Assembly (NCBI GenBank): GCA_022644775.1
Contig: JALCHN010000001.1
Span: 186,001-250,000 of the forward strand
Reading direction: 5' to 3'
DNA: 64,000 nucleotides
DNA from: Eggerthellaceae bacterium
GTDB lineage: Bacteria; Actinomycetota; Coriobacteriia; Coriobacteriales; Eggerthellaceae
The notes under the pieces are model-generated. The model saw only the letters and a list, made by a program, of their open reading frames with translations, was not told the origin of the DNA and made no database searches. The translations under genes were made by a program, and so were the position numbers. Position 1 is the stretch's first letter. Each line of letters opens with the position of its first letter. Below are positions 1 to 64,000 of this stretch, piece after piece.

Positions 1-926
1 TCCTCCATGAGCTTGTCGTAGCGGCCGCCGCCGCCGATGGCGTTCTGCGACCCCATGCCGTTGTCGACCTGCACCTCGAAGACGGTGCGCGTGTAGTAGT
101 CGAGCCCGCGCACGAGCGTGGGGTCTTCCACATAGGCGATGCCGGCGGCGTCGAGCAGGGCCTTGACCTGCTCGTAGTGGGCCTTGCAGTCGTCGCAGAG
201 CCAATCGGGGATGAGCGGCGCTTGGGCCATCACGCGCTTGCAGCCTTCCTTCTTGCAGTCGAAGGCGCGCAGGGGGTTGACCTCGGCACGGTGCAGGCAT
301 TCGTCGCACATGTCCTCGGCGTGGGCGAAGATGTACTTCTTCACCGCGTCGCGGTAGGCCGGACGGCAGTGCTCGTCGCCCATCGAGTTGATGAGCAGGC
401 GCATGCTCTCGCGCGGAATGCCCATTTCCTCGAAGAAGCGCATGACCATGATGATGCCCTCGGCGTCGACCGTGGGGTCTTCGGCGCCCAGGCACTCGAC
501 GCCCACCTGGGTGAATTCGCGCAGGCGGCCCTTCTGCGGGCGCTCGGCGCGGAACATGGGGCCGGCGTACATGAGCTTCACCGGCGCACCGCCCGGCACG
601 ATCAGGCCGTTCTGGGCGATCGCGCGCACCACGCCCGCCGTGCCTTCGGGGCGCAGCGTAAGCCGGCTCTTCGCGGGAAGGTCCTCCCCCGCCACGAGCT
701 TGGCCAGGTTGCCGCCCGACACCACGGTGAACATCTCCTTGGACACGACGTCCGTCGCCGTGCCGATGCCGCGCACGAACAGGTCGGTCTGCTCGAACAG
801 GGGCGTTTCGATCGGCGCGTAGCCGTAGCGGCCGAACACACGGTAGGCCGTCTGGATGAAATGCTCCTTGAACCGGGCGTCGTCGGGTAGCAGGTCCTCG
901 GTACCGATCGGTCGTTGTATCGCCAT
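1..926 (-). CDS. hisS: Histidine--tRNA ligase (partial, C-terminus beyond window)
   Basis: Charges tRNA-His with histidine in the cytoplasm. The minus-strand frame opens at an ATG at 926 and reads MAIQRPIGTEDLLPDDARF, followed by class II synthetase motif 2 (YAGPMFRAERPQKGRLREF). The two histidine-binding blocks follow near the window edge: LVRGLDYYTRTVFEV and the start of the glycine-rich AIGGGGRYDKLME segment. About 308 codons are visible; full-length HisRS is about 420-430, so the anticodon-binding domain lies outside. A GAAAGG ribosome-binding site sits just upstream of the ATG. The gene lies downstream of an unrelated membrane protein gene with a hairpin in between, so it is probably transcribed separately. 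Confidence 0.95.
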   Translation of the reverse strand, partial: MAIQRPIGTEDLLPDDARFKEHFIQTAYRVFGRYGYAPIETPLFEQTDLFVRGIGTATDVVSKEMFTVVSGGNLAKLVAGEDLPAKSRLTLRPEGTAGVVRAIAQNGLIVPGGAPVKLMYAGPMFRAERPQKGRLREFTQVGVECLGAEDPTVDAEGIIMVMRFFEEMGIPRESMRLLINSMGDEHCRPAYRDAVKKYIFAHAEDMCDECLHRAEVNPLRAFDCKKEGCKRVMAQAPLIPDWLCDDCKAHYEQVKALLDAAGIAYVEDPTLVRGLDYYTRTVFEVQVDNGMGSQNAIGGGGRYDKLME

Positions 927-956
927 TGCAGGAATGCCTTTCTTCGCAATATGAAA

Positions 957-978
957 GCGCCGCGCGTATGCGCGGCGC
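957..978 (-). terminator. GC-rich hairpin after the 1187-1804 gene
   Basis: The arms GCGCCGCGC and GCGCGGCGC enclose a 4-nt loop. On the minus strand the stem is followed by TTTC rather than a long U-run. It lies between the 1187-1804 gene and hisS. It is terminator-like; efficiency is unknown. Confidence 0.5.
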
Positions 979-1186
979 ACCGTTGGTATTCTACTCCACC
1001 CGCGCGAGGCGCACGCGGAGGATATGTGCAGGACGCGAAGGCAGAACACGCGTCCCGCCGGCAAACGGCTTGCGAGACGTCGGCATGCCTCTTCGCCAAA
1101 GGAACACGAAGGCAGAGCACGCGCACGCACGGAAAACGCGGCGCGAAAGGACGCGCCCGAGCGAGCGCCCCGCCCGGATGCGGCCG

Positions 1187-1804
1187 CTAGAAGGCGCTGC
1201 CCGTCGACGACGAACCGCCCGTCGCTGCGCCCGTGCCCAAGGACGCGACCGACGACAGATCGACGCCCATGACGCCGAGCACGACCATGTCGAGCAGGGC
1301 GCCCAAGATCACGCCGATGCAGCTGTACTTCAGGGCCTGGGAACGCAAGCTGCGCGTGCGCACGTCGGGCCCCAAGAAGGAGATGACGGCGACGAGCAGG
1401 CTGAAGATGCCGATCATCATGCCGAGCACGATCCAGAGGGCCTTCATCGCGCCGGACATCTGCGCCGGCTTGTCGCCCTTGTAGTTGGGGTTAGGGATGA
1501 AAGGCATCTGGTCATCGGGCAGCTGGAAGGGGTTGCGCGAGCCGTTGCCGTCGGCACCCGTTGCGGGCTGCTGCGGTTGCACGGGCGTCTGCTGGGGCGC
1601 GGCGGCTGGCTGCTGCGGCTGGGCGGGCGCCTGCGGGGCGGCACCCTGCGGCGCGGCGCCCGATGCGGGCTGATCGGCGCCCGGGGCCTGCGGCTGCGCG
1701 CCGTCTGCTGCAGGCGTCTGGCCGGCGACGCCGGCGGGCGGCGTGGGCGGCTGGTTGCGGGTATCGGACTGGTCTGGTTTCGTGTCTTCGCTCATCGTAT
1801 GCAT
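1187..1804 (-). CDS. Pro/Ala/Gln-rich two-TM membrane protein, function unknown
   Basis: I do not recognise a characterised family. The first 100 residues or so are low-complexity and rich in Pro, Ala and Gln. They are followed by two hydrophobic segments, at about residues 121-144 (KALWIVLGMMIGIFSLLVAV) and 160-180, and a Gly/Ser-rich tail. This resembles the small coriobacterial proteins with a disordered cytoplasmic arm and a C-terminal membrane hairpin. Two in-frame ATGs compete, at 1804 and 1795. The AGAGG box is 3 nt from the first and 12 nt from the second, so the start is uncertain by three codons. Downstream is hisS on the same strand. Confidence 0.7.
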   Translation of the reverse strand: MHTMSEDTKPDQSDTRNQPPTPPAGVAGQTPAADGAQPQAPGADQPASGAAPQGAAPQAPAQPQQPAAAPQQTPVQPQQPATGADGNGSRNPFQLPDDQMPFIPNPNYKGDKPAQMSGAMKALWIVLGMMIGIFSLLVAVISFLGPDVRTRSLRSQALKYSCIGVILGALLDMVVLGVMGVDLSSVASLGTGAATGGSSSTGSAF

Positions 1805-2028
1805 ATACCTCTGCTGTGGGGTCTCATTTGCCTGTATTGTAGCAACGCGCCGCGCACGTGCCGCTCGATCGGCGCCACGCATTACTGTTTCGTAGGAAAG
1901 CCTCCGCGCGAGCGCGCCCGCCGCCTCGCCGCCTGCGCCTTTCGGCAGCCGCCGCAGCCCCGGCCGTGCGCCTCGCCGCAGCTGCCGCCTCGCTGCCATC
2001 GCGCACGGACGCCGCAGGCGCCTGCGAC

Positions 2029-3432
2029 CTACTTCCCGAAGATGATCGCATGCAGATCGCGCGGCACCGGCCTGTCGAACGACGCGCGCTGCACGAACAG
2101 CCAGACGGCCAGCGCCACGGCCACGATGGCCACGGTGATCGTTTCGAAGAAGAGGAACTGGATGCCCGCCAGCAGCACGAGCGTGGTCACGGCGAGCGCC
2201 ATGGCCGTGCGGTAGCGGCGCACGAGTCCCACCGCCATCACGATCAGCACGATGCCGAAGACCACGATCGTGGGTCCGGCGAAGATGTTGCTGAAGTCGA
2301 TCCATTCCACCAGGGCGCTATAGGGCGCCAAAAACGACGGAATCGCGTAGGAGATGATCGCCACGATCCCCATGAATCCCACGAGCGTGCCCGAAATCCA
2401 GGCGATGTCCTTGTCGTGCTGTTCCTGGGTGGGGTTCTTCTTGTTCTGGAAAAAGCCCGACTGCGACAGCATGACGGCGCCGATGCAGAAGGGAATCCAG
2501 AACATGATGCCGCGGTAGAGCAGGGCGATGGCCGTCGCCGTGGGCAGCGAGCAGCCGTCGGCGGTGAGGACGGCGGCGATCGCGGCCTCGACCACACCGA
2601 TGCCCTGGGGCGTGGGACTCAGGATGACCGAAATCGCGCCGAGCGCGAAGGCGGCCACCAGGGCGGGCACGTTCTCGAACCCGAAAGCGTAGCCGATCGC
2701 CACCAGGCTCATCATGTTGAGGACGGCCGAAAGCGAGGCCCAGGCGATGCTCGTGGCAGTGCCCGTGACGTTGCCGGCCATCACGCGCGCGGCCTTGATG
2801 AAGGAGTCGGCGGTGTCCTTGCCCCAAGTGGGCGCCAGCGGGCGCTTGACCTTGCGGACCACCGCGCCGACCGGGCGGGCCACGAAGTTGAAGAGCTTGT
2901 AGAGCCAGCGCGGGCGGAAATAGCCCACCACGTACATGCTCGATAGGCCGAGCAGGACGAACATGAGCAGCAGGGCGCCCACGACGAAGACCATGTTGAC
3001 CGTGTTCGAGAAGACCATCGTGAGGAAGCCCACGACCGAAATCACGAGCAGGGCGGCGAAGTACCCGATCTGCGAAAGGATCGCGCCGCTCGTCGCGCGG
3101 CCCAGGTCGGCCCCGTTGCGGTGGGCGTCGTCGACGATGAAGGCCACGCCCGTGGCGCCCGAAAACAGGCAGAAGGTGTTGATGAAGACCAGGCTGAAGA
3201 TGAGGACCACGTAGTCCCACAGCTTGCGGCCGGCGAAGCCCACGGCCTCGAAGGCGGCCTTGTAGGACACGGCCTGGGTGAGGTGGCGCAGGATCATGAT
3301 GACGCAGGCGATCACAAGCGGGATCGTGGCGCCCGTCTGGGCGGCGTCGTAGATGCTCGCGATGGTATCGGCGTTGCCCGTGAGGAAGCACAGCGCGATG
3401 ATCGCTATGACGATGAGCAGCGCCTTCTTCAC
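2029..3432 (-). CDS. Lysylphosphatidylglycerol synthase TM-region/flippase-like membrane protein
   Basis: A 467-residue polytopic membrane protein with about 12 hydrophobic segments and no soluble catalytic domain. The sequence SPTPQGIGVVEAAI (around residue 275) is the hallmark of the LPG-synthase transmembrane/UPF0104 flippase-like fold. Family members move or modify phospholipids or glycolipids in the cytoplasmic membrane. The C-terminal aminoacyl-transferase domain of true MprF is missing, so lysyl-PG synthesis cannot be assumed. An alternative reading is a lipid-linked glycan translocase. The start at 3432 (MKKALLIVIAIIALCF) gives a membrane-inserted N-terminus. The gene stands alone, divergent from the J-domain gene at 3571. 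Confidence 0.8.
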   Translation of the reverse strand: MKKALLIVIAIIALCFLTGNADTIASIYDAAQTGATIPLVIACVIMILRHLTQAVSYKAAFEAVGFAGRKLWDYVVLIFSLVFINTFCLFSGATGVAFIVDDAHRNGADLGRATSGAILSQIGYFAALLVISVVGFLTMVFSNTVNMVFVVGALLLMFVLLGLSSMYVVGYFRPRWLYKLFNFVARPVGAVVRKVKRPLAPTWGKDTADSFIKAARVMAGNVTGTATSIAWASLSAVLNMMSLVAIGYAFGFENVPALVAAFALGAISVILSPTPQGIGVVEAAIAAVLTADGCSLPTATAIALLYRGIMFWIPFCIGAVMLSQSGFFQNKKNPTQEQHDKDIAWISGTLVGFMGIVAIISYAIPSFLAPYSALVEWIDFSNIFAGPTIVVFGIVLIVMAVGLVRRYRTAMALAVTTLVLLAGIQFLFFETITVAIVAVALAVWLFVQRASFDRPVPRDLHAIIFGK

Positions 3433-3570
3433 AGGGAACGTCCTTCCTCGATTTACCGACGAGAAATTATACCATCGGCCCCAGACGGCACGCCCACCGC
3501 ACGGTTACGCCACGGAAACGGCCCCTGGGGCGCGCACCAAACCTCCACCGCCACTGCGTATAGTGCAGGC

Positions 3571-4410
3571 ATGAAAAAATCAGAAGCACTTAACATACTC
3601 GGGTTGCACGACGGCGCCACGCCCGAAGAGATCAAGCAGGCGCATCGCACGAAGATCCGCGAGAACCATCCGGACCGCTTCTCCGACCCCGAGAAAAAGC
3701 GCGCGGCCGAAGAGAAGACCAAGCTCATCAACGAGGCGCGCGACGTGCTCAACTCCGGCAAGTGGGACCCCGAAAGCGGCCCGCGCAACGCCGGTTACAA
3801 CCCCTACGCCTCATCCTACGGAAGGCCCCAGCACGCGGCCGGGCAGGATGCCGACCCCTTCGCCGGCATGCCCTTCGACTTCGTATGGACCAGCTGGGAC
3901 AACGTGGGCACGCAGAGCCAGGGCGCCCACCGCGGCTACCGCACCGAATGGGACGCCTACGACCCGCGCGACCCCTTCGGAACGGGCTTCCAGAACGCCG
4001 ACCCCTTCGCGTCGGTGTTCACGCGCGAGCCGCAGAAGACCCCTGAAGAAGAAGTGGCCGAAGCCAAGGCCGACATGAACCAGGTGCTCGTGTCCTTCGC
4101 CGTGAAGCTCGCCGTGCTCGCCGTGTGCGCCCTGGTGGGCGGCCTGGCCGTGGGCATGTTCATCTACGTGATCGCTACCCTGCTGTTCGCGATCGCGCGC
4201 GAGGCGAGCGGATGCTCGAGCTTCCTGATCATCCCCTTCCTCTTCGTTTTCGGACCGATGATCGCCGTTCTCATGCCGGGTCTGGGTTCGCAGATCGGCG
4301 GCGGCCTGCTCGTCTTCTTCGGCATATCCCTCGCCTACGACATAGGCGTCATACGGCGCACCGTTTCAACCTGGCGCACCGCCTCCGAAAAGGCGAAAGT
4401 CTCCCGCTAG
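3571..4410 (+). CDS. J-domain (DnaJ-like) membrane protein
   Basis: A 279-residue protein. Residues 1-70 form a J-domain with the essential HPD tripeptide at residues 33-35 (MKKSEALNILGLHDGATPEE then HPDRFSDPEKK). J-domains stimulate the ATPase of Hsp70/DnaK. The middle is Gly/Pro/Tyr-rich and low in complexity. The C-terminal third carries about four hydrophobic helices (from roughly residue 175), so the J-domain is probably displayed on the cytoplasmic face of the membrane. DnaJ zinc fingers and the substrate-binding C-domains are absent, so this is a class C type J-protein and not DnaJ itself. The ATG at 3571 starts the J-domain directly; the longer upstream reading frame has no support. 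Confidence 0.85.
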   Translation: MKKSEALNILGLHDGATPEEIKQAHRTKIRENHPDRFSDPEKKRAAEEKTKLINEARDVLNSGKWDPESGPRNAGYNPYASSYGRPQHAAGQDADPFAGMPFDFVWTSWDNVGTQSQGAHRGYRTEWDAYDPRDPFGTGFQNADPFASVFTREPQKTPEEEVAEAKADMNQVLVSFAVKLAVLAVCALVGGLAVGMFIYVIATLLFAIAREASGCSSFLIIPFLFVFGPMIAVLMPGLGSQIGGGLLVFFGISLAYDIGVIRRTVSTWRTASEKAKVSR

Positions 4411-4544
4411 CCGCAGCATCGGCGCAGCGGCCAAGGTGCACGCGTTCGAAAACGGGAACGACACGCCTTTTGGAGCGATTATTCGGGAATTTCCAGAAAT
4501 CGATGCAGAAATGCATGTTATTCGTCATCGATAGCGCCGGAGGC

Positions 4545-4568
4545 GCCCCGCGCCACCGTACGCGGGGC
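4545..4568. terminator. Hairpin between converging genes
   Basis: The arms GCCCCGCG and CGCGGGGC flank an 8-nt loop. They lie between the J-domain gene (plus strand) and xdhC (minus strand), a position where a bidirectional terminator is expected. No long U-run is present. Confidence 0.5.
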
Positions 4569-4601
4569 ATTTCCGGCGCGGCTTTCCCCGCGGGCGCGGC
4601 G

Positions 4602-5585
4602 CTAGCGGCCCAGGTGCTCCTCGTGCTCGGCGCGGGCCCGTGCGCTCGTGCGCTGGCGGTAGCGCACGTCGACAAGCTCGGCTGCGATCGCAATCGCGAG
4701 CTCGGCCGGCGTCTTGGCGCCGAACTTCAGGCCGATCGGGCGCTTGACGCTCTCCCACTCTTCTTCGGTCATGCCCGCTTCAAGGCAGACCTTCTTCACG
4801 TTGTCGTTCTTCGACCGGCAGCCCATCATGCCCACGTAGTGGGCCCCGTGCCGCACGGCCCACACGCACGCTTCGGGGTCGTGCACGTGGCCGCGCGTGA
4901 GCACGCACACGTAGTCGCCCGGCTTGATCGCCAGGCCGTCGAGGTCGGCGTAGCTGTCAAGCAGGATGCGCTCGGCCGTGGGAAAGCGCTCCTCATTGAG
5001 GAAATCGGCGCTGTCGTCGACCGCCATGACCGAAAAGCCCACGTGGGAGGCGAGCGCCGCGGTTTCGGCCGAAGCGTCGGTGGCGCCCACGAGCCACACG
5101 CGCACCGTGCCCGGCAGGGCTTCGGCGCACCAGGTGAGGCCGTCGAACTGGTCGGTGTGCATGGCCGGACCGCGCGTCACGTCGAGGACCTGGAACTCGT
5201 CGCGGGGCGAGAAGGGCCGCGACGCCACCACTTCGCCCGCTTCGTTGGCGAAGAAGACCGCCGGGCGCCCGTCGGCCGAACCGGTTTCGCCGTACACGGG
5301 GGTCACCGGGTTGTCGACGTTGCGCTGGGCGGCTTCGGCATCGAAGACGAGCTTGAAGGCGAGCCAGGCGGTCTCCCCCGCCTCGACGGCGGCAAGCGCA
5401 CGGCGGAAGACCGCGCAATCGGCCTTGGTCAGGCTCGCGGCCACGCTGTGCGCGGCCTCTTCGGCCGACGGCACCACGCCCTTGCGGGCCGCCTCTGCAA
5501 AGCAGGGGAAGTCGCCCGCCGCAAACGCGGGCTCCTTCCCCTGTTCGAGTTCTTCCACAATCGTCGTAAGCGTTTCCTTACGCAT
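4602..5585 (-). CDS. XdhC/CoxI family protein (molybdenum hydroxylase maturation)
   Basis: A 327-residue protein with an N-terminal XdhC_CoxI region and a C-terminal Rossmann-like domain. The sequence VWLVGATDASAETAALASHV binds the domain together, and VCVLTRGHVHDPE and YVGMMGCRSKND are typical XdhC blocks. The family inserts or sulfurates molybdopterin cofactor in xanthine dehydrogenase-like enzymes. The start at 5585 overlaps the purN stop (ATGCGTAA), which implies translational coupling. It therefore closes the purine gene run, consistent with purine or nucleobase hydroxylase maturation. No hydroxylase structural genes are in the window, so the client enzyme is unknown. The modABC/moaAC genes at 52-57 kb supply the same cofactor pathway. 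Confidence 0.88.
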   Translation of the reverse strand: MRKETLTTIVEELEQGKEPAFAAGDFPCFAEAARKGVVPSAEEAAHSVAASLTKADCAVFRRALAAVEAGETAWLAFKLVFDAEAAQRNVDNPVTPVYGETGSADGRPAVFFANEAGEVVASRPFSPRDEFQVLDVTRGPAMHTDQFDGLTWCAEALPGTVRVWLVGATDASAETAALASHVGFSVMAVDDSADFLNEERFPTAERILLDSYADLDGLAIKPGDYVCVLTRGHVHDPEACVWAVRHGAHYVGMMGCRSKNDNVKKVCLEAGMTEEEWESVKRPIGLKFGAKTPAELAIAIAAELVDVRYRQRTSARARAEHEEHLGR

Positions 5586-6198
5586 GTGCGATATGCACCT
5601 TTCTGTGTTCGTCGAGCGTGATGTCGCCCGCCGCCAGGTGCGCGAGCACCCAGGGATAGAGCTCATGCTCGGTTTCGTGAATGCGCGCTTCGAGCGCATC
5701 GAGCGTGTCGTCTTCGGCCACCGGCACCGCCCGCTGGGCGATGATCGGCCCCTTGTCGTATTCGGCGTTGGCCAGGTGCACGGTGACGCCCGTGACCTTG
5801 ACGCCGAACTCGAACGCGTCGCGGATGGCGTGCGCCCCCTTGAAGGAGGGCAACAGAGCCGGATGCAGGTTGAGCACCCTGTCTTCGAAGGTGCCGAGCA
5901 CCACTGGGCCCAGCATGCGCATGTAGCCGGCCATGACCAGGTATTCCGCGCCGGCGCTGGCGAACTCGCGCGCGATGCGCTCGTCGGCGGCGGCCGCATC
6001 GGCGTAGACCGACCGGTCGAGCGCGACCGTAGGGATGCCCGCGGCACGCGCCCGCTCGAGCCCGTAGGCGTCGGGCCGGCTCGAGAGCACCTTGACGATT
6101 TCCACGTTGAGGCCGTCGTGGGCGATCGCGTCGATGATCGCCTGCAGGTTAGTGCCGCTTCCGCTGATGAGCACGCCGATCTTCAAGGGCTCGGGCAT
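5578..6198 (-). CDS. purN: Phosphoribosylglycinamide formyltransferase (GART)
   Basis: This is step 3 of purine synthesis: 10-formyl-THF plus GAR gives FGAR. The 206-residue product starts MPEPLKIGVLISGSGTNLQA, the phosphate-binding loop. It carries the folate site block MRMLGPVVLGTFEDRVLNLHPALLP and the conserved HLANAEYDKGPII with the catalytic Asp. Length matches the family (about 190-215). It is separated by only 2 nt from purM upstream and overlaps xdhC by 8 nt downstream. Confidence 0.96.
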   Translation of the reverse strand: MPEPLKIGVLISGSGTNLQAIIDAIAHDGLNVEIVKVLSSRPDAYGLERARAAGIPTVALDRSVYADAAAADERIAREFASAGAEYLVMAGYMRMLGPVVLGTFEDRVLNLHPALLPSFKGAHAIRDAFEFGVKVTGVTVHLANAEYDKGPIIAQRAVPVAEDDTLDALEARIHETEHELYPWVLAHLAAGDITLDEHRKVHIAHA

Positions 6199-6200
6199 GG

Positions 6201-7445
6201 CTAGTCCTCCTTGTCCTCGTCCTCTTCGTAGAAGACGTCGCGATCTGCGGTGCGCGCGGCCGCGTCGGGCGCGGGCGTGCGCTCGAGCAGGTCGTCGTCG
6301 GTGGGAAGCTCGGGAAACAGGTCCTGCTTGTTGGCGTAGGTGACCGCGCCCGTGCCGGGCACCACGGTGCCCACGCGGTACACCGTCTCGCCCTGGGCCT
6401 CGAGGGTCTCCTTCACGGCGTCTGCCTGCGCGGGATCGACGATGAGCACCATGCCCAGCCCCATGTTGAAGGTCTTCAGGGCCTTGGTTTCGTCGAGCTT
6501 GGCCGCCCGGCACACGAACGGGATGATAGGCGCCATGTCCCAGGTGCCCACTTCGATGCGGGCGTCGAGCGTGTCGGGCAGGGCGCGATTGAGGTTTTCG
6601 GTGATGCCGCCGCCCGTGATGTGGGCGAGCGCGTGCACAGCGCCGGGATGGGCCGCCACCGCGGCGCGCACCTGCTTGACGTAGATGCGGGTGGGCGTGA
6701 GCAGGGCGTCTTGCACGCTCTGGCCGCCAAGGCTTTTGCGGGGCAGGCGCACTTCGTAGTGGGTGCGGCCTTCGACGCAGACCTTGCGGGCGAGCGAATA
6801 GCCGTTGGAATGCAGGCCGCTCGAGGCGAGGCCCAGCAGCACGTCGCCTTCCTTGACGTTGGCCGGATCGAGCATCTTGGCGCGGTCGACCAGGCCCACC
6901 GTGAAGCCGGACAGGTCGTATTCGTGCGGGTCCATCACGCCGGGATGCTCGGCCATTTCCCCGCCGATGAGCGCGCAGCCCGCCTGGCGGCAGCCTTCGG
7001 CGATGCCCGACACGATTTCGGCCACGGCCTCGCTCTTGAGCTTGCCGATTGCGATGTAGTCGAGGAAGAAGAGGGGCTCGGCGCCCGTGGCGAGCACGTC
7101 GTTGACGCACATGGCCACCAGGTCGATGCCCACCGTGTCGTGCTTGCCGGCGAGCTTGGCCACCTGCAGCTTGGTGCCCACGCCGTCGGTGCCGCTCACC
7201 AGGATCGGGTCGTCCATGTCCTTGGCGGCGGCGATCGAGAACAGGCCGCCGAAGCCGCCGATGTCGCCCACCACTTCGGGGCGGTAGGTGGAGTGCACGG
7301 ATTCCTTGATTGCGTCGACGGCGCGCGCGCCTTCAGCGGTGTCGACGCCGGCCTGGGCGTAGGTGACCTGGTCGTCGGACACCCAGCTGGGCATGGCGGG
7401 CGCGTCCTTACCCGACGCGGCGCTCACGGTGATTCTATCGGTCAT
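6201..7445 (-). CDS. purM: Phosphoribosylformylglycinamidine cyclo-ligase
   Basis: AIR synthetase: FGAM plus ATP gives AIR. The 414 residues include the signature VSGTDGVGTKLQVAKLAGKHDTVGIDLVAM and the GGEMAEHPG and GLASSGLHSNGYSLAR blocks. It is longer than E. coli PurM (345) because of about 25 extra N-terminal residues and an acid-rich C-terminal tail (EEDEDKED). The tail may be a lineage feature and has no assigned function. It lies 30 nt after purF and 2 nt before purN. Confidence 0.96.
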   Translation of the reverse strand: MTDRITVSAASGKDAPAMPSWVSDDQVTYAQAGVDTAEGARAVDAIKESVHSTYRPEVVGDIGGFGGLFSIAAAKDMDDPILVSGTDGVGTKLQVAKLAGKHDTVGIDLVAMCVNDVLATGAEPLFFLDYIAIGKLKSEAVAEIVSGIAEGCRQAGCALIGGEMAEHPGVMDPHEYDLSGFTVGLVDRAKMLDPANVKEGDVLLGLASSGLHSNGYSLARKVCVEGRTHYEVRLPRKSLGGQSVQDALLTPTRIYVKQVRAAVAAHPGAVHALAHITGGGITENLNRALPDTLDARIEVGTWDMAPIIPFVCRAAKLDETKALKTFNMGLGMVLIVDPAQADAVKETLEAQGETVYRVGTVVPGTGAVTYANKQDLFPELPTDDDLLERTPAPDAAARTADRDVFYEEDEDKED

Positions 7446-7475
7446 GTTCGATGCTCCTTAGATGCGCGTCCAACG

Positions 7476-8951
7476 CTACTGGTTGCGGGCGGCGACGGGG
7501 CGCCGACCGCGGTTTTCGGGGAAGAAGCCCTTGTCCTGCAGCTCTTCGGGGATTTCGGTGATGTAGTCGCCCGTGAAGCAGGCGTCGCAGAAGCCCGGAT
7601 GGTCGGGTTTCACGGAATTGCGGAACCCGTCGAGCGAGATGAAGGCGAGCGAATCGGCGCCGACGAAGTCGCACATCTCGTCGACCGTCATGTTGGCGGC
7701 GATCAGCTGGTCCTGGGTGTCGGTGTCGATGCCGTAGAAGCAGGGCCACTTGACTTCGGGAGAGACGATGCGCAGGTGCACTTCGGCCGCGCCCGCCTGG
7801 CGCAGCATGGCCACGAGCTGCTTGCTCGTGTTGCCGCGCACGATGCTGTCGTCGATGACCACCAGGCGCTTGCCGGCGATCACCGAAGGCAGGGGGTTGA
7901 GTTTGATGCGCACCGCGTTCTGGCGCATGGCCTGGGTGGGCTGGATGAAGGAACGGCCCACGTAGCGGTTCTTCACGATGCCGTCGGCGTAGGGAGTGCC
8001 CGAAGCCGCCGCATAGCCCATCGCGGGCGGCACGCCCGAATCGGGCACGCCGAGCACCAGGTCGGCGTCGACCGGGGCCTCTTCGGCGAGGGTGGCGCCC
8101 ATCGTGCGGCGGGCCTGGTAGACGCTCTGGCCGTCGATGACCGAATCGGGGCGGGCGAAGTAGACGTATTCGAAGATGCACGAGGCGCGGCGGCCGGCCG
8201 GCACGCCCTGCATGCTCGACATGCCCTCGGCGGAAAAGCGCACGATCTCGCCGGGCTCGACGTCGCGCAGGTAGGTGGCCCCCACGATGTCGAGACCGCA
8301 GGTCTCGCTCGACACGGCCCAGCCGCCGCCCGGCAGGGTGCCGATGCACAGGGGCCTGATGCCGTTGGGGTCGCGGAAGGCGTAGAGGGAATCGGGGCTG
8401 GCGAGCACCATCGCGTAGGCGCCCACGAGCTCTTCCATCATCGCGCGGATGCCGTCGCGCAGATGGTGGGTGCGGCGCGTTTCGGCGCCGATGAGCTTGG
8501 CGGCCACCTCGCTGTCGGTGTTCGAGCGCAGATGCTCGAGCGTTTCCATGAGCGACTGGTTCTCGCGCACCTCGCCCGTGTTCACGAGCGTGCCGTTGTG
8601 GGCAAGGGCGATGAGGACGTCGTCGATCGCCGAGATATGGGGCTGGGCGCCTTCCCATCCGCCGCCGCCGGCCGTGGAATAGCGACAATGGCCGATGGCC
8701 AAGTTGCCCTTCAGGGCCGAAAGCGACCCCTCGTTGAACACCTGGGTCACCAGGCCCAGATCCTTGTAGGCCATGACGGTCTCGCCGTCGCCCACCGCGA
8801 TGCCGGCGCTTTCCTGGCCGCGATGCTGCAGGGCCTGCAGGCCGAAGCAGGTCAGGCGCGCCACGTCTTCGCCGGGCGCGTACACGCCGAAGACGGCGCA
8901 CGCCTCTTCGAGCCGGTCGGGCTTTTCACCTGGGAGCAAGCTGGTGCTCAT
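7476..8951 (-). CDS. purF: Amidophosphoribosyltransferase
   Basis: Commits PRPP to purine synthesis by transferring glutamine nitrogen to make phosphoribosylamine. The 491 residues comprise an N-terminal Ntn-glutaminase and a C-terminal PRTase domain. The nucleophile is Cys18 in EEACAVFGVYAPGEDVARL, so a 17-residue propeptide must be removed, as in the Bacillus-type enzyme. The PRPP loop reads VVIDDSIVRGNTSKQ. Cysteines in the C-terminal half (PCFYGIDTDT and GFCDACF) fit the ligands of the structural 4Fe-4S cluster of this class. The ATG overlaps the sortase stop by 4 nt, so the two genes are translationally coupled. Confidence 0.96.
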   Translation of the reverse strand: MSTSLLPGEKPDRLEEACAVFGVYAPGEDVARLTCFGLQALQHRGQESAGIAVGDGETVMAYKDLGLVTQVFNEGSLSALKGNLAIGHCRYSTAGGGGWEGAQPHISAIDDVLIALAHNGTLVNTGEVRENQSLMETLEHLRSNTDSEVAAKLIGAETRRTHHLRDGIRAMMEELVGAYAMVLASPDSLYAFRDPNGIRPLCIGTLPGGGWAVSSETCGLDIVGATYLRDVEPGEIVRFSAEGMSSMQGVPAGRRASCIFEYVYFARPDSVIDGQSVYQARRTMGATLAEEAPVDADLVLGVPDSGVPPAMGYAAASGTPYADGIVKNRYVGRSFIQPTQAMRQNAVRIKLNPLPSVIAGKRLVVIDDSIVRGNTSKQLVAMLRQAGAAEVHLRIVSPEVKWPCFYGIDTDTQDQLIAANMTVDEMCDFVGADSLAFISLDGFRNSVKPDHPGFCDACFTGDYITEIPEELQDKGFFPENRGRRPVAARNQ

Positions 8952-9829
8952 GCACCCTCCTTCACGGCGTCGGACAACGCCGTCTCATCTTCCGTGCCGA
9001 TAACTTCACCATTATGCGTATTGGGGGCCGCGCTGTCGACAACTTGCGCAAAGAGCACAGCTCTGCCGTTGCTTTCCTGGTAGTCGCAGGTGGCCAGCGT
9101 GAAGAGCTTGCCGACGCTTGCCGGGTCGGGGAAGCCCTCGTCGGGTTCGACGACGCTGCGGCTCTCCTTGTCGGCCACGTAGGCGGCAAGCGCGTCGGGC
9201 GTGGCGAAGGAGGTCTGCACGATCGCGTCGGAGCCGTCGGTGAGCACGAGCGCGAAGGTTTGGCAGCGGTAGTTCATCGTGGGCGTGAGCACGTAGACGG
9301 TGCGGTGCTCGTTGAAGGGTCCGTCGTTGGTGAGATCGTTGGAAAGGCAGGCGAACATCGACCCGTCGCGCATGTGGTGGCCGTAGAGCACCGTATTGGC
9401 GTCGGAGGCGTCGGGCGCGTTGGCGGCGTCCATGAAGATCGACCCCGCGCGGGCCGCGAATCCCGTCTCGCCGGAAAACGACCGATGCAGGTAGACGTCG
9501 TTGTCGGCGCCCTGCACGACCGGGTAGTTCACGCGCGTGCCCGGGATGTAGACCCAGGCCACGACGTCGGGGTTGACGCTTTTCAGGTAGTCCCAGTCGA
9601 CGGAAAGCTCGCCCAAGCGGGTCGCGTCGCCGGCGTCCTGAGCGCTCGAGGCGGCGGCGCTGTCGAAGGCCTGGGTGGCGACGTCTTGGTACTCCTGGTC
9701 GGCATGATAGTAGGTATAGCCGATGTAGCCCAAGGCGGCCAGGGCGCAGACGAACACGGCCAGGGCGATCCAGAAGACCGCCCGCCATGCGCCGCGCCTG
9801 CGGCCGGAAGACGTCCCTTCCCTAGGCAT
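8948..9829 (-). CDS. Class B-type sortase
   Basis: A membrane-anchored transpeptidase that attaches LPxTG-like proteins to peptidoglycan or builds pili. The 293-residue protein has a basic cytoplasmic N-terminus (GRRRGAWR), one TM helix (about residues 15-38), then the sortase barrel. The catalytic set is visible: His at 151/152 (LYGHHMRDGS), Cys248 (TLATCDYQ) and the downstream Arg in NGRAVLFAQ. DWDYLKSVNPDVVAWVYIPG is typical of SrtB proteins. It overlaps pap by 8 nt and purF by 4 nt, an unexpected place for a surface enzyme; no substrate gene is adjacent. Its own target is therefore unknown. Confidence 0.9.
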   Translation of the reverse strand: MPREGTSSGRRRGAWRAVFWIALAVFVCALAALGYIGYTYYHADQEYQDVATQAFDSAAASSAQDAGDATRLGELSVDWDYLKSVNPDVVAWVYIPGTRVNYPVVQGADNDVYLHRSFSGETGFAARAGSIFMDAANAPDASDANTVLYGHHMRDGSMFACLSNDLTNDGPFNEHRTVYVLTPTMNYRCQTFALVLTDGSDAIVQTSFATPDALAAYVADKESRSVVEPDEGFPDPASVGKLFTLATCDYQESNGRAVLFAQVVDSAAPNTHNGEVIGTEDETALSDAVKEGA

Positions 9830-11528
9830 GCGAAAGCGCCTTCAGGCGCGCCTCGATGGCGTCGTTGATGATGCGCAGGGCCTTGACGCGGGCGTAGCGC
9901 TTGTCGTTGCTTTCCAGGATGATCCACGGGGCGAACTCGGTCGAGGTCAGGCGGAACATGTCCTCGACCGCCTCGCGGTACTGGGGGTACTTGTCGCGGT
10001 TGCGCCAGTCCTCGTCGGTGATCTTCCACTGCTTGGCCGGATCGGCCGCGCGGGCCTCGAAGCGGCGCAGCTGCTCCTCGCGGTCGATTTCCACCCAGAA
10101 CTTCAGCAGGATAGCGCCCCAGTCGGTGAGCTCGCGCTCGAATTCGTTGATCTCGTCGTAGGCGCGGGACCATTCGGCCGGGCTCGCGAAGCCCTCCACG
10201 CGTTCCACGAGCACGCGGCCGTACCAGCTGCGGTCGTAGATGCCCACGTGGCCGGCCTTGGGCAGACGGGTCCAGTAGCGCCACAGGAAGGGGTGCATGA
10301 GCTCGGGCTTGGTGGGCGCCGGGCTGGGGAAGATCGTGTAGGCGCGGGCATCGAGGGCCTGGGCGACGCGCTTGATGTTGCCGCCCTTGCCGGCCGCGTC
10401 CTGGCCTTCGTACATCAAGATGAGCGGAATGCGCTTGCGGTACATCTGCATCTCCAAGTTGAACAGGCGCTTCTGCTCGCGCTTCAGAGCCGCGCGGTAC
10501 TGGTCGGGCTCTAGGCGCAGATGGTAGTCGACGCCCTGCAGGGTGGGATGGTCGCTTACGATCTCGAAGCGCGACGCCTTGGGCGCGAGGGCCGCCTGCT
10601 GCTGGGCGATGGTTTCGTTGGCCTGGCGGACGGCGCGCTCCTCTTCGGGCGTGCGCGTGCGCTCGTCGGTGGCCGGCGCGGCGCCCTGCCCCGCCGAATT
10701 GGCCTGGGCCTTGGCGGCGGCTGCGGCGGCCGCCGGGTCGGGCGCGGCGTGCACGGCCTCGTCGAGGGCCGTGACGATCGTGCGGACGATGCCCAGATTG
10801 GCGCGGCGCTTGTCCTCGCCGTTGAGCACGACCCAGGGGGCGTAGTCGAAATTGGTGCGCGAGAGCATGGCCTCGAGCATTTCGGCCTGCTCGTCGTAGT
10901 TGTCGATGTTCTTCAGGGCGCCCTTGTTCACGCGCCAGGCGGTCGCCGGGTCGCCGGCCAGGCGCTTCAGGCGATGGCGCTGGGTCTTCTTGCGGATGTG
11001 CAGGAAGAACTTGAGCACGAGGTAGCCGTCGTTGACCAGCTGGCGCTCGAAGGTGCCCAGGGCGTCGAGGTACTGCTCGACTTCGCGGTCGGGCGTGTCG
11101 TCGACCCGCAGGTCGTCGGTCGACAGATGGGGCTGGGTGATGAGCAAACGGCGCAGGGCGGCCTCGTACCAGCCGCGGTCGAAAAAGGTCATGTTGCCGC
11201 GGGGGCCCAACGCCTTCCAGAACTGCTGCATCATGGGGTAGTAGTCGTGCGCGCCCATGCGCTGCTCGAAGAAGGCGCGCGCCGACTGGGAATCGAGCCC
11301 TTCGGTCACGTGCACGCTCGTCGCGCGGGCGTCGAGGTTGTAGAGCAGGTCGGAGATGCGGCCGCCCTTGCCGGCGCCGTCCCAGCCTTCGAAGAGGACC
11401 ACGACGCCGATGCCCTTGTTGTGGGCCTCTTGCTGGAGCACCGTGAGGCGCTTGACCAAGGCGTCGTGTTCGGGCTTGTACTCGTCCTTGCTGATTGGCG
11501 CAACGTCGAAATCGATCTTGTCGAGCAT
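9822..11528 (-). CDS. pap: Polyphosphate:AMP phosphotransferase (two fused PPK2 domains)
   Basis: Transfers phosphate from polyphosphate to AMP to give ADP. The 568 residues contain two PPK2 modules, each with a Walker A and a lid/Walker B. The first has LFEGWDGAGKGGRISDLL and TFFDRGWYEAALRRLL; the second has MYEGQDAAGKGGNIKRVAQ and GIYDRSWYGRVLVERVEG. An Ala-rich linker (about residues 265-310) separates them. Tandem architecture is characteristic of PAP rather than single-domain PPK2. The ATG at 11528 was chosen because a GGAAGAAGGGG box lies just upstream; an upstream ATG at 11561 has none. It is divergent from ppk1 and first in a run with srtB and purF. Confidence 0.93.
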   Translation of the reverse strand: MLDKIDFDVAPISKDEYKPEHDALVKRLTVLQQEAHNKGIGVVVLFEGWDGAGKGGRISDLLYNLDARATSVHVTEGLDSQSARAFFEQRMGAHDYYPMMQQFWKALGPRGNMTFFDRGWYEAALRRLLITQPHLSTDDLRVDDTPDREVEQYLDALGTFERQLVNDGYLVLKFFLHIRKKTQRHRLKRLAGDPATAWRVNKGALKNIDNYDEQAEMLEAMLSRTNFDYAPWVVLNGEDKRRANLGIVRTIVTALDEAVHAAPDPAAAAAAAKAQANSAGQGAAPATDERTRTPEEERAVRQANETIAQQQAALAPKASRFEIVSDHPTLQGVDYHLRLEPDQYRAALKREQKRLFNLEMQMYRKRIPLILMYEGQDAAGKGGNIKRVAQALDARAYTIFPSPAPTKPELMHPFLWRYWTRLPKAGHVGIYDRSWYGRVLVERVEGFASPAEWSRAYDEINEFERELTDWGAILLKFWVEIDREEQLRRFEARAADPAKQWKITDEDWRNRDKYPQYREAVEDMFRLTSTEFAPWIILESNDKRYARVKALRIINDAIEARLKALSHA

Positions 11529-11772
11529 GGCCCCTTCTTCCCGCCGGCGCGGTGCCGGCACTAGCCGAAAGCGCCGGAAGCCCCCGCTTCCGTCCGCGTG
11601 TCAACCCACCTTACCGCGAAGGCAAAATCCACGTCAAATAAGGGCCTTTCACCTGCTGTTTCGACTGAACCGCCGTTCGGAATAGCGCGAAGCGGTACTA
11701 TGTAAAAAGAGACGTCATTTTACCGCGAGGGCACGCCGATACGCCCCCGCATACGCGATACGAGGGGGAATC

Positions 11773-14406
11773 ATGGACAAGAAACTCTCACCAGACGGCG
11801 CCTTGAAAAAGCCGCTCATCTCGGCGAGCGACCTGAGCACCGCAGACGCGGAAGCGCGCCGCAAAGCGCGCGTTCCCTACATGCAGAACCGCGAGCTGTC
11901 CTGGCTCACGTTCGACGAGCGCTGCCTCGACCAGGGCGCCGATGAAAGCGTGCCCCTGCTCGAGCGCCTGCAGTTCGTCTCCATCTTCTGGAGCAACCTG
12001 CAGGAGTTCTTCATGGTGCGCGTGGGCAGCCTCACCGACCTGTCGCTGCTGAAGAAGGTCATCATCGACACCAAGTCGAACATGACCCCGCAGGAGCAGC
12101 TGCAGGCCATCTACGCCCGCTGCCACGAGCTCTACCCCGTCGAAGAGCAGATCTACCAGAACGTCCGCGCAGGCCTGGCCGAAAAGGGCGTCCGCCGCTT
12201 GGAGTGGGACCAGCTCACCGGCGACCAGCGCGAATACGCCACCACCTACCTGAAGGCCAACGTCCTTCCCTTCCTCACCCCGCAGATCATCAACGCGCGC
12301 CACCCCTTCCCCCACTTGGAAAACGGCGACCTCTACATCATCGTGCGCCTGACCGAAGAGAAGGACAAGAAGGCCAAGGAAAGCCGCAAGAAGGCCAAGG
12401 ACGTGGGCGCCGAAGGCGTGACGCTCGGCATCGTGCCGCTGCCCGGCAACGCGAGCCGCGTCGTGAAGCTGCCCGGCGAGGGCTTCAACTTCATCCTGCT
12501 CGAAGACCTGCTCGAGGCCAACCTGCAGGAAATCTACTCCATGTACACGATCAAGCACACCAACGTGATCTGCGTGACCCGCAACGCCGACCTCGACGCC
12601 ACCGAAACCGCCGATGAGGGCGAAGAGGACTACCGCGAGCACATGAAGAAGATCCTGAAGAAGCGCGCCCGCCTGGCGCCGGTGCGCCTGGAAAGCAAGC
12701 GCCGCCTGTCCGACACGATCGCGGGCTTCCTGCTGCCCCGCCTGAACCTCGAGCCCTACCAGTGCTACGTGACGAGCGTGCCGCTCGACATGGGCTACGC
12801 CTTCGCCCTTTCGGGCATGGTCGACCCGGTCCTGCGCGCCAAGCTCACCAGCGAGCCCTTCGCGCCGGCTTGGCCCGCCGAAATCAAGCGCACCAAGCGC
12901 GTGATCGAACAGGTGCAGGAGCACGACGTGCTGCTGAGCTACCCCTACGAGAGCATGGACCCCTTCGTGCAGATGCTGCGCGAAGCCGCCGCCGACCCCG
13001 ACGTCGTGTCGATCAAGATCACCCTCTACCGCCTGGCGAGCCGCTCGCACCTGGCCGAGGCCCTGATCGCCGCCGCCGAAGCCGGCAAGGAGGTCACGGC
13101 CCTCTTCGAGCTGCGCGCCCGCTTCGACGAAAGCAACAACATCCAGTGGTCGCAGCGCTTCGAGGAAGCCGGCGCCAACGTCATCTACGGCTTCCACGAC
13201 TACAAGGTCCACAGCAAGATCTGCTGCATCACGCGCCAGACCGAAAACGGCCTGCAGCACATCACCCAGCTGGGCACCGGCAACTACAACGAGAAGACCG
13301 CCAAGCTCTACACCGACTTCAGCTACATCACCACCGATGAGGAGATCGGTCAGGACGCGATCGAGTTCTTCCGCAACATGGGCCTGGAAAACGCCTCGCG
13401 CGCCTATCAGACCATCTGGGTGGCCCCGCTGCAGATCAAGCAGAACATCGTAAAGAAGATCGACGAGCAGATCGCGCTCGCCAACGCCGGCAAGCCCTGC
13501 GGCCTCTTCTTCAAGACCAATTCGGTCACCGACCGCGAAATCATCGAGAAGATCGCCGAGGCCAGCAAGGCCGGCGTGAAGGTCACGATGTTCGTGCGCG
13601 GCATTTCCTGCCTGGTCCCGGGCGTGCCCAAGGAAACCGAAAACGTCCGCGTGGTGTCGATCGTCGGCCGCCTGCTCGAGCACAGCCGCATCTACGCCTT
13701 CGGATCGCTCGACTCGTCGGAAATCTATCTGTCGAGCGCCGACCTCATGACGCGCAACATGGACAAGCGCATCGAGATCGCCTGGCCCGTGCGCAACGCC
13801 GATGCCCGCCGCAAGGTCCTGCACTTCGTGCACACCTGCCTGGCCGACACCGACAAGCTGCGCGAGCTGCGCTCCGACGGCACCTTCACCCCGCTGCACG
13901 CCTTCGCGCCGGCCGGTGAAGAGCCCTTCAACGCCCAGGAGACCCTGATCAAGGAGGCCCGAGAGGCGTCCGAAGCCGCCCATGAGGAAGAGATGTCCGA
14001 AAAGACGGCCTTCGAAAAGCTCTCGATGCAGGCCCGCGACAAGCGACGCAAGGACGTCAACGAGCGCCGCGCCTTCACCGACCTTGAAGAGATGTACCGC
14101 GAGGCCCTGCAGCATCAGATCGGCGGCACCGACAACGATGCGATGGAGTCCTTCGTGAACGCAGCCGCCAAGGCCTTCGCCGAAGTCGAGGCCAAGAAGC
14201 TGCAGACCGCGGCCCTTTCGGGCGGCGAGCCCGTGCAGCAGGCGCCGGCGCCCATGCCTGCGCAGGCGCCGGTGCCTGCGCCCGCCCCGGCACCCGCGCC
14301 CGCCCCGGCCCCGCAAGCGCCGACGGCTCCCGCGCAGGAAGCCCCCAAGCCCGCTGAAGAGAAGGCTCCCGAAAAGCACGGCTTCTTCTGGCGCCTCTTC
14401 CACTAG
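11773..14406 (+). CDS. ppk1: Polyphosphate kinase 1
   Basis: Polymerises the gamma-phosphate of ATP into inorganic polyphosphate at the membrane. The 877-residue protein opens with the PPK N-domain (YMQNRELSWLTFDERCLDQG). The two histidines of the phospholipase-D-like catalytic core are at His480 (YKVHSKICCIT) and His637 (LLEHSRIYAFGS). About 160 extra residues follow the usual end: a charged coiled stretch, then a Pro/Ala run (APAPAPAPAPAP). This is longer than typical PPK1 (about 690-740). An AGGGGG box precedes the ATG. It is divergent from pap, the enzyme that spends polyphosphate, and a strong hairpin follows it. Confidence 0.96.
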   Translation: MDKKLSPDGALKKPLISASDLSTADAEARRKARVPYMQNRELSWLTFDERCLDQGADESVPLLERLQFVSIFWSNLQEFFMVRVGSLTDLSLLKKVIIDTKSNMTPQEQLQAIYARCHELYPVEEQIYQNVRAGLAEKGVRRLEWDQLTGDQREYATTYLKANVLPFLTPQIINARHPFPHLENGDLYIIVRLTEEKDKKAKESRKKAKDVGAEGVTLGIVPLPGNASRVVKLPGEGFNFILLEDLLEANLQEIYSMYTIKHTNVICVTRNADLDATETADEGEEDYREHMKKILKKRARLAPVRLESKRRLSDTIAGFLLPRLNLEPYQCYVTSVPLDMGYAFALSGMVDPVLRAKLTSEPFAPAWPAEIKRTKRVIEQVQEHDVLLSYPYESMDPFVQMLREAAADPDVVSIKITLYRLASRSHLAEALIAAAEAGKEVTALFELRARFDESNNIQWSQRFEEAGANVIYGFHDYKVHSKICCITRQTENGLQHITQLGTGNYNEKTAKLYTDFSYITTDEEIGQDAIEFFRNMGLENASRAYQTIWVAPLQIKQNIVKKIDEQIALANAGKPCGLFFKTNSVTDREIIEKIAEASKAGVKVTMFVRGISCLVPGVPKETENVRVVSIVGRLLEHSRIYAFGSLDSSEIYLSSADLMTRNMDKRIEIAWPVRNADARRKVLHFVHTCLADTDKLRELRSDGTFTPLHAFAPAGEEPFNAQETLIKEAREASEAAHEEEMSEKTAFEKLSMQARDKRRKDVNERRAFTDLEEMYREALQHQIGGTDNDAMESFVNAAAKAFAEVEAKKLQTAALSGGEPVQQAPAPMPAQAPVPAPAPAPAPAPAPQAPTAPAQEAPKPAEEKAPEKHGFFWRLFH

Positions 14407-14424
14407 GAACAACGTCCGCGCACG

Positions 14425-14457
14425 AAAAGGGCCACGGCATCGCGCCGTGGCCCTTTT
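14425..14457 (+). terminator. Rho-independent terminator of ppk1
   Basis: The perfect stem AAAAGGGCCACGGC / GCCGTGGCCCTTTT lies 18 nt after the ppk1 stop and is followed by CTTG. Its A-tract and T-tract arms make it usable in both directions. Confidence 0.85.
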
Positions 14458-14468
14458 CTTGTTGTGGG

Positions 14469-14501
14469 ATGAGTCGGAAGGGTCAGGCCCCTTGACTCAT
14501 C
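14469..14501. repeat. GAGTC palindrome, copy 1 (convergent intergenic)
   Basis: The imperfect inverted repeat has GATGAGTC and GACTCATC as outer arms and GGAAGGG/CCCCTT inner pairs. It lies between ppk1 and asd. It shares the arms with the palindromes at 24911 and 51957 (see findings). Confidence 0.7.
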
Positions 14502-14504
14502 AGA

Positions 14505-14536
14505 CGAAAAAAGGCCGCCCGAGGGCGGCCTTTCAC
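14505..14536 (-). terminator. Rho-independent terminator of lysC-asd
   Basis: On the minus strand the stem AAAGGCCGCCC / GGGCGGCCTTT is followed by a run of T. It lies 24 nt beyond the asd stop codon. Confidence 0.85.
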
Positions 14537-14559
14537 TTGCAGCCTTAAAGCGCTCCGCC

Positions 14560-15630
14560 TTACGGCAGCAGGCACTGGGCGATCTGCACGGCGTTGAGTG
14601 CGGCGCCCTTGCGGATCTGGTCCATCACGAGCCACAGCGCGATGCCGTTCTCGACCGACGGATCGTCGCGCAGGCGACCGACGTAGACGTGGTCGGAGCC
14701 GGCGAGCAGACCGGGCATGGGATAGACGTTGTGGGCCGGGTCGTCGCGCACTTCCACGTCTTCGCCGCCGATGAGGGCGCGGCGGGCGTCGTCGAGCGAC
14801 ACGGGCGCATCGAACTCGACGTTGAGCGATTCGGCATGGCAGCGCAGCACGGGGACGCGCACGCAGGTGGGCGCCACCTGAATCGAGTCGTCGCCGAAGA
14901 TCTTCTTGGTTTCGACGACCATCTTCCATTCTTCCTTGGTGTAGCCCGGCGCCACGTCGGCGGCCATGTCGGACCCTTCTTCCAGGAAGACGTCGATGTG
15001 CGGAATCGTGTTGAAGGCGATTTGGTCGCTGAAGGCGCTGATCGTGAGCTCTTCCCCGTCGAGGAACTGGCGGCTCTGGTCGTAGAGCTCCTGCATGGCC
15101 TCGGCGCCGGCACCGCTGGCGGCCTGGTAGGTGGACACGACGACGCGCTTGATGTGGGCAAGGTCGTTCAAGGGCTTCAGGGCGACGACCATTTCGATCG
15201 TCGAGCAGTTGGGGTTGGCGATGACGCCGTTGTGCCAGGCAAGGTCGGCCTTGTTGACTTCGGGCACGACCAAGGGCACGTCGGGGTCCATGCGGAAGGC
15301 GCTCGAGTTGTCGATCATGACCGCACCGTGCGACACGACCGCCTCGCGCAGCTGCTTGGACACGCCGGCACCCGCCGAGAACAGGGCGATGTCGACGCCT
15401 TCGAAGCTGTCGGGGGTCATTTCCTCGACCGTAAGGTCGCCCGCGGGCACCTGGCCACAGCCTTCGAACGCGAGCTTCTTACCGGCCGAGCGCGCCGAAG
15501 CGAACGCGCGCACCTCCTTGGCGGGGAAATCCACGTCGTGGAGCACCTTGAGGAATTCGGCCCCCACCGCACCGGTTGCGCCGCAAACGGCGACCACAGG
15601 TTGCGCGGGCATTTCCTTCGTCCAAGCCAT
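14560..15630 (-). CDS. asd: Aspartate-semialdehyde dehydrogenase
   Basis: Reduces aspartyl phosphate to aspartate semialdehyde (Lys/DAP, Thr, Met branch). The 356-residue enzyme has an N-terminal NADP fold (VVAVCGATGAVGAEFLKVL) and the catalytic Cys in VIANPNCSTIEMVVALKPL. The substrate-binding block is FSDQIAFNTIPHIDVFLEEG, and the conserved His/Arg region is VRVPVLRCHAESLNVEF. It lies 39 nt downstream of lysC, giving the usual aspartate-pathway operon, and ends at a strong terminator. Confidence 0.95.
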   Translation of the reverse strand: MAWTKEMPAQPVVAVCGATGAVGAEFLKVLHDVDFPAKEVRAFASARSAGKKLAFEGCGQVPAGDLTVEEMTPDSFEGVDIALFSAGAGVSKQLREAVVSHGAVMIDNSSAFRMDPDVPLVVPEVNKADLAWHNGVIANPNCSTIEMVVALKPLNDLAHIKRVVVSTYQAASGAGAEAMQELYDQSRQFLDGEELTISAFSDQIAFNTIPHIDVFLEEGSDMAADVAPGYTKEEWKMVVETKKIFGDDSIQVAPTCVRVPVLRCHAESLNVEFDAPVSLDDARRALIGGEDVEVRDDPAHNVYPMPGLLAGSDHVYVGRLRDDPSVENGIALWLVMDQIRKGAALNAVQIAQCLLP

Positions 15631-15669
15631 TGTTCACACCTTCCTGTCGGAATGATCGGTACCTAAGGT

Positions 15670-16950
15670 TTAGCGACCCTTCTGCTTCTTGGCAGCGAGC
15701 TCTTCGGCGGAGAGCATCTTCTCTTCGAAGACGCTGTCGCTATCGAGCCCGAAGGCCGTGTGCAGGCAGCACACCGCGCGCTCGACCTGGTCGGCTTTCA
15801 CGACCATGGAAAGGCGGATGGGGCTCGTGGAGATGAGCAGGATGTTGACGCCGTTGTCGGCCAGGGTCTGGAAGGCCTTGGCGGCCACGCCCGGGCTCGA
15901 CTTCATGCCGGTGCCCACGATGGAGACCTTGGCGATGCTTTCGTCGACGGCGTACTCGCGCGCCTTCAGGGTGCCGAGCAGGCCCTCGATCACCGTGCGG
16001 GCGCGCGGCAAGTCGGCTTCGGGACAGGTGAAGGTGATGTCGGTGTGGCCGTCTTCCGACACGTTCTGGATGATCATGTCGACGTTGACGTTGTTGCCGG
16101 CGAGCGCCGTGAACACGTGCGCGGCCACGCCCGGGGTGTCGGGGGCGTCGCGGATCGTGACCTTCACTTCCGAGGTGTCGTGTGCAATGCCGGTGACTAC
16201 CGCTTGCTCCATAGTGGGATCGGCCTCCTTGACGAGCGTGCCCGGCGTATCGGTGAACGCAGAGCGCGCGTGGATGACAACATGGTATTTGCGCGCGAAC
16301 TCGACGGCGCGGCTCTGCAGGACGCCCGAGCCGGCGCTGGAAAGTTCGAGCATGTCTTCGTAGCTGATGGCGTCGAGCTTGCGGGCGCGCGGGTCGACGC
16401 GCGGGTCGGTGGTGTAGACGCCGTCGACGTCGGAATAGATCTCGCACAGGTCGGCGCCGATGCCGTAGGCCACCGCCACCGCCGTGGTGTCGGAGCCACC
16501 GCGGCCGAGCGTGGTGATGTCCCCGTTCTTGTCGATGCCCTGGAAGCCGGCGACGACCGGGATGATCCCCTGCTCGATGGCCGCCTTGATGCGGTCGGCG
16601 TGCACGAGGGTGATCTTGGCCTTGGCGTGCTCGTTGTCGGTGTGGATGCCCGCCTGACGGCCGGTGAAGCTCATCGCGCGGTAGCCGTGGGCCTGGATGG
16701 CCATCGCGAGCAGGGTCATCGACACCTGTTCGCCCGTGGAAAGCAGACGGTCGATTTCGCGCGCGGGAGGGTTCTTGGAAAGCTGCGCCGCAAGGCTCAT
16801 GAGCTCGTCGGTGGTCTTGCCCATGGCGGACACGACCGCGACGACGTCGTTGCCGTCCTGCTTCATCTTGATGAGGCGCTTGGCAACCATTTTGATTCGT
16901 TCGGGCGACGCGACTGACGTGCCCCCGAATTTGGCTACGATAAGTGACAT
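15670..16950 (-). CDS. lysC: Aspartokinase
   Basis: Phosphorylates aspartate, the first step toward lysine/DAP, threonine and methionine. The 426 residues begin MSLIVAKFGGTSVASPERIK, the kinase signature. LGRGGSDTTAVAVAYGIGADLCEIYSDVDGVYTTDPR forms the active site. Two C-terminal ACT domains (from about residue 270, SEVKVTIRDAPDTPGVAAHVF) provide feedback control. The start at 16950 follows an AGGAAGAAGCCG box; the longer upstream frame has no support. A good promoter lies just upstream. The internal ACT-only start known in Bacillus-type alpha/beta aspartokinases was not verified here. Confidence 0.95.
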   Translation of the reverse strand: MSLIVAKFGGTSVASPERIKMVAKRLIKMKQDGNDVVAVVSAMGKTTDELMSLAAQLSKNPPAREIDRLLSTGEQVSMTLLAMAIQAHGYRAMSFTGRQAGIHTDNEHAKAKITLVHADRIKAAIEQGIIPVVAGFQGIDKNGDITTLGRGGSDTTAVAVAYGIGADLCEIYSDVDGVYTTDPRVDPRARKLDAISYEDMLELSSAGSGVLQSRAVEFARKYHVVIHARSAFTDTPGTLVKEADPTMEQAVVTGIAHDTSEVKVTIRDAPDTPGVAAHVFTALAGNNVNVDMIIQNVSEDGHTDITFTCPEADLPRARTVIEGLLGTLKAREYAVDESIAKVSIVGTGMKSSPGVAAKAFQTLADNGVNILLISTSPIRLSMVVKADQVERAVCCLHTAFGLDSDSVFEEKMLSAEELAAKKQKGR

Positions 16951-16981
16951 CGGCTTCTTCCTGATCGAAAATCTTGCGTCC

Positions 16982-17009
16982 ACTATACCAGCATGGAGTG
17001 CCCGGGCAA
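16982..17009 (-). promoter_or_regulatory. Probable lysC promoter
   Basis: On the minus strand TTGCCC (17009-17004) and TATAGT (16987-16982) are 16 nt apart. The -10 box ends 31 nt before the lysC ATG. No riboswitch-sized leader fits in this gap. Confidence 0.55.
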
Positions 17010-17142
17010 CGGGGATGCCCCAGACGTACAAATTTCCTCATCAAGCGACAATTGCCTGTGCCGCCCGCCTGGGGCATTTGGGTATCATGAGTGGAAAGCA
17101 CCGCGGCCCCGCGCCGCCGCGCGCACACTACAGGAGCTGCTT

Positions 17143-18105
17143 ATGCCATCGATGATCACGCACGACCTGTTCGCGAAAGACCTGCTCGAAGCGAGCGATT
17201 TGCACCTCGCCGGCGAAGTGGAGCGCGCCTTCCTTCTGGGCGCCCAGGGGCCCGACCCCCTCTACTTCCTGCGCTTCGACCCCCGCTACGCCGCCCAGGC
17301 CCCGGGAACGGTGGCCCAGTACCTGCACACCCGCAACACGGTGCCCCTGCTCGCGTCCCTGCGCCGCTGCCTGCGCCTTCTGCCCGCCACCCGCGAACCG
17401 GCCGCCCATGCATACGCGGCCGGGTTCCTGGCCCACTACGCGCTCGACTCGAAGGCCCATCCGCTCGTCTACGCGCTCGAATACCGCATCTGCGACGCCG
17501 GGGTCGAAGGCCTCACGCGGCAGAGCAAGGGAGAGGTGCACCACGCGATCGAGCACGAGCTCGACGAGGTCCTGCTCTACCGGCGCACGGGAGAGACGGT
17601 GGCCGCCCACAACCCCGGCCGCGAGATTCTGCAGGGGGCGCGCGCCACGCTCGACGCCGCAGGCGAGCTCTGCGCCCACGTGGTGGGGATGGCCTACCAC
17701 CGCAAGATTTCGGAACACCTTTACGGCGACGCCGTGCGGGCCTACCGCGCGGTCGAGCGCCTGCTCTGGTCGCCCACCGGCCGCAAACGGGCCGTTCTCG
17801 GGGCGATCGAGGAATCGGCCCGGCCCTTCTCGCTGGTGAAGGCCTTCACCCACCGACCGCTTAAGATCGAACGCACCTGGTTCGCCAACGACAGCCGACA
17901 TGACTGGGAGAATCCCTTCACCGGGGAACTCACCCGGAAGTCCTTCATGGACCTCTACGACGAGGCCCTTTTGCTCGCGCTGGACCTTACCCGCGCCTTC
18001 GAAGAGGGGCCTTTCGACGAAGCCGCCGTGCGCACGCTCACCGGCGGCGTCAACTTCGACGGCGACGTGCCGAGCGACCTCTACGAGGCGGGCGCAATCG
18101 CCTAG
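17143..18105 (+). CDS. Zinc-dependent phospholipase C-like protein
   Basis: A 320-residue protein related to the bacterial zinc-dependent phospholipase C family (S1/P1-like helical fold). His and Asp ligands are spread through the N-terminal half: MITHDLFAKD, GAQGPDPLYFLRF, AGFLAHYALDSKAHPLVYA and EVHHAIEHELDEVLL. No signal peptide is visible, so it is probably cytoplasmic, as in many Firmicute and actinobacterial homologues of unknown substrate. The start at 17143 follows a CAGGAG box. It is a single gene divergent from lysC. Phospholipase activity is inferred from the family only. Confidence 0.8.
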   Translation: MPSMITHDLFAKDLLEASDLHLAGEVERAFLLGAQGPDPLYFLRFDPRYAAQAPGTVAQYLHTRNTVPLLASLRRCLRLLPATREPAAHAYAAGFLAHYALDSKAHPLVYALEYRICDAGVEGLTRQSKGEVHHAIEHELDEVLLYRRTGETVAAHNPGREILQGARATLDAAGELCAHVVGMAYHRKISEHLYGDAVRAYRAVERLLWSPTGRKRAVLGAIEESARPFSLVKAFTHRPLKIERTWFANDSRHDWENPFTGELTRKSFMDLYDEALLLALDLTRAFEEGPFDEAAVRTLTGGVNFDGDVPSDLYEAGAIA

Positions 18106-18172
18106 CGCCCGCGCGCGCCGCAATCTGCCGAACCGCGGCGCATCGGGGTCGTCCGGCTGCGGCCCCGACGCG

Positions 18173-18850
18173 CTACATCAGGGCTTCAATCGTGCGCTGG
18201 CGCTCGTCTGCGATCGTGGTCGTGCGATTGTGGCCCGGCAGCACGATGCAGCTGTCGGGCAGTTTGGCCAGCGTGCCGAGCGAGGCGCGCATCTGGCCCA
18301 TGTCGCCGCCTTCGAAATCGGTGCGGCCGATGCTCGCGAAGAAGAGCGTGTCGCCCGAAAGGAGCAGAGGCCGGCCCCCATGGGGCGCATGGTCGGGTTC
18401 CATGTAGTAGCACATCCCGCCCGGGGTGTGGCCCGGCGTGGCGATGCAGCGCCAGCTGGTGGCGCCCACGTCGACCGTGTCGCCGTCGTCGAGCTTGCGG
18501 GTCACCGCACAGGCTTGCGCTCCGCCCATGTGGTCGCGCTGGCCGGACTCGATAAGGCCCGCATCGATGCGGGGCGCATACACCGGCGCCCCCGTCTCGC
18601 GCACGAGCGCCGCGAGACCCGACACGTGGTCCCAGTGGTTGTGGGTCACGAGAATCGCCGACACGCGGTCGATCCCGAGCGCCTGGGGCAGCTTTTCGGC
18701 ATGCGAGCTCGGGTCGACGACGATCGTGCCCCCTTGCCCGTCGTCGATCAGATAGGTGTTGTTCTCGATCGGGCCGAGAACGGCGTAGCGCACGTCGGCG
18801 CAGCCGCCGCTCACCTGCCTCACAGGGATATGCGAAGATCCGTAGGTCAT
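18173..18850 (-). CDS. MBL-fold metallo-hydrolase (glyoxalase II-like)
   Basis: A 225-residue metallo-beta-lactamase fold protein. The binuclear metal motif is clear in ILVTHNHWDHVSGL; further ligands are ATPGHTPGGMCYY and LLSGDTLFFASIGRTDF, with a final His in IVLPGHNRTTT. It is closest in style to hydroxyacylglutathione hydrolase-like or YcbL-type enzymes. Substrate is unassigned because glutathione is unlikely in this lineage. It starts 16 nt after the relA stop, so it is likely the last gene of a recJ-relA-mbl operon. Confidence 0.87.
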   Translation of the reverse strand: MTYGSSHIPVRQVSGGCADVRYAVLGPIENNTYLIDDGQGGTIVVDPSSHAEKLPQALGIDRVSAILVTHNHWDHVSGLAALVRETGAPVYAPRIDAGLIESGQRDHMGGAQACAVTRKLDDGDTVDVGATSWRCIATPGHTPGGMCYYMEPDHAPHGGRPLLLSGDTLFFASIGRTDFEGGDMGQMRASLGTLAKLPDSCIVLPGHNRTTTIADERQRTIEALM

Positions 18851-18866
18851 GAGAGAACCTTTCTGA

Positions 18867-21365
18867 CTATTTCTTCGAAACCGTGTCGCCCGGCATCATG
18901 CGGCGCGCCTCGATGACGCCGTCGATCGATTCGAGCTTGGCGATGATGCGGTCGATCGATTCGACCGTGCTCACCTGGAACAAGAAGCGCATGTCGGCCA
19001 TGCCGTCGCGGTGCGAGGCCGTGGAAGACGAAAGCACGTCGGCCCCGCATTCCGAAAGCGCGGCCACCACGTCGACGAGCAGGTTCAAGCGGTCGAGCGC
19101 CTCGATGAAGAGCTCGACCTTGTAGGAGGTCTTCGACTGCGGGTCGGACTCCCAGGCCACGTCGATGATGCGCTCGGGGTGCTCCATAAGGCTCTTCGCG
19201 TTGGGGCAGTCGCGCCGGTGCACCGACACGCCGCGCCCGCGCGTGATGAAGCCGATGATGTCGTCGCCCGGCACCGGGTTGCAGCAGCGCGACAGGCGCA
19301 CGAGCATGCCCGAATCGCCCTTCACGATCACGCCGTTCGACGCGTGCTCCTTCTTGTGGCGCGGCGCGTGCACTTCGGTGACCATGGGCGGCATGATCGA
19401 GGTGGTCATGCTCGCGGTCTTGGGCGCCGCCTTGGCCGCCTTGGCGCTCTCCTCGCTCTCTTCGGGCGCGAGCTCCTTCAGCAGGCGGTTGGCCACCGAA
19501 AGCGAGCTTTCCTTGCCGCTGCCCACGTGGGCGAACATCTCGTCGGGGTCCTTGAAGCCCATGCGTTCGGCCACGAGCTTCAAGGCGCGGATGCTGCGGG
19601 CGTTCGAGATGCCGAAGCCGTGCTTGCGCATGTCGGCCGCCACGCGGTCGCGGCCGAGCTGGACGTCGTTGGAATGGCTGGCCTTGGTGAAGTAGGCGCG
19701 GATCTTGCTGCGGGCGCGCGGGGTCTTCACGATCTTGAGCCAGTCGCGGCTGGGACCGGCGCTCTTCTGGGTGAGGATCTCGATGCGGTCGCCCATCTGC
19801 AGCTCGTAGGTGAGGGGCACGATCGACCCGTTGACCTTGGCGCCCACGCAGTGGTTGCCCACTTCGGTGTGGATCGCGTAGGCGAAGTCGACCGGGGTCG
19901 AGCCAGCGCGCAGGCTCATGGCCTCGCCCTTGGGCGTGAACACGAAGACCTCGCTAGGGGCCAGGTCGACCTTGAGCGACTTCAGGAACTCGCGCGAGTC
20001 CTGGGTCTCGTCCTGCCAGTCCATCATCTGGCGCAGCCAGGCGAGCTGGCGGTCGAAATCGGCGTCGCCCTTGCCGCCTTCCTTGTAGCGCCAGTGGGCC
20101 GCCACGCCGTATTCGCTCTTGCGGTGCATCTCTTCGGTGCGGATCTGCACTTCCAGCGGGCGGCCGGCCGGGCCGATCACCGTGGTGTGCAGGCTCTGGT
20201 ACATGTTGTACTTGGGCATCGCGATGTAGTCTTTGAAGCGCCCCGGCATGGGGTGCCACAGGCTGTGCACGGCGCCCAGGGCCGAATAGCATTCGGCCAC
20301 CGTGTTCACGATGATGCGCACGGCGATGAGGTCGTAGATTTCGGAAAAGTCCTTGCCGCGCACCGTCATCTTCCTATAGATCGAATAGAGGTGCTTGGGG
20401 CGGCCCATGATCTGGCAGTCGATGTGGACCTTGTCCATCTCCCCGCGCAGGATGTCGATCACGTTGCCCAGGTACTCCTCGCGCTGGGCGCGGCTTTCGG
20501 CCACCATGCGCGAGACCTGCTTGAACTTCTGCGGCTCCAGATGGAAGAAGGACAGGTCCTCGAGCTCCCACTTGATCGACCCGATGCCCAGGCGGTGGGC
20601 GATGGGGGCGTAGATTTCCATGGTCTCGCGCGCCTTGAAGATCCGGCGGTCCTCGCGTAGGGCCGACAGGGTGCGCATGTTGTGCAGACGGTCGGCCAGC
20701 TTGATCACGATGACGCGAATGTCCTTGTTCATGGCCACGAACATCTTGCGGATCGTGGCGGCCTGTTCGTCGGAAAGCTCTTTGACCTCGATGCGGGTGA
20801 TCTTGGTGACGCCGTCGACCAGCTGGGCGATGGCGGGGTTGAACATTTCGGAAAGATCGTCGAGCGTGGTGTCGGTGTCTTCCACCGTGTCATGCAGAAG
20901 GGCAGCGCACAGGGTCTCGACGTCCATGCGCAGGTCGGCCAGGATGATGGCCACCTCGACCGGGTGCGCCACGAAGGGCTCGCCGCTCTTGCGGCACTGG
21001 CCCTTGTGGGCCTTGCGGGCGAAGAGGAAGGCGCGCTTGAGCATTTCCTCTTCATAGGGCCCCAGGTAGGACGACGTGGCTTCCTGCAAGTCGGCGAAAC
21101 GCTCTTCGGGCGTTTTGCTGTGGGTGACCTTCGTGGGGTCGGCCGCGCCGATCACGTTGGCGTCGAAGGAGAGGGCCTGCGCCCCCTTGCGGCCGATCAG
21201 CTCGTCGGAGCCGTCGCTGAAGCGCGGCGGGCGCGAGCCTTCGGCGTCTTTGGCGCGCGGATGCCCGATGAGCGGCTCCCCGCCCTCGTCGACCGACACC
21301 AGCCTCGCCTTCGCGTCGCCGGGCGCCTCTTCCCTTTCGGGAAGGTCGTGTGCATCGCTGCCCAT
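18867..21365 (-). CDS. relA: Bifunctional (p)ppGpp synthetase/hydrolase (RelA/SpoT family)
   Basis: Makes and degrades the alarmone (p)ppGpp. The 832 residues contain a hydrolase HD domain (PFVAHPVEVAIILADLR, CAALLHDTVEDTDTT), the synthetase domain (YNMYQSLHTTVIGPAGRPLE then VQIRTEEMHRKSEYGVAAHW), a TGS domain (VFVFTPKGEAMSLRAGSTPV), and a C-terminal ACT domain (KVELFIEALDRLNLLVDVV). Both catalytic halves look intact, so it is a long Rel-type enzyme. An extra acid/basic N-terminal arm of about 75 residues precedes the HD domain. AAGGAGG lies upstream of the ATG. It follows the recJ-helicase gene by 16 nt. Confidence 0.95.
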   Translation of the reverse strand: MGSDAHDLPEREEAPGDAKARLVSVDEGGEPLIGHPRAKDAEGSRPPRFSDGSDELIGRKGAQALSFDANVIGAADPTKVTHSKTPEERFADLQEATSSYLGPYEEEMLKRAFLFARKAHKGQCRKSGEPFVAHPVEVAIILADLRMDVETLCAALLHDTVEDTDTTLDDLSEMFNPAIAQLVDGVTKITRIEVKELSDEQAATIRKMFVAMNKDIRVIVIKLADRLHNMRTLSALREDRRIFKARETMEIYAPIAHRLGIGSIKWELEDLSFFHLEPQKFKQVSRMVAESRAQREEYLGNVIDILRGEMDKVHIDCQIMGRPKHLYSIYRKMTVRGKDFSEIYDLIAVRIIVNTVAECYSALGAVHSLWHPMPGRFKDYIAMPKYNMYQSLHTTVIGPAGRPLEVQIRTEEMHRKSEYGVAAHWRYKEGGKGDADFDRQLAWLRQMMDWQDETQDSREFLKSLKVDLAPSEVFVFTPKGEAMSLRAGSTPVDFAYAIHTEVGNHCVGAKVNGSIVPLTYELQMGDRIEILTQKSAGPSRDWLKIVKTPRARSKIRAYFTKASHSNDVQLGRDRVAADMRKHGFGISNARSIRALKLVAERMGFKDPDEMFAHVGSGKESSLSVANRLLKELAPEESEESAKAAKAAPKTASMTTSIMPPMVTEVHAPRHKKEHASNGVIVKGDSGMLVRLSRCCNPVPGDDIIGFITRGRGVSVHRRDCPNAKSLMEHPERIIDVAWESDPQSKTSYKVELFIEALDRLNLLVDVVAALSECGADVLSSSTASHRDGMADMRFLFQVSTVESIDRIIAKLESIDGVIEARRMMPGDTVSKK

Positions 21366-21381
21366 AGGAGCCTCCTTGCAG

Positions 21382-24300
21382 TTAGTTGCCCGCGCTGGGC
21401 AAAATCGGCCGGATAATGCGATCGCGCACGGCCGCGGGGCTGCATTTCATCGCCCACTCGCAGAATGCGCGGAAGATGCGGATCTCGTCGAGGCCTTCGC
21501 GATAGCGCACGCTGTCGGTGAGCTCGACCTTGTTCTGCGCCGGCACCACCGAAAGCGCCCGCACTTCGGGAGCGCCCGGCACCGCCGAGGTGCGCACCAG
21601 ACCCAGCTCGCGGAAGACGGCAATCGCGCAGGTCACCGATTCGGGCGCCACGTCGCGCGAGAGGCGGCTGGCCGTGGCCTGGGCGATTTCGTCGTCGGTG
21701 TTCAGAATCGCCTTGCCCGCCTGCGCTTTGGCCATGCCGGCGACCGTGCGGTAGACCTCCCCCATCATATCGTGGTCGGGGGTCCAGGCGGTGAGGATCT
21801 GCTCGTTGACCTTGGCGTCGGCCGCACCGAACAGCAGGTGCACGGTCGCCTTTTCGCCGTCGCGGCCCGCGCGCCCGCTCATCTGGTTGAATTCCACCTC
21901 GTTGAAGGGCAGGTGATAGAGGACCACGTGGCGGATGTCGGGGATGTTGACGCCCTCGCCGAAGGCCGACGTGCTCACGAGCACGGCCAGCTGGCCGCGG
22001 CGGAACATCTCTTCGACGCGCTTGCGGTCGGCGCGGGGCAGGCCTGCGTTGTAGAAGCCGATGAAGGGGGCCATCTGCGGGACCTGCTTGCGCAGCATAC
22101 GGGCCAGGGCGACCGACTGGCGGCGCGAGTTCACGTAGACCACGGTCTTTTCGCCGGTGGCCACCAGGTTGGCCAGGTAGGGGTCGCGGTGGCGCAGGTT
22201 GCGCTGGTCGTCGACCAAGAGGTTCTCGCGCGAGGTGTCGTCGAACACGCAGCGGGTGATGCCCAGCGTGCGCTCGATGTCGCCGGCCACGTCGGGGCCG
22301 GCCGTGGCCGTGAGCGCGAGCACGCAGGGGTCGCCCAGAACCTTCATGGCCCGGTCGAGCTCGATGTAGGCCGGGCGCTGCCCCGCCTTGGCCTGGCCGA
22401 TATGATGGGCCTCGTCGACCACCAGGAAGCGGATGCGGCCGCTCGTGGCGAACTCGCGAGCGTGGAAGCTGAGGAACTCGGGCGTGGTGAGCACGATGTC
22501 GACCGAGCCGTCTTCCAGGCCCGCGAACACGGTGGCGCGCTCGCCCGGGGTCGATTCGCCGGTGAGCACTTCGGCGGCGATGCCGAAGGGCGCCAGCGAT
22601 TCGCGCACGTGGTAGGCCTGGTCGGCGATGAGCGCGCGCAGCGGGTAGACGAACAGGCTCGCCTCGTGCTTGGCAAGGGCGCCCTCGGCCGCATGCAGCT
22701 GGAAGGTGAGCGACTTGCCGCGGCCCGTTGCCATGACGGCCAGGGTCGACTCGCCCCGAGCCAGGGCGTCGAGCACCTCGCGCTGGGAGGCGAACAGGTC
22801 GCCGTCGCCGATGAGGGCGGCGATGATCTCGCGGCGCAGCTCGTCGGGGCGTTCGGCGGCGATGGCCTCCCAATGGGCGCGGTTGCGCTCGCGCTCCTCT
22901 TCGAGCCGATTGTCCTCTTCGGGATCGTCGGCGCAGTCGGCGCAGAGTTCGGAATCGCTTTCGGCGTACATTTCCGCCACATAGTTGCGGTGCTCGCTGG
23001 AAATGAGGGCCTCGAGCGCGCAGCAGGGCTTCACCGGGGCGATCGAGGACAGCATGGCCTTGACCGACCGGCGGCCCCGCCATTCGTCGACCTGCACTTC
23101 GAAGGCGGCGTTGACCACGCTGTCGCAGCGCATGAGCTGGTCGATGTAGGGGCAGTGGAACATGATGCCCGCCACCGAATGCACGCCGTCGGTGAGGGTC
23201 GTGGAAAAGTGGTTCTTGTCGGCGCCCACCGCGCGCGAGCGGGTGAGCGTGACGTCGCGGGCCAGATAGCGCGGCTGGCGGTTTTCCTGGCCGAAGGGGG
23301 CCAGCGCGTCGAGGGCGGCCACGTTTTCCAGCGTGAGCTCGCCCAAATCGACCACGGCGTCGATGTCGATGCGCGGGTGGAAGCTGCTCGCGGGCAGAGC
23401 GTCCATGTAGGCGCACAGGCGGTCGGAGAATTCGGCCAGGCGGTCGGCCGGCAGGGTGACGCCCACGGCGGCTTCGTGACCGCCGAACCGGGTGAGGATG
23501 TCCTTGCAGCTTTCCACCGCTTCGAAAAGGTTGACCTGGCCCACGCTGCGGCCCGACCCACGGGCCACGCCTTCGTCGTCGATCGTGAACAGGATGCAGG
23601 GCACGCCGTAGCTGCGCACCAGGCGCGAGGCCACGATGCCCTTCACGCCTTCGTGCCAGCCTTCGCCGCCCACCACCAGGGCGCGCTGGCCGTGGTAGGC
23701 CTCCTTGGCCTGCAGGCTCGCGATTTCGGCGAGCTCGGCTTCGATCGCCCGACGCTGGGTGTTCACCTCTTCGAGCACGGCGGCCTTGCGGCTGGCGGCG
23801 TCGAAATCGTCTTCCAAAAGCAGGTCGAGCGCTACGGTGGCGTCGCCCATGCGGCCAGCGGCGTTCAAGCGCGGGATGAGGCTGAAGGAAAGCGAGGTGG
23901 CGGCCACCGGCTTGCCGGCGGCGCCGGCAGCTGCGAGCAGGGCCGCGATGCAGGGGCGGGGCGATTCGTTCATGCGGGCGACGCCGTCGGCCACCAGGGC
24001 GCGGTTGCCTTCCTGCATGGGCATGAGGTCGGCCACGGTGCCCAGGGTCGCGAAATCGGTGTACTCGCGCCACAGGTGCGGCTGGCCGAACCGGGCGCCG
24101 AGCACCTGCACGAGCTTCAGCGCCACGCCCACGCCGGCCAAGATGCTGCTCGGGCAGTCGGGGTCGAGCTTGGGGTCGCACACGGGCACCCCTTCGGGCA
24201 CCAAGTCGGCCGGCTCGTGATGGTCGGTGATGAAAACCCCCACCCCGCGGTGTTTGAGCGTGCGCACCTCGTCGCGGCAGGCGATGCCGCAGTCGACGGT

Positions 24301-24780
24301 GACCACCACGTCGGGCTCACAGGCCATGAAGCGGTCGATCGCCGCCTGGGTGATGCCGTAACCTTCGTCGGTGCGGCGCGGGATGAAGGGAATCGCCGTG
24401 GCGCCCAGGGCGCGCAGGCCGCGCGTGAGCACCGTGGTGGCCGACACCCCGTCGACGTCGAAGTCGCCGAAGACGAGGATGCGCTTGCCGTCGCGGATGG
24501 CCGCTTCGAGCCCGTCGGCCACTTCGGCCATGCCGGGGATGTCGTAGGGGTTGCGCCAGTCGCGTTCGAGCGAGGGGTTCAAGAACTCGCGCGCCTCTTG
24601 GGGCGATTCGATCCCGCGGGCAACGAGCGTGGCGGCAACGATATGGGGCACGCCGAGCGTGCGTTCCAGAACGTCGACCACGCAGGGGTCGACGGTTCGA
24701 ATGTTGAATCGTGCGGACAATGCAATCAAAACCTTATACGTGCTGTGTGTCTTTCGTTTGGTATTGTCGCACAGTCTCAT
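21382..24780 (-). CDS. recJ: RecJ exonuclease fused to a RecQ-like DEAH helicase
   Basis: A 1132-residue fusion. Residues 1 to about 600 are RecJ, a 5'-3' ssDNA exonuclease: VFGDFDVDGVSATT has Asp106/108/110, the DHH motif is at 186-188, and a DHHA1-type segment (RFGGHEAAVGVTL) follows. After a linker rich in Glu and Asp, residues from about 660 to 1010 form a superfamily 2 helicase. Its motifs are MATGRGKSLTFQL (Lys689), VVDEAHHIGQA (Asp789), ALTATAGPD and MSGRAGRDGEKATVH. Normal RecJ is 560-770 residues and RecQ is separate. The start is uncertain: the ATG at 24780 has no clear RBS, and an in-frame TTG about 17 codons on (TTGATTGCATTG) follows AAGG. No frameshift is needed for the fusion. 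Confidence 0.9.
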   Translation of the reverse strand: MRLCDNTKRKTHSTYKVLIALSARFNIRTVDPCVVDVLERTLGVPHIVAATLVARGIESPQEAREFLNPSLERDWRNPYDIPGMAEVADGLEAAIRDGKRILVFGDFDVDGVSATTVLTRGLRALGATAIPFIPRRTDEGYGITQAAIDRFMACEPDVVVTVDCGIACRDEVRTLKHRGVGVFITDHHEPADLVPEGVPVCDPKLDPDCPSSILAGVGVALKLVQVLGARFGQPHLWREYTDFATLGTVADLMPMQEGNRALVADGVARMNESPRPCIAALLAAAGAAGKPVAATSLSFSLIPRLNAAGRMGDATVALDLLLEDDFDAASRKAAVLEEVNTQRRAIEAELAEIASLQAKEAYHGQRALVVGGEGWHEGVKGIVASRLVRSYGVPCILFTIDDEGVARGSGRSVGQVNLFEAVESCKDILTRFGGHEAAVGVTLPADRLAEFSDRLCAYMDALPASSFHPRIDIDAVVDLGELTLENVAALDALAPFGQENRQPRYLARDVTLTRSRAVGADKNHFSTTLTDGVHSVAGIMFHCPYIDQLMRCDSVVNAAFEVQVDEWRGRRSVKAMLSSIAPVKPCCALEALISSEHRNYVAEMYAESDSELCADCADDPEEDNRLEEERERNRAHWEAIAAERPDELRREIIAALIGDGDLFASQREVLDALARGESTLAVMATGRGKSLTFQLHAAEGALAKHEASLFVYPLRALIADQAYHVRESLAPFGIAAEVLTGESTPGERATVFAGLEDGSVDIVLTTPEFLSFHAREFATSGRIRFLVVDEAHHIGQAKAGQRPAYIELDRAMKVLGDPCVLALTATAGPDVAGDIERTLGITRCVFDDTSRENLLVDDQRNLRHRDPYLANLVATGEKTVVYVNSRRQSVALARMLRKQVPQMAPFIGFYNAGLPRADRKRVEEMFRRGQLAVLVSTSAFGEGVNIPDIRHVVLYHLPFNEVEFNQMSGRAGRDGEKATVHLLFGAADAKVNEQILTAWTPDHDMMGEVYRTVAGMAKAQAGKAILNTDDEIAQATASRLSRDVAPESVTCAIAVFRELGLVRTSAVPGAPEVRALSVVPAQNKVELTDSVRYREGLDEIRIFRAFCEWAMKCSPAAVRDRIIRPILPSAGN

Positions 24781-24910
24781 CCCGGGGTCACCGTGAAACG
24801 GGATGCGTTTACCAGCAGGTAAAGAGAGACAAAGGGTCCCGCACGCGAAGCACGCGCAGCGCAGCGGCGGGACGTCGGGACGCAGCCGTGCGTCCCTCCT
24901 ATCCCTTGCC

Positions 24911-24955
24911 GCGCGAATGAGTCAAAGAGATCCGATCTCTTTGACTCATTCGCGC
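24911..24955. repeat. Perfect 22-bp-arm palindrome (GAGTCAAAG family, copy 2)
   Basis: The arms GCGCGAATGAGTCAAAGAG... and its exact complement meet around a single C at 24933. It lies 29 nt past the stop of the HD-domain gene and upstream of recJ. It could act as a terminator for the HD gene, though no U-run follows. Related copies are at 14469 and 51957. Confidence 0.85.
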
Positions 24956-24984
24956 GGGGGCCGTATCGCGTTCGCCGTACGCGG

Positions 24985-25896
24985 CTAAAGGGCGCCTTGG
25001 TCGGCGAGCCAAGCTTTGAGCTCTGCTTCCCTGCGGGCGAAGGCCGCCCGCGTTTCGGGCCGCGTGAAGGGGCGCTCCATCATTTGGAACACGTAGCCCT
25101 GCTCCACCAGGATGCGCCGGCTTTCCGGGTAGGCGAGCTCCCAGGCGAAGCACACGTGACCGAGCAGGACGTCGGCGGGATAGCGGCGCGCGTCCCGGGG
25201 GATGGTGGAATGTCGGTCGAACCACGAGAGCGCCTCGCTGGAAAGCGGGCTGTCGAGCAGCTCTTGTTCGGAAATCCCGTAGATCGATTCGACGGAATCG
25301 ATGCCGTTCACCTTGAGGATGTCGACCTTGTCGGCATCGCGCAGGACCTCGCAGAAACAGCGCGTGCGGCCATCGAGGTCACCGGGGAGCCGCCAAGCGC
25401 TGTGCAGTCCCACCGCCATGCGGATGAGGTCGTCTTCGGCGTCGCTGGCGACGAAAGAGCGGACGAGCGGCGCATCGCCTTCGGCGCCAGCGAAGAGGAT
25501 CTGCGTCCCCAGCTGGGCATGCCCCACCGATTTGCCATCGTCGAAGGTACCCCAGCGCCGCACCTGCTCGAACCGGCCGATGTCGTGCAGGAGCCCCAAC
25601 AGCCAGGCAAGATCGACGTCCTCGTCGCACGCAACGTACGCCGGCCCGTCCGACGCAGGCGCCGCAGCGGGCACTGAAGCGCTCGCAGCCTCGGCCGGCA
25701 TGCAGGGCGCGCCCGCCGCCCGTCCCGCCGGATCGCCCGACCGCCCGCTGGGCACCAGCGAGCGCGCGATGCGCTCCGCGAGCGCGGCCACGCGGAAGGT
25801 GTGGTCGATTTTCAGGGCGATCTTGGGGTCCGTGGGATCGTAGGCCGCGACGTGGGCCCTAAACGCCTGCTCGGCCCTCTCTTTGTCTATCTTCAC
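24985..25896 (-). CDS. HD-domain phosphohydrolase-like protein
   Basis: A 303-residue protein with an HD metal-binding fold: IDHTFRVAALAERIA supplies the first His, LLGLLHDIGRFEQVRRWGTF the HD pair, and EVLRDADKVDILKV the distal Asp. An Ala/Pro-rich insert (about residues 48-80) interrupts the fold. The family hydrolyses nucleotides or phosphate esters; the substrate is unknown. It starts with GTG at 25896 (reading KIDKERAEQAF). It follows pth by 35 nt and ends before a perfect palindrome. Confidence 0.8.
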   Translation of the reverse strand: MKIDKERAEQAFRAHVAAYDPTDPKIALKIDHTFRVAALAERIARSLVPSGRSGDPAGRAAGAPCMPAEAASASVPAAAPASDGPAYVACDEDVDLAWLLGLLHDIGRFEQVRRWGTFDDGKSVGHAQLGTQILFAGAEGDAPLVRSFVASDAEDDLIRMAVGLHSAWRLPGDLDGRTRCFCEVLRDADKVDILKVNGIDSVESIYGISEQELLDSPLSSEALSWFDRHSTIPRDARRYPADVLLGHVCFAWELAYPESRRILVEQGYVFQMMERPFTRPETRAAFARREAELKAWLADQGAL

Positions 25897-25931
25897 TATC
25901 GCTCATCCGCCGTTCGCGCCAGGCGCGCACG

Positions 25932-26489
25932 CTAGCGCCAACGGCGCTCGGCCGCTTCGAAGGAATGCGTCACCAAAAACGCCGCCGCCTTGGCCGCTTC
26001 GTCGCATTCGGCTTCGAGCTGCTCGAGGTCGTGCTTGCGGACCTCGGCGAGCACGAATTTGGCCACCTGCATCTTTCCCGGCGGGCGGCCGATGCCGCAG
26101 CGCACGCGGATGAAGTCGTGGGTGCAGAGCTTGTCGCAAATCGACCGCAGGCCGTTGTGGCCGGCGTGGCCGCCGCCCCGCTTCACGCGCACGGAGCCCG
26201 CAGGGCTTTCCAGATCGTCGTGGATCACGATCAGATGGTCGGGCTTCAGGCGATAGGTGGAAAGGACCTGCTTCACGGGGCCGCCCGACACGTTCATGAA
26301 GCTCTGGGGCTTGGCGAGCACTAACTCTTCCCCATCGATCGCGGCCTTAGCGGTGAGCGACCCGCATTCGGTCTTCCAATAGTGCACGCCCAGTTCGTCT
26401 GCCAGGCGGTCGACGGCCATGAACCCGGCGTTGTGCCGGGTTCGAGCGTATTCCTCACCAGGGTTGCCCAACCCCACCACTGCGTACAT
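25932..26489 (-). CDS. pth: Peptidyl-tRNA hydrolase
   Basis: Releases tRNA from prematurely dropped peptidyl-tRNA. The 185-residue enzyme starts MYAVVGLGNPGEEYARTRHN (catalytic His in TRHNAGF). It contains LAKPQSFMNVSGGPV, VIHDDLESPAGSVRVKRGGG and GHNGLRSI, all family signatures. The ATG at 26489 follows AGAAGGAG; the alternative 26507 start adds six residues without support. Its 185 residues match the usual length. Confidence 0.96.
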   Translation of the reverse strand: MYAVVGLGNPGEEYARTRHNAGFMAVDRLADELGVHYWKTECGSLTAKAAIDGEELVLAKPQSFMNVSGGPVKQVLSTYRLKPDHLIVIHDDLESPAGSVRVKRGGGHAGHNGLRSICDKLCTHDFIRVRCGIGRPPGKMQVAKFVLAEVRKHDLEQLEAECDEAAKAAAFLVTHSFEAAERRWR

Positions 26490-26512
26490 GCGCGCTCCTT
26501 CTCTCATAGGAA

Positions 26513-26579
26513 AGCGCCCCGCGCGCGCGGCGCGGCGCCGCCCCGAAGGGCCGCACCCGCCGCACTCACGCGGGGCGCT
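26513..26579 (-). terminator. Hairpin after prs
   Basis: The 11-bp arms AGCGCCCCGCG and CGCGGGGCGCT enclose a GC-rich branched loop. On the minus strand the stem ends in TTTC. It lies between prs and pth and could terminate or attenuate. Confidence 0.5.
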
Positions 26580-26600
26580 CGATGTGCCGAATAGGTGTGC

Positions 26601-27569
26601 TTAGCTGAACAAGGCCGACACGCTGCCGCATTCGTAGACGTTGCGGATGGTTTCGGCGAACAGGGGCGCGAGCGAAAGGACCTTGATCTTGCCGTTCTGA
26701 CGGTCGAGCGGCACGGGCACCGCGTTGGTAACCACGACTTCCTTGATCTGGGAATTCTCGATGCGCTCGTAGGCCGGACCGCTGAAGAGGCCGTGGGTGG
26801 CACAGGCGTAGACCTCGCGTGCGCCGCGGTTACGCAGCGTGTCGGCCGCGGCGACCAGGGAACCCGCCGTGTCGATCATGTCGTCGTTGATGATGCAGAT
26901 CTTGTCCTTGACGTCGCCGATGAGGGCCGTGATTTCCGACTGGTTGTGACGCGGACGGTCCTTGTGCATGATCGCGATGTCGCAATCGAGCATGGTCTGG
27001 AACTTCTTGGCGGCCTTGGCGCGACCCACATCGGGCGACACGACGCAGACCTCTTCGGGGTTCCAGCCTTTCTGCTTGTAGTATTCCACGAAGATGGGCA
27101 TGGCCGTCATGTGGTTCACCGGCAGGTCGAAGAAGCCCTGGATGGCATCCTGGTGCAGGTCGATCGTGATGACGTTGTCGGCGCCGGCCACCGTGAGCAA
27201 GTCGGCGACGAGCTTGGCGGTGATGGGCTCGCGCGGAGCGGCCTTGCGCTCCTGGCGCGCGTAGCCGTAGTGGGTGATCACGGCGGAAATGGAACGGGCG
27301 CTCGCGCGCTTGGCCGCATCCATCATGATGAGCAGCTCCATCAGGGCGTCGTTGATCGAGGGGCCGGCAACCGACTGCACGATGAAGACGTCGGCGCCGC
27401 GCACGCTTTCCTGGTAGCGCGCGTAGATTTCCCCGTTCGCGAACTTCTCCAAGCGCACGTTGCCCAGCGGGACCTCGAGCTCTTCGGCGATCTCCTGCGC
27501 GAGCAAGGGGTTCACCGAACCCGTGAACAAGGCGAGGCGCTTCGTGATGGGAGTGTTTTCGTATGCCAT
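26601..27569 (-). CDS. prs: Ribose-phosphate pyrophosphokinase (PRPP synthase)
   Basis: Makes PRPP from ribose-5-phosphate and ATP, feeding purine, pyrimidine and histidine synthesis (PurF and HisE are also in this window). The 322 residues show FTGSVNPLLAQEIAEEL, the ATP site (RQERKAAPREPITAKLVADL), the catalytic metal loop DLHQDAIQGFFD and the PRPP loop CIINDDMIDTAGSL. An AGAAGGG box is 6 nt before the ATG at 27569. It sits 77 nt downstream of glmU in the same direction. Confidence 0.95.
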   Translation of the reverse strand: MAYENTPITKRLALFTGSVNPLLAQEIAEELEVPLGNVRLEKFANGEIYARYQESVRGADVFIVQSVAGPSINDALMELLIMMDAAKRASARSISAVITHYGYARQERKAAPREPITAKLVADLLTVAGADNVITIDLHQDAIQGFFDLPVNHMTAMPIFVEYYKQKGWNPEEVCVVSPDVGRAKAAKKFQTMLDCDIAIMHKDRPRHNQSEITALIGDVKDKICIINDDMIDTAGSLVAAADTLRNRGAREVYACATHGLFSGPAYERIENSQIKEVVVTNAVPVPLDRQNGKIKVLSLAPLFAETIRNVYECGSVSALFS

Positions 27570-27646
27570 GATCAACCCTTCTATTGTGGCAGCAACACTT
27601 GGATTCTAACGCGCCGCGCAAGCCGGCGCCACGGATGCAGAGCGCC

Positions 27647-29008
27647 TTAGGCGTCAGTGGGACGGTTGCGGTCGGGCTTGACGACCTGGCGGGCGCGACC
27701 CAAGGCGAGCGCGTAGTCGGGCACGTCCTGCGTGATGACGGAACCGGCGCCCACGAGCACGTGGCTGCCCAGGTTCACGGGGGCCACCATCATCGTGTCG
27801 CTGCCCACGAAGGAATCGTCGCCGATAGTGGTGGGCCACTTCTTTTCGCCGTCGTAGTTGCAGGTGATCGACCCGGCGCCGATGTTGACGCCCGAGCCCA
27901 TCGTGGTGTCCCCAATATAGGACAGGTGCGGCACCTTGCTGCCCTTGCCGATCGTCGATTTCTTGATCTCGACGTGGGTGCCGGCCTTGGATCCGTCGCA
28001 GAGGTGGGTCTGCGGGCGCAGGTAGGCGCGAGGGCCGCAGTCGACGTCGTTGTCGATCGTCGTTTCAATGGCGACCGTTTCGTCGATCGTGCAGTTGCGC
28101 CCCACCGTGGTATCGGTAAGACGGCTGCAGGGGCCCACCACGGTGCCCGTGCCGATGTGGGTCTTCCCCGCCAGCATGACCTGGGGCAGGATTTCCACAT
28201 CGGGGTCGATCGTGACGTCGGGGCCGATCCAGACGGTGTCGGGGTCGAGCATGGTCACGCCGGCGAGCATGTGGCGCTCGTTGATGCGGCGCTGCATTAT
28301 CTTGGTGGCGGCGGCCAGCTGCACGCGCGTGTTGACGCCCAGGCATTCGGTCGCGTCGGCTGTATAGGCCACCACGGCGCGTCCGGCCTTGCGGGCGATT
28401 TCGATGACATCGGTGAGATAGAACTCGCCTTGGGCGTTGTTGGTGTCGACCTTGCCCAAAGCGTCGAAGAGGAGTTCGGCGTCGAAGCAGTAGAAGCCCG
28501 AATTGCACTCGCGGATCTGCGCCTGTTCGGGCGTGCAGTCCTTCTGCTCGACGATGCGCTCCACCTGGCCCTGGGCGTCGCGCACGATGCGGCCGTAGCC
28601 GGTGGGGTCGTCGACCTGCATGGTGAGGACCACCACGCCGGCGTTGGCCTCTTCGCGGGCCCGGGCCAGAGCAGCGATCGTTTCCGGGGTAATGAGCGGA
28701 CAGTCGCCCGAAAGCACGAGCAGCGAGCCCGTGGCGCCCTCAAGCGCCGGCACGGCGGCCGCCACGGCGTCGGCGGTGCCGCGCTGTTCCTTCTGCACGG
28801 CCACGCGTGCGTCGCCGGCCACGACGGGCTCGACCGCTTCGCGACCATGGCCCAGCACGCAGACGACGTCTTCCACGCCGGCCTCATGCGCGGCGTCGAC
28901 GACCCAGCGCACCATCGGCTTGCCGAGCACCTCGTGCAGCACCTTCGGCTTGGCCGATTTCATGCGCGTGCCCTCGCCGGCGGCGAGAATGATTGCCTGA
29001 AGTCCCAT
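27647..29008 (-). CDS. glmU: Bifunctional GlmU (GlcNAc-1-P uridyltransferase / GlcN-1-P acetyltransferase)
   Basis: Final two steps to UDP-GlcNAc, the precursor of peptidoglycan. The 453 residues start MGLQAIILAAGEGTRMKSAK, the nucleotidyl-transferase loop. They continue through LSGDCPLITPETI and GYGRIVRDAQGQVERIVEQKD. The C-terminal half is a left-handed hexapeptide-repeat helix with the active-site blocks YLRPQTHLCDGSKAGTHVEI and NYDGEKKWPTTIGDDSFVGS. Both activities look intact. glmM, which makes its substrate, is at 57.4 kb. Confidence 0.96.
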   Translation of the reverse strand: MGLQAIILAAGEGTRMKSAKPKVLHEVLGKPMVRWVVDAAHEAGVEDVVCVLGHGREAVEPVVAGDARVAVQKEQRGTADAVAAAVPALEGATGSLLVLSGDCPLITPETIAALARAREEANAGVVVLTMQVDDPTGYGRIVRDAQGQVERIVEQKDCTPEQAQIRECNSGFYCFDAELLFDALGKVDTNNAQGEFYLTDVIEIARKAGRAVVAYTADATECLGVNTRVQLAAATKIMQRRINERHMLAGVTMLDPDTVWIGPDVTIDPDVEILPQVMLAGKTHIGTGTVVGPCSRLTDTTVGRNCTIDETVAIETTIDNDVDCGPRAYLRPQTHLCDGSKAGTHVEIKKSTIGKGSKVPHLSYIGDTTMGSGVNIGAGSITCNYDGEKKWPTTIGDDSFVGSDTMMVAPVNLGSHVLVGAGSVITQDVPDYALALGRARQVVKPDRNRPTDA

Positions 29009-29034
29009 GTATCCCCCTAGATGTGCGCCCGGCT

Positions 29035-29949
29035 CTACTGGCAGTCGGCGGCAAGCGCCGCGCACAGCGCGTCGAGCAAGGTGATTGCGTAATGTTGAGC
29101 CGAACGGTCGGGTCCGGCGTCTTCCCACTGGCTGCCCGGCAGGCAGACCGACACGCGATGCGGATGCTGCTCTTTGGCCACGCCGAGCGCCGATTGCAGG
29201 CGCAAGCCCAGCGTCGATTCGCGTTCGAATTCCACGAAGGGCACGTTGGCGGACGCGTCCTGCTTGCTCGTGACGATGTGCACGAGCGTCATGTCGTCGC
29301 CCGGCAGCACGAGCAGGTTGTCGGCGGAAACGATCTTCGACGACGGGTTGGTGGCCAACGACAGGTTCGACATGCGATCGGCCACCGAACGGGTGAAGTC
29401 GTCGGTGCCGAACAGGCACACCGCGTTGGCTTCCAGCACGTCGGCCGCGCGAGCGAAGCCCACGTGCTTGGTGGCCTGTGGGCCCGGCTTGCCTTCCCAA
29501 GAATGGTGCAGGTTGTTGATCGTGCGGTAGGTGAAGGCGCCGGCGATGCCGTCGGAGGGCAGGCCCATGTTGAGCTGGAACTTGCGCAGGGCGTCTTCGG
29601 TGTAGGCGCCGAAGATGCCGTCTTCCCCGCAGGCGAAGCCCAACGCGTTGAGCGCCGTTTGCAGCTGCTTGACGTCGTTGCCATGGAAATAGGGCATATG
29701 CAGGTAGAGGGTGCGGTCGCCCAAGGTGAACGTGGCGTCGAGCAGCGCCGCCCACACCTTGTCGTTCACTTCGCGCAGTTCGGGCAGGCCCTCTTCGCGG
29801 CAGAAGGCGGCCACCGCTTCGGCGGTCGCCTCGTCGAAGGTGCCCGTTGCTTGCTTCGGCCCCAGGAATCCCAAGTCGATCAGCTTCTGTTGAACGTCGG
29901 ATACGCCAGCGCCGGTGTCGTGTAGTTGAATTGCTTCCATGTGCGCCAT
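29035..29949 (-). CDS. Peptidoglycan-binding domain protein
   Basis: The 304-residue protein has two N-terminal PG_binding_1 repeats (residues about 8-70 and 85-150), seen as GAGVSDVQQKLIDLGFLG and GNDVKQLQTALNALGFACGEDGIFGAYTEDAL. A C-terminal domain of unknown fold follows (from about residue 160). It looks amidase/hydrolase-like in length but shows no catalytic motif I trust. No signal peptide is visible, so export is uncertain. ATGs at 29949 and 29940 both lack a strong RBS. It lies 26 nt before glmU, linking it to envelope synthesis. Confidence 0.75.
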   Translation of the reverse strand: MAHMEAIQLHDTGAGVSDVQQKLIDLGFLGPKQATGTFDEATAEAVAAFCREEGLPELREVNDKVWAALLDATFTLGDRTLYLHMPYFHGNDVKQLQTALNALGFACGEDGIFGAYTEDALRKFQLNMGLPSDGIAGAFTYRTINNLHHSWEGKPGPQATKHVGFARAADVLEANAVCLFGTDDFTRSVADRMSNLSLATNPSSKIVSADNLLVLPGDDMTLVHIVTSKQDASANVPFVEFERESTLGLRLQSALGVAKEQHPHRVSVCLPGSQWEDAGPDRSAQHYAITLLDALCAALAADCQ

Positions 29950-30029
29950 TCTATTCCAGAGGTTTCCCGCAGGCGGGCGCCTGCGGCTTTTTCAAAGATA
30001 TTCGCACAGCGCGCACGCCTCAAGCGCGG

Positions 30030-31094
30030 TTAGCGCAGACGATTCACAAACCAATCTGCCATCGAGAGCAGAAGGTCGCGCGCCTGGGACGGCTCGAGGA
30101 CGTCGACCAGGCGGATCTTGGCCACGCTCGTGAGGTTTTCGGCGTAGCTGCGCGCGTAGTCGATGCTGCCCGCTTCCTCCATGATGTCGACCGCTTCGGC
30201 CAGGACGGCCGGGTCCTTTTCATGCGAGGAGAGAATCTCGATCAGGCGATCGCGCTTTTCGGAATGCTGCAGGGCGTGCACCACCACGAGCGTGCGCTTG
30301 CCTTCGGTGATGTCGCTGCGGAAGTCCTTCTTGGTGGACTCTTCGGCGCCGATCAGGTTGAGCAGGTCGTCTTGGATCTGGAAGGCCAGGCCCGTGTCGA
30401 GGCCGTAGTTGCGCAGGCCCTCGATTTCGGTTTCGGTGCCGCCGCCGATGATCGCGCCCACGGCCAGGGGCACCGCACCCGAATAGTGGGCCGTCTTGTG
30501 GGTGGCCATGACCAGGTAGTCTTCGGTAGTGATGTCGTAGCGGCCGTCGCGCGCCCAGCCCAGGTCGAGCGCCTGGCCTTCGATCGTGCGCTGGGTCATC
30601 TTGATGAGCTCGCGCACCACGCGCACCTTGGTCGCGTCGTCTAAGCTTTCGTCTTCCATGACCGTGCCGTTCACGAGCGACAGGCCCAGATCGCCCGCGT
30701 TGATCGCGATGCCCTCGCCTTCGGTAAGGTGCAGGCAGGGCTCGCCGCGGCGCAGTTCCGCTTCGTCGGCGATGTCGTCGTGGATGAGGGCGGCGGTGTG
30801 GAAGTGTTCGATGGCCGCCGCGGCGCTCGTGGCTTTCACGATGTCGCCGCCCACGGCCTGGCAGGCGGCAAAGCAAATGAGCGGGCGATGGCGCTTGCCG
30901 CCGTTCTGGCTGTATTTCAGCAGCGGGTCGTAGAGGTAGCGGTTCATGTCGGGATGGGTGCCCCGCGGAATGTAGGCGTTGATGAGATCGCCCACCTGTT
31001 CGGCGTAGCTGTTCAAGTAGTCTTGGAAGTTGCCCGGCTGGGCTTTCACCGAGTGGATGATTTCGCGGATGTTTTGAACGGTGGTCTCAGACAC
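30030..31094 (-). CDS. Polyprenyl (prenyl-chain) diphosphate synthase
   Basis: Condenses IPP onto allylic diphosphates. The 354 residues contain the first Asp-rich motif ALIHDDIADEAELRRG, preceded by GGKRHRPLICFAA, and a second motif FQIQDDLLNLIG (DDLLN instead of DDxxD). A KTAHYSGAVPLAVGAI block lies between. Product length (geranylgeranyl or longer) cannot be read by eye. I use the GTG at 31094 with AAAGAG upstream. Longer frames start inside the neighbouring tRNA and are artefacts. Confidence 0.88.
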   Translation of the reverse strand: MSETTVQNIREIIHSVKAQPGNFQDYLNSYAEQVGDLINAYIPRGTHPDMNRYLYDPLLKYSQNGGKRHRPLICFAACQAVGGDIVKATSAAAAIEHFHTAALIHDDIADEAELRRGEPCLHLTEGEGIAINAGDLGLSLVNGTVMEDESLDDATKVRVVRELIKMTQRTIEGQALDLGWARDGRYDITTEDYLVMATHKTAHYSGAVPLAVGAIIGGGTETEIEGLRNYGLDTGLAFQIQDDLLNLIGAEESTKKDFRSDITEGKRTLVVVHALQHSEKRDRLIEILSSHEKDPAVLAEAVDIMEEAGSIDYARSYAENLTSVAKIRLVDVLEPSQARDLLLSMADWFVNRLR

Positions 31095-31159
31095 GTGTGC
31101 CGCACTCTTTCCCGGGCGTATCGCGCAAGCTGCCCGCAGCTCTGCATCGGTTTTCGTGG

Positions 31160-31244
31160 TGGTAGGAGCGGTGGGACTCGAACCCACATATCCGAAGATG
31201 GCGGATTTTAAGTCCGCTGCGTCTGCCAATTCCGCCACGCTCCC
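31160..31244 (-). tRNA. tRNA-Leu (anticodon UAA)
   Basis: On the minus strand GGGAGCG at the 5' end pairs with CGCTCCT at the 3' end, followed by an encoded CCA. The anticodon arm GCGGA-CTTAAAA-TCCGC places TAA as anticodon. A long variable arm (class II) and the TTCGAGTCC T-loop are present. It is 85 nt long with CCA. Confidence 0.95.
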
Positions 31245-31390
31245 GCATCCTTTTGATGCAATTTCCCATCATAGCAAAAGGTGCAAGTCTGCAGGATACT
31301 GCATAGAAAGCGCCCACGCGGTGCACAGATGTCGCGAGCGTGAAGGGGAACGGAGGTTGTTGTCACGGGCCTCCGCCCCCCTGTCACGCC

Positions 31391-32326
31391 CTAGGCGCGG
31401 GCGGTCGTCATGATGATGCCCTGCAGGATGTCGCTTTCGCTCGCGGTGAACGAGCCCGTGCCCGCAAGCTGCACCAGGTCCTGCAGGATGAGCATGCCGG
31501 CCACGATCACCGGCGCCCGGCCCGCCTGCAGGCCCGTGATCTTCACGCGCTCGGCAAGCGGAACGCTCGCAACTTTACTGGTGACGCGATCGAGGTCGGC
31601 AGCCGTCACCACGGCGCCGTGCACGCGGGAGGAATCGTAGACCTCCATGCGATCGCGAATCGACACGACGGTCGTGGCCGTGCCCGCCACCGACACCATG
31701 CGGTCGATTTCGAAGCCTTCGGCGCGAATCCTGTCGAAGAAGGACGCGAACTGCGGATGGCACCAAGCCTGGGCGGCCGCGATCTCTTCGGCCGTGGGCG
31801 GGTCGCCCGCCAGGTTGCGTTCGGTCACGCGGCGGCAGCCGATGTTGAAGGAGTGCTTGAACAGGGGCTCTTGGCCGCCGATGCCACAGATGAGCTCGGT
31901 CGAGCCGCCGCCCACATCGGTGACGAGCAGGCGCTCGCCGGGAAAGTCGGCCGAAGCGCCCAAAAAGGACAGGGCCGCTTCGCGCTCGCCGGGAATCACC
32001 GTGAGGGTGACTCCTAGCTCGGCGAGCTTGTCCTGGAAGACCTGCGCATTCTTCGCGTCGCGGCTGGCCGACGTGGCCATCGCGACCACGGTGACCGGCG
32101 CGTCCGGCTCGTCGAGCCCATGCACGATCTGCAGGTACGAAGCGACCGTCGCGCACGTGCGCTCCATCGCCGCTTCGGAAAGGACGCCCGTCGCGTCGAC
32201 GCCCTCTCCCAGATTCACGATTTCAGCCCGCTTGGAGAGCTCGGTGAGGCCCTCTTCGGTGACGTCGGCCACGAGCAGACGGGCGGTCACCGTTCCGATG
32301 TCGATTGCTGCGATACGCGTGCGCAT
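31391..32326 (-). CDS. ppx: Ppx/GppA family exopolyphosphatase
   Basis: Removes terminal phosphate from polyphosphate or converts pppGpp to ppGpp. The 311-residue protein has the ASKHA-fold phosphate loops: RIAAIDIGTVTARLLVADV at the N-terminus and LLVTDVGGGSTELICG at about residue 140. VSVAGTATTVVSI closes the site. It is a short, single-core version (about 300 residues) without the C-terminal HD-like domain of long PPX. It joins ppk1, pap and relA in this window. It starts 6 nt after the FtsB-like gene stop, so the two form an operon. Confidence 0.9.
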   Translation of the reverse strand: MRTRIAAIDIGTVTARLLVADVTEEGLTELSKRAEIVNLGEGVDATGVLSEAAMERTCATVASYLQIVHGLDEPDAPVTVVAMATSASRDAKNAQVFQDKLAELGVTLTVIPGEREAALSFLGASADFPGERLLVTDVGGGSTELICGIGGQEPLFKHSFNIGCRRVTERNLAGDPPTAEEIAAAQAWCHPQFASFFDRIRAEGFEIDRMVSVAGTATTVVSIRDRMEVYDSSRVHGAVVTAADLDRVTSKVASVPLAERVKITGLQAGRAPVIVAGMLILQDLVQLAGTGSFTASESDILQGIIMTTARA

Positions 32327-32332
32327 GGTTGC

Positions 32333-33262
32333 CTACCCTTCGAAGCCGAACAGGGGATCGAGTATGCCGGAATACCAGGTGTCGGGCGCCGACGCGTTGA
32401 TCGTCGAGCTCGACATGGTCGACGTGCCGTTGTCCGTATCGTCGAGGCCCTGCACGTTGACCGCATTTTCGTCGCCGCGCACCCAGCCGTACTGGTCGCG
32501 CACCGAGTCTTCCTTGCCTTCGTCGGTGGAAAGGTAGTCGACCTGATTCTGCAGGTCGGCGTTGCGCTGGGAGGCGATGTCGTAGGCCGCCTGGGTCTTG
32601 GCCTGCTCGCGCAGGGCCAGGTAGTAGGACTGGGCCGGCGCATAGAGGAAGGCCGCGCACATCACCGTGCAGGCGGCGATGACCAGGGGCGTGAAGAAGG
32701 CCGAATGGCCCGTGCGCGCCTTATGGGCGTCGAGCTTGGCGCGGGCGCCCGTGGCGCTGCCGGCGGCTTCGTTCTGCAGGCGGGCCGAACGCTTGTGGGA
32801 CGCGCCCATCTTACCGCGGTAGAGCGCGGCGCGCGGGCCTTCGGACGCCGGAGCGTCGTCGCGCACCGTGCGGTCGTAGAGGCGGTCGGCGCGGCGCTTC
32901 ACGGCATCTTTGCGACGGCGGTCGCGTTCGTCTTCGAATGCGGTTGCGCGGGAATCGCGGGCGGGGCGGCGGTCGCCGTCTGCAGCCTCGCGGGCGCCGT
33001 GGCGCGATTCGGGTTCGCGGCCCACGGCGGCCGCCCGGGCCTCGCGGGCGCGCAGGCGCTCGCGGGCGGCTTCGCGGGCGGCTTCGGACATGTTGTCCAA
33101 CGGGCGCGCGGTCCCGCGTTCGGGGCGGAATTCGGCGTGGGCGCCGCGGCGGGCGTCACGCTCGGAGACTTGCGCATGGCGGGCACGAGACCTGCTGGCC
33201 TCGTGTTTCGCCTGTTCAAAGTCGAGAATGCGAGCGCTTCGCTGTGTGTGGTCGATGGGCAC
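32333..33262 (-). CDS. FtsB/DivIC-type septum formation initiator, long N-terminal tail
   Basis: A 309-residue bitopic membrane protein. Residues 1-185 form a highly charged Arg/Ala/Glu-rich cytoplasmic tail. One TM helix follows (about 189-209, FFTPLVIAACTVMCAAFLY), then a periplasmic-side coiled coil (AKTQAAYDIASQRNADLQNQ, about 214-245) and a Ser/Thr-rich end. TM plus short coiled coil is the FtsB/FtsL/DivIC architecture of the divisome. FtsB is normally about 100 residues, so the cytoplasmic arm is unusual. It starts with GTG at 33262 (MPIDHTQRSAR) and lies upstream of ppx. Confidence 0.72.
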   Translation of the reverse strand: MPIDHTQRSARILDFEQAKHEASRSRARHAQVSERDARRGAHAEFRPERGTARPLDNMSEAAREAARERLRAREARAAAVGREPESRHGAREAADGDRRPARDSRATAFEDERDRRRKDAVKRRADRLYDRTVRDDAPASEGPRAALYRGKMGASHKRSARLQNEAAGSATGARAKLDAHKARTGHSAFFTPLVIAACTVMCAAFLYAPAQSYYLALREQAKTQAAYDIASQRNADLQNQVDYLSTDEGKEDSVRDQYGWVRGDENAVNVQGLDDTDNGTSTMSSSTINASAPDTWYSGILDPLFGFEG

Positions 33263-33377
33263 GAACGTCGGTCCTTTGCAGTTGGTGGGTACGTTTCAGT
33301 GGTCTGGGTACTGCGTTGGTGGGACTTACTATAACACCCGTTTCGGCCTTCGCGGAAAGCCCTTTCGGAATATCAAA

Positions 33378-33409
33378 AACGCCCTTCCGCACGGGGCGAA
33401 AGGGCGTTC
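33378..33409 (-). terminator. Terminator of yebC
   Basis: On the minus strand AACGCCCTT pairs with AAGGGCGTT and is followed by TTTGATATT. It lies 23 nt after the yebC stop. Confidence 0.8.
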
Positions 33410-33432
33410 GAACGACCGTGGAACGAGGTGGC

Positions 33433-34230
33433 TTACTCCTCTTCGAGGGCCGCCGCGATCTCGTCAGTGATGTCCATGGTGTGGTACACGCCCTGGAGGT
33501 CTTCGAGCTCTTCGAGCTTGTCGACCAGGCGCATGACCTTCTTAGCGTCGGACACGGACACCTGGGTCGGGGTGGTCGGCAGCATGACGAATTCAGCGCC
33601 GGCGGTTTCGACGCCCTGCTCTTCGAGGCCCTTCTTCACGGCCATGAGGTCGCTCGGGTCGGTGTAGACGATCCAGCTGTCGTCGGCGTCTTCGTAATCG
33701 GAGCCGCCCGCTTCCATGACCTGCATCATGAACTCGTCTTCGTCGACCGCGTTTTCCTTATCGGGAACCTTCTTGGAATCGGACTCGATGATCTTGGGAA
33801 CGCGGATCTGGCCCTTGCGCTCGAACTGGAACGCCACGGAGCCGCTCGTGCCCAGGTTGCCGCCCGCATGGGCGAAGGCGCTGCGCACGTCGGCAGCGGT
33901 GCGGTTGCGGTTGTCGGTCAGGGCCTCGCAGTAGATGGCGACGCCGGCCGGGCCGTAGCCTTCGTAAACGACGGTTTCGTAGTTCGCGGCGTCCTTGCCG
34001 GAACCGAACGCCTTGTCGATGGCCGTCTTGATCTTGTCCTTGGGCAGCGAATAGCCCTTGGCCTTTTCGATGGCGGCAGCAAGAGAAGCGTTGTTGTCCG
34101 GGTTGGGGTCGCCCCCCTCCTTCGCGGCAACGGTGATGTTGCGGGAAAGCTTACCGAACAGCGCCGAACGCTTGGCGTCCTGAGCTGCCTTGCGGTGCTT
34201 GGTGGTAGCCCACTTTGAATGCCCTGACAT
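33433..34230 (-). CDS. yebC: YebC/PmpR family regulator or translation factor
   Basis: The 265-residue protein starts MSGHSKWATTKHRKAAQDAK, the invariant YebC signature. It continues with NPDNNASLAAAIEKAKGYSLPKDKI and YEGYGPAGVAIYCEALTDNRNRT. The family is described as DNA-binding regulators and more recently as ribosome-associated factors at proline stretches. It is slightly longer than usual (about 240-250) owing to an acidic insert around residues 155-180. AAGGAAG precedes the ATG. It is transcribed alone, with its own terminator. Confidence 0.93.
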   Translation of the reverse strand: MSGHSKWATTKHRKAAQDAKRSALFGKLSRNITVAAKEGGDPNPDNNASLAAAIEKAKGYSLPKDKIKTAIDKAFGSGKDAANYETVVYEGYGPAGVAIYCEALTDNRNRTAADVRSAFAHAGGNLGTSGSVAFQFERKGQIRVPKIIESDSKKVPDKENAVDEDEFMMQVMEAGGSDYEDADDSWIVYTDPSDLMAVKKGLEEQGVETAGAEFVMLPTTPTQVSVSDAKKVMRLVDKLEELEDLQGVYHTMDITDEIAAALEEE

Positions 34231-34358
34231 AGCACTTCCTTAATTGTTGAATAGCCGGTGATTGCGCACGCAGTCGTGCGGCAAAATGCAATTTGCTAGT
34301 GTACCACACGCAGAGCGGGCGTGCAGAAGCGCTGCGCCTTTCCCCACTATCGTCAAAT

Positions 34359-34385
34359 GGGCTCGCGACGGCGGTTGCGCAGGCC
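34359..34385. repeat. 27-bp direct repeat, copy A (3' of the LysR gene)
   Basis: The sequence begins GGGCTCGCGACGGCGG and ends TGCGCAGGCC. It is identical to copy B at 35323-35349. It touches the stop codon of the LysR gene. Confidence 0.85.
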
Positions 34386-35275
34386 TATTCCCCGGGCTCG
34401 ACTTCATCGCAGACGCGACGCAGCTCGTCGAGGAACACCTGGGTCGGGCGCGTGGGCATGGTCTTGTGCCACAGGACGCCATGACGGGCTTCCAAGCGAG
34501 GCGAAAGCTCGCGAAAGCACAGGTTGCTGCGCGCGCGGCCGTCAACCAAGCCGCCGTAGGTGAGCAGCACGCCCGTGCCCTCTTCGGCGAGGAAATAGGC
34601 GTTCAGGGGCAGCGAATACGAGACGAACACGTTCAATCTGCCCGCGGAAGGTTCGAGCCATCTGGTCAGAGCGCGCTTGGCGCCCTGCCCCGACACGATG
34701 CAGGTGCGGCCTTCCAGATCCTGCGGACGAATGACGTCGCGCGCCGCGAGCGGATCGCCCTTCGGCACGAGCGCTCCCCACACATCGCGCACGGGAAGCT
34801 CAAGCGCATTCAGGTTGGCGTGGGGCTGCACGTCGCATTCCAAGAGCACGTCGAAGAAGCCCTTCACGAACGATTCCATGAGCTCGGCCGACGTGCCGTC
34901 GCGCAGCTCGAAGCGAATGCCCGGGTAGCGTTCGTGCACCGCCTTCATCGCGCGACCGAGCAGCGCCATCGCCCGGGTTTCGCCCGCGCCGATGCGGACG
35001 GTGCCCGCCAGGGCGTGGGCGGGCAGCGCGACCTCTTCTTCGGCCTTGGTGGCCAAATCGAGGATGTCGCAGGCGTAGCGGTAGAGGATCGCCCCGCGCT
35101 CGGTGAGCTCGACGCCGCCGTGGCCGCGCAGGAAGAGAGGCTGGCCCAACTCGGCTTCGAGCTGGGCGATTTGCCGCGAGAGCGTGGGCTGCGTGACGTG
35201 GAGCACACCGGCCGCGTTGGTGATGTTGCCCTCGTCCGCCACCGTGCGGAAGTAGGCGAGCGTCCGCAATTCCAT
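34385..35275 (-). CDS. LysR-family transcriptional regulator
   Basis: The 296-residue regulator has an N-terminal winged helix-turn-helix (MELRTLAYFRTVADEGNITN, then LHVTQPTLSRQIAQLEAELG) and a periplasmic-binding-protein-like effector domain from about residue 90. Target and effector are unknown. It lies between two 27-bp direct repeats, downstream of the aldo/keto reductase on the same strand, with its own TATAAT box, so the pair may be linked functionally. CynR/YwbI-like regulators are similar in the N-terminal domain. Confidence 0.9.
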   Translation of the reverse strand: MELRTLAYFRTVADEGNITNAAGVLHVTQPTLSRQIAQLEAELGQPLFLRGHGGVELTERGAILYRYACDILDLATKAEEEVALPAHALAGTVRIGAGETRAMALLGRAMKAVHERYPGIRFELRDGTSAELMESFVKGFFDVLLECDVQPHANLNALELPVRDVWGALVPKGDPLAARDVIRPQDLEGRTCIVSGQGAKRALTRWLEPSAGRLNVFVSYSLPLNAYFLAEEGTGVLLTYGGLVDGRARSNLCFRELSPRLEARHGVLWHKTMPTRPTQVFLDELRRVCDEVEPGE

Positions 35276-35316
35276 GAAAGCCTCCAGCCATTCAGCGTGG
35301 GTATGGTTCTGGGGGA

Positions 35317-35322
35317 ATTATA
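35317..35322 (-). promoter_or_regulatory. -10 element of the LysR gene
   Basis: A perfect TATAAT lies on the minus strand 42 nt before the LysR ATG. The -35 position (17 nt upstream, TGCGCA) falls in the 27-bp repeat copy B and is weak. Confidence 0.45.
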
Positions 35323-35349
35323 GGGCTCGCGACGGCGGTTGCGCAGGCC
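35323..35349. repeat. 27-bp direct repeat, copy B (upstream of the LysR gene)
   Basis: Identical to copy A at 34359-34385. It lies between the aldo/keto reductase stop and the LysR -10 box. Confidence 0.85.
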
Positions 35350-35369
35350 CTTGCCGATGCGCGCGGGCG

Positions 35370-36509
35370 CTACTCCCCCATCATCTCGGCGAACTCCGCC
35401 AGGGTGTCGGGGATGTCGATCTGCTGGGGGCAGACCACCTCGCACGACCCGCAGGCGATGCAGGCGCTGGGGCGCTTGCCTTCCGGCATCGAATTGAGCG
35501 CCATCGCGGCGATGAAGTTGCCCGACTCCTTCGACAGCTGTTCGTTGTAGAGCTCGAGCAGGCGCGGGATGTCGAGCTCGAGCGGACAATGGCTCGTGCA
35601 GTAATGGCAGGCCGTGCAGGGGACGCCCTTGGCGTGGGCCTTCGCGTAGCCGATCTTTTCGAGCGCGGCGCGCTCTTCGGGCGAAAGCGGCTCATCGTTC
35701 GAAAAGATCTCCACGTTCTCTTTCAGCTGGTCGAGGCTGCTCATGCCCGAAAGCGTGGTGATCACGCCGGGCGTGCTCTGCACGTAGCGGAAGGCCCAGT
35801 CGACCGCGCTGCGCCCGGGATGCAGGGCGTCGAGCGCGCGCCGCTCATCGTCGGTGAACTTCACCAGGTTGCCGCCGCGCAGGGGCTCCATGACGACGAT
35901 GCCCAACCCGCGTTCGTTCAGGTAGGCCACCTTGTCTTTGGCCTTCTGGAAATCCCAATCCTCGTAGTTCAGCTGCACCTGGCAGAATTCCATCTGGTCA
36001 CCGTAGGCGTTCATGAAGCGCAGGAAGGTGTCGAAGTTGCCGTGCACCGAAAAACCCAGGTGCTTGATGCGGCCGGCCGCGCGCTGAGCGAGGAAGTAGC
36101 TCACCGTGCCGAAGGTTGCGTCGTCGAGGTAGCGGTCGATGTTAAGCTCGCACACGTTGTGCAGCAGGTAGAAATCGAAATGGTCGACCTGGGCGCGTTT
36201 GAGCTGCTCTTCGAAGATGGCCTCGTGCTTGCCGAAGTTGCTCACGTCGTAACCGGGGAACTTGCTGGCCAGGTAGAAGGACGCGCGCGGATGACGGGCG
36301 AGCGCGGCGCCCAGCACCTCTTCGGAATGGCCGCCGTGGTAGCCCCAGGCGGTGTCGAAGTAGTTGACCCCGTGCGCGAGCGCGTAGTCGACCATCTGCG
36401 CAACCTGGTCGGGGTCGGGGCGCGTGTCGTCGCCGTCGATCACGGGCAGGCGCATGGCGCCGAAGCCCAAGGCCGACAGTTTGATGCCGTGGAAATCGTT
36501 GTAGATCAT
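35370..36509 (-). CDS. Aldo/keto reductase with C-terminal 2x[4Fe-4S] ferredoxin domain
   Basis: The 379-residue protein has an AKR barrel (residues 1 to about 280: LGFGAMRLPVIDGDDTRPD, FDTAWGYHGGHSEEVLG, YLASKFPGYDV, FYLLHNVCE). A bacterial ferredoxin module follows. Two cluster motifs are present, CTACHYCTSHCPLELDIP and CIACGSCEVVCPQQIDIP. Proteins of this make are common in anaerobes and are thought to couple ferredoxin electrons to carbonyl reduction; the substrate is unknown. A strong GAGGAGG box precedes the ATG at 36509. Confidence 0.92.
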   Translation of the reverse strand: MIYNDFHGIKLSALGFGAMRLPVIDGDDTRPDPDQVAQMVDYALAHGVNYFDTAWGYHGGHSEEVLGAALARHPRASFYLASKFPGYDVSNFGKHEAIFEEQLKRAQVDHFDFYLLHNVCELNIDRYLDDATFGTVSYFLAQRAAGRIKHLGFSVHGNFDTFLRFMNAYGDQMEFCQVQLNYEDWDFQKAKDKVAYLNERGLGIVVMEPLRGGNLVKFTDDERRALDALHPGRSAVDWAFRYVQSTPGVITTLSGMSSLDQLKENVEIFSNDEPLSPEERAALEKIGYAKAHAKGVPCTACHYCTSHCPLELDIPRLLELYNEQLSKESGNFIAAMALNSMPEGKRPSACIACGSCEVVCPQQIDIPDTLAEFAEMMGE

Positions 36510-36679
36510 GTATCCTCCTCGTTCGTCTGCTGCATTCAGTATAACGGGCGGGTGCAGCAGGCCGCCGAGGCGGGCAATGGAGAGCGGGGCATAAGAAGAG
36601 CCACGAGCGGAAACGCTAGCGGCTCTTTGCAGCAGCAGCGGCGCCTGAATTCCAACACTCGGCGGCAATCTGTGCGACC

Positions 36680-36994
36680 CTACTCGTTGAACAAATCGCC
36701 GTGCGTCCCCGTACGGACAAGCGTGAGGACCATTACATCATCAGAGAGTTTATAAACGAGAAGCCAATCGGGACGAATGTGGCACTCCCAATAGCCGACC
36801 CAATCCCCTGAAAGCAAATGAGGGTGACATCGCTCTGGAAGCGGTTCGTCATTCGCAAGCGCTTCAATCACAGCGCGCAGAGCCTCTTTAGACAGGCCGC
36901 GCTTTATCGCTGCTTTATAGTCTTTTTTGAAGCGAGACGTTCGACGGATTTCTCTCGTCTCAGGAATCCAGATCGTCGAAGAGGTCGTCAACAC
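36680..36994 (-). CDS. YafQ-type toxin (RelE/ParE superfamily mRNA interferase)
   Basis: The toxin of a type II toxin-antitoxin pair, a ribosome-dependent endoribonuclease by family. The core reads REIRRTSRFKKDYKAAIKRG, then HPHLLSGDWVGYWECHIRPDW, LLVYKLSDD and the end RTGTHGDLF. These contain the His, Asp, His and Phe positions essential in E. coli YafQ. The start is unclear: no ATG precedes the core, and GTG at 36994 or TTG at 36991 lies inside the antitoxin gene, giving about 104 residues. The reading frame overlaps the antitoxin by about 35 nt. Confidence 0.82.
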   Translation of the reverse strand: MLTTSSTIWIPETREIRRTSRFKKDYKAAIKRGLSKEALRAVIEALANDEPLPERCHPHLLSGDWVGYWECHIRPDWLLVYKLSDDVMVLTLVRTGTHGDLFNE

Positions 36995-37232
36995 TGCGAT
37001 AGCTTTTCGCGTCAGGGTCCGACGCCACGCGATCGGCCTCGCGTATGGCCGCAACCGTTGTGGCGTTGGGCACGTCACGAGTTGGGCGGAACGGCAAACC
37101 TTGGTCGCGAACAGCTTGGCGCAGGAACATATTCACCGCAGTGGAGAAATTCAATCCAAGGTCTGAAAACAATTCATCTGCTTCGCGCTTCAATTGCTCA
37201 TCCATGCGAATACTTGTAGTCACTGTACTCAT
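36960..37232 (-). CDS. DinJ/RelB-type antitoxin
   Basis: A 90-residue ribbon-helix-helix antitoxin that sequesters the YafQ-like toxin and represses the operon. MSTVTTSIRMDEQLKREADE gives the RHH strand, and LFSDLGLNFSTAVNMFLRQAV the two helices typical of DinJ. The acidic C-terminus (SVDDLFDDLDS) is the toxin-wrapping part. AGGAGG is 5 nt before the ATG at 37232. Base composition is lower in GC than the flanking core genes, consistent with acquisition. Confidence 0.88.
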   Translation of the reverse strand: MSTVTTSIRMDEQLKREADELFSDLGLNFSTAVNMFLRQAVRDQGLPFRPTRDVPNATTVAAIREADRVASDPDAKSYRSVDDLFDDLDS

Positions 37233-37242
37233 AGCAACCTCC

Positions 37243-37274
37243 TTGCAATACATTATATATCAGATGCATTGCAA
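37243..37274. promoter_or_regulatory. Candidate autoregulatory operator of the toxin-antitoxin operon
   Basis: The inverted repeat TTGCAAT (37243-37249) and ATTGCAA (37268-37274) flanks the -10 box TATAAT (37257-37252, minus strand) just ahead of the antitoxin RBS. The layout fits repression by an RHH antitoxin. Confidence 0.5.
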
Positions 37275-37341
37275 ATATATGAATGCCGAGATGACGAATC
37301 GGAAGCAATCTGCGCTTTGAGTAGAACGCGATCTGCGGTCA

Positions 37342-37596
37342 TCATTCCTCGAACGCCGGCATGATGACCTCGTAGCCTTCATCGTCGACGATACGCGGGC
37401 GCTTGAGGCCGTGCTTGTGGAATATCTTCTTGCACGCGAGGTCAAGTTCGATGACGCTAAACGCCTTCACCGGCACGTCGAGCACGTAGCCTTCCCATTT
37501 CTGGAACTTGGCTTCTGCCGTGTAGAGCTGCGGAATCATTTCGTCGTGCACCTTGCCCACGCACCTGCCGTTCCACATGATCGCCAGCGTCTGCAT
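37342..37596 (-). CDS. Small protein of unknown function (84 aa)
   Basis: I do not recognise this 84-residue protein. It reads MQTLAIMWNGRCVGKVHDEM, then a hydrophobic-aromatic middle (FQKWEGYVLDVPVKAFSVIE) and a basic segment (CKKIFHKHGLKRPRIV). It has no TM helix or clear motif. An AGGCAGGG box precedes the ATG at 37596. It lies between the toxin-antitoxin pair and the distal end of the CRISPR array. It could be a remnant of a mobile element or a stand-alone orphan. Confidence 0.6.
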   Translation of the reverse strand: MQTLAIMWNGRCVGKVHDEMIPQLYTAEAKFQKWEGYVLDVPVKAFSVIELDLACKKIFHKHGLKRPRIVDDEGYEVIMPAFEE

Positions 37597-37734
37597 TGCC
37601 CTGCCTTTCCCCGAGCGCTCCACTTTACGTTAGAGTGACACGCCCGGGCGATCCTGAAAAGGGCGCATGCGAAACGGGCCGCGCCAGCCCGAAGGTCGAC
37701 GCGGCTCGAACCCCACGATGCGTGCGTTGATGCG

Positions 37735-37830
37735 CTATTTGAAGATCGAAGAGGGCGCGCTGCCCAGCTTGTTGCCCTTGACCGCCCACGAGTTGCCGCA
37801 GTTCTGGCAGATGGCCACTTTCTCCTGGAC
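37735..37830 (-). pseudogene. C-terminal zinc-ribbon-like gene remnant at array end
   Basis: On the minus strand an open frame ends at 37735 with TAG and reads QEKVAICQNCGNSWAVKGNK before LGSAPSSIFK. It carries a CxxC pair. Immediately upstream the frame meets a stop inside the degenerate last CRISPR repeat, so any 5' part is gone. No start codon or RBS is visible. It may be chance, but the CxxC ribbon style suggests the tail of a real gene cut by the CRISPR array. Confidence 0.35.
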
Positions 37831-40800
37831 CGTCGATTACCAGTCAGAACGGCACTGCTCCAAAACCACGGACGACATCGCGGCGATAGCGACCGGTTTG
37901 ATTACCAGTCAGAACGACACTGCTCCAAAACGGCCAGAGCATGGGCTTGAGCCCTGCAGAGGTTTGATTACCAGTCAGAACGACACTGCTCCAAAACTTA
38001 TTGTTCTGTTCTGTACTGTACTGTTCGTTTGATTACCAGTCAGAACGACACTGCTCCAAAACCGTTCATGAGACTCCTTCCTTAGCCCACAGGTTTGATT
38101 ACCAGTCAGAACGACACTGCTCCAAAACCCTTTCGTTCTGTGGACGGCAATTGCGCTAGTTTGATTACCAGTCAGAACGACACTGCTCCAAAACCTGCCC
38201 TCATGCTCAACCGTGTCGTTGAGAGTTTGATTACCAGTCAGAACGACACTGCTCCAAAACCTGCTCCTTAACCTTGTTCGCCATGAAGTCGTTTGATTAC
38301 CAGTCAGAACGACACTGCTCCAAAACTTCTCTACACGGCGGCGTGCTCGCTGTGCAGTTTGATTACCAGTCAGAACGACACTGCTCCAAAACCCGAACAA
38401 GATCTTCGAGCCCGTTGCGAGCGTTTGATTACCAGTCAGAACGACACTGCTCCAAAACTCCTGCCTGCCAACGGTGATCACGAGCAACGTTTGATTACCA
38501 GTCAGAACGACACTGCTCCAAAACCCCTTCCGGGTCGCGTTTCGTAGTCTCGTTGTTTGATTACCAGTCAGAACGACACTGCTCCAAAACGTCGGTGCGT
38601 GTGCGCACGTCGCCGTTGTGTTTGATTACCAGTCAGAACGACACTGCTCCAAAACTCCACCACCCTCGCGCCGCAATTCGAGCAGTTTGATTACCAGTCA
38701 GAACGACACTGCTCCAAAACGCCCGGGATGCTCGACACCGTGTTAATCAGGTTTGATTACCAGTCAGAACGACACTGCTCCAAAACCCCGCGCGACTGCG
38801 TCGTTGCTCTGGTTGAGTTTGATTACCAGTCAGAACGACACTGCTCCAAAACCTATACGAGGAATGGTGCGAGCACAACGGGTTTGATTACCAGTCAGAA
38901 CGACACTGCTCCAAAACCGATCAAGCATCGAGCTCTCCGATTCCCGGTTTGATTACCAGTCAGAACGACACTGCTCCAAAACAGATTATCGCGACGTTTT
39001 TAACCCCGTCATGTTTGATTACCAGTCAGAACGACACTGCTCCAAAACGCACTGAGTTCACGCAGGACTTCAAGCGAGTTTGATTACCAGTCAGAACGAC
39101 ACTGCTCCAAAACTCCACCACCTTCGCGCCGCAGTTGGGGCAGTTTGATTACCAGTCAGAACGACACTGCTCCAAAACCACGGAGGACGAGAACGGGAAC
39201 ATGACCGGTTTGATTACCAGTCAGAACGACACTGCTCCAAAACACCGAGAAACGGGTCCAACTAGTCACATCGGTTTGATTACCAGTCAGAACGACACTG
39301 CTCCAAAACCGCGACTACGAACAGGAGGAATCATGAGCGTTTGATTACCAGTCAGAACGACACTGCTCCAAAACCGCCACGTGCGCCACCGCTCCGCGTA
39401 CGCGGTTTGATTACCAGTCAGAACGACACTGCTCCAAAACCCTAACTATTTCGCCTCCGACAGGAAGGCGGTTTGATTACCAGTCAGAACGACACTGCTC
39501 CAAAACAAAGTCTCGAATGACTTTGAAAATCGAAAGTTTGATTACCAGTCAGAACGACACTGCTCCAAAACGACGGCAATACGTCATTCAGGTGCTCAAA
39601 GTTTGATTACCAGTCAGAACGACACTGCTCCAAAACCGCGGCGCTCGCTCCAAACCTGGTACACGTGTTTGATTACCAGTCAGAACGACACTGCTCCAAA
39701 ACCAGAATTTCGCTCATCTGTACCTCGTCATGGTTTGATTACCAGTCAGAACGACACTGCTCCAAAACCCCAGGAGCAGGTGGACGAGATCGTGAAGGTT
39801 TGATTACCAGTCAGAACGACACTGCTCCAAAACGTTTATTCGGTTGTTTGCGTTTGGCTAGTAGTTTGATTACCAGTCAGAACGACACTGCTCCAAAACC
39901 CACGGCACGGCGGGGACCACCGACCACTGTTTGATTACCAGTCAGAACGACACTGCTCCAAAACGTGTAGAACCGCTCCCCGATGAGCACCACCGTTTGA
40001 TTACCAGTCAGAACGACACTGCTCCAAAACCCAAGGTGTACTCGCACAAGTGCGTTGCGGTTTGATTACCAGTCAGAACGACACTGCTCCAAAACCAGCT
40101 TGTATCGCTGCGCCGCGCTGCTGCGGTTTGATTACCAGTCAGAACGACACTGCTCCAAAACGCGTACCCGTTCCACGTCGGGTGGTCGTGAGTTTGATTA
40201 CCAGTCAGAACGACACTGCTCCAAAACTAATAAAAGCCATGATGTCCCGAAATGTAGTTTGATTACCAGTCAGAACGACACTGCTCCAAAACTAGCACCC
40301 GTCCTTCCCTAGCTTCCTCTTAGTTTGATTACCAGTCAGAACGACACTGCTCCAAAACAGGTCATACGCGATTTCGGCATAGTCGAAGTTTGATTACCAG
40401 TCAGAACGACACTGCTCCAAAACCCATAGTGTTAATCCTCCTTGGATTCGTAAGTTTGATTACCAGTCAGAACGACACTGCTCCAAAACCAACCCGCGAT
40501 TTTGACGCACGCAACCCCTGTTTGATTACCAGTCAGAACGACACTGCTCCAAAACCACCACGCGCGCACGGGGGAGTGGTTGTCGGTTTGATTACCAGTC
40601 AGAACGACACTGCTCCAAAACCGCTCGATGCGCAGCGCGCTAAAGGCAAGGGTTTGATTACCAGTCAGAACGACACTGCTCCAAAACTTCGCGAGAGTCG
40701 GAAGAATCGTTAAATAGTTTGATTACCAGTCAGAACGACACTGCTCCAAAACCAATGAGGCCATCCGTAAGATGCGCCTGAGTTTGATTACCAGTCAGAA

Positions 40801-43179
40801 CGACACTGCTCCAAAACCATGCCGTCGACGGTGGACTTCGCCGCGTGTTTGATTACCAGTCAGAACGACACTGCTCCAAAACCAAGCGCTGCGTGCGCCC
40901 GAATCCGGGCAGTTTGATTACCAGTCAGAACGACACTGCTCCAAAACGAAAAGCTTGTGGCCGTGACGTAGCGTTTCGTTTGATTACCAGTCAGAACGAC
41001 ACTGCTCCAAAACCGCGCGCGGGGTTTGTCGCGACGGCGCAAGGTTTGATTACCAGTCAGAACGACACTGCTCCAAAACCATTGCATGCTTTTGAGCCAA
41101 GCGGTGAGGGTTTGATTACCAGTCAGAACGACACTGCTCCAAAACGCGAAATGGATACGAACGAGCAGCGAGCGGTTTGATTACCAGTCAGAACGACACT
41201 GCTCCAAAACAAGACGAGTGCTGGTTCGCGTTCCGCCGCAGTTTGATTACCAGTCAGAACGACACTGCTCCAAAACCGCGTATCGCTTCGCCGAGCAGGC
41301 GCGACTGTTTGATTACCAGTCAGAACGACACTGCTCCAAAACTAGTCTAGCCGTGGCTGCGATTGGTGACCTGTTTGATTACCAGTCAGAACGACACTGC
41401 TCCAAAACAGCGATGGCGCTGAAGCGATAGCCGTAGCCGTTTGATTACCAGTCAGAACGACACTGCTCCAAAACTACTATTACGGGATGAAGTACCGTCT
41501 TGGGTTTGATTACCAGTCAGAACGACACTGCTCCAAAACGGTATCGGGCGTACATCACCTTGGGATGGGTTTGATTACCAGTCAGAACGACACTGCTCCA
41601 AAACCAGAAGGTGGAGCGCTCGGACGTGGTCAAGGTTTGATTACCAGTCAGAACGACACTGCTCCAAAACCTAGTAGCGGTGCCGGCTAGCGACGTACCG
41701 GTTTGATTACCAGTCAGAACGACACTGCTCCAAAACCCACATAAGGGCCTCGTCGTCGCGCACTGAGTTTGATTACCAGTCAGAACGACACTGCTCCAAA
41801 ACTTTCGCGTCCCCCTTATAACACGCGCGCGTGTTTGATTACCAGTCAGAACGACACTGCTCCAAAACCTCGGATAAACGCGCTCCAAATACCATCCGTT
41901 TGATTACCAGTCAGAACGACACTGCTCCAAAACGACTTGTTCGACTTGTAAACGTGCACCGAGTTTGATTACCAGTCAGAACGACACTGCTCCAAAACTA
42001 TGGAAGCGGAATGGACTGGGGCGAACAGTTTGATTACCAGTCAGAACGACACTGCTCCAAAACTACCGGGCTGCGTGCCTGAAAGAATCCGTCGTTTGAT
42101 TACCAGTCAGAACGACACTGCTCCAAAACTGATGTTGCAGGCGGATTCAATCAGGCCTGGTTTGATTACCAGTCAGAACGACACTGCTCCAAAACTGTCC
42201 CACAGGACTAGCACCCTGGCTAAGGTTTGATTACCAGTCAGAACGACACTGCTCCAAAACCATTCCGTCGACGGTGGACTTCGCGGCGTTGTTTGATTAC
42301 CAGTCAGAACGACACTGCTCCAAAACTCTGTATTCCGGTACGCCCGGGTCCGGCAGTTTGATTACCAGTCAGAACGACACTGCTCCAAAACTGTTCCGGC
42401 AGCGGCAGTGCGCATCGACAGTTTGATTACCAGTCAGAACGACACTGCTCCAAAACCCATGTCCGCTTTTGTGAGGGCGAAGACCGTTTGATTACCAGTC
42501 AGAACGACACTGCTCCAAAACTCCGCCCGCTGTGGCAGTCCCAATGGCGCAGTTTGATTACCAGTCAGAACGACACTGCTCCAAAACCAGAATTGAGGGC
42601 TACATGTCAGACGTCTAGTTTGATTACCAGTCAGAACGACACTGCTCCAAAACATTGCAGACCACCCAGAGATTGCGCGGTAGTTTGATTACCAGTCAGA
42701 ACGACACTGCTCCAAAACCATACCCATGAGTCACGGCCCACTCGTTGAGTTTGATTACCAGTCAGAACGACACTGCTCCAAAACCGATCGCGCTCTTTCT
42801 CTGCGCCTACCGCGGTTTGATTACCAGTCAGAACGACACTGCTCCAAAACCACTGCGCTGCCCCGCGTCCATCTGGCAGGGTTTGATTACCAGTCAGAAC
42901 GACACTGCTCCAAAACCGGATGCCCGTCACACCCATGTTGGTGAGCGTTTGATTACCAGTCAGAACGACACTGCTCCAAAACCACCACGCCCGCACTAGC
43001 AAATGGCTCTAAGTTTGATTACCAGTCAGAACGACACTGCTCCAAAACCGCGAGACGTGCGGCGATTGCTATTGGAGGTTTGATTACCAGTCAGAACGAC
43101 ACTGCTCCAAAACCGCTCTCCAATCTCCGAAGTAGTTTGCGCAGTTTGATTACCAGTCAGAACGACACTGCTCCAAAAC
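37831..43179 (-). CRISPR. Type II-A CRISPR array, 82 repeats and 81 spacers
   Basis: The 36-nt repeat begins GTTTGATTACCAGTCAG and ends ACACTGCTCCAAAAC on the plus strand; spacers are 29-30 nt. I count 82 repeats by position. Read on the minus strand the repeat starts GTTTTGGAGC, matching the type II-A pattern, so crRNAs are transcribed from 43179 toward 37831. The repeat at 37831-37866 is degenerate (CGTCGATTAC at its left edge and GGCACTG inside), marking the old, leader-distal end. The other repeats look identical. csn2 lies directly at the leader side. Two spacer pairs are near-duplicates (see findings). Confidence 0.99.
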
Positions 43180-43228
43180 TGATGAGCTTGATTCCTCCTG
43201 CAAAGGAACGGCCAAACTGACTGGATCA
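43180..43228 (-). promoter_or_regulatory. CRISPR leader (short)
   Basis: Only 49 nt separate the csn2 stop from the first repeat. On the minus strand the leader ends AAGCTCATCA directly before the repeat. A full promoter does not obviously fit, so array transcription may begin inside the csn2 3' end. New spacers should be added here. Confidence 0.6.
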
Positions 43229-43918
43229 TTACCAAGACTCTTCGACAAAGTCCTGGTCAATGAGCAGTTTTCTCTCTCCTCCAACAATATGCGCTTGATG
43301 CCCGCGTTCAATGAGAAGAAGACAAATTCTCGAAAAAAATGCCTGATCGTATAGCGAATCCAACTCTGATTCCGTTAAATACGCCTTCAGATTCACGAAG
43401 AGCAACGGCCTATCGAGCTGCACATCCGAAGCAAGAGATACAAGCGATATCAACTTGTCAATGAGCGGCCCGGCATCGTCAACGTCAACGCCAAAACGAA
43501 ACGCTTTCAACAGCTTGGGCACATCCCATTCTAAGGCAAAGCCGTAGTCACCGTTCATTTTGAAAGAGACAAGGTCCACAAGGTCTTTCAACTCAGCAAA
43601 GCTTTTTTCAAAACCTTCTCTACAACTATCTTCTTCGAAAGCAATATCCTCAAATCGTGCGCAAAGCGCGCCGACCAAAGCGCGATCATCCCACGGGATG
43701 GCCAAAGGCGAAGGTACGGCCAGGAATGCGGTACCGGCACGAAGTTCCTTCCCAGCATCATCCCAAACCGTATAGGGTTCCTTCGCCTCCTCTCCAAGCC
43801 CCGAGCACAGTGACTCAGCCACCCGTGCAAACAAGGTGCAGTTCTCGATTTCTAGCACAAACGGCCTATCTACGGAAAGAGCAAGAGGATGCTCTATGCC
43901 TTCGATATTCACCCTCAT
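43229..43918 (-). CDS. csn2: Csn2, type II-A spacer acquisition protein
   Basis: The 229-residue product has the size and style of short Csn2 proteins. These form ring tetramers on dsDNA ends and act with Cas1-Cas2 in spacer uptake. It begins MRVNIEGIEHPLALSVDRPF and includes PLLFVNLKAYLTESELDSLY and LLLIERGHQAHIVGGERKLL, the typical C-terminal head segments. Position after cas2 and next to the array supports the call. The ATG overlaps the cas2 stop by 4 nt. GC content is lower than in the core genome. Confidence 0.9.
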   Translation of the reverse strand: MRVNIEGIEHPLALSVDRPFVLEIENCTLFARVAESLCSGLGEEAKEPYTVWDDAGKELRAGTAFLAVPSPLAIPWDDRALVGALCARFEDIAFEEDSCREGFEKSFAELKDLVDLVSFKMNGDYGFALEWDVPKLLKAFRFGVDVDDAGPLIDKLISLVSLASDVQLDRPLLFVNLKAYLTESELDSLYDQAFFSRICLLLIERGHQAHIVGGERKLLIDQDFVEESW

Positions 43919-44250
43919 AGAATCAGGAGCTCCTCTGGAGTATCCACCTCATCGAATTCGCTCCGTTCCCCCGTTACATACGTCATCGTTTCGAATTGCC
44001 GCTCCGTCACCTTCAGGACCTGCACCAGCCCTCGTGGCGGTCGGTACTTCTTCATGCGCACAATCGCCGCGTCAGCGGCAGCGTCGGTGACGACGAGCTT
44101 GACGTACACCGATTCCTGCATCATGAGAAACCCCTCTTTAATGAGATTCTTCCGAAACTGTCGGTAATCTTTTCGCTGTTTCGCCGTCTCGACGGGCAAA
44201 TCGAAAAAGCATACGAGCCGCATGTACCTCCCCCACTCCATCGAGCTCAT
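43915..44250 (-). CDS. cas2: Cas2
   Basis: A 111-residue partner of Cas1 in spacer integration. It has a ferredoxin-like fold: YMRLVCFFDLPVETAKQRKD carries the conserved Asp, then LIKEGFLMMQESVYVKLVV. The start at 44250 overlaps the cas1 stop (ATGA). An internal ATG at 44223 (MRLVCFF) is closer to the usual start and may be used instead. cas9-cas1-cas2-csn2 all overlap, so they are one transcript. Confidence 0.96.
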   Translation of the reverse strand: MSSMEWGRYMRLVCFFDLPVETAKQRKDYRQFRKNLIKEGFLMMQESVYVKLVVTDAAADAAIVRMKKYRPPRGLVQVLKVTERQFETMTYVTGERSEFDEVDTPEELLIL

Positions 44251-45125
44251 GGGATATCAAAGCTTTCGATTTCATCGACCGATATCTTCTTGTTGAGAGC
44301 ATTAATGCAGTCCTGCACATACAGGCTCACGACGGAATGGAGCTTATAGGATCCGCCACGATAGGCAAGCTGCGTATTGCCCACATCGACAAGTGTGCGC
44401 TTCTCGTCTTTCCCAAACGAGCCGCTCACGTACGTGCATACCAAGCGGTCGACGATGGGCCGAAACGGCTCCATAAAATCGCACGCGAGGTTAAGTTGGT
44501 TGAACTCGTTTCTATGGTTGACCCCCACCTGCGTAAGATACCCTCGCGCTGCAATTTCCCGGCTTACCATCGAAAGCAATATGGCATAGCCATAGTCCAA
44601 CCCTGCGTTTACCGCACAATCGGTACTGCGATTGAAATCCGGCCCGAAAAGCGCGCTGAAGTAGATACGAGCCGCTTGCGCCTCGCGATTTGTCACGTCA
44701 CCCGACCGCACTTCCAGCGCAGCCCCATGCAACGCCCTTGCTTCCTTTAGTAGGTCGTTGTCCTCCAATACGCGCGCTTGTTGAAAGATCTTGTCCTTCA
44801 CGACGCGCTGCCAAACGCGCTTTTTGATTGGAAGGCCCCATTCGAGCTGCTCATTGACGCGCGCACTCACGTTGTGCGCACCGTAGAGCGGCAAGTACTG
44901 TCCCACAGGATTGTGCTTTTCATCCGACACGACGAGGGGAATCTTGCTCTTCGCAAGTTCCGCCAATAAGTAGGCGCTCATCATCACCTGTTCGGTTCCA
45001 AGAACGAGCGACGAAATCTCCGATAGGTGAATCTTCGTCGTGCCGTCCTGCTGTCGGACGCAAAGATATCCAGACTGATACGAACAGCGACAGGGGTTTT
45101 CGATCAAGACCGTCCTAAAGGCCAA
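44247..45125 (-). CDS. cas1: Cas1 integrase (type II)
   Basis: The integrase that inserts new spacers at the leader end. The 292-residue protein starts MAFRTVLIENPCRCSYQSGY. The catalytic Glu lies in the NREAQAARIYFSALFG helix, and the His and acidic pair are in GVNHRNEFNQLNLACDFMEP. Length is standard for II-A Cas1 (about 290). It overlaps cas9 by 11 nt and cas2 by 4 nt. Confidence 0.97.
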   Translation of the reverse strand: MAFRTVLIENPCRCSYQSGYLCVRQQDGTTKIHLSEISSLVLGTEQVMMSAYLLAELAKSKIPLVVSDEKHNPVGQYLPLYGAHNVSARVNEQLEWGLPIKKRVWQRVVKDKIFQQARVLEDNDLLKEARALHGAALEVRSGDVTNREAQAARIYFSALFGPDFNRSTDCAVNAGLDYGYAILLSMVSREIAARGYLTQVGVNHRNEFNQLNLACDFMEPFRPIVDRLVCTYVSGSFGKDEKRTLVDVGNTQLAYRGGSYKLHSVVSLYVQDCINALNKKISVDEIESFDIP

Positions 45126-48100
45126 TTTCCTGCCGCCTTTCGAACATGCCCGTCACCGATTGATCGATGAAAGCTGTTTGCTTGCCTGAACTCAATTCCT
45201 TACTGAAAGTTAACTGGATTTTCCCAGCAAATGAAGGGCCGTTAATCAACTTTAGATTGGCAACATTCTTCTGAGCATTTACTAGATTCAGAATTTCATG
45301 AATTATTTGCTGCTTGTCGCCTTCGCACAAGGAATAGAACGCATTAGCTCGTTCCACGATTCTCAACAGACCTTCCTGCCTTGTTGCATACGTGTGGAGG
45401 AAACGCAACAACACCTCGAACGCCTCGTCCAAAACGGATCCATATCCCGTAGGATCATCAGCTTCAATCGCTTCAGCCTCGGCAAGGCTAAAGCACGGCT
45501 CAATCGCGTTACGTACTTCCTTATTGCCGCGAATGTAGAAGCGCTCTCCGTCAATTTCTATCAGCTGGTCCTGAAGAATCTTCTTTCGCACAATCGATTC
45601 AAATGTAAGGCCCTCGTCTCTCGCAAGCTGCTCGGCATACCCCGACAGCGAGAGCTTGCCGCGCTTAATACGGGAAACAACAGAAACGGGAGCCCCCGCA
45701 TAACGCAGCACGCTTCCCTTGGGACCCGTTGCTTTGTACACGAAGAAATAGGCGTTCTTTAAACTCGAATAGCCTCCATACCGAGCGGGGTCAAGACCGC
45801 CCTTCAGGGGAATTGTCGGCTTAGTCCTCCCGCTTTTCGGTGAATAGATCGTCGCGTCCCAGAAAGGTCCCGTTTCCTCACTCGGCATCCGCGAGATGAA
45901 GCACTGGCGATAGTTCATGAACTTCTTGATGCGCGCAACTTCCGCATCTGCATCCCACGTATCGCGGAAAATCTCACCGGTCTCTTTACTGAATCCGGAC
46001 GTGAGGAAGCTCTGCACGATGAACGAAGCATCTTCGGGAAGGCGCTTGGTCTTTGCGTACCGCTCTGCCTGTTCGCGAATGTACTTTCGAATCACATGCT
46101 GAAGCGCCACCGGGTTATCGAACACGATGCTATGCCTCAGCTCGATGAAGCGGCCCATCTCTTCTGCAAGATACGCATCGTGCGCATGATGGAAGTCATT
46201 GGCGATACGGGATTTAACCAACCCACGACGTACGCGCAGCTGATGGGACAGGCTCGCCTTAATCGACCGCACGTTGGTTTCTGGATAACGTTCCTGCAGC
46301 ATCGTGCGCACGAACTTAACTACTTGGCTCGTTTCAACGATTTGCCGATTAATAAAGCCCTTCATCTGCGCGTTGGAAATAGTGCCGCGCATAAGATTGT
46401 TGAACTTTTTCCTTCCCATCAATCCAGCTTCGTATAGAGCCCGCCACGTGGGACTCATCTTTCTGCGAATTGATTCACTGAGCAATAGGGAGTCTGTTTT
46501 CCGCTGATTCTCTTCAGCTAGGACAAGCGCCTTGTTCTCGAAGCTATCGTCCTTCGTATAGGACTGCGGAATAATATGGTCCACTTGGTAGGTCGAAAGC
46601 TTCCTGATATCAAGCGGCGCACCAGAATAGAGCGATTTACCGTTCTGCATGAAGTAGAGAACGAGGCGTTCGTTATTGAATTCTGCAGACGACCGGCTCG
46701 CGAGCTCTTTCTTCACGCTTGCGTCCGCTTCGGCACCAAGTTTCTTCAGAGCTTCTTTTAAAGCGTCATAACGTTTTTTCGTTCGCTGGCCGCGCTTCTT
46801 TACGTCGTCGTCTCGCGTCGTTTCAATGTAAATGTTTGCCGGCGCGCATCCCGTAATCGAAACGATTTCATCAACGATTTTCAGCGCTTGGTTAACGCTC
46901 CTGCGCAGAGCGGGAGAACCGGGCATCTCATCAATGCCTAGCTCCCCATGGGATTCCAGCCATTCTTTGTTCGCTTGATCAATCGCTTTCTCAAACCCCA
47001 AATTTTCATCGCGAAGCACTTCCATGAGCACCATCGCTTGGCCGGGATGCACGTTGTTGGGGTCCCCTTCCTCGAGAATGTCCATAATGGACTTCGCGCC
47101 GTTATCAGTAGGAACCGTTATGCCGGTAAGGAGCCTCTTCGATAGACGACCCCACCCGGTAAAGCGCTTCTTGCATATCTGCTTAATTTGAGCGGGCGAC
47201 AGCACGTCCCCGTAATGACGTTGAATCTCTTCCTTCAAAATGTCGCGATCTTCGAAGAGTGTGTTCCACAGGATAAGGGTCTCGACCATGTCCAGCGTCT
47301 GGGCATCGAAATCTTCTGCACCGAGCACCTTTTTGAAGAAGAGGTACGAACCAGGCTTAGACTCGAACCCCGTCTCCCCTTGGCCACCCTTCACATGGGC
47401 ATGCAGCGCGATATTCTCGCTCCTAAGCCACTGCTCTACTTTCTTGTAAGATACCGACCCCCGCGTAAACAGCTCATCGAAGATGCGCACCCGAAGATCA
47501 TAGGAGAAACGATGCCAGTCATCGCCATCCTGAGTCCATCGCGCCCCGTTCAACTCGTTCAACACGCAGAACTTTTCGTACAGAAGCGAAGCGCGCGGCA
47601 GAACAGGCTCGCCCTGGAGATACGTGCACGTACCCGTCATGCGCTGAATGAACGCAGCCGCACTCGCATGCTTGTCGATGACCTCTTCCCAGTTCCACGG
47701 TCGAATGGGTACATTCTCTTTGCCAGGATTGCGCACGGACCAGGCAAATCTGGTCTGACCATTTGCAACTGCCGCGTTCTTCTGCGTCAAGGGCCCCACA
47801 TAATAGGGAATTCTGAATGTAACGAGAGACTCTATTTTCTTCTCGTGTTCTTTGAGGAAGGGATAATACCTGCCCTGGTTGGCGATGATCGCCTTCATCT
47901 CTTCAAGATGAAGCTGGAAGGGAATGCTGCCGTTATCGCTTGTTTTCAGGCGACGGAGGAACGTCTGGTCGTCGAAACGCGTCATCATCTTGACGTATCG
48001 TTCGTCCGATTCGGCACCCGTGCCCTTGAAGAGATTCTTCACTTGAGCTGCAAAGTCGTCGTAGGAAAGTTTGGTGGTGCCCAAATTGTAGAGCGTGTAG

Positions 48101-49218
48101 CCCTTGGCCTTCGATGGGTCATAGTCTTTCGATAAGGCGCCTTCATAGTGCGGCCCGCGGAAAAACTCGTCGTAACGAGCGGGCGCATACTGTCGGACCA
48201 GTCTTTTGAGCATGCGCAAATCTTTGCCGTATTGCTCGTATTCGTTGACCTTGCAGTACGAAATCGTACGCCCGTCGCCCCCTTTCAGGATGCCCTGAAG
48301 GACAAAGGAAGAGTACGCCGCCAGCAAAGAATCGAAGAGCTCGATGCCCTCATCGGGAACCGAGTTGCGAAATTCCTCGACGGCAGCATCGTTCGAGAGA
48401 TCGAAACTCGGATCGTCGGTCTCAAGGGCAAAGACCTTCTTCAAGTCGGCTTTATACCCGAGAACCGCACTAATGACCTGTTTCGCAATACGCTTATGGG
48501 CGGCATCTGTTTCGAGCCCGAGAAACGGAATCGCCTCATCACGCATGGTACCTCGGGATAACGATGCATTTTCCAGAACGGCACGCAGTTTTGCAGGCTT
48601 TGGCTCGCAAGCGCTTTCGGGGTCGATTTCAGCCATCCATTCAGCGAGAGCATTGCAAAGACGCTCCACCGATTCTTCCATGTTGGCGTTCTTCGCACTC
48701 AAGCGCTCGTTATCTTGATGCAGGAAATTCCCGCGCGTTTTCACGATGTTGTGGAGAGCTAGATATACCAGTCGCAAATCTGCTTGCTCGTCGGTCTCCA
48801 TGAGCCATACGCGAAGATGGTAGATTGTCGGGAACTTTTTATAGTAGTCGCGCTCGTTAAAGTTTTCGTCGTTGAACAGAGGCCAATGATACGCAGCGTA
48901 CTGTGGGTCGCGATCATCGGGCCACAGTTGAGACTGGCGAAGCCGGACGAAGAATTCCGGATCAACATCCGCCATCGGTTCCAAGAAAAACTCTTGCAAA
49001 AGGTCGAGACGTTGCCGACGTCTATCGTAGCGACGGCGCTGCCCTCGATGCACGCGTGCATCGGCTGCAGAGCCAGCGCTCGGGAACAGCCTGCTTCCCC
49101 AAGTCGGCTGTTTCTTGAAATGGTAGAGCTCCCCATTTTCGTCGGTGACGGCCCACCCCACCGAACCTGTGCCGAGGTCGAGACCGATGTTGTAGTTTTC
49201 CGCATGTCTCAGTTGCAT
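45115..49218 (-). CDS. cas9: Cas9 endonuclease (type II-A)
   Basis: The RNA-guided double-strand endonuclease; 1367 residues, almost the size of SpCas9. Nuclease residues are intact: RuvC Asp14 (YNIGLDLGTGSVGWAV), Glu799 (IYIETTRDD), Asp1014 (FHHAHDAYL), and HNH His881 with Asn904 (YQVDHIIPQSYTKDDSFENK). An Arg-rich bridge helix follows RuvC-I (VHRGQRRRYDRRRQRLDLLQ). The C-terminal end FIDQSVTGMFERRQEIGL aligns with the end of SpCas9. The two PAM-reading Arg (R1333/R1335 in SpCas9) do not appear conserved, so the PAM may differ. The ATG at 49218 has only a weak GGGAC box upstream. GC is lower than in flanking housekeeping genes. Confidence 0.98.
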   Translation of the reverse strand: MQLRHAENYNIGLDLGTGSVGWAVTDENGELYHFKKQPTWGSRLFPSAGSAADARVHRGQRRRYDRRRQRLDLLQEFFLEPMADVDPEFFVRLRQSQLWPDDRDPQYAAYHWPLFNDENFNERDYYKKFPTIYHLRVWLMETDEQADLRLVYLALHNIVKTRGNFLHQDNERLSAKNANMEESVERLCNALAEWMAEIDPESACEPKPAKLRAVLENASLSRGTMRDEAIPFLGLETDAAHKRIAKQVISAVLGYKADLKKVFALETDDPSFDLSNDAAVEEFRNSVPDEGIELFDSLLAAYSSFVLQGILKGGDGRTISYCKVNEYEQYGKDLRMLKRLVRQYAPARYDEFFRGPHYEGALSKDYDPSKAKGYTLYNLGTTKLSYDDFAAQVKNLFKGTGAESDERYVKMMTRFDDQTFLRRLKTSDNGSIPFQLHLEEMKAIIANQGRYYPFLKEHEKKIESLVTFRIPYYVGPLTQKNAAVANGQTRFAWSVRNPGKENVPIRPWNWEEVIDKHASAAAFIQRMTGTCTYLQGEPVLPRASLLYEKFCVLNELNGARWTQDGDDWHRFSYDLRVRIFDELFTRGSVSYKKVEQWLRSENIALHAHVKGGQGETGFESKPGSYLFFKKVLGAEDFDAQTLDMVETLILWNTLFEDRDILKEEIQRHYGDVLSPAQIKQICKKRFTGWGRLSKRLLTGITVPTDNGAKSIMDILEEGDPNNVHPGQAMVLMEVLRDENLGFEKAIDQANKEWLESHGELGIDEMPGSPALRRSVNQALKIVDEIVSITGCAPANIYIETTRDDDVKKRGQRTKKRYDALKEALKKLGAEADASVKKELASRSSAEFNNERLVLYFMQNGKSLYSGAPLDIRKLSTYQVDHIIPQSYTKDDSFENKALVLAEENQRKTDSLLLSESIRRKMSPTWRALYEAGLMGRKKFNNLMRGTISNAQMKGFINRQIVETSQVVKFVRTMLQERYPETNVRSIKASLSHQLRVRRGLVKSRIANDFHHAHDAYLAEEMGRFIELRHSIVFDNPVALQHVIRKYIREQAERYAKTKRLPEDASFIVQSFLTSGFSKETGEIFRDTWDADAEVARIKKFMNYRQCFISRMPSEETGPFWDATIYSPKSGRTKPTIPLKGGLDPARYGGYSSLKNAYFFVYKATGPKGSVLRYAGAPVSVVSRIKRGKLSLSGYAEQLARDEGLTFESIVRKKILQDQLIEIDGERFYIRGNKEVRNAIEPCFSLAEAEAIEADDPTGYGSVLDEAFEVLLRFLHTYATRQEGLLRIVERANAFYSLCEGDKQQIIHEILNLVNAQKNVANLKLINGPSFAGKIQLTFSKELSSGKQTAFIDQSVTGMFERRQEIGL

Positions 49219-49247
49219 TGAATCGTCCCATCCATCCGTGCTACACT
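49218..49247 (+). promoter_or_regulatory. Predicted tracrRNA promoter
   Basis: TTGAAT (49218-49223) and TACACT (49242-49247) are 18 nt apart. The -35 box overlaps the cas9 start codon on the opposite strand. Predicted transcription start is around 49254. Confidence 0.6.
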
Positions 49248-49253
49248 GACACT

Positions 49254-49345
49254 GTCTTGATACCAGTCAGGACAACACTGCGAGTCAAAATAACGGCTTA
49301 GCCTTGAATGTCCGATTACGGACGCCACGTAGGTGGCAATTTTTT
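49254..49345 (+). ncRNA. tracrRNA
   Basis: The anti-repeat TTGATACCAGTCAGGACAAC with the following ACTGCGAGTCAAAAT pairs with the minus-strand repeat. The lower stem is GUUUUG:CAAAAU, the bulge GA/GAGU, and the upper stem GCAGUG:CACUGC, the same geometry as SpCas9 guide RNA. After a nexus-like segment (AACGGCTTAGCC) come two hairpins, GTCCG-ATTA-CGGAC (49310-49323) and GCCAC-GTAG-GTGGC (49324-49337), then a T-run (49340-49345). It is divergent from cas9, with a second terminator downstream. Confidence 0.93.
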
Positions 49346-49353
49346 GACTTGCC

Positions 49354-49377
49354 AAAGAGCCCTTCGGGGCTCTTTTT
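49354..49377 (+). terminator. Strong intrinsic terminator after tracrRNA
   Basis: AAAGAGCCC and GGGCTCTTTTT enclose a TTCG tetraloop. It backs up the tracrRNA's own terminal hairpin; read-through from tracrRNA ends here. Confidence 0.85.
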
Positions 49378-49518
49378 CTTTGCCCTTCCCTTGCACCAAT
49401 TCTAGCTAATCTTTGCTGTCACCTGCGCATTTGGAGCAGGTCGTAGCATTTTGCCAGGCGACTGGCGTACTACGCGAAACAGAAAAGCTATTAGCGTTCA
49501 GTATGCACCATTTTCGGC

Positions 49519-49563
49519 TTTTACGTGTTCCATTATTGCGTTGTGTTAGACCACTTTGGATAA
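49519..49563 (+). repeat. Left terminal inverted repeat
   Basis: About 45 bp with scattered mismatches against the right end. The core TGCGTTGTGTTAGACC is identical in both ends. Confidence 0.8.
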
Positions 49564-49636
49564 GTGTCCTGCACGCAGTACACGCGACGGGGCCCCGGTT
49601 GCGACAATTCCATCATCAGGAGAGATGGAGGTTGCA

Positions 49637-50719
49637 ATGGAAGACGTGCTCACCCAGCTGACGAGGCAGTTCCTCCCGCAGATGACGGCTGCCGAGAAGA
49701 GCAGGGTCCTGAGATCGCTCAAGGCGCTGATAGACGCGGAGCTTTTCGAACTCGCGGCAAGCGAGGGGGCGGAAGACGATCCCGACAGAGCCTGCCCCTG
49801 GTGCGGCTCCCCGCATTACGTGAAGAGGGGGCGAGACGGGCGCGGCCGTCAGCGGTTCCTCTGCCGAGGGTGCGCCAGGACCTTCACCGACGCCACCATG
49901 CGCATCTTCTCCACCACCAAGCTCGACAGGTCGGCCTGGATGAGGTTCGCGGAGTGCCACGTGGACATGCTCCCGCTGCGCGAGTCGGCGGAAAAGTGCG
50001 GCGTGTGCCTCAAGACGGCGTTCTTCATGCGCCACAGGCTGCTCGAGGCCATGGCCAAGCGCATGCCCGCCTTCCGCGTGGAGGCCGGCGGCGGGGCCGA
50101 GCTCGACGAGTGCTTCTTCAGGGAGAGCTTCAAGGGAAACCGCTCCAGGTCGGAGTCCGGCATGCCCAGGAAGCCCCGCACAAGGTCGCAGGGAACCGAC
50201 GGGCACGAGAAGATATGCGTGCTCACCGGCATCAACGACGCCGGCGACATCTTCTACGAGATCGCGGGGAGGGGCGGCCTCGACGAGGCGGCAGCCAGGG
50301 AGCTGCTCGCCGACAAGCTCGCGGTCGGCGCGATAATCTCGACGGACCGTGCGCACGTGTACCGCCGCGTCCTGCCCGCCCTCGGCGTCGGCGCGCACAT
50401 CGCCAGCAAGAGGGAGGAGCACGCCATCAACAGGGTGAACAGCCTCCACTCCCAGATGAGGCACTTCATCGGCAGGTTCCGGGGTGTCTCCACGAGACGC
50501 CTCGAGAACTACCTCGCCTGGTTCAAGTGGACATGGTGCTTCAAGGTCCGCAGGAGCGCGGACGAGCTCGCCGAGCTCATAGTGAGGCAGGCAGCCCGCG
50601 GCACGTACGAGAAGACCTGGCGCCAGTACAAGGTGACCCCCTATCCGTTCTACGAGTACTGGATCAAGCAGGCGAAATGGGACTCGCGTGCGCGGAGGGC
50701 CATATACGGCGTGGCGTGA
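49637..50719 (+). CDS. IS1595-family (ISXO2-like) transposase
   Basis: A 360-residue transposase. The N-terminal zinc ribbon has Cys53/56 and Cys76/79 (CPWCGSPH and CRGCARTF). The DDE/N-type core follows: Asp157 (GAELDECFFRESFKG), Asp237 (IISTDRAHVY) and probably Asn268 (INRVNSLHSQM), with a basic FIGRFRGVSTRRLENYLAWF helix. GGAGG is 5 nt before the ATG at 49637; an upstream ATG at 49625 lacks one. Coding is intact, so the element may be active. Its GC is high, unlike the passenger gene. Confidence 0.93.
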   Translation: MEDVLTQLTRQFLPQMTAAEKSRVLRSLKALIDAELFELAASEGAEDDPDRACPWCGSPHYVKRGRDGRGRQRFLCRGCARTFTDATMRIFSTTKLDRSAWMRFAECHVDMLPLRESAEKCGVCLKTAFFMRHRLLEAMAKRMPAFRVEAGGGAELDECFFRESFKGNRSRSESGMPRKPRTRSQGTDGHEKICVLTGINDAGDIFYEIAGRGGLDEAAARELLADKLAVGAIISTDRAHVYRRVLPALGVGAHIASKREEHAINRVNSLHSQMRHFIGRFRGVSTRRLENYLAWFKWTWCFKVRRSADELAELIVRQAARGTYEKTWRQYKVTPYPFYEYWIKQAKWDSRARRAIYGVA

Positions 50720-50790
50720 TGTCCAGGGCGGTCTGGCGCAGCGCATCTGCGGCAAGCGCTGAAGTCGTGCCCCGATGCAAATAGCAACAG

Positions 50791-51285
50791 CTAGCGATAT
50801 TCTTCGGGAACGTCGAAACCGTACTCACGGCATAGGAGCATGACATCGTGGGCGTCGTGCTCGTCATGCTGATAGCCCAAGTGAAACAACAGCTGGCTTT
50901 CGGGGTCGATGCACGACACCTCCACCTCGCCGATGCGCCCCCTCCCCGAAAAGACCTCCCCGGGAAAACGATCTCCCTGATACAGAATATCGCCATTCTC
51001 GGCGAAATCGAAGCAATGCAGGTCGACGATGCGCCCCGCCTCGTCTTGCCACACCGTGTGATCTTCGGTGGTGAAAGATGCAGCCACCTCGGAAAACCCC
51101 TCATCAGCAATTAGATCCACGAACCTTTGGTAATCCCCGCGCTGAACGAACAGGTCGATGTCGTTATGAGCCCTGGTCTCACGCCCGACAAGCGCATCGA
51201 CGCCCCAGCCGCCATCAAGGTATACGCCAATGCCCGCACCTGCGGAAAGGCCGATTATCCAACACGCATCATCCTTGGTGACCAT
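50791..51285 (-). CDS. Lincosamide nucleotidyltransferase-like protein (Lnu(A)/Lnu(C) type)
   Basis: Lnu enzymes inactivate lincomycin and clindamycin by adenylylation. The 164-residue product matches the family length. It shows the nucleotidyltransferase fold: VYLDGGWGVDALVGRETRAH followed by NDIDLFVQ supplies the metal-binding Asp pair (residues 42 and 44). IVDLHCFDFAENGDILYQ and CIDPESQLLFHLGYQ are the later conserved blocks. AAGGAG is 7 nt from the ATG. It is a cargo gene inside the IS1595 element, convergent with the transposase. GC is lower than in the transposase, suggesting separate origin. Resistance itself is untested. Confidence 0.82.
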   Translation of the reverse strand: MVTKDDACWIIGLSAGAGIGVYLDGGWGVDALVGRETRAHNDIDLFVQRGDYQRFVDLIADEGFSEVAASFTTEDHTVWQDEAGRIVDLHCFDFAENGDILYQGDRFPGEVFSGRGRIGEVEVSCIDPESQLLFHLGYQHDEHDAHDVMLLCREYGFDVPEEYR

Positions 51286-51325
51286 AGGAGCTCCTTCGCT
51301 TTCGCCTGCTATCTAAGCAAGAAAG

Positions 51326-51331
51326 ATTATA
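51326..51331 (-). promoter_or_regulatory. -10 box for the lnu-like gene
   Basis: A perfect TATAAT on the minus strand lies 40 nt before the ATG. The -35 would fall in or beside the right terminal repeat (TTTGGA, about 15 nt away). Confidence 0.45.
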
Positions 51332-51346
51332 GGAAAAGTCCCAGTA

Positions 51347-51388
51347 TCCAAAGCGGTCTAACACAACGCATTATTGGGACACGTAAAA
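51347..51388 (-). repeat. Right terminal inverted repeat
   Basis: Complement of the left end with few mismatches. It contains TCTAACACAACGCATTATTG. Confidence 0.8.
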
Positions 51389-51956
51389 TCTTGTAGAAGC
51401 ATAAGATGGATAGTTTGTCTCGAAAATTCCGTGCAATGGAGCAGCATGCAACAGTTTGAGATTCAGCTATCCCGTATGCATGCCTACTGTCAAGACGAAC
51501 TTGCATAAAGGAACCTCGTCTGTGTCAAGGGAACTGTCCTGGCACTGCTCATCCTGCAAGGAAATTGCGGGCCGAACTGAAAACAGAGATTCGAAAACTC
51601 GTTTCGCAGGGTTGTTGCACGCGAAATCTGGCGGGACCGTGCGCGTTGAGCGGAATCGTGCAAGGACCGTGCGAAACGAGCGGAAATCCCCTGTTCGGCC
51701 TGCATATTCCGTGCACTTTGAGCAGATGGCCCCGGTTTCGGGGCTCTCTCTCGAAATCGTGTGCAGCGGGCATGCGAAACGAGCAAGAAACTGCAGCAGC
51801 CGTGCGAAACGAGCAGCCGATTGCAACGATCGTGCATTACGAGCGTGCGAACTGCGGCAGCCCTGCGAAACGAGCAGCGACCGCGCAACAACCCTGCGAA
51901 AAGAGCAGCGACCGCGACGCACGTGCAAAATGAAAAAGGGGGCGCACGGGCCCCCT
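51389..51956. repeat. Gene-free field of degenerate ~30-bp repeats
   Basis: No credible gene is seen in this stretch. It contains at least ten copies of a motif close to CCGTGCGAAACGAGCAG, at about 51429, 51636, 51666, 51709, 51771, 51800, 51831, 51861, 51892 and 51921. From 51771 onward they recur every 29-32 nt. Related copies lie left of the IS element (49423-49439 and 49471-49487), so the element appears to have inserted into the field. A small GGGGGC/GCCCCC hairpin at 51938-51955 closes it. Confidence 0.6.
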
Positions 51957-51997
51957 AGCGAGTCAAAGAGATGTGACCCCTTTGACTCATTTGCGCT
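51957..51997. repeat. GAGTCAAAG palindrome, copy 3
   Basis: GAGTCAAAG (51960-51968) and CTTTGACTC (51980-51988) form the arms, extended outward by AGC and GCT. It overlaps the moaC stop codon and may be the operon's terminator hairpin. Confidence 0.75.
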
Positions 51998-52490
51998 CCC
52001 ACAGGCCGGTCTTGCCGCCGTCCTTCTTCAGCAGGCGAACCTCGCCGATTTCCATGCCGCGGTCGACCGCCTTGCACATGTCGTAGATCGTCAAACACGC
52101 CACGCTCGCCGCGGTGAGCGCCTCCATTTCAATACCGGTCTTGCCCGTCACGCCGAAGGTCGTCGTCACGTGAATGCCGCACTTCCCGTCCGCGCGCTCC
52201 CCTTCGTACACCGGCTCGCATTCCACCTTCGACTTGGTGATGAGCAGCGGATGGCACATGGGGATGATCGAGCTCGTCTGCTTGCCCGCCATGATGCCGG
52301 CCACGCGCGCGCAGGCGAGCACGTCGCCCTTGGCCGCCTTGCCCTCCACGATGAGCGCGAGCGTTTCGGGATGCATGGCGATGAAGCCTTCGGCTACCGC
52401 GATGCGCTCGGTGTCGGGCTTATAGCCCACATCGACCATGCGCACCTGGCCTTTGGAATCGATATGCGTCAACTGCTTTTCGTCGGACAT
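51987..52490 (-). CDS. moaC: Cyclic pyranopterin monophosphate synthase (MoaC)
   Basis: Second step of molybdenum cofactor synthesis, after MoaA, giving cPMP. The 167 residues contain [20 protein letters not shown] and the signature [19 protein letters not shown] (as [12 protein letters not shown] here). [28 protein letters not shown] is the catalytic Lys/Asp block. Length fits (about 160). It is the last gene of mod-moa, 96 nt after moaA. Confidence 0.96.
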
Positions 52491-52586
52491 TGCCGTTCCT
52501 TCCCACTGGTGCCGTTCCGCTTGATTCGCCCGCCTCGCCTGCCGCGCGCCCGCCTGGGCGCACGGCCGCGCCGGCCATGTGCCGCG

Positions 52587-53600
52587 CTAGCCGCCGATCG
52601 CATTCATGTTGGTGACCGTTTCGTTGGCGTGCACGGTCTCTTCGTGCTCTTCGGGCTTGGTGTGCAGCGCGCGGGAAAGCACCGTGCGCACGTCTTCGTC
52701 GGAACCGTTGCGCAGCACGCTGCGCAGGTCGAGCTCGTTGTCGCTGAACAGGCAGGGGCGCAAGCCCCCCGTGCTCGTAATGCGCAGGCGGTTGCAGTCG
52801 CCGCAGAAATGGCGCGACAGCGGCGAGATGAAGCCCACCGTGCCCAAAGCGTCCGGGAACTGGTAGTAGCGCGCCGGGCCGCCGCCCGTGGGCTTGTGCG
52901 AATCGTCGACCGGCACGAGCGGCTCGAGCCCTTCGGCCGCACAGCGATCGTTGATGGTCTGGCGGATCTCGTCGCAGGGAATCACGTCTTCGGGACCCCA
53001 GCCCGCGCCTCCGCAGCCCGCCGAATCGCCGATGGGCATGTACTCGATGAAGCGCACGTGCAGAGGCTTGTCGACCGAAAGGCGGGCGAACCGGAAGTAG
53101 TCCTGGCGCAGGCTGCGCACCGCGACCGCGTTCACCTTCACGGGGTTGAAGCCCACCGCAAGCGCCGCGTCGATGCCTTCGAGCACCTTGCGCACGTCTC
53201 CCCCGCGCGTGATTGCGCGGTAGTCGTCCGTGTCGAGCGTATCGAGCGAGACGTTCACGCGGTGCAAGCCCGCCTCGCGCAGGGCCGGCGCCATCCGCGC
53301 GAGCGCGATGCCGTTGGTGGTGAGCGACACGTCTTCGATGCCGGGCACCTGGCTCACCGCGCGCACCAGGTCGACCACGCCCTTGCGCACGAGCGGCTCG
53401 CCGCCGGTAAGGCGCACGCGGCGCACGCCCATTCGGGCGGCCACGCGCACCAAGCGCACGATTTCGTCGTAGCGCAGGACATCGTCGTGCGAGACCTGCA
53501 CGATGCCGTCGGCCGGCATGCAGTACACGCAGCGCAGGTTGCATCTATCGGTGAGAGAGATGCGAAGGTAATCGATTGTGCGACCGTGTGCGTCTTTCAT
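52587..53600 (-). CDS. moaA: GTP 3',8-cyclase
   Basis: A radical-SAM enzyme that starts molybdenum cofactor synthesis from GTP. The 337 residues have the N-terminal cluster motif with Cys20, Cys24 and Cys27 (LTDRCNLRCVYC). The C-terminal second cluster is CGDCNRLRITSTGGLRPCLF. The functionally required Gly-Gly terminus is present (NAIGG end). It is 44 nt after modC, so molybdate import and cofactor assembly are probably co-transcribed. Confidence 0.96.
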   Translation of the reverse strand: MKDAHGRTIDYLRISLTDRCNLRCVYCMPADGIVQVSHDDVLRYDEIVRLVRVAARMGVRRVRLTGGEPLVRKGVVDLVRAVSQVPGIEDVSLTTNGIALARMAPALREAGLHRVNVSLDTLDTDDYRAITRGGDVRKVLEGIDAALAVGFNPVKVNAVAVRSLRQDYFRFARLSVDKPLHVRFIEYMPIGDSAGCGGAGWGPEDVIPCDEIRQTINDRCAAEGLEPLVPVDDSHKPTGGGPARYYQFPDALGTVGFISPLSRHFCGDCNRLRITSTGGLRPCLFSDNELDLRSVLRNGSDEDVRTVLSRALHTKPEEHEETVHANETVTNMNAIGG

Positions 53601-53644
53601 GCGGCAGCCCCCTTGCTTTAGCGCGCGTCTCCGCGCAGTGATGC

Positions 53645-54745
53645 TTATTCTGCCACAAGATATATCTTTTCGGAAGGAATACGCACCAATAGTTCCTCTC
53701 CCGTCTCTGGCAGCCCCTGCTCGTCACGGTGCGTCACTCTCCAGAACAAATGCTGGTGGAGAAAATGCATCTCGCGGTCGTTGGCTTCGGGTTCGGCGCC
53801 GGACTCGCGGTCGAGGAAGGCCAGCTGCGCGCTGCGCTCGAAGCGGGAATCGCTCACGCGGTCGACCCGCATGCGGAAGACGTTCTCGCCCGGCTCGCTC
53901 GCCCTCTCCAAATAGCTCGCGCGCACGCCGAGGGCCTTGGTGCCATCGGGCACCCCACCCGGGATGCGCAGGGTCACGCCCCACTGGGGGCTGAAGACCG
54001 TATGGTCGCCCGTGCGCTTCACGTCGACCACGTTCTTGCAGCCGGACAGCTTGAGGGCCGCCTTGCTGTGCGGCGCGTCGACGATTTCGCGACCCTGGTC
54101 GATTTCGACGATATGGCCGCGTTCCATGACGGCGATCGAATCGCAGAAGCGCAGGGCCTCGTCGATGTCGTGGCTCACGTAGACGATCGTGCCGTCGAAG
54201 GCGTCGAACAGGCTCGACAGATTCTGTTCGAGCATCATCTTCAAATGCGAGTCGAGCGCCGAAAACGGCTCGTCGAGCATGAGGATGCAGGGGTTGGCTG
54301 CGAGCATGCGGGCCAGGGCCACGCGCTGCTGCTGGCCGCCCGAAAGCTGGTGGGGGTAGCGCTTGGCGAAGGCGGTCACGTCGAAGCGATGCAGCTCGCG
54401 GTCGATGATGCGCTTGCGCTCGTCGGCAGGCACCGATTTGGGAATGCCCGCGCCCACGTTGCCTTCCACCGTGAAGTTGGGGAAGAGCATGTAGTTCTGG
54501 AAGAGCAGGGCCGTCTTGCGTTCCTGGGGCGAGAGGTTCACGCCCGCTTCGGAATCGAAGAAGACGCGATCGTTGACCACGATGCGGCCCTCATCGGGCG
54601 TTTCGATACCGGCGATGCAGCGCATCGTGAGCGTCTTTCCGCAGCCCGACGCGCCGAGCAGGCCCACGACGCCCGCGCCGGCCGTGAGATCGACGTCGAG
54701 GTCGAACGACCCTAAATGCTTGCGAATGGAAAGTTCCAGGCTCAT
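53645..54745 (-). CDS. modC: Molybdate ABC transporter ATPase
   Basis: The 366-residue ATP-binding subunit. The Walker A is LLGASGCGKTLTMRCIAG, the signature QLSGGQQQRVALARML, and the Walker B LMLDEPFSALDSHLK. A C-terminal regulatory domain (from about residue 290) replaces the usual MOP pair and is diverged. Its ATG overlaps the modB stop (ATGA). Substrate is inferred from modA and moa neighbours. Confidence 0.92.
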   Translation of the reverse strand: MSLELSIRKHLGSFDLDVDLTAGAGVVGLLGASGCGKTLTMRCIAGIETPDEGRIVVNDRVFFDSEAGVNLSPQERKTALLFQNYMLFPNFTVEGNVGAGIPKSVPADERKRIIDRELHRFDVTAFAKRYPHQLSGGQQQRVALARMLAANPCILMLDEPFSALDSHLKMMLEQNLSSLFDAFDGTIVYVSHDIDEALRFCDSIAVMERGHIVEIDQGREIVDAPHSKAALKLSGCKNVVDVKRTGDHTVFSPQWGVTLRIPGGVPDGTKALGVRASYLERASEPGENVFRMRVDRVSDSRFERSAQLAFLDRESGAEPEANDREMHFLHQHLFWRVTHRDEQGLPETGEELLVRIPSEKIYLVAE

Positions 54746-56100
54746 TCTTCAACCGCCCCCTGCTTGTAGCGCGTGGCGCGCCTGCCCCACAGATTGATGA
54801 ACAGAATCACGATGAAGCTGAAGATCAGAATGATGACCGTCCAGAAGATCGCGACGTCGGTGTTGCCGTTCATCCATTCGAAGTAGATCGCGATGGGAAT
54901 CGTGCGCGTGATGCCCAGGTAGTTGCCAGCCAAGAAGAGCGTTGCGCCGAATTCGCCCAGAGCGCGGGCAAAGGCGAGCACGGTGCCCGAAGCGATGTTG
55001 CTCCAGGCGAGCGGCAGCATGAGCTTGAAGAAGATGCGGCCGTTCGACCAGCCCAGGGTGCGGGCCGCGTCGAGCATGTTGGGGTCGAGCGCTTCGAAGG
55101 CGCCGCGGGCGCTGCGGTACATGAGCGGGAAGGCCACGACCACGGCCGCGATCACCGTGGCCGGCCAGCTGAAGATGAGCGGGAAGCCGATGTCGATGAA
55201 CCAGCGGCCCAGGGTCGTGTTGTTGCCCAAGGCAAGCAAGAGCAGGAAGCCGCAGACCGTGGGCGGCAGGACCATGGGAATGGTGAAGATCGCGTCGAAG
55301 ATGTCCCGGGCGCGTGGCGAGATTCGCAGCGTGAAATAGGCGGCTGCCAGGCCCAAGATGAAAATGAAGACGATCGACGTGAAGGTGGTCTTCAGCGTGA
55401 CCCACAGAGGCGAATAGTCGATGCGCGAAAGAAAGCTCGCCAACTGGTCGAGGCGCGAGGGCTGGGCCAGGATGTTGGCTTCGTTGGCGTCGACGACCTG
55501 GGCGAAGGCGCCGTGGGTGAACCGCACCGCCTGCCCGCTTGCGCTCTCGGTGGGATCGGTGCCGGCTTCGGTGGCCACGAAGTCGTAGGAGCCCTTTTCG
55601 CCCTGTACGTTGAAACGGAACACGAGCCCCGCCTGCGCATAGGTGGTGTCGGCGGTCACGTAGACGGGCAGCGACTCGTCGATCTGTGCGCCGCCCGAGG
55701 CGTTGGCGTTGTCGATGGCCCGCACGAGCGCCACCAGGTCGCCAGCGCTCGTGGACGACTGCAGGTCGATGCCGAACTGCGCGGCTTTGCCTGCGTCGAT
55801 GTAGAGCACCGCGAAATCGTTGGTCGCGATGAGCGACAGGTCGTAGCCGTCGGCGCCCAGGAAGTAGCCGTAGCCCTGGTAGCTGCCGTCGACTTCGCGG
55901 TTGCTGCCCGCCTGGGCGCGCTTGAAGTCGCTCAAGGCATAGGAGAGCCCTTCGGCTGCGACCGCTTGGTTATCCGACGAGATCGTCGCCTGGACGTTGG
56001 CATCGCCCGTAACCGGGCTGGCGGTAGAATCCGCCCAGGCGGGCAGGGCCGGCCACGCCAAGACGAGCGAGAAGAGCGCCGCCAAGAATCGAACGTTCAT
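54742..56100 (-). CDS. modB: Molybdate ABC permease with N-terminal extracytoplasmic extension
   Basis: The 452-residue protein has an apparent signal sequence (LAALFSLVLAWPALPAWA), then about 205 residues of soluble, exported-type sequence. A normal ModB permease with 5-6 TM helices follows, from about residue 232 (LWVTLKTTFTSIVFIFILGL). The permease EAA-like loop is FEALDPNMLDAARTLGWS, with ARALGEFGATLFLAGNYLGI after it. Typical ModB is about 225 residues, so the protein is double length. The extension has Ser/Asp/Thr-rich repeats and no motif I recognise. Confidence 0.9.
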   Translation of the reverse strand: MNVRFLAALFSLVLAWPALPAWADSTASPVTGDANVQATISSDNQAVAAEGLSYALSDFKRAQAGSNREVDGSYQGYGYFLGADGYDLSLIATNDFAVLYIDAGKAAQFGIDLQSSTSAGDLVALVRAIDNANASGGAQIDESLPVYVTADTTYAQAGLVFRFNVQGEKGSYDFVATEAGTDPTESASGQAVRFTHGAFAQVVDANEANILAQPSRLDQLASFLSRIDYSPLWVTLKTTFTSIVFIFILGLAAAYFTLRISPRARDIFDAIFTIPMVLPPTVCGFLLLLALGNNTTLGRWFIDIGFPLIFSWPATVIAAVVVAFPLMYRSARGAFEALDPNMLDAARTLGWSNGRIFFKLMLPLAWSNIASGTVLAFARALGEFGATLFLAGNYLGITRTIPIAIYFEWMNGNTDVAIFWTVIILIFSFIVILFINLWGRRATRYKQGAVEE

Positions 56101-56112
56101 GTGTCATCCCCA

Positions 56113-56146
56113 TAAGAAAAAGGGGGACTCGAAACGAGGTCCCCCT
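56113..56146 (-). terminator. Intrinsic terminator between modA and modB
   Basis: On the minus strand AGGGGGACCTCG pairs with CGAGTCCCCCT (one bulge) and is followed by TTTTTCTT. It would lower modBC-moa expression relative to modA. Confidence 0.75.
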
Positions 56147-56191
56147 GCTGTGCAAACATGCGGTGCGACGTGCGAAGCTCACGCGACGCGC

Positions 56192-57115
56192 TTAGTTGCT
56201 CGCGAGCTCGAAGCCCCACTTCTGCCAGATTTCCTGGGCGCTGGGGTCGTTCTGGCACCAGTCCAGGAAGGCCTGGGCCTCTTCGGCGTTCTGCGTGGTG
56301 GAGGTGAGAGCCGCCGGGTAGGTGATGGCCTTATGGGTGTCGTTGGGCACGGTGCCGACGACCTTCACGCCGCCGAAGCGGTAGACGTCGGAGGTGTAGA
56401 CGAAGGCGATGTCGACGTCGCCGGATTCGGCATGCTTGCAGACGTTGCCCACGGACGTGTCGGTCACGACCTTGCCTTCGAGCGGGGTGCCCGCATAGGC
56501 GTCGGTGCCGTTTGCCTTGCCGGCGCTTTCGGAACCGGCCTTGCCGTCGGGATCGACGAAGCAGCCCACGGTGGACAGGGACTGGTTGGCGTAGTTGCCG
56601 GCCGGGACCGAATCGTCACCCACGGCCACGGTGTACGTACCGGTGGCGATGTCGTCGAGCGTGACCTTTTTTTGGATGTTGCTGTTGCTAGACGAGGTGA
56701 CCATCACGAGATCGTTTTTGAACAAGGTGAAGCGGGAGTCGGCCTGAGTGTAGCCGGCCTTTTCGGCTTCGTCCATCTTGCTCTTGGAAGCGGAGATGAG
56801 GATGTCGGCCTGGCTGCCGGCGGCGAGCATCTGGTTCAGCTCGCCCGAGGACTTGTACTGGGTGTCGGCAAAGGTGACCCAGCTGTGGTCGGCCGTGTAG
56901 GCGTCCTGGGCTTCGGCCATAGCCTTGGAAAGCGAGTTGGCAGCGAAGACCTGCAGCGTGACGGGCTCGTGCGATTCGGTTGCCGAAGAGCTCGAACTCG
57001 AGGTGGACGACGAGCTTGTCTGCGAATTCGACGAACATCCCGCCAGCGCGAACGCGCCCACGAGCGCGAAGCAGGCGCACAGCGCCACAAGACGCGCAAG
57101 GCGTTTCTGTTTCAT
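56192..57115 (-). CDS. modA: Molybdate-binding lipoprotein
   Basis: The 307-residue periplasmic-type binding protein is anchored as a lipoprotein: the lipobox FALAGCSS follows a basic, hydrophobic signal. A Ser-rich linker comes next. The mature part shows VTLQVFAANSLSKAMAEAQD, GSQADILISASKSKMDEAEK and DIAFVYTSDVYRFGGVKVV, the ModA fold. A strong promoter precedes it. It leads the mod-moa gene run. Confidence 0.95.
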   Translation of the reverse strand: MKQKRLARLVALCACFALVGAFALAGCSSNSQTSSSSTSSSSSSATESHEPVTLQVFAANSLSKAMAEAQDAYTADHSWVTFADTQYKSSGELNQMLAAGSQADILISASKSKMDEAEKAGYTQADSRFTLFKNDLVMVTSSSNSNIQKKVTLDDIATGTYTVAVGDDSVPAGNYANQSLSTVGCFVDPDGKAGSESAGKANGTDAYAGTPLEGKVVTDTSVGNVCKHAESGDVDIAFVYTSDVYRFGGVKVVGTVPNDTHKAITYPAALTSTTQNAEEAQAFLDWCQNDPSAQEIWQKWGFELASN

Positions 57116-57172
57116 AGTGGTTCCCTTCTCATATGCAATTCTGGTTGAGTCCCTAATCTCAACGTCGAAAGA

Positions 57173-57201
57173 ACTATACGAGAACTCTCGCTTATCGTCA
57201 A
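57173..57201 (-). promoter_or_regulatory. Strong modA promoter with spacer palindrome
   Basis: On the minus strand TTGACG (57201-57196), a 17-nt spacer and TATAGT (57178-57173) form a near-consensus promoter. The spacer carries the 12-bp palindrome CGAGAACTCTCG (57179-57190), and another dyad TTGAG-N8-CTCAA lies just after the start site. Operator use is inferred. Confidence 0.7.
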
Positions 57202-57379
57202 TTCAGGATAAATTTCGTCTGAGTTGAGTATATTCTCGCCGGTGGCTATCGCCCGATGCGGCCGCGCGGCCCGTCGCCTCTCACGTCGGGCGCTTTTCGC
57301 AACCGCCGTACGCCCGCATGCTGGCGACGGTCTATACGTTGCATGCCGTGCACAGCGAGCGCCCGCTCCCCAACGCAAC

Positions 57380-57408
57380 GCGCCCGCCGGCGGGAAGCCG
57401 GCGGGCGC
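57380..57408. terminator. GC hairpin after glmM
   Basis: GCGCCCGCCGGC and GCCGGCGGGCGC enclose GGGAA. It lies 29 nt past the glmM stop. No U-run follows. Confidence 0.5.
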
Positions 57409-57436
57409 GCAAGATACATATGAGCGTTGCCGTAGC

Positions 57437-58774
57437 CTAGGCGAGTTCGTCTTCGACCACCTGGGCGATTGCGCGGGCATGCTGGGCTGCCACCTCGTTG
57501 GTGGCCGCTTCGACCATCACGCGGATCAGGGGCTCGGTGCCGCTGGGGCGCACGAGCACGCGACCGTCGTTGCCCAGGGCCTCTTCGGCTGAAGCAATCG
57601 CCTGGGCGATGGCCTCGTTGCCGGCAAGCGCACCCTTGTCGGCCACCTTGACGTTCACGAGCTCCTGCGGGAAGCGCGTCATCTGGGCGGCCGCTTGGGC
57701 GGCGGTCATGCCGTTGCGCACGCAGACGCTAATGAACTGGCAGGCGGTCATGAGGCCGTCGCCGGTGGAGTTATGGCGCAGCAGGATGGTGTGGCCGCTC
57801 TGCTCGCCGCCGATCACGTAGCCGTTGTCGCGCATGGCCTGCAGAACGTGGCGGTCGCCCACAGCGGTCTGCAGGACCTCGATGCCGTGCGCTTCCATCG
57901 CGCGCACGAAGCCCAGGTTGCACATGACCGTCGACACGGCGGTGTTGCCCGCAAGCTGGCCGCGGTTCTTCAGGTCGATCGCGCAGGCGGCTTCTACCAT
58001 GTCGCCGTCGATCTCGTTGCCGTTGGCGTCGACGAAGAGCACGCGGTCGGCGTCGCCGTCGTGGGCGATGCCCAGGTCGGCGCCGATTTCGGCCACGAGG
58101 TCGCGCACCTTGCCCAGGTGGGTCGACCCGCAGTCGACGTTGATGTCGGTGCCGTTGAAGTCGTCGTTGATCACGGTGACGTCGGCGCCCAGGCGGCGCA
58201 GGGCTTCGGCCGTGGTGAGGCTCGAGGCGCCATGGGCGGTGTCGAGCGCGATCTTGATCCCATCGAAGGACACGCCCTGGGCCTTAATGGCGTCGACGGC
58301 GTGCTCGATGTAGATCTCGACGGCGTTTTCCACGGGCACGATCGTCCCCACCGCGTCGCCGGGCACGCGATCGGCCACCGGCAGGCCGCCGGCCACCGCG
58401 TAGTCTTCCACCTGCGCTTCGAGCTCGACGGGCAGCTTGAAGCCTTCCCCATCGAAGAACTTGATGCCGTTGTATTCCGGCGGATTGTGCGAGGCCGAAA
58501 TCACGATGCCGCCGTTGGCGCGCAGCTCGCGGGCGAGCAGGGCCACCGCCGGCGTGGGGATCACGCCAAGCGCGAGCACGGTGCCGCCGGCCGACATGAT
58601 GCCGGCGTTCAGGGCGGCTTCGAGCATGTCGCCCGAAAGGCGCGTGTCCTTGCCCACGGCGATCGTGATGCCCAGAAATTTCACCGCCGCCTGACCGAGC
58701 GCGAAGGCGGTCTCGCAGGTGAGATCGGTGTTGGCCACGCCGCGCGCGCCATCGGTTCCGAAAAGCTTGCCCAT
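57437..58774 (-). CDS. glmM: Phosphoglucosamine mutase
   Basis: Converts GlcN-6-P to GlcN-1-P for UDP-GlcNAc. The 445 residues begin MGKLFGTDGARGVANTDLTC. The catalytic phospho-Ser is in GGIVISASHNPPEYNGIKFF, the metal loop in IAHDGDADRVLFVDANG, and the sugar-binding block in GGEQSGHTILL. The phosphate-binding end is VRPSGTEPLIRVM. The start overlaps the hisE stop (TAATG), so the two are coupled. Confidence 0.96.
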   Translation of the reverse strand: MGKLFGTDGARGVANTDLTCETAFALGQAAVKFLGITIAVGKDTRLSGDMLEAALNAGIMSAGGTVLALGVIPTPAVALLARELRANGGIVISASHNPPEYNGIKFFDGEGFKLPVELEAQVEDYAVAGGLPVADRVPGDAVGTIVPVENAVEIYIEHAVDAIKAQGVSFDGIKIALDTAHGASSLTTAEALRRLGADVTVINDDFNGTDINVDCGSTHLGKVRDLVAEIGADLGIAHDGDADRVLFVDANGNEIDGDMVEAACAIDLKNRGQLAGNTAVSTVMCNLGFVRAMEAHGIEVLQTAVGDRHVLQAMRDNGYVIGGEQSGHTILLRHNSTGDGLMTACQFISVCVRNGMTAAQAAAQMTRFPQELVNVKVADKGALAGNEAIAQAIASAEEALGNDGRVLVRPSGTEPLIRVMVEAATNEVAAQHARAIAQVVEDELA

Positions 58775-59193
58775 TACTTTCCCCTTTTCACGTGTTCGGG
58801 CTTGAGCATGACCGCGCCTTCGGGGCGTTCGTCGGCGCGCATGCGCGTGTTGAGTTCCGCGGCGAATTCGTCGAGCGGAATGCCATAGCGCTCGAGCACT
58901 ACGAGCAGGTGGTACACCACATCGGCCGCCTCGTAGCGCAAGTGGTCGGTGGCCGCGTCGCGCGCGTCGCCTTCGGCGGCGCCAGCGTCTTTGGCCGCAA
59001 GCGCCACTTCCCCCGCTTCTTCCATCACTTTTTTCAGGCAGTCGTCGTCTTTACCGGTAAGCAGGCGCCAGGTGTAGCTTTCGGCGCCCGCTTCGCGTCG
59101 CCCGTGGATGGTGGCCGCCAGCGCTTCGATCGTCGCGCCGATCTGGCTGGCCGGCTCGCTCTCCCCCGCGGGCACGTAGGTCTTGTCGCTCAT
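58774..59193 (-). CDS. hisE: Phosphoribosyl-ATP pyrophosphohydrolase
   Basis: Second step of histidine synthesis. The 139-residue protein has an all-alpha MazG-like fold: YTWRLLTGKDDDCLKKVMEE, then the metal-binding AGEVALAAKD and ADVVYHLLVVLERYGI. About 35 extra N-terminal residues precede the fold. The remaining his genes are not in this window; hisS at the other end is unrelated to this pathway. Confidence 0.93.
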   Translation of the reverse strand: MSDKTYVPAGESEPASQIGATIEALAATIHGRREAGAESYTWRLLTGKDDDCLKKVMEEAGEVALAAKDAGAAEGDARDAATDHLRYEAADVVYHLLVVLERYGIPLDEFAAELNTRMRADERPEGAVMLKPEHVKRGK

Positions 59194-59211
59194 TGCGTAT
59201 TCCCTCTATGA

Positions 59212-59239
59212 AAGCGGGGCGCCCTGGGGCACCCCGCTT
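59212..59239 (-). terminator. Hairpin after rpoBC
   Basis: AAGCGGGG and CCCCGCTT arms with a GC-rich inner stem. It lies between rpoC and hisE; TTTC follows on the minus strand. Confidence 0.6.
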
Positions 59240-59259
59240 CGCTTGCGTATTGACGATGC

Positions 59260-63669
<4,410 letters not shown>

Positions 63670-63673
63670 TTAC

Positions 63674-64000
63674 TTACTCCTCCCCGCCGATAAGGTCGTT
63701 GCCATTGTCGCTGTCTTTCAAGTCGTCGCTGATGAGGCCGTCGAGCGCTGCGACCAGGCTGTCGAGAGCGCTGTCCTCGTCCTCTTCGGTCTTCTTCGCG
63801 TCGGCTTCCATGGCGTCGTAGACGTGCTTGCCGGCGCTTTCGGGCTCGTGCGTTTCGGAAACGTCGAGCACTTCGTTGTTGTGGCCTTCGAGCTCGACGT
63901 TCAGGCACAGGGACTTCATTTCCTTGATGAGCACCTTGAACGATTCGGGCACTTCGGGGGCGGGCATGTTCTCGCCCTTGACGATGGCCTCGTAGGTCTT
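63674..64000 (-). CDS. rpoB: RNA polymerase beta subunit (partial, C-terminus only)
   Basis: Only the last ~108 codons are visible; the N-terminal part lies outside the window. [20 protein letters not shown] is the invariant RpoB end, followed by [17 protein letters not shown]. Then comes a lineage-specific acidic tail of about 65 residues ([15 protein letters not shown]), longer than in most bacteria. It runs directly into rpoC. Confidence 0.96.

What the first reader, a model, noticed from the sequence alone, without database searches (positions are those of the whole stretch)
49205..49345. Compact divergent cas9/tracrRNA control region with overlapping promoter and anti-repeat
The predicted tracrRNA -35 box (49218-49223) overlaps the cas9 start codon. 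The whole cas9 upstream region is therefore tracrRNA sequence on the other strand, and cas9 must be transcribed through or from within the tracrRNA gene. This invites mutual interference or guide-based autoregulation like the long tracrRNA of S. pyogenes. The existence of such control here is inference.
Basis: partly seen in the sequence, partly recalled or inferred. Interest (0 to 1): 0.6.

Follow-up and report, generated by a model that had tools for sequence, protein, structure and literature searches.

The report
tracrRNA gene packed against cas9
In this gut bacterium and dozens of its relatives the gene for a small helper RNA of the Cas9 defence system sits back-to-back with cas9 with only about 35 bases between them, so Cas9 must be switched on from inside or behind the RNA gene; the layout is real and ancient, but there is no sign of the guide-RNA self-regulation known from Streptococcus.

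Summary
The compact divergent cas9/tracrRNA region is real. The locus is type II-A (cas9-cas1-cas2-csn2, then an array with 81 exact repeats), on the minus strand. The tracrRNA is on the plus strand: extended -10 TGC-TACACT (49239-49247), predicted start about 49254, terminator 49354-49375. The -35-like TTGAAT overlaps the cas9 ATG by one base; that overlap is incidental. The packing is conserved: 39 of 44 Coriobacteriia loci keep ATG-to-anti-repeat-core at 62-80 nt, and 41 of 44 have the extended -10 at the same place. There is no room for a complete cas9 promoter outside the tracrRNA gene, so its -35 must lie inside it or beyond it; I could not locate it. tracr-L-type guide autoregulation is not supported: the gap leaves no room for a tracr-L leader outside cas9 codons, repeat mimics are rare and not conserved, and self-matches are not above shuffles. 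No tested window spacer targets the region. The notable extra finding is that the tracrRNA is predicted to be born folded. A 5'-terminal hairpin with compensatory changes (29 of 29 family loci) and a long-range helix (25 of 29) mask the anti-repeat. cas9 mRNA starting beyond the terminator would be fully antisense to tracrRNA, as with P2cas of group B Streptococcus.

The parts
45115..49218 (-). cas9 (1367 aa, type II-A); ATG at 49216-49218; first gene of cas9-cas1-cas2-csn2
   Evidence: TIGR01865 849 bits; Pfam Cas9_REC, Cas9_PI, HNH_4, RuvC
44247..45125 (-). cas1, overlapping the cas9 end
   Evidence: TIGR03639 285 bits
43915..44250 (-). cas2
   Evidence: TIGR01573 67.7 bits
43229..43918 (-). 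csn2 (defines II-A)
   Evidence: TIGR01866 116.5 bits
37896..43179 (-). CRISPR array, 81 exact 36-nt repeats, read as GTTTTGGAGCAGTGTCGTTCTGACTGGTAATCAAAC on the cas strand
49218..49223 (+). TTGAAT, weak -35 of the tracrRNA promoter; shares one base with the cas9 ATG
   Evidence: only TTnnC conserved at this spacing in relatives
49239..49247 (+). extended -10 TGC-TACACT of the tracrRNA promoter
   Evidence: TGNTANNNT at the same place in 41 of 44 loci, profile
49253..49274 (+). 5'-terminal hairpin H5 of tracrRNA (TGTCTTGAT-ACCA-GTCAGGACA); right arm and loop are anti-repeat
   Evidence: H5 in 29 of 29 family loci with varied, complementary arms; 5 of 7 pairs with double changes
49262..49291 (+). 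anti-repeat, pairing with the crRNA repeat; core GAGTCAAAAT at 49282-49291
   Evidence: repeat family D3; repeat:anti-repeat duplex about -41 kcal/mol
49280..49290 (+). 5' arm of closing helix HC (GCGAGTCAAAA)
   Evidence: P(HC) at least 0.68 in 25 of 29 loci
49295..49303 (+). nexus hairpin GGCTTAGCC
49310..49337 (+). two hairpins GTCC..GGAC and GCCAC-GTAG-GTGGC
   Evidence: 96-97% of cells paired, 8 of 9 pairs with double changes
49342..49352 (+). 3' arm of closing helix HC (TTTTGACTTGC)
49354..49377 (+). tracrRNA terminator hairpin and T-run
49224..49236 (-). ribosome-binding region of cas9 (weak here, GGATGGGACG); in many relatives AAGG.. whose complement lies in or next to the tracrRNA -35
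   Evidence: SD of at least 4 nt in 41 of 44 loci, overlapping the tracrRNA -35 hexamer in 12 compact loci; none of at least 4 nt in the window itself
49395..49400 (-). candidate distal cas9 -10 TAGAAT just outside the tracrRNA terminator (unproven)
   Evidence: TAGAAT also in the closest relative L009; no family-wide enrichment

Best explanation
This is an ordinary type II-A tracrRNA gene placed divergently and packed directly against cas9, a layout inherited throughout the Coriobacteriia. An extended -10 promoter of about 36 nt fills the whole space between the cas9 start codon and the tracrRNA start, so its -35 side lies on the cas9 ribosome-binding site. The cas operon must therefore be transcribed from a promoter whose -35 lies inside the tracrRNA gene or beyond it. 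The two promoters occlude each other in the first case; in the second the cas9 leader is a full antisense of tracrRNA. tracrRNA regulates nothing by guiding Cas9 to this region. Instead it folds on itself as soon as it is made: a 5'-terminal hairpin exposes the loop UACCAG, complementary to the near-invariant CUGGUA of the crRNA repeat, and a long-range helix covers the lower-stem anti-repeat. crRNA opens this fold when it pairs. Shown from sequence: layout, conservation, covarying hairpin and helix, absence of self-target signals. Inferred: where cas9 transcription starts, mutual interference, and the masking role of the fold.
For: Locus identity. Compact gap in 39 of 44 loci and extended -10 in 41 of 44; ATG to -10 distance 23-26 nt in 35 of 38 distinct compact loci. 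No conserved second promoter element in the gap. No tracr-L signal and no spacer match. In L016 (single-contig genome) an ORF on the cas9 strand ends about 20 nt past the tracrRNA terminator, which leaves little room for an outside promoter there. H5 in 29 of 29, at least 8 contiguous bp in 25 of 26 loci with a known repeat; HC in 25 of 29; 66 cells with double changes against 18.7 +/- 4.5 shuffled, 0 of 500. A cas promoter at the 3' end of tracrRNA is established in group B Streptococcus (P2cas, PMC12216829).
Against: No RNA data. The cas9 promoter was not found: cas9-strand hits beyond the terminator are not enriched over shuffles (z 1.1), and the candidate inside the anti-repeat (TTGACT-17-TGGTAT) lacks the key A of a -10. 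Five loci have longer gaps (107-169 nt), so the packing is not essential. HC is missing in the four most divergent family loci. H5 and HC are predictions of the free RNA; Cas9 or RNase III may see another fold. RNAalifold on its own did not choose H5 or HC.
Confidence: 0.68

Rival explanations
1. Guide-based autoregulation as in S. pyogenes: a long tracrRNA isoform (natural single-guide RNA) starts inside cas9, carries a short guide and directs Cas9 to the cas9 promoter.
For: Same gene order as S. pyogenes; mechanism established there (PMC11417352). A weak repeat-mimic GTTTTCCGC exists upstream of the tracrRNA in the window.
Against: Gap of only ~35 nt in 39 of 44 loci. 10-mers shared between possible 5' extension and promoter region: 4 against 11.1 in shuffles. 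The mimic sits in codons for HAENY and is not kept in relatives. The test had no positive control: the duplex test on the S. pyogenes sequence was not discriminating.
Confidence: 0.06
2. Distal promoter: cas9 starts just outside the tracrRNA terminator (about 49390), runs antisense through the whole tracrRNA gene, and the two RNAs can pair and be cut by RNase III, so each titrates the other.
For: P2cas of group B Streptococcus lies at the tracrRNA 3' end and is sufficient for cas transcription. Good -10 boxes (TATACT) at this place in L013, L026, L031 and TAGAAT in L008/L009. In the window the tracrRNA terminator has no long T-run in the cas9 direction.
Against: No enrichment family-wide. In L016 an ORF ends about 20 nt outside. 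L028 has a terminator that looks bidirectional (six T in the cas9 direction).
Confidence: 0.35
3. One shared, roughly symmetric -10 element drives both genes in opposite directions: tracrRNA from 49254 and cas9 from about 49236, with an 18-nt leader that just holds the ribosome-binding site.
For: TANNNT read from the other strand keeps A at -11 and T at -7 in every locus. TTGACT lies 16-17 nt upstream on the cas9 strand in many loci. It would explain why ATG to -10 distance is fixed at 23-26 nt.
Against: The base that would be -12 on the cas9 strand is mostly C instead of T (53% G on the tracrRNA strand). Individual scores are poor (8.7 for the L014/L016/L018-L021 group). Simple packing explains the distance as well.
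Confidence: 0.2
4. Nothing regulatory: the packing is genome compaction, and cas9 is expressed weakly by read-through or from scattered promoters.
For: Neighbouring genes differ between genomes and no conserved cas9 promoter was found.
Against: The gap is conserved to within a few bases across families whose Cas9s share about 50% identity.
Confidence: 0.2

Closest known systems
S. pyogenes tracrRNA/Pcas region with tracr-S and tracr-L (Workman et al.; PMC11417352)
   Same: II-A, divergent tracrRNA upstream of cas9; short tracrRNA with anti-repeat, nexus, terminator; lower-stem anti-repeat predicted to pair with a 3' segment in the free RNA there too (sequence from memory)
   Different: No second upstream tracrRNA promoter, no room for one, no guide or target; no separate Pcas between tracrRNA and cas9; strong 5'-terminal hairpin
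Group B Streptococcus P1cas/P2cas (PMC12216829)
   Same: A cas promoter located at the 3' end of tracrRNA transcribes cas9 antisense through tracrRNA, the sole one where P1cas is deleted
   Different: Here there is no room for a P1cas in the compact loci; the distal promoter is not demonstrated; CovR control not tested
tracrRNA of type II CRISPR systems in general (PMC3936727)
   Same: anti-repeat, nexus, 3' hairpins, Rho-independent terminator
   Different: 5' hairpin masking the anti-repeat conserved with compensatory changes in the family

Membership tests
Type II-A CRISPR-Cas | cas9, cas1, cas2 and csn2 in one operon plus array and tracrRNA | tested here: met
tracrRNA | anti-repeat complementary to the local repeat, own promoter, terminator | tested here: met
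   no transcript data
tracr-L natural single-guide autoregulation | 5' extension with guide and repeat mimic ahead of the anti-repeat | tested here: not met
   only occasional, non-conserved mimics; extension would lie in cas9 codons
tracr-L natural single-guide autoregulation | matching target with PAM in the cas promoter | tested here: not met
   10-mer matches below shuffle level; PAM of this Cas9 unknown
P2cas-like distal cas promoter | promoter for cas9 at the tracrRNA 3' end | tested here: inconclusive
Symmetric bidirectional promoter | overlapping -10 boxes on both strands with starts about 18 bp apart | tested here: inconclusive
   A and T positions kept, -12 T not
crRNA-guided (spacer) self-regulation of cas9 | array spacer matching the control region | tested here: not met
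   55 of about 80 spacers tested, best match 19 of 30, longest exact run 10 nt

The most novel reading that the evidence does not exclude
The compact region is a coupled switch. One shared promoter core, or an antisense cas9 leader, makes tracrRNA and Cas9 output mutually exclusive or mutually titrating, and the tracrRNA is born self-masked so that only crRNA, through its CUGGUA loop, can open it.
Probability: 0.15. Interest if true: 0.6.

Novelty: new variant of a known kind. Interest (0 to 1): 0.36.

Why it matters
Most knowledge of how cas9 is controlled comes from streptococci, where a separate promoter and a long tracrRNA lie between the two genes. Most loci sampled from a whole bacterial class have room for neither, so they must control Cas9 another way. 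They offer a natural test of whether antisense overlap with tracrRNA limits Cas9 levels. The self-masked tracrRNA also matters for anyone who builds guide RNAs from these Cas9s: the full-length tracrRNA would have to be unfolded, or the single-guide design trimmed.

Tried and rejected
(2) Spacer targeting of the control region: rejected for the 55 spacers tested. (3) A family-wide cas9 promoter beyond the terminator: no enrichment. (4) Promoter TTGACT-17-TGGTAT inside the anti-repeat: present almost everywhere, but it follows from tracrRNA conservation and lacks -11A. (5) Looking for a plasmid copy of the S. pyogenes region as a positive control: only partial matches to the 3' part of the tracrRNA, in E. 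coli and Klebsiella plasmid records. (6) Lactobacillaceae plasmid loci fetched as outgroups were not analysed further. (7) Rfam: nothing above the gathering score. (8) Literature on Coriobacteriia tracrRNA or on masked anti-repeats: nothing found in the open library.

Full report
What is there. The window belongs to an Eggerthellaceae genome; the nearest relative with this locus is Hugonella massiliensis, Cas9 90% identical. The minus strand carries cas9 (45115-49218), cas1, cas2 and csn2, all recognised by curated families, followed by an array with 81 exact 36-nt repeats at 37896-43179. This is type II-A. Upstream of cas9, on the plus strand, lies the tracrRNA: anti-repeat, nexus GGCTTAGCC, two hairpins and a terminator hairpin with T-run ending near 49377.

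The observation. TTGAAT (49218-49223) does share one base with the cas9 ATG (49216-49218). On consensus alone this promoter is unremarkable (8 of 12; not listed). Comparison with relatives makes it secure. I fetched the upstream region of Cas9 relatives from the same family (29 usable loci) and from other families of the class (20 loci); 44 were usable in all. 41 have TGNTANNNT at the same place. Aligned on it, the profile reads [C/T]GTGnTAnAnT with a weak TTnnC 17 nt upstream. 39 of 44 are compact (ATG to core 62-80 nt). In 35 of 38 distinct compact loci the first T of the -10 lies 23-26 nt from the ATG. The -35 abuts the ATG in most loci, overlaps it in a few, and coincides with the complement of the cas9 ribosome-binding site in 12. 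So the overlap with the start codon is a detail; the packing is the feature. Five loci have longer gaps of 107-169 nt, so it is not obligatory.

Consequence for cas9. A sigma70-type promoter plus a ribosome-binding site needs about 50 nt before the ATG, and the tracrRNA starts at about 36. Hence at least the cas9 -35 lies within the tracrRNA gene, or the promoter lies beyond it. I could not decide which. Cas9-strand promoter scores beyond the terminator are not enriched over shuffles, although L013, L026 and L031 have TATACT there and the window and its nearest relative share TAGAAT. In L016 an ORF on the cas9 strand ends about 20 nt outside the terminator. Inside the tracrRNA gene there is almost always TTGACT with poor -10 boxes. 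A shared symmetric -10 keeps the A and T positions but usually has C where T is expected. The distal option has a precedent: P2cas of group B Streptococcus lies at the 3' end of tracrRNA and drives the cas operon (PMC12216829).

Autoregulation. In S. pyogenes, tracr-L starts at a second promoter, carries an 11-nt match to Pcas and acts as a single guide (PMC11417352). Here any such RNA would begin inside cas9 codons. Over 29 loci, 10-mers shared between the possible 5' extension and the region where a cas promoter could lie number 4, against 11.1 on average in block shuffles. Repeat mimics are rare and not conserved. The mimic in the window, GTTTTCCGC, is the complement of codons for His-Ala-Glu-Asn-Tyr and is not kept in most relatives. 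Of the 55 spacers tested (about two thirds of the array), none matches 49001-49600 with more than 19 of 30 positions or a 10-nt exact run, which I read as chance. The k-mer test lacks a positive control because no streptococcal locus could be fetched; the argument from lack of space is independent of it.

The tracrRNA fold. Unexpectedly, the 5' end of the tracrRNA forms a hairpin (H5) in all 29 family loci, usually 8-11 bp, with the loop around UACCAG. Its arms vary widely (for example TGTCTTGAT/GTCAGGACA, ACATCTTGA/TCAAGATGT, CAATCTGAT/GTCAGATTG, CGTTGCTCT/AGAGTGACG) and stay complementary. The right arm region matches the complement of the local repeat at 81% of positions; the left arm, in register, at only 40%, though a bulged UUGA match remains possible. 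H5 is therefore not a mere by-product of repeat complementarity. A second element (HC) pairs GCGAGUCAAAA of the anti-repeat with UUUUGACUUGC just before the terminator. It is predicted with probability of at least 0.68 in 25 of 29 loci and absent in the four most divergent; it shows compensatory changes in L018, L024 and L026. The whole structure has 66 cells with double changes against 18.7 in shuffles (0 of 500 shuffles reach it). That control does not remove shared ancestry; the slid-partner control in the same call, which does, falls to 8-20 such cells. RNAalifold without guidance does not choose H5 or HC, partly because a 6- or 7-nt loop shifts the left arm in the alignment. The most economical reading is that free tracrRNA is self-masked and crRNA invades it, starting at the loop; that is inference.

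Verdict. The architecture is confirmed and conserved. The guide-based feedback is not supported. The system is a compact variant of a well-known arrangement, with two open and testable points: where cas9 starts, and what the masked tracrRNA is for.

Noticed in passing
49519-51388: IS1595-family element with 44-bp terminal inverted repeats (91%), a transposase (49556-50719) and a passenger lincosamide nucleotidyltransferase-like gene (Lnu(C)/(D)-like, below the curated cut-offs, 50791-51285), inserted about 140 bp beyond the tracrRNA terminator; absent at this place in the nearest relative. No target-site duplication was seen on inspection.
   Followed up: partly
L090 (G236:C62): A locus in which the tracrRNA promoter, the cas9 ribosome-binding site and the usual ATG appear deleted, leaving the anti-repeat directly next to cas9 codons: a possible natural knock-out.
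   Followed up: no
49280-49290 and 49342-49352: Inverted repeat within the tracrRNA gene (closing helix) that would sequester the lower-stem anti-repeat in free tracrRNA; conserved in most relatives.
   Followed up: yes
L010, L011, L012, L017, L084: Relatives with 40-105 nt extra between tracrRNA promoter and cas9; these could have regained a separate cas9 promoter.
   Followed up: partly
51598-51909: Cluster of imperfect repeats around CGTGCGAAACGAGCAGC in direct and inverted orientation next to the IS element; nature unknown.
   Followed up: no
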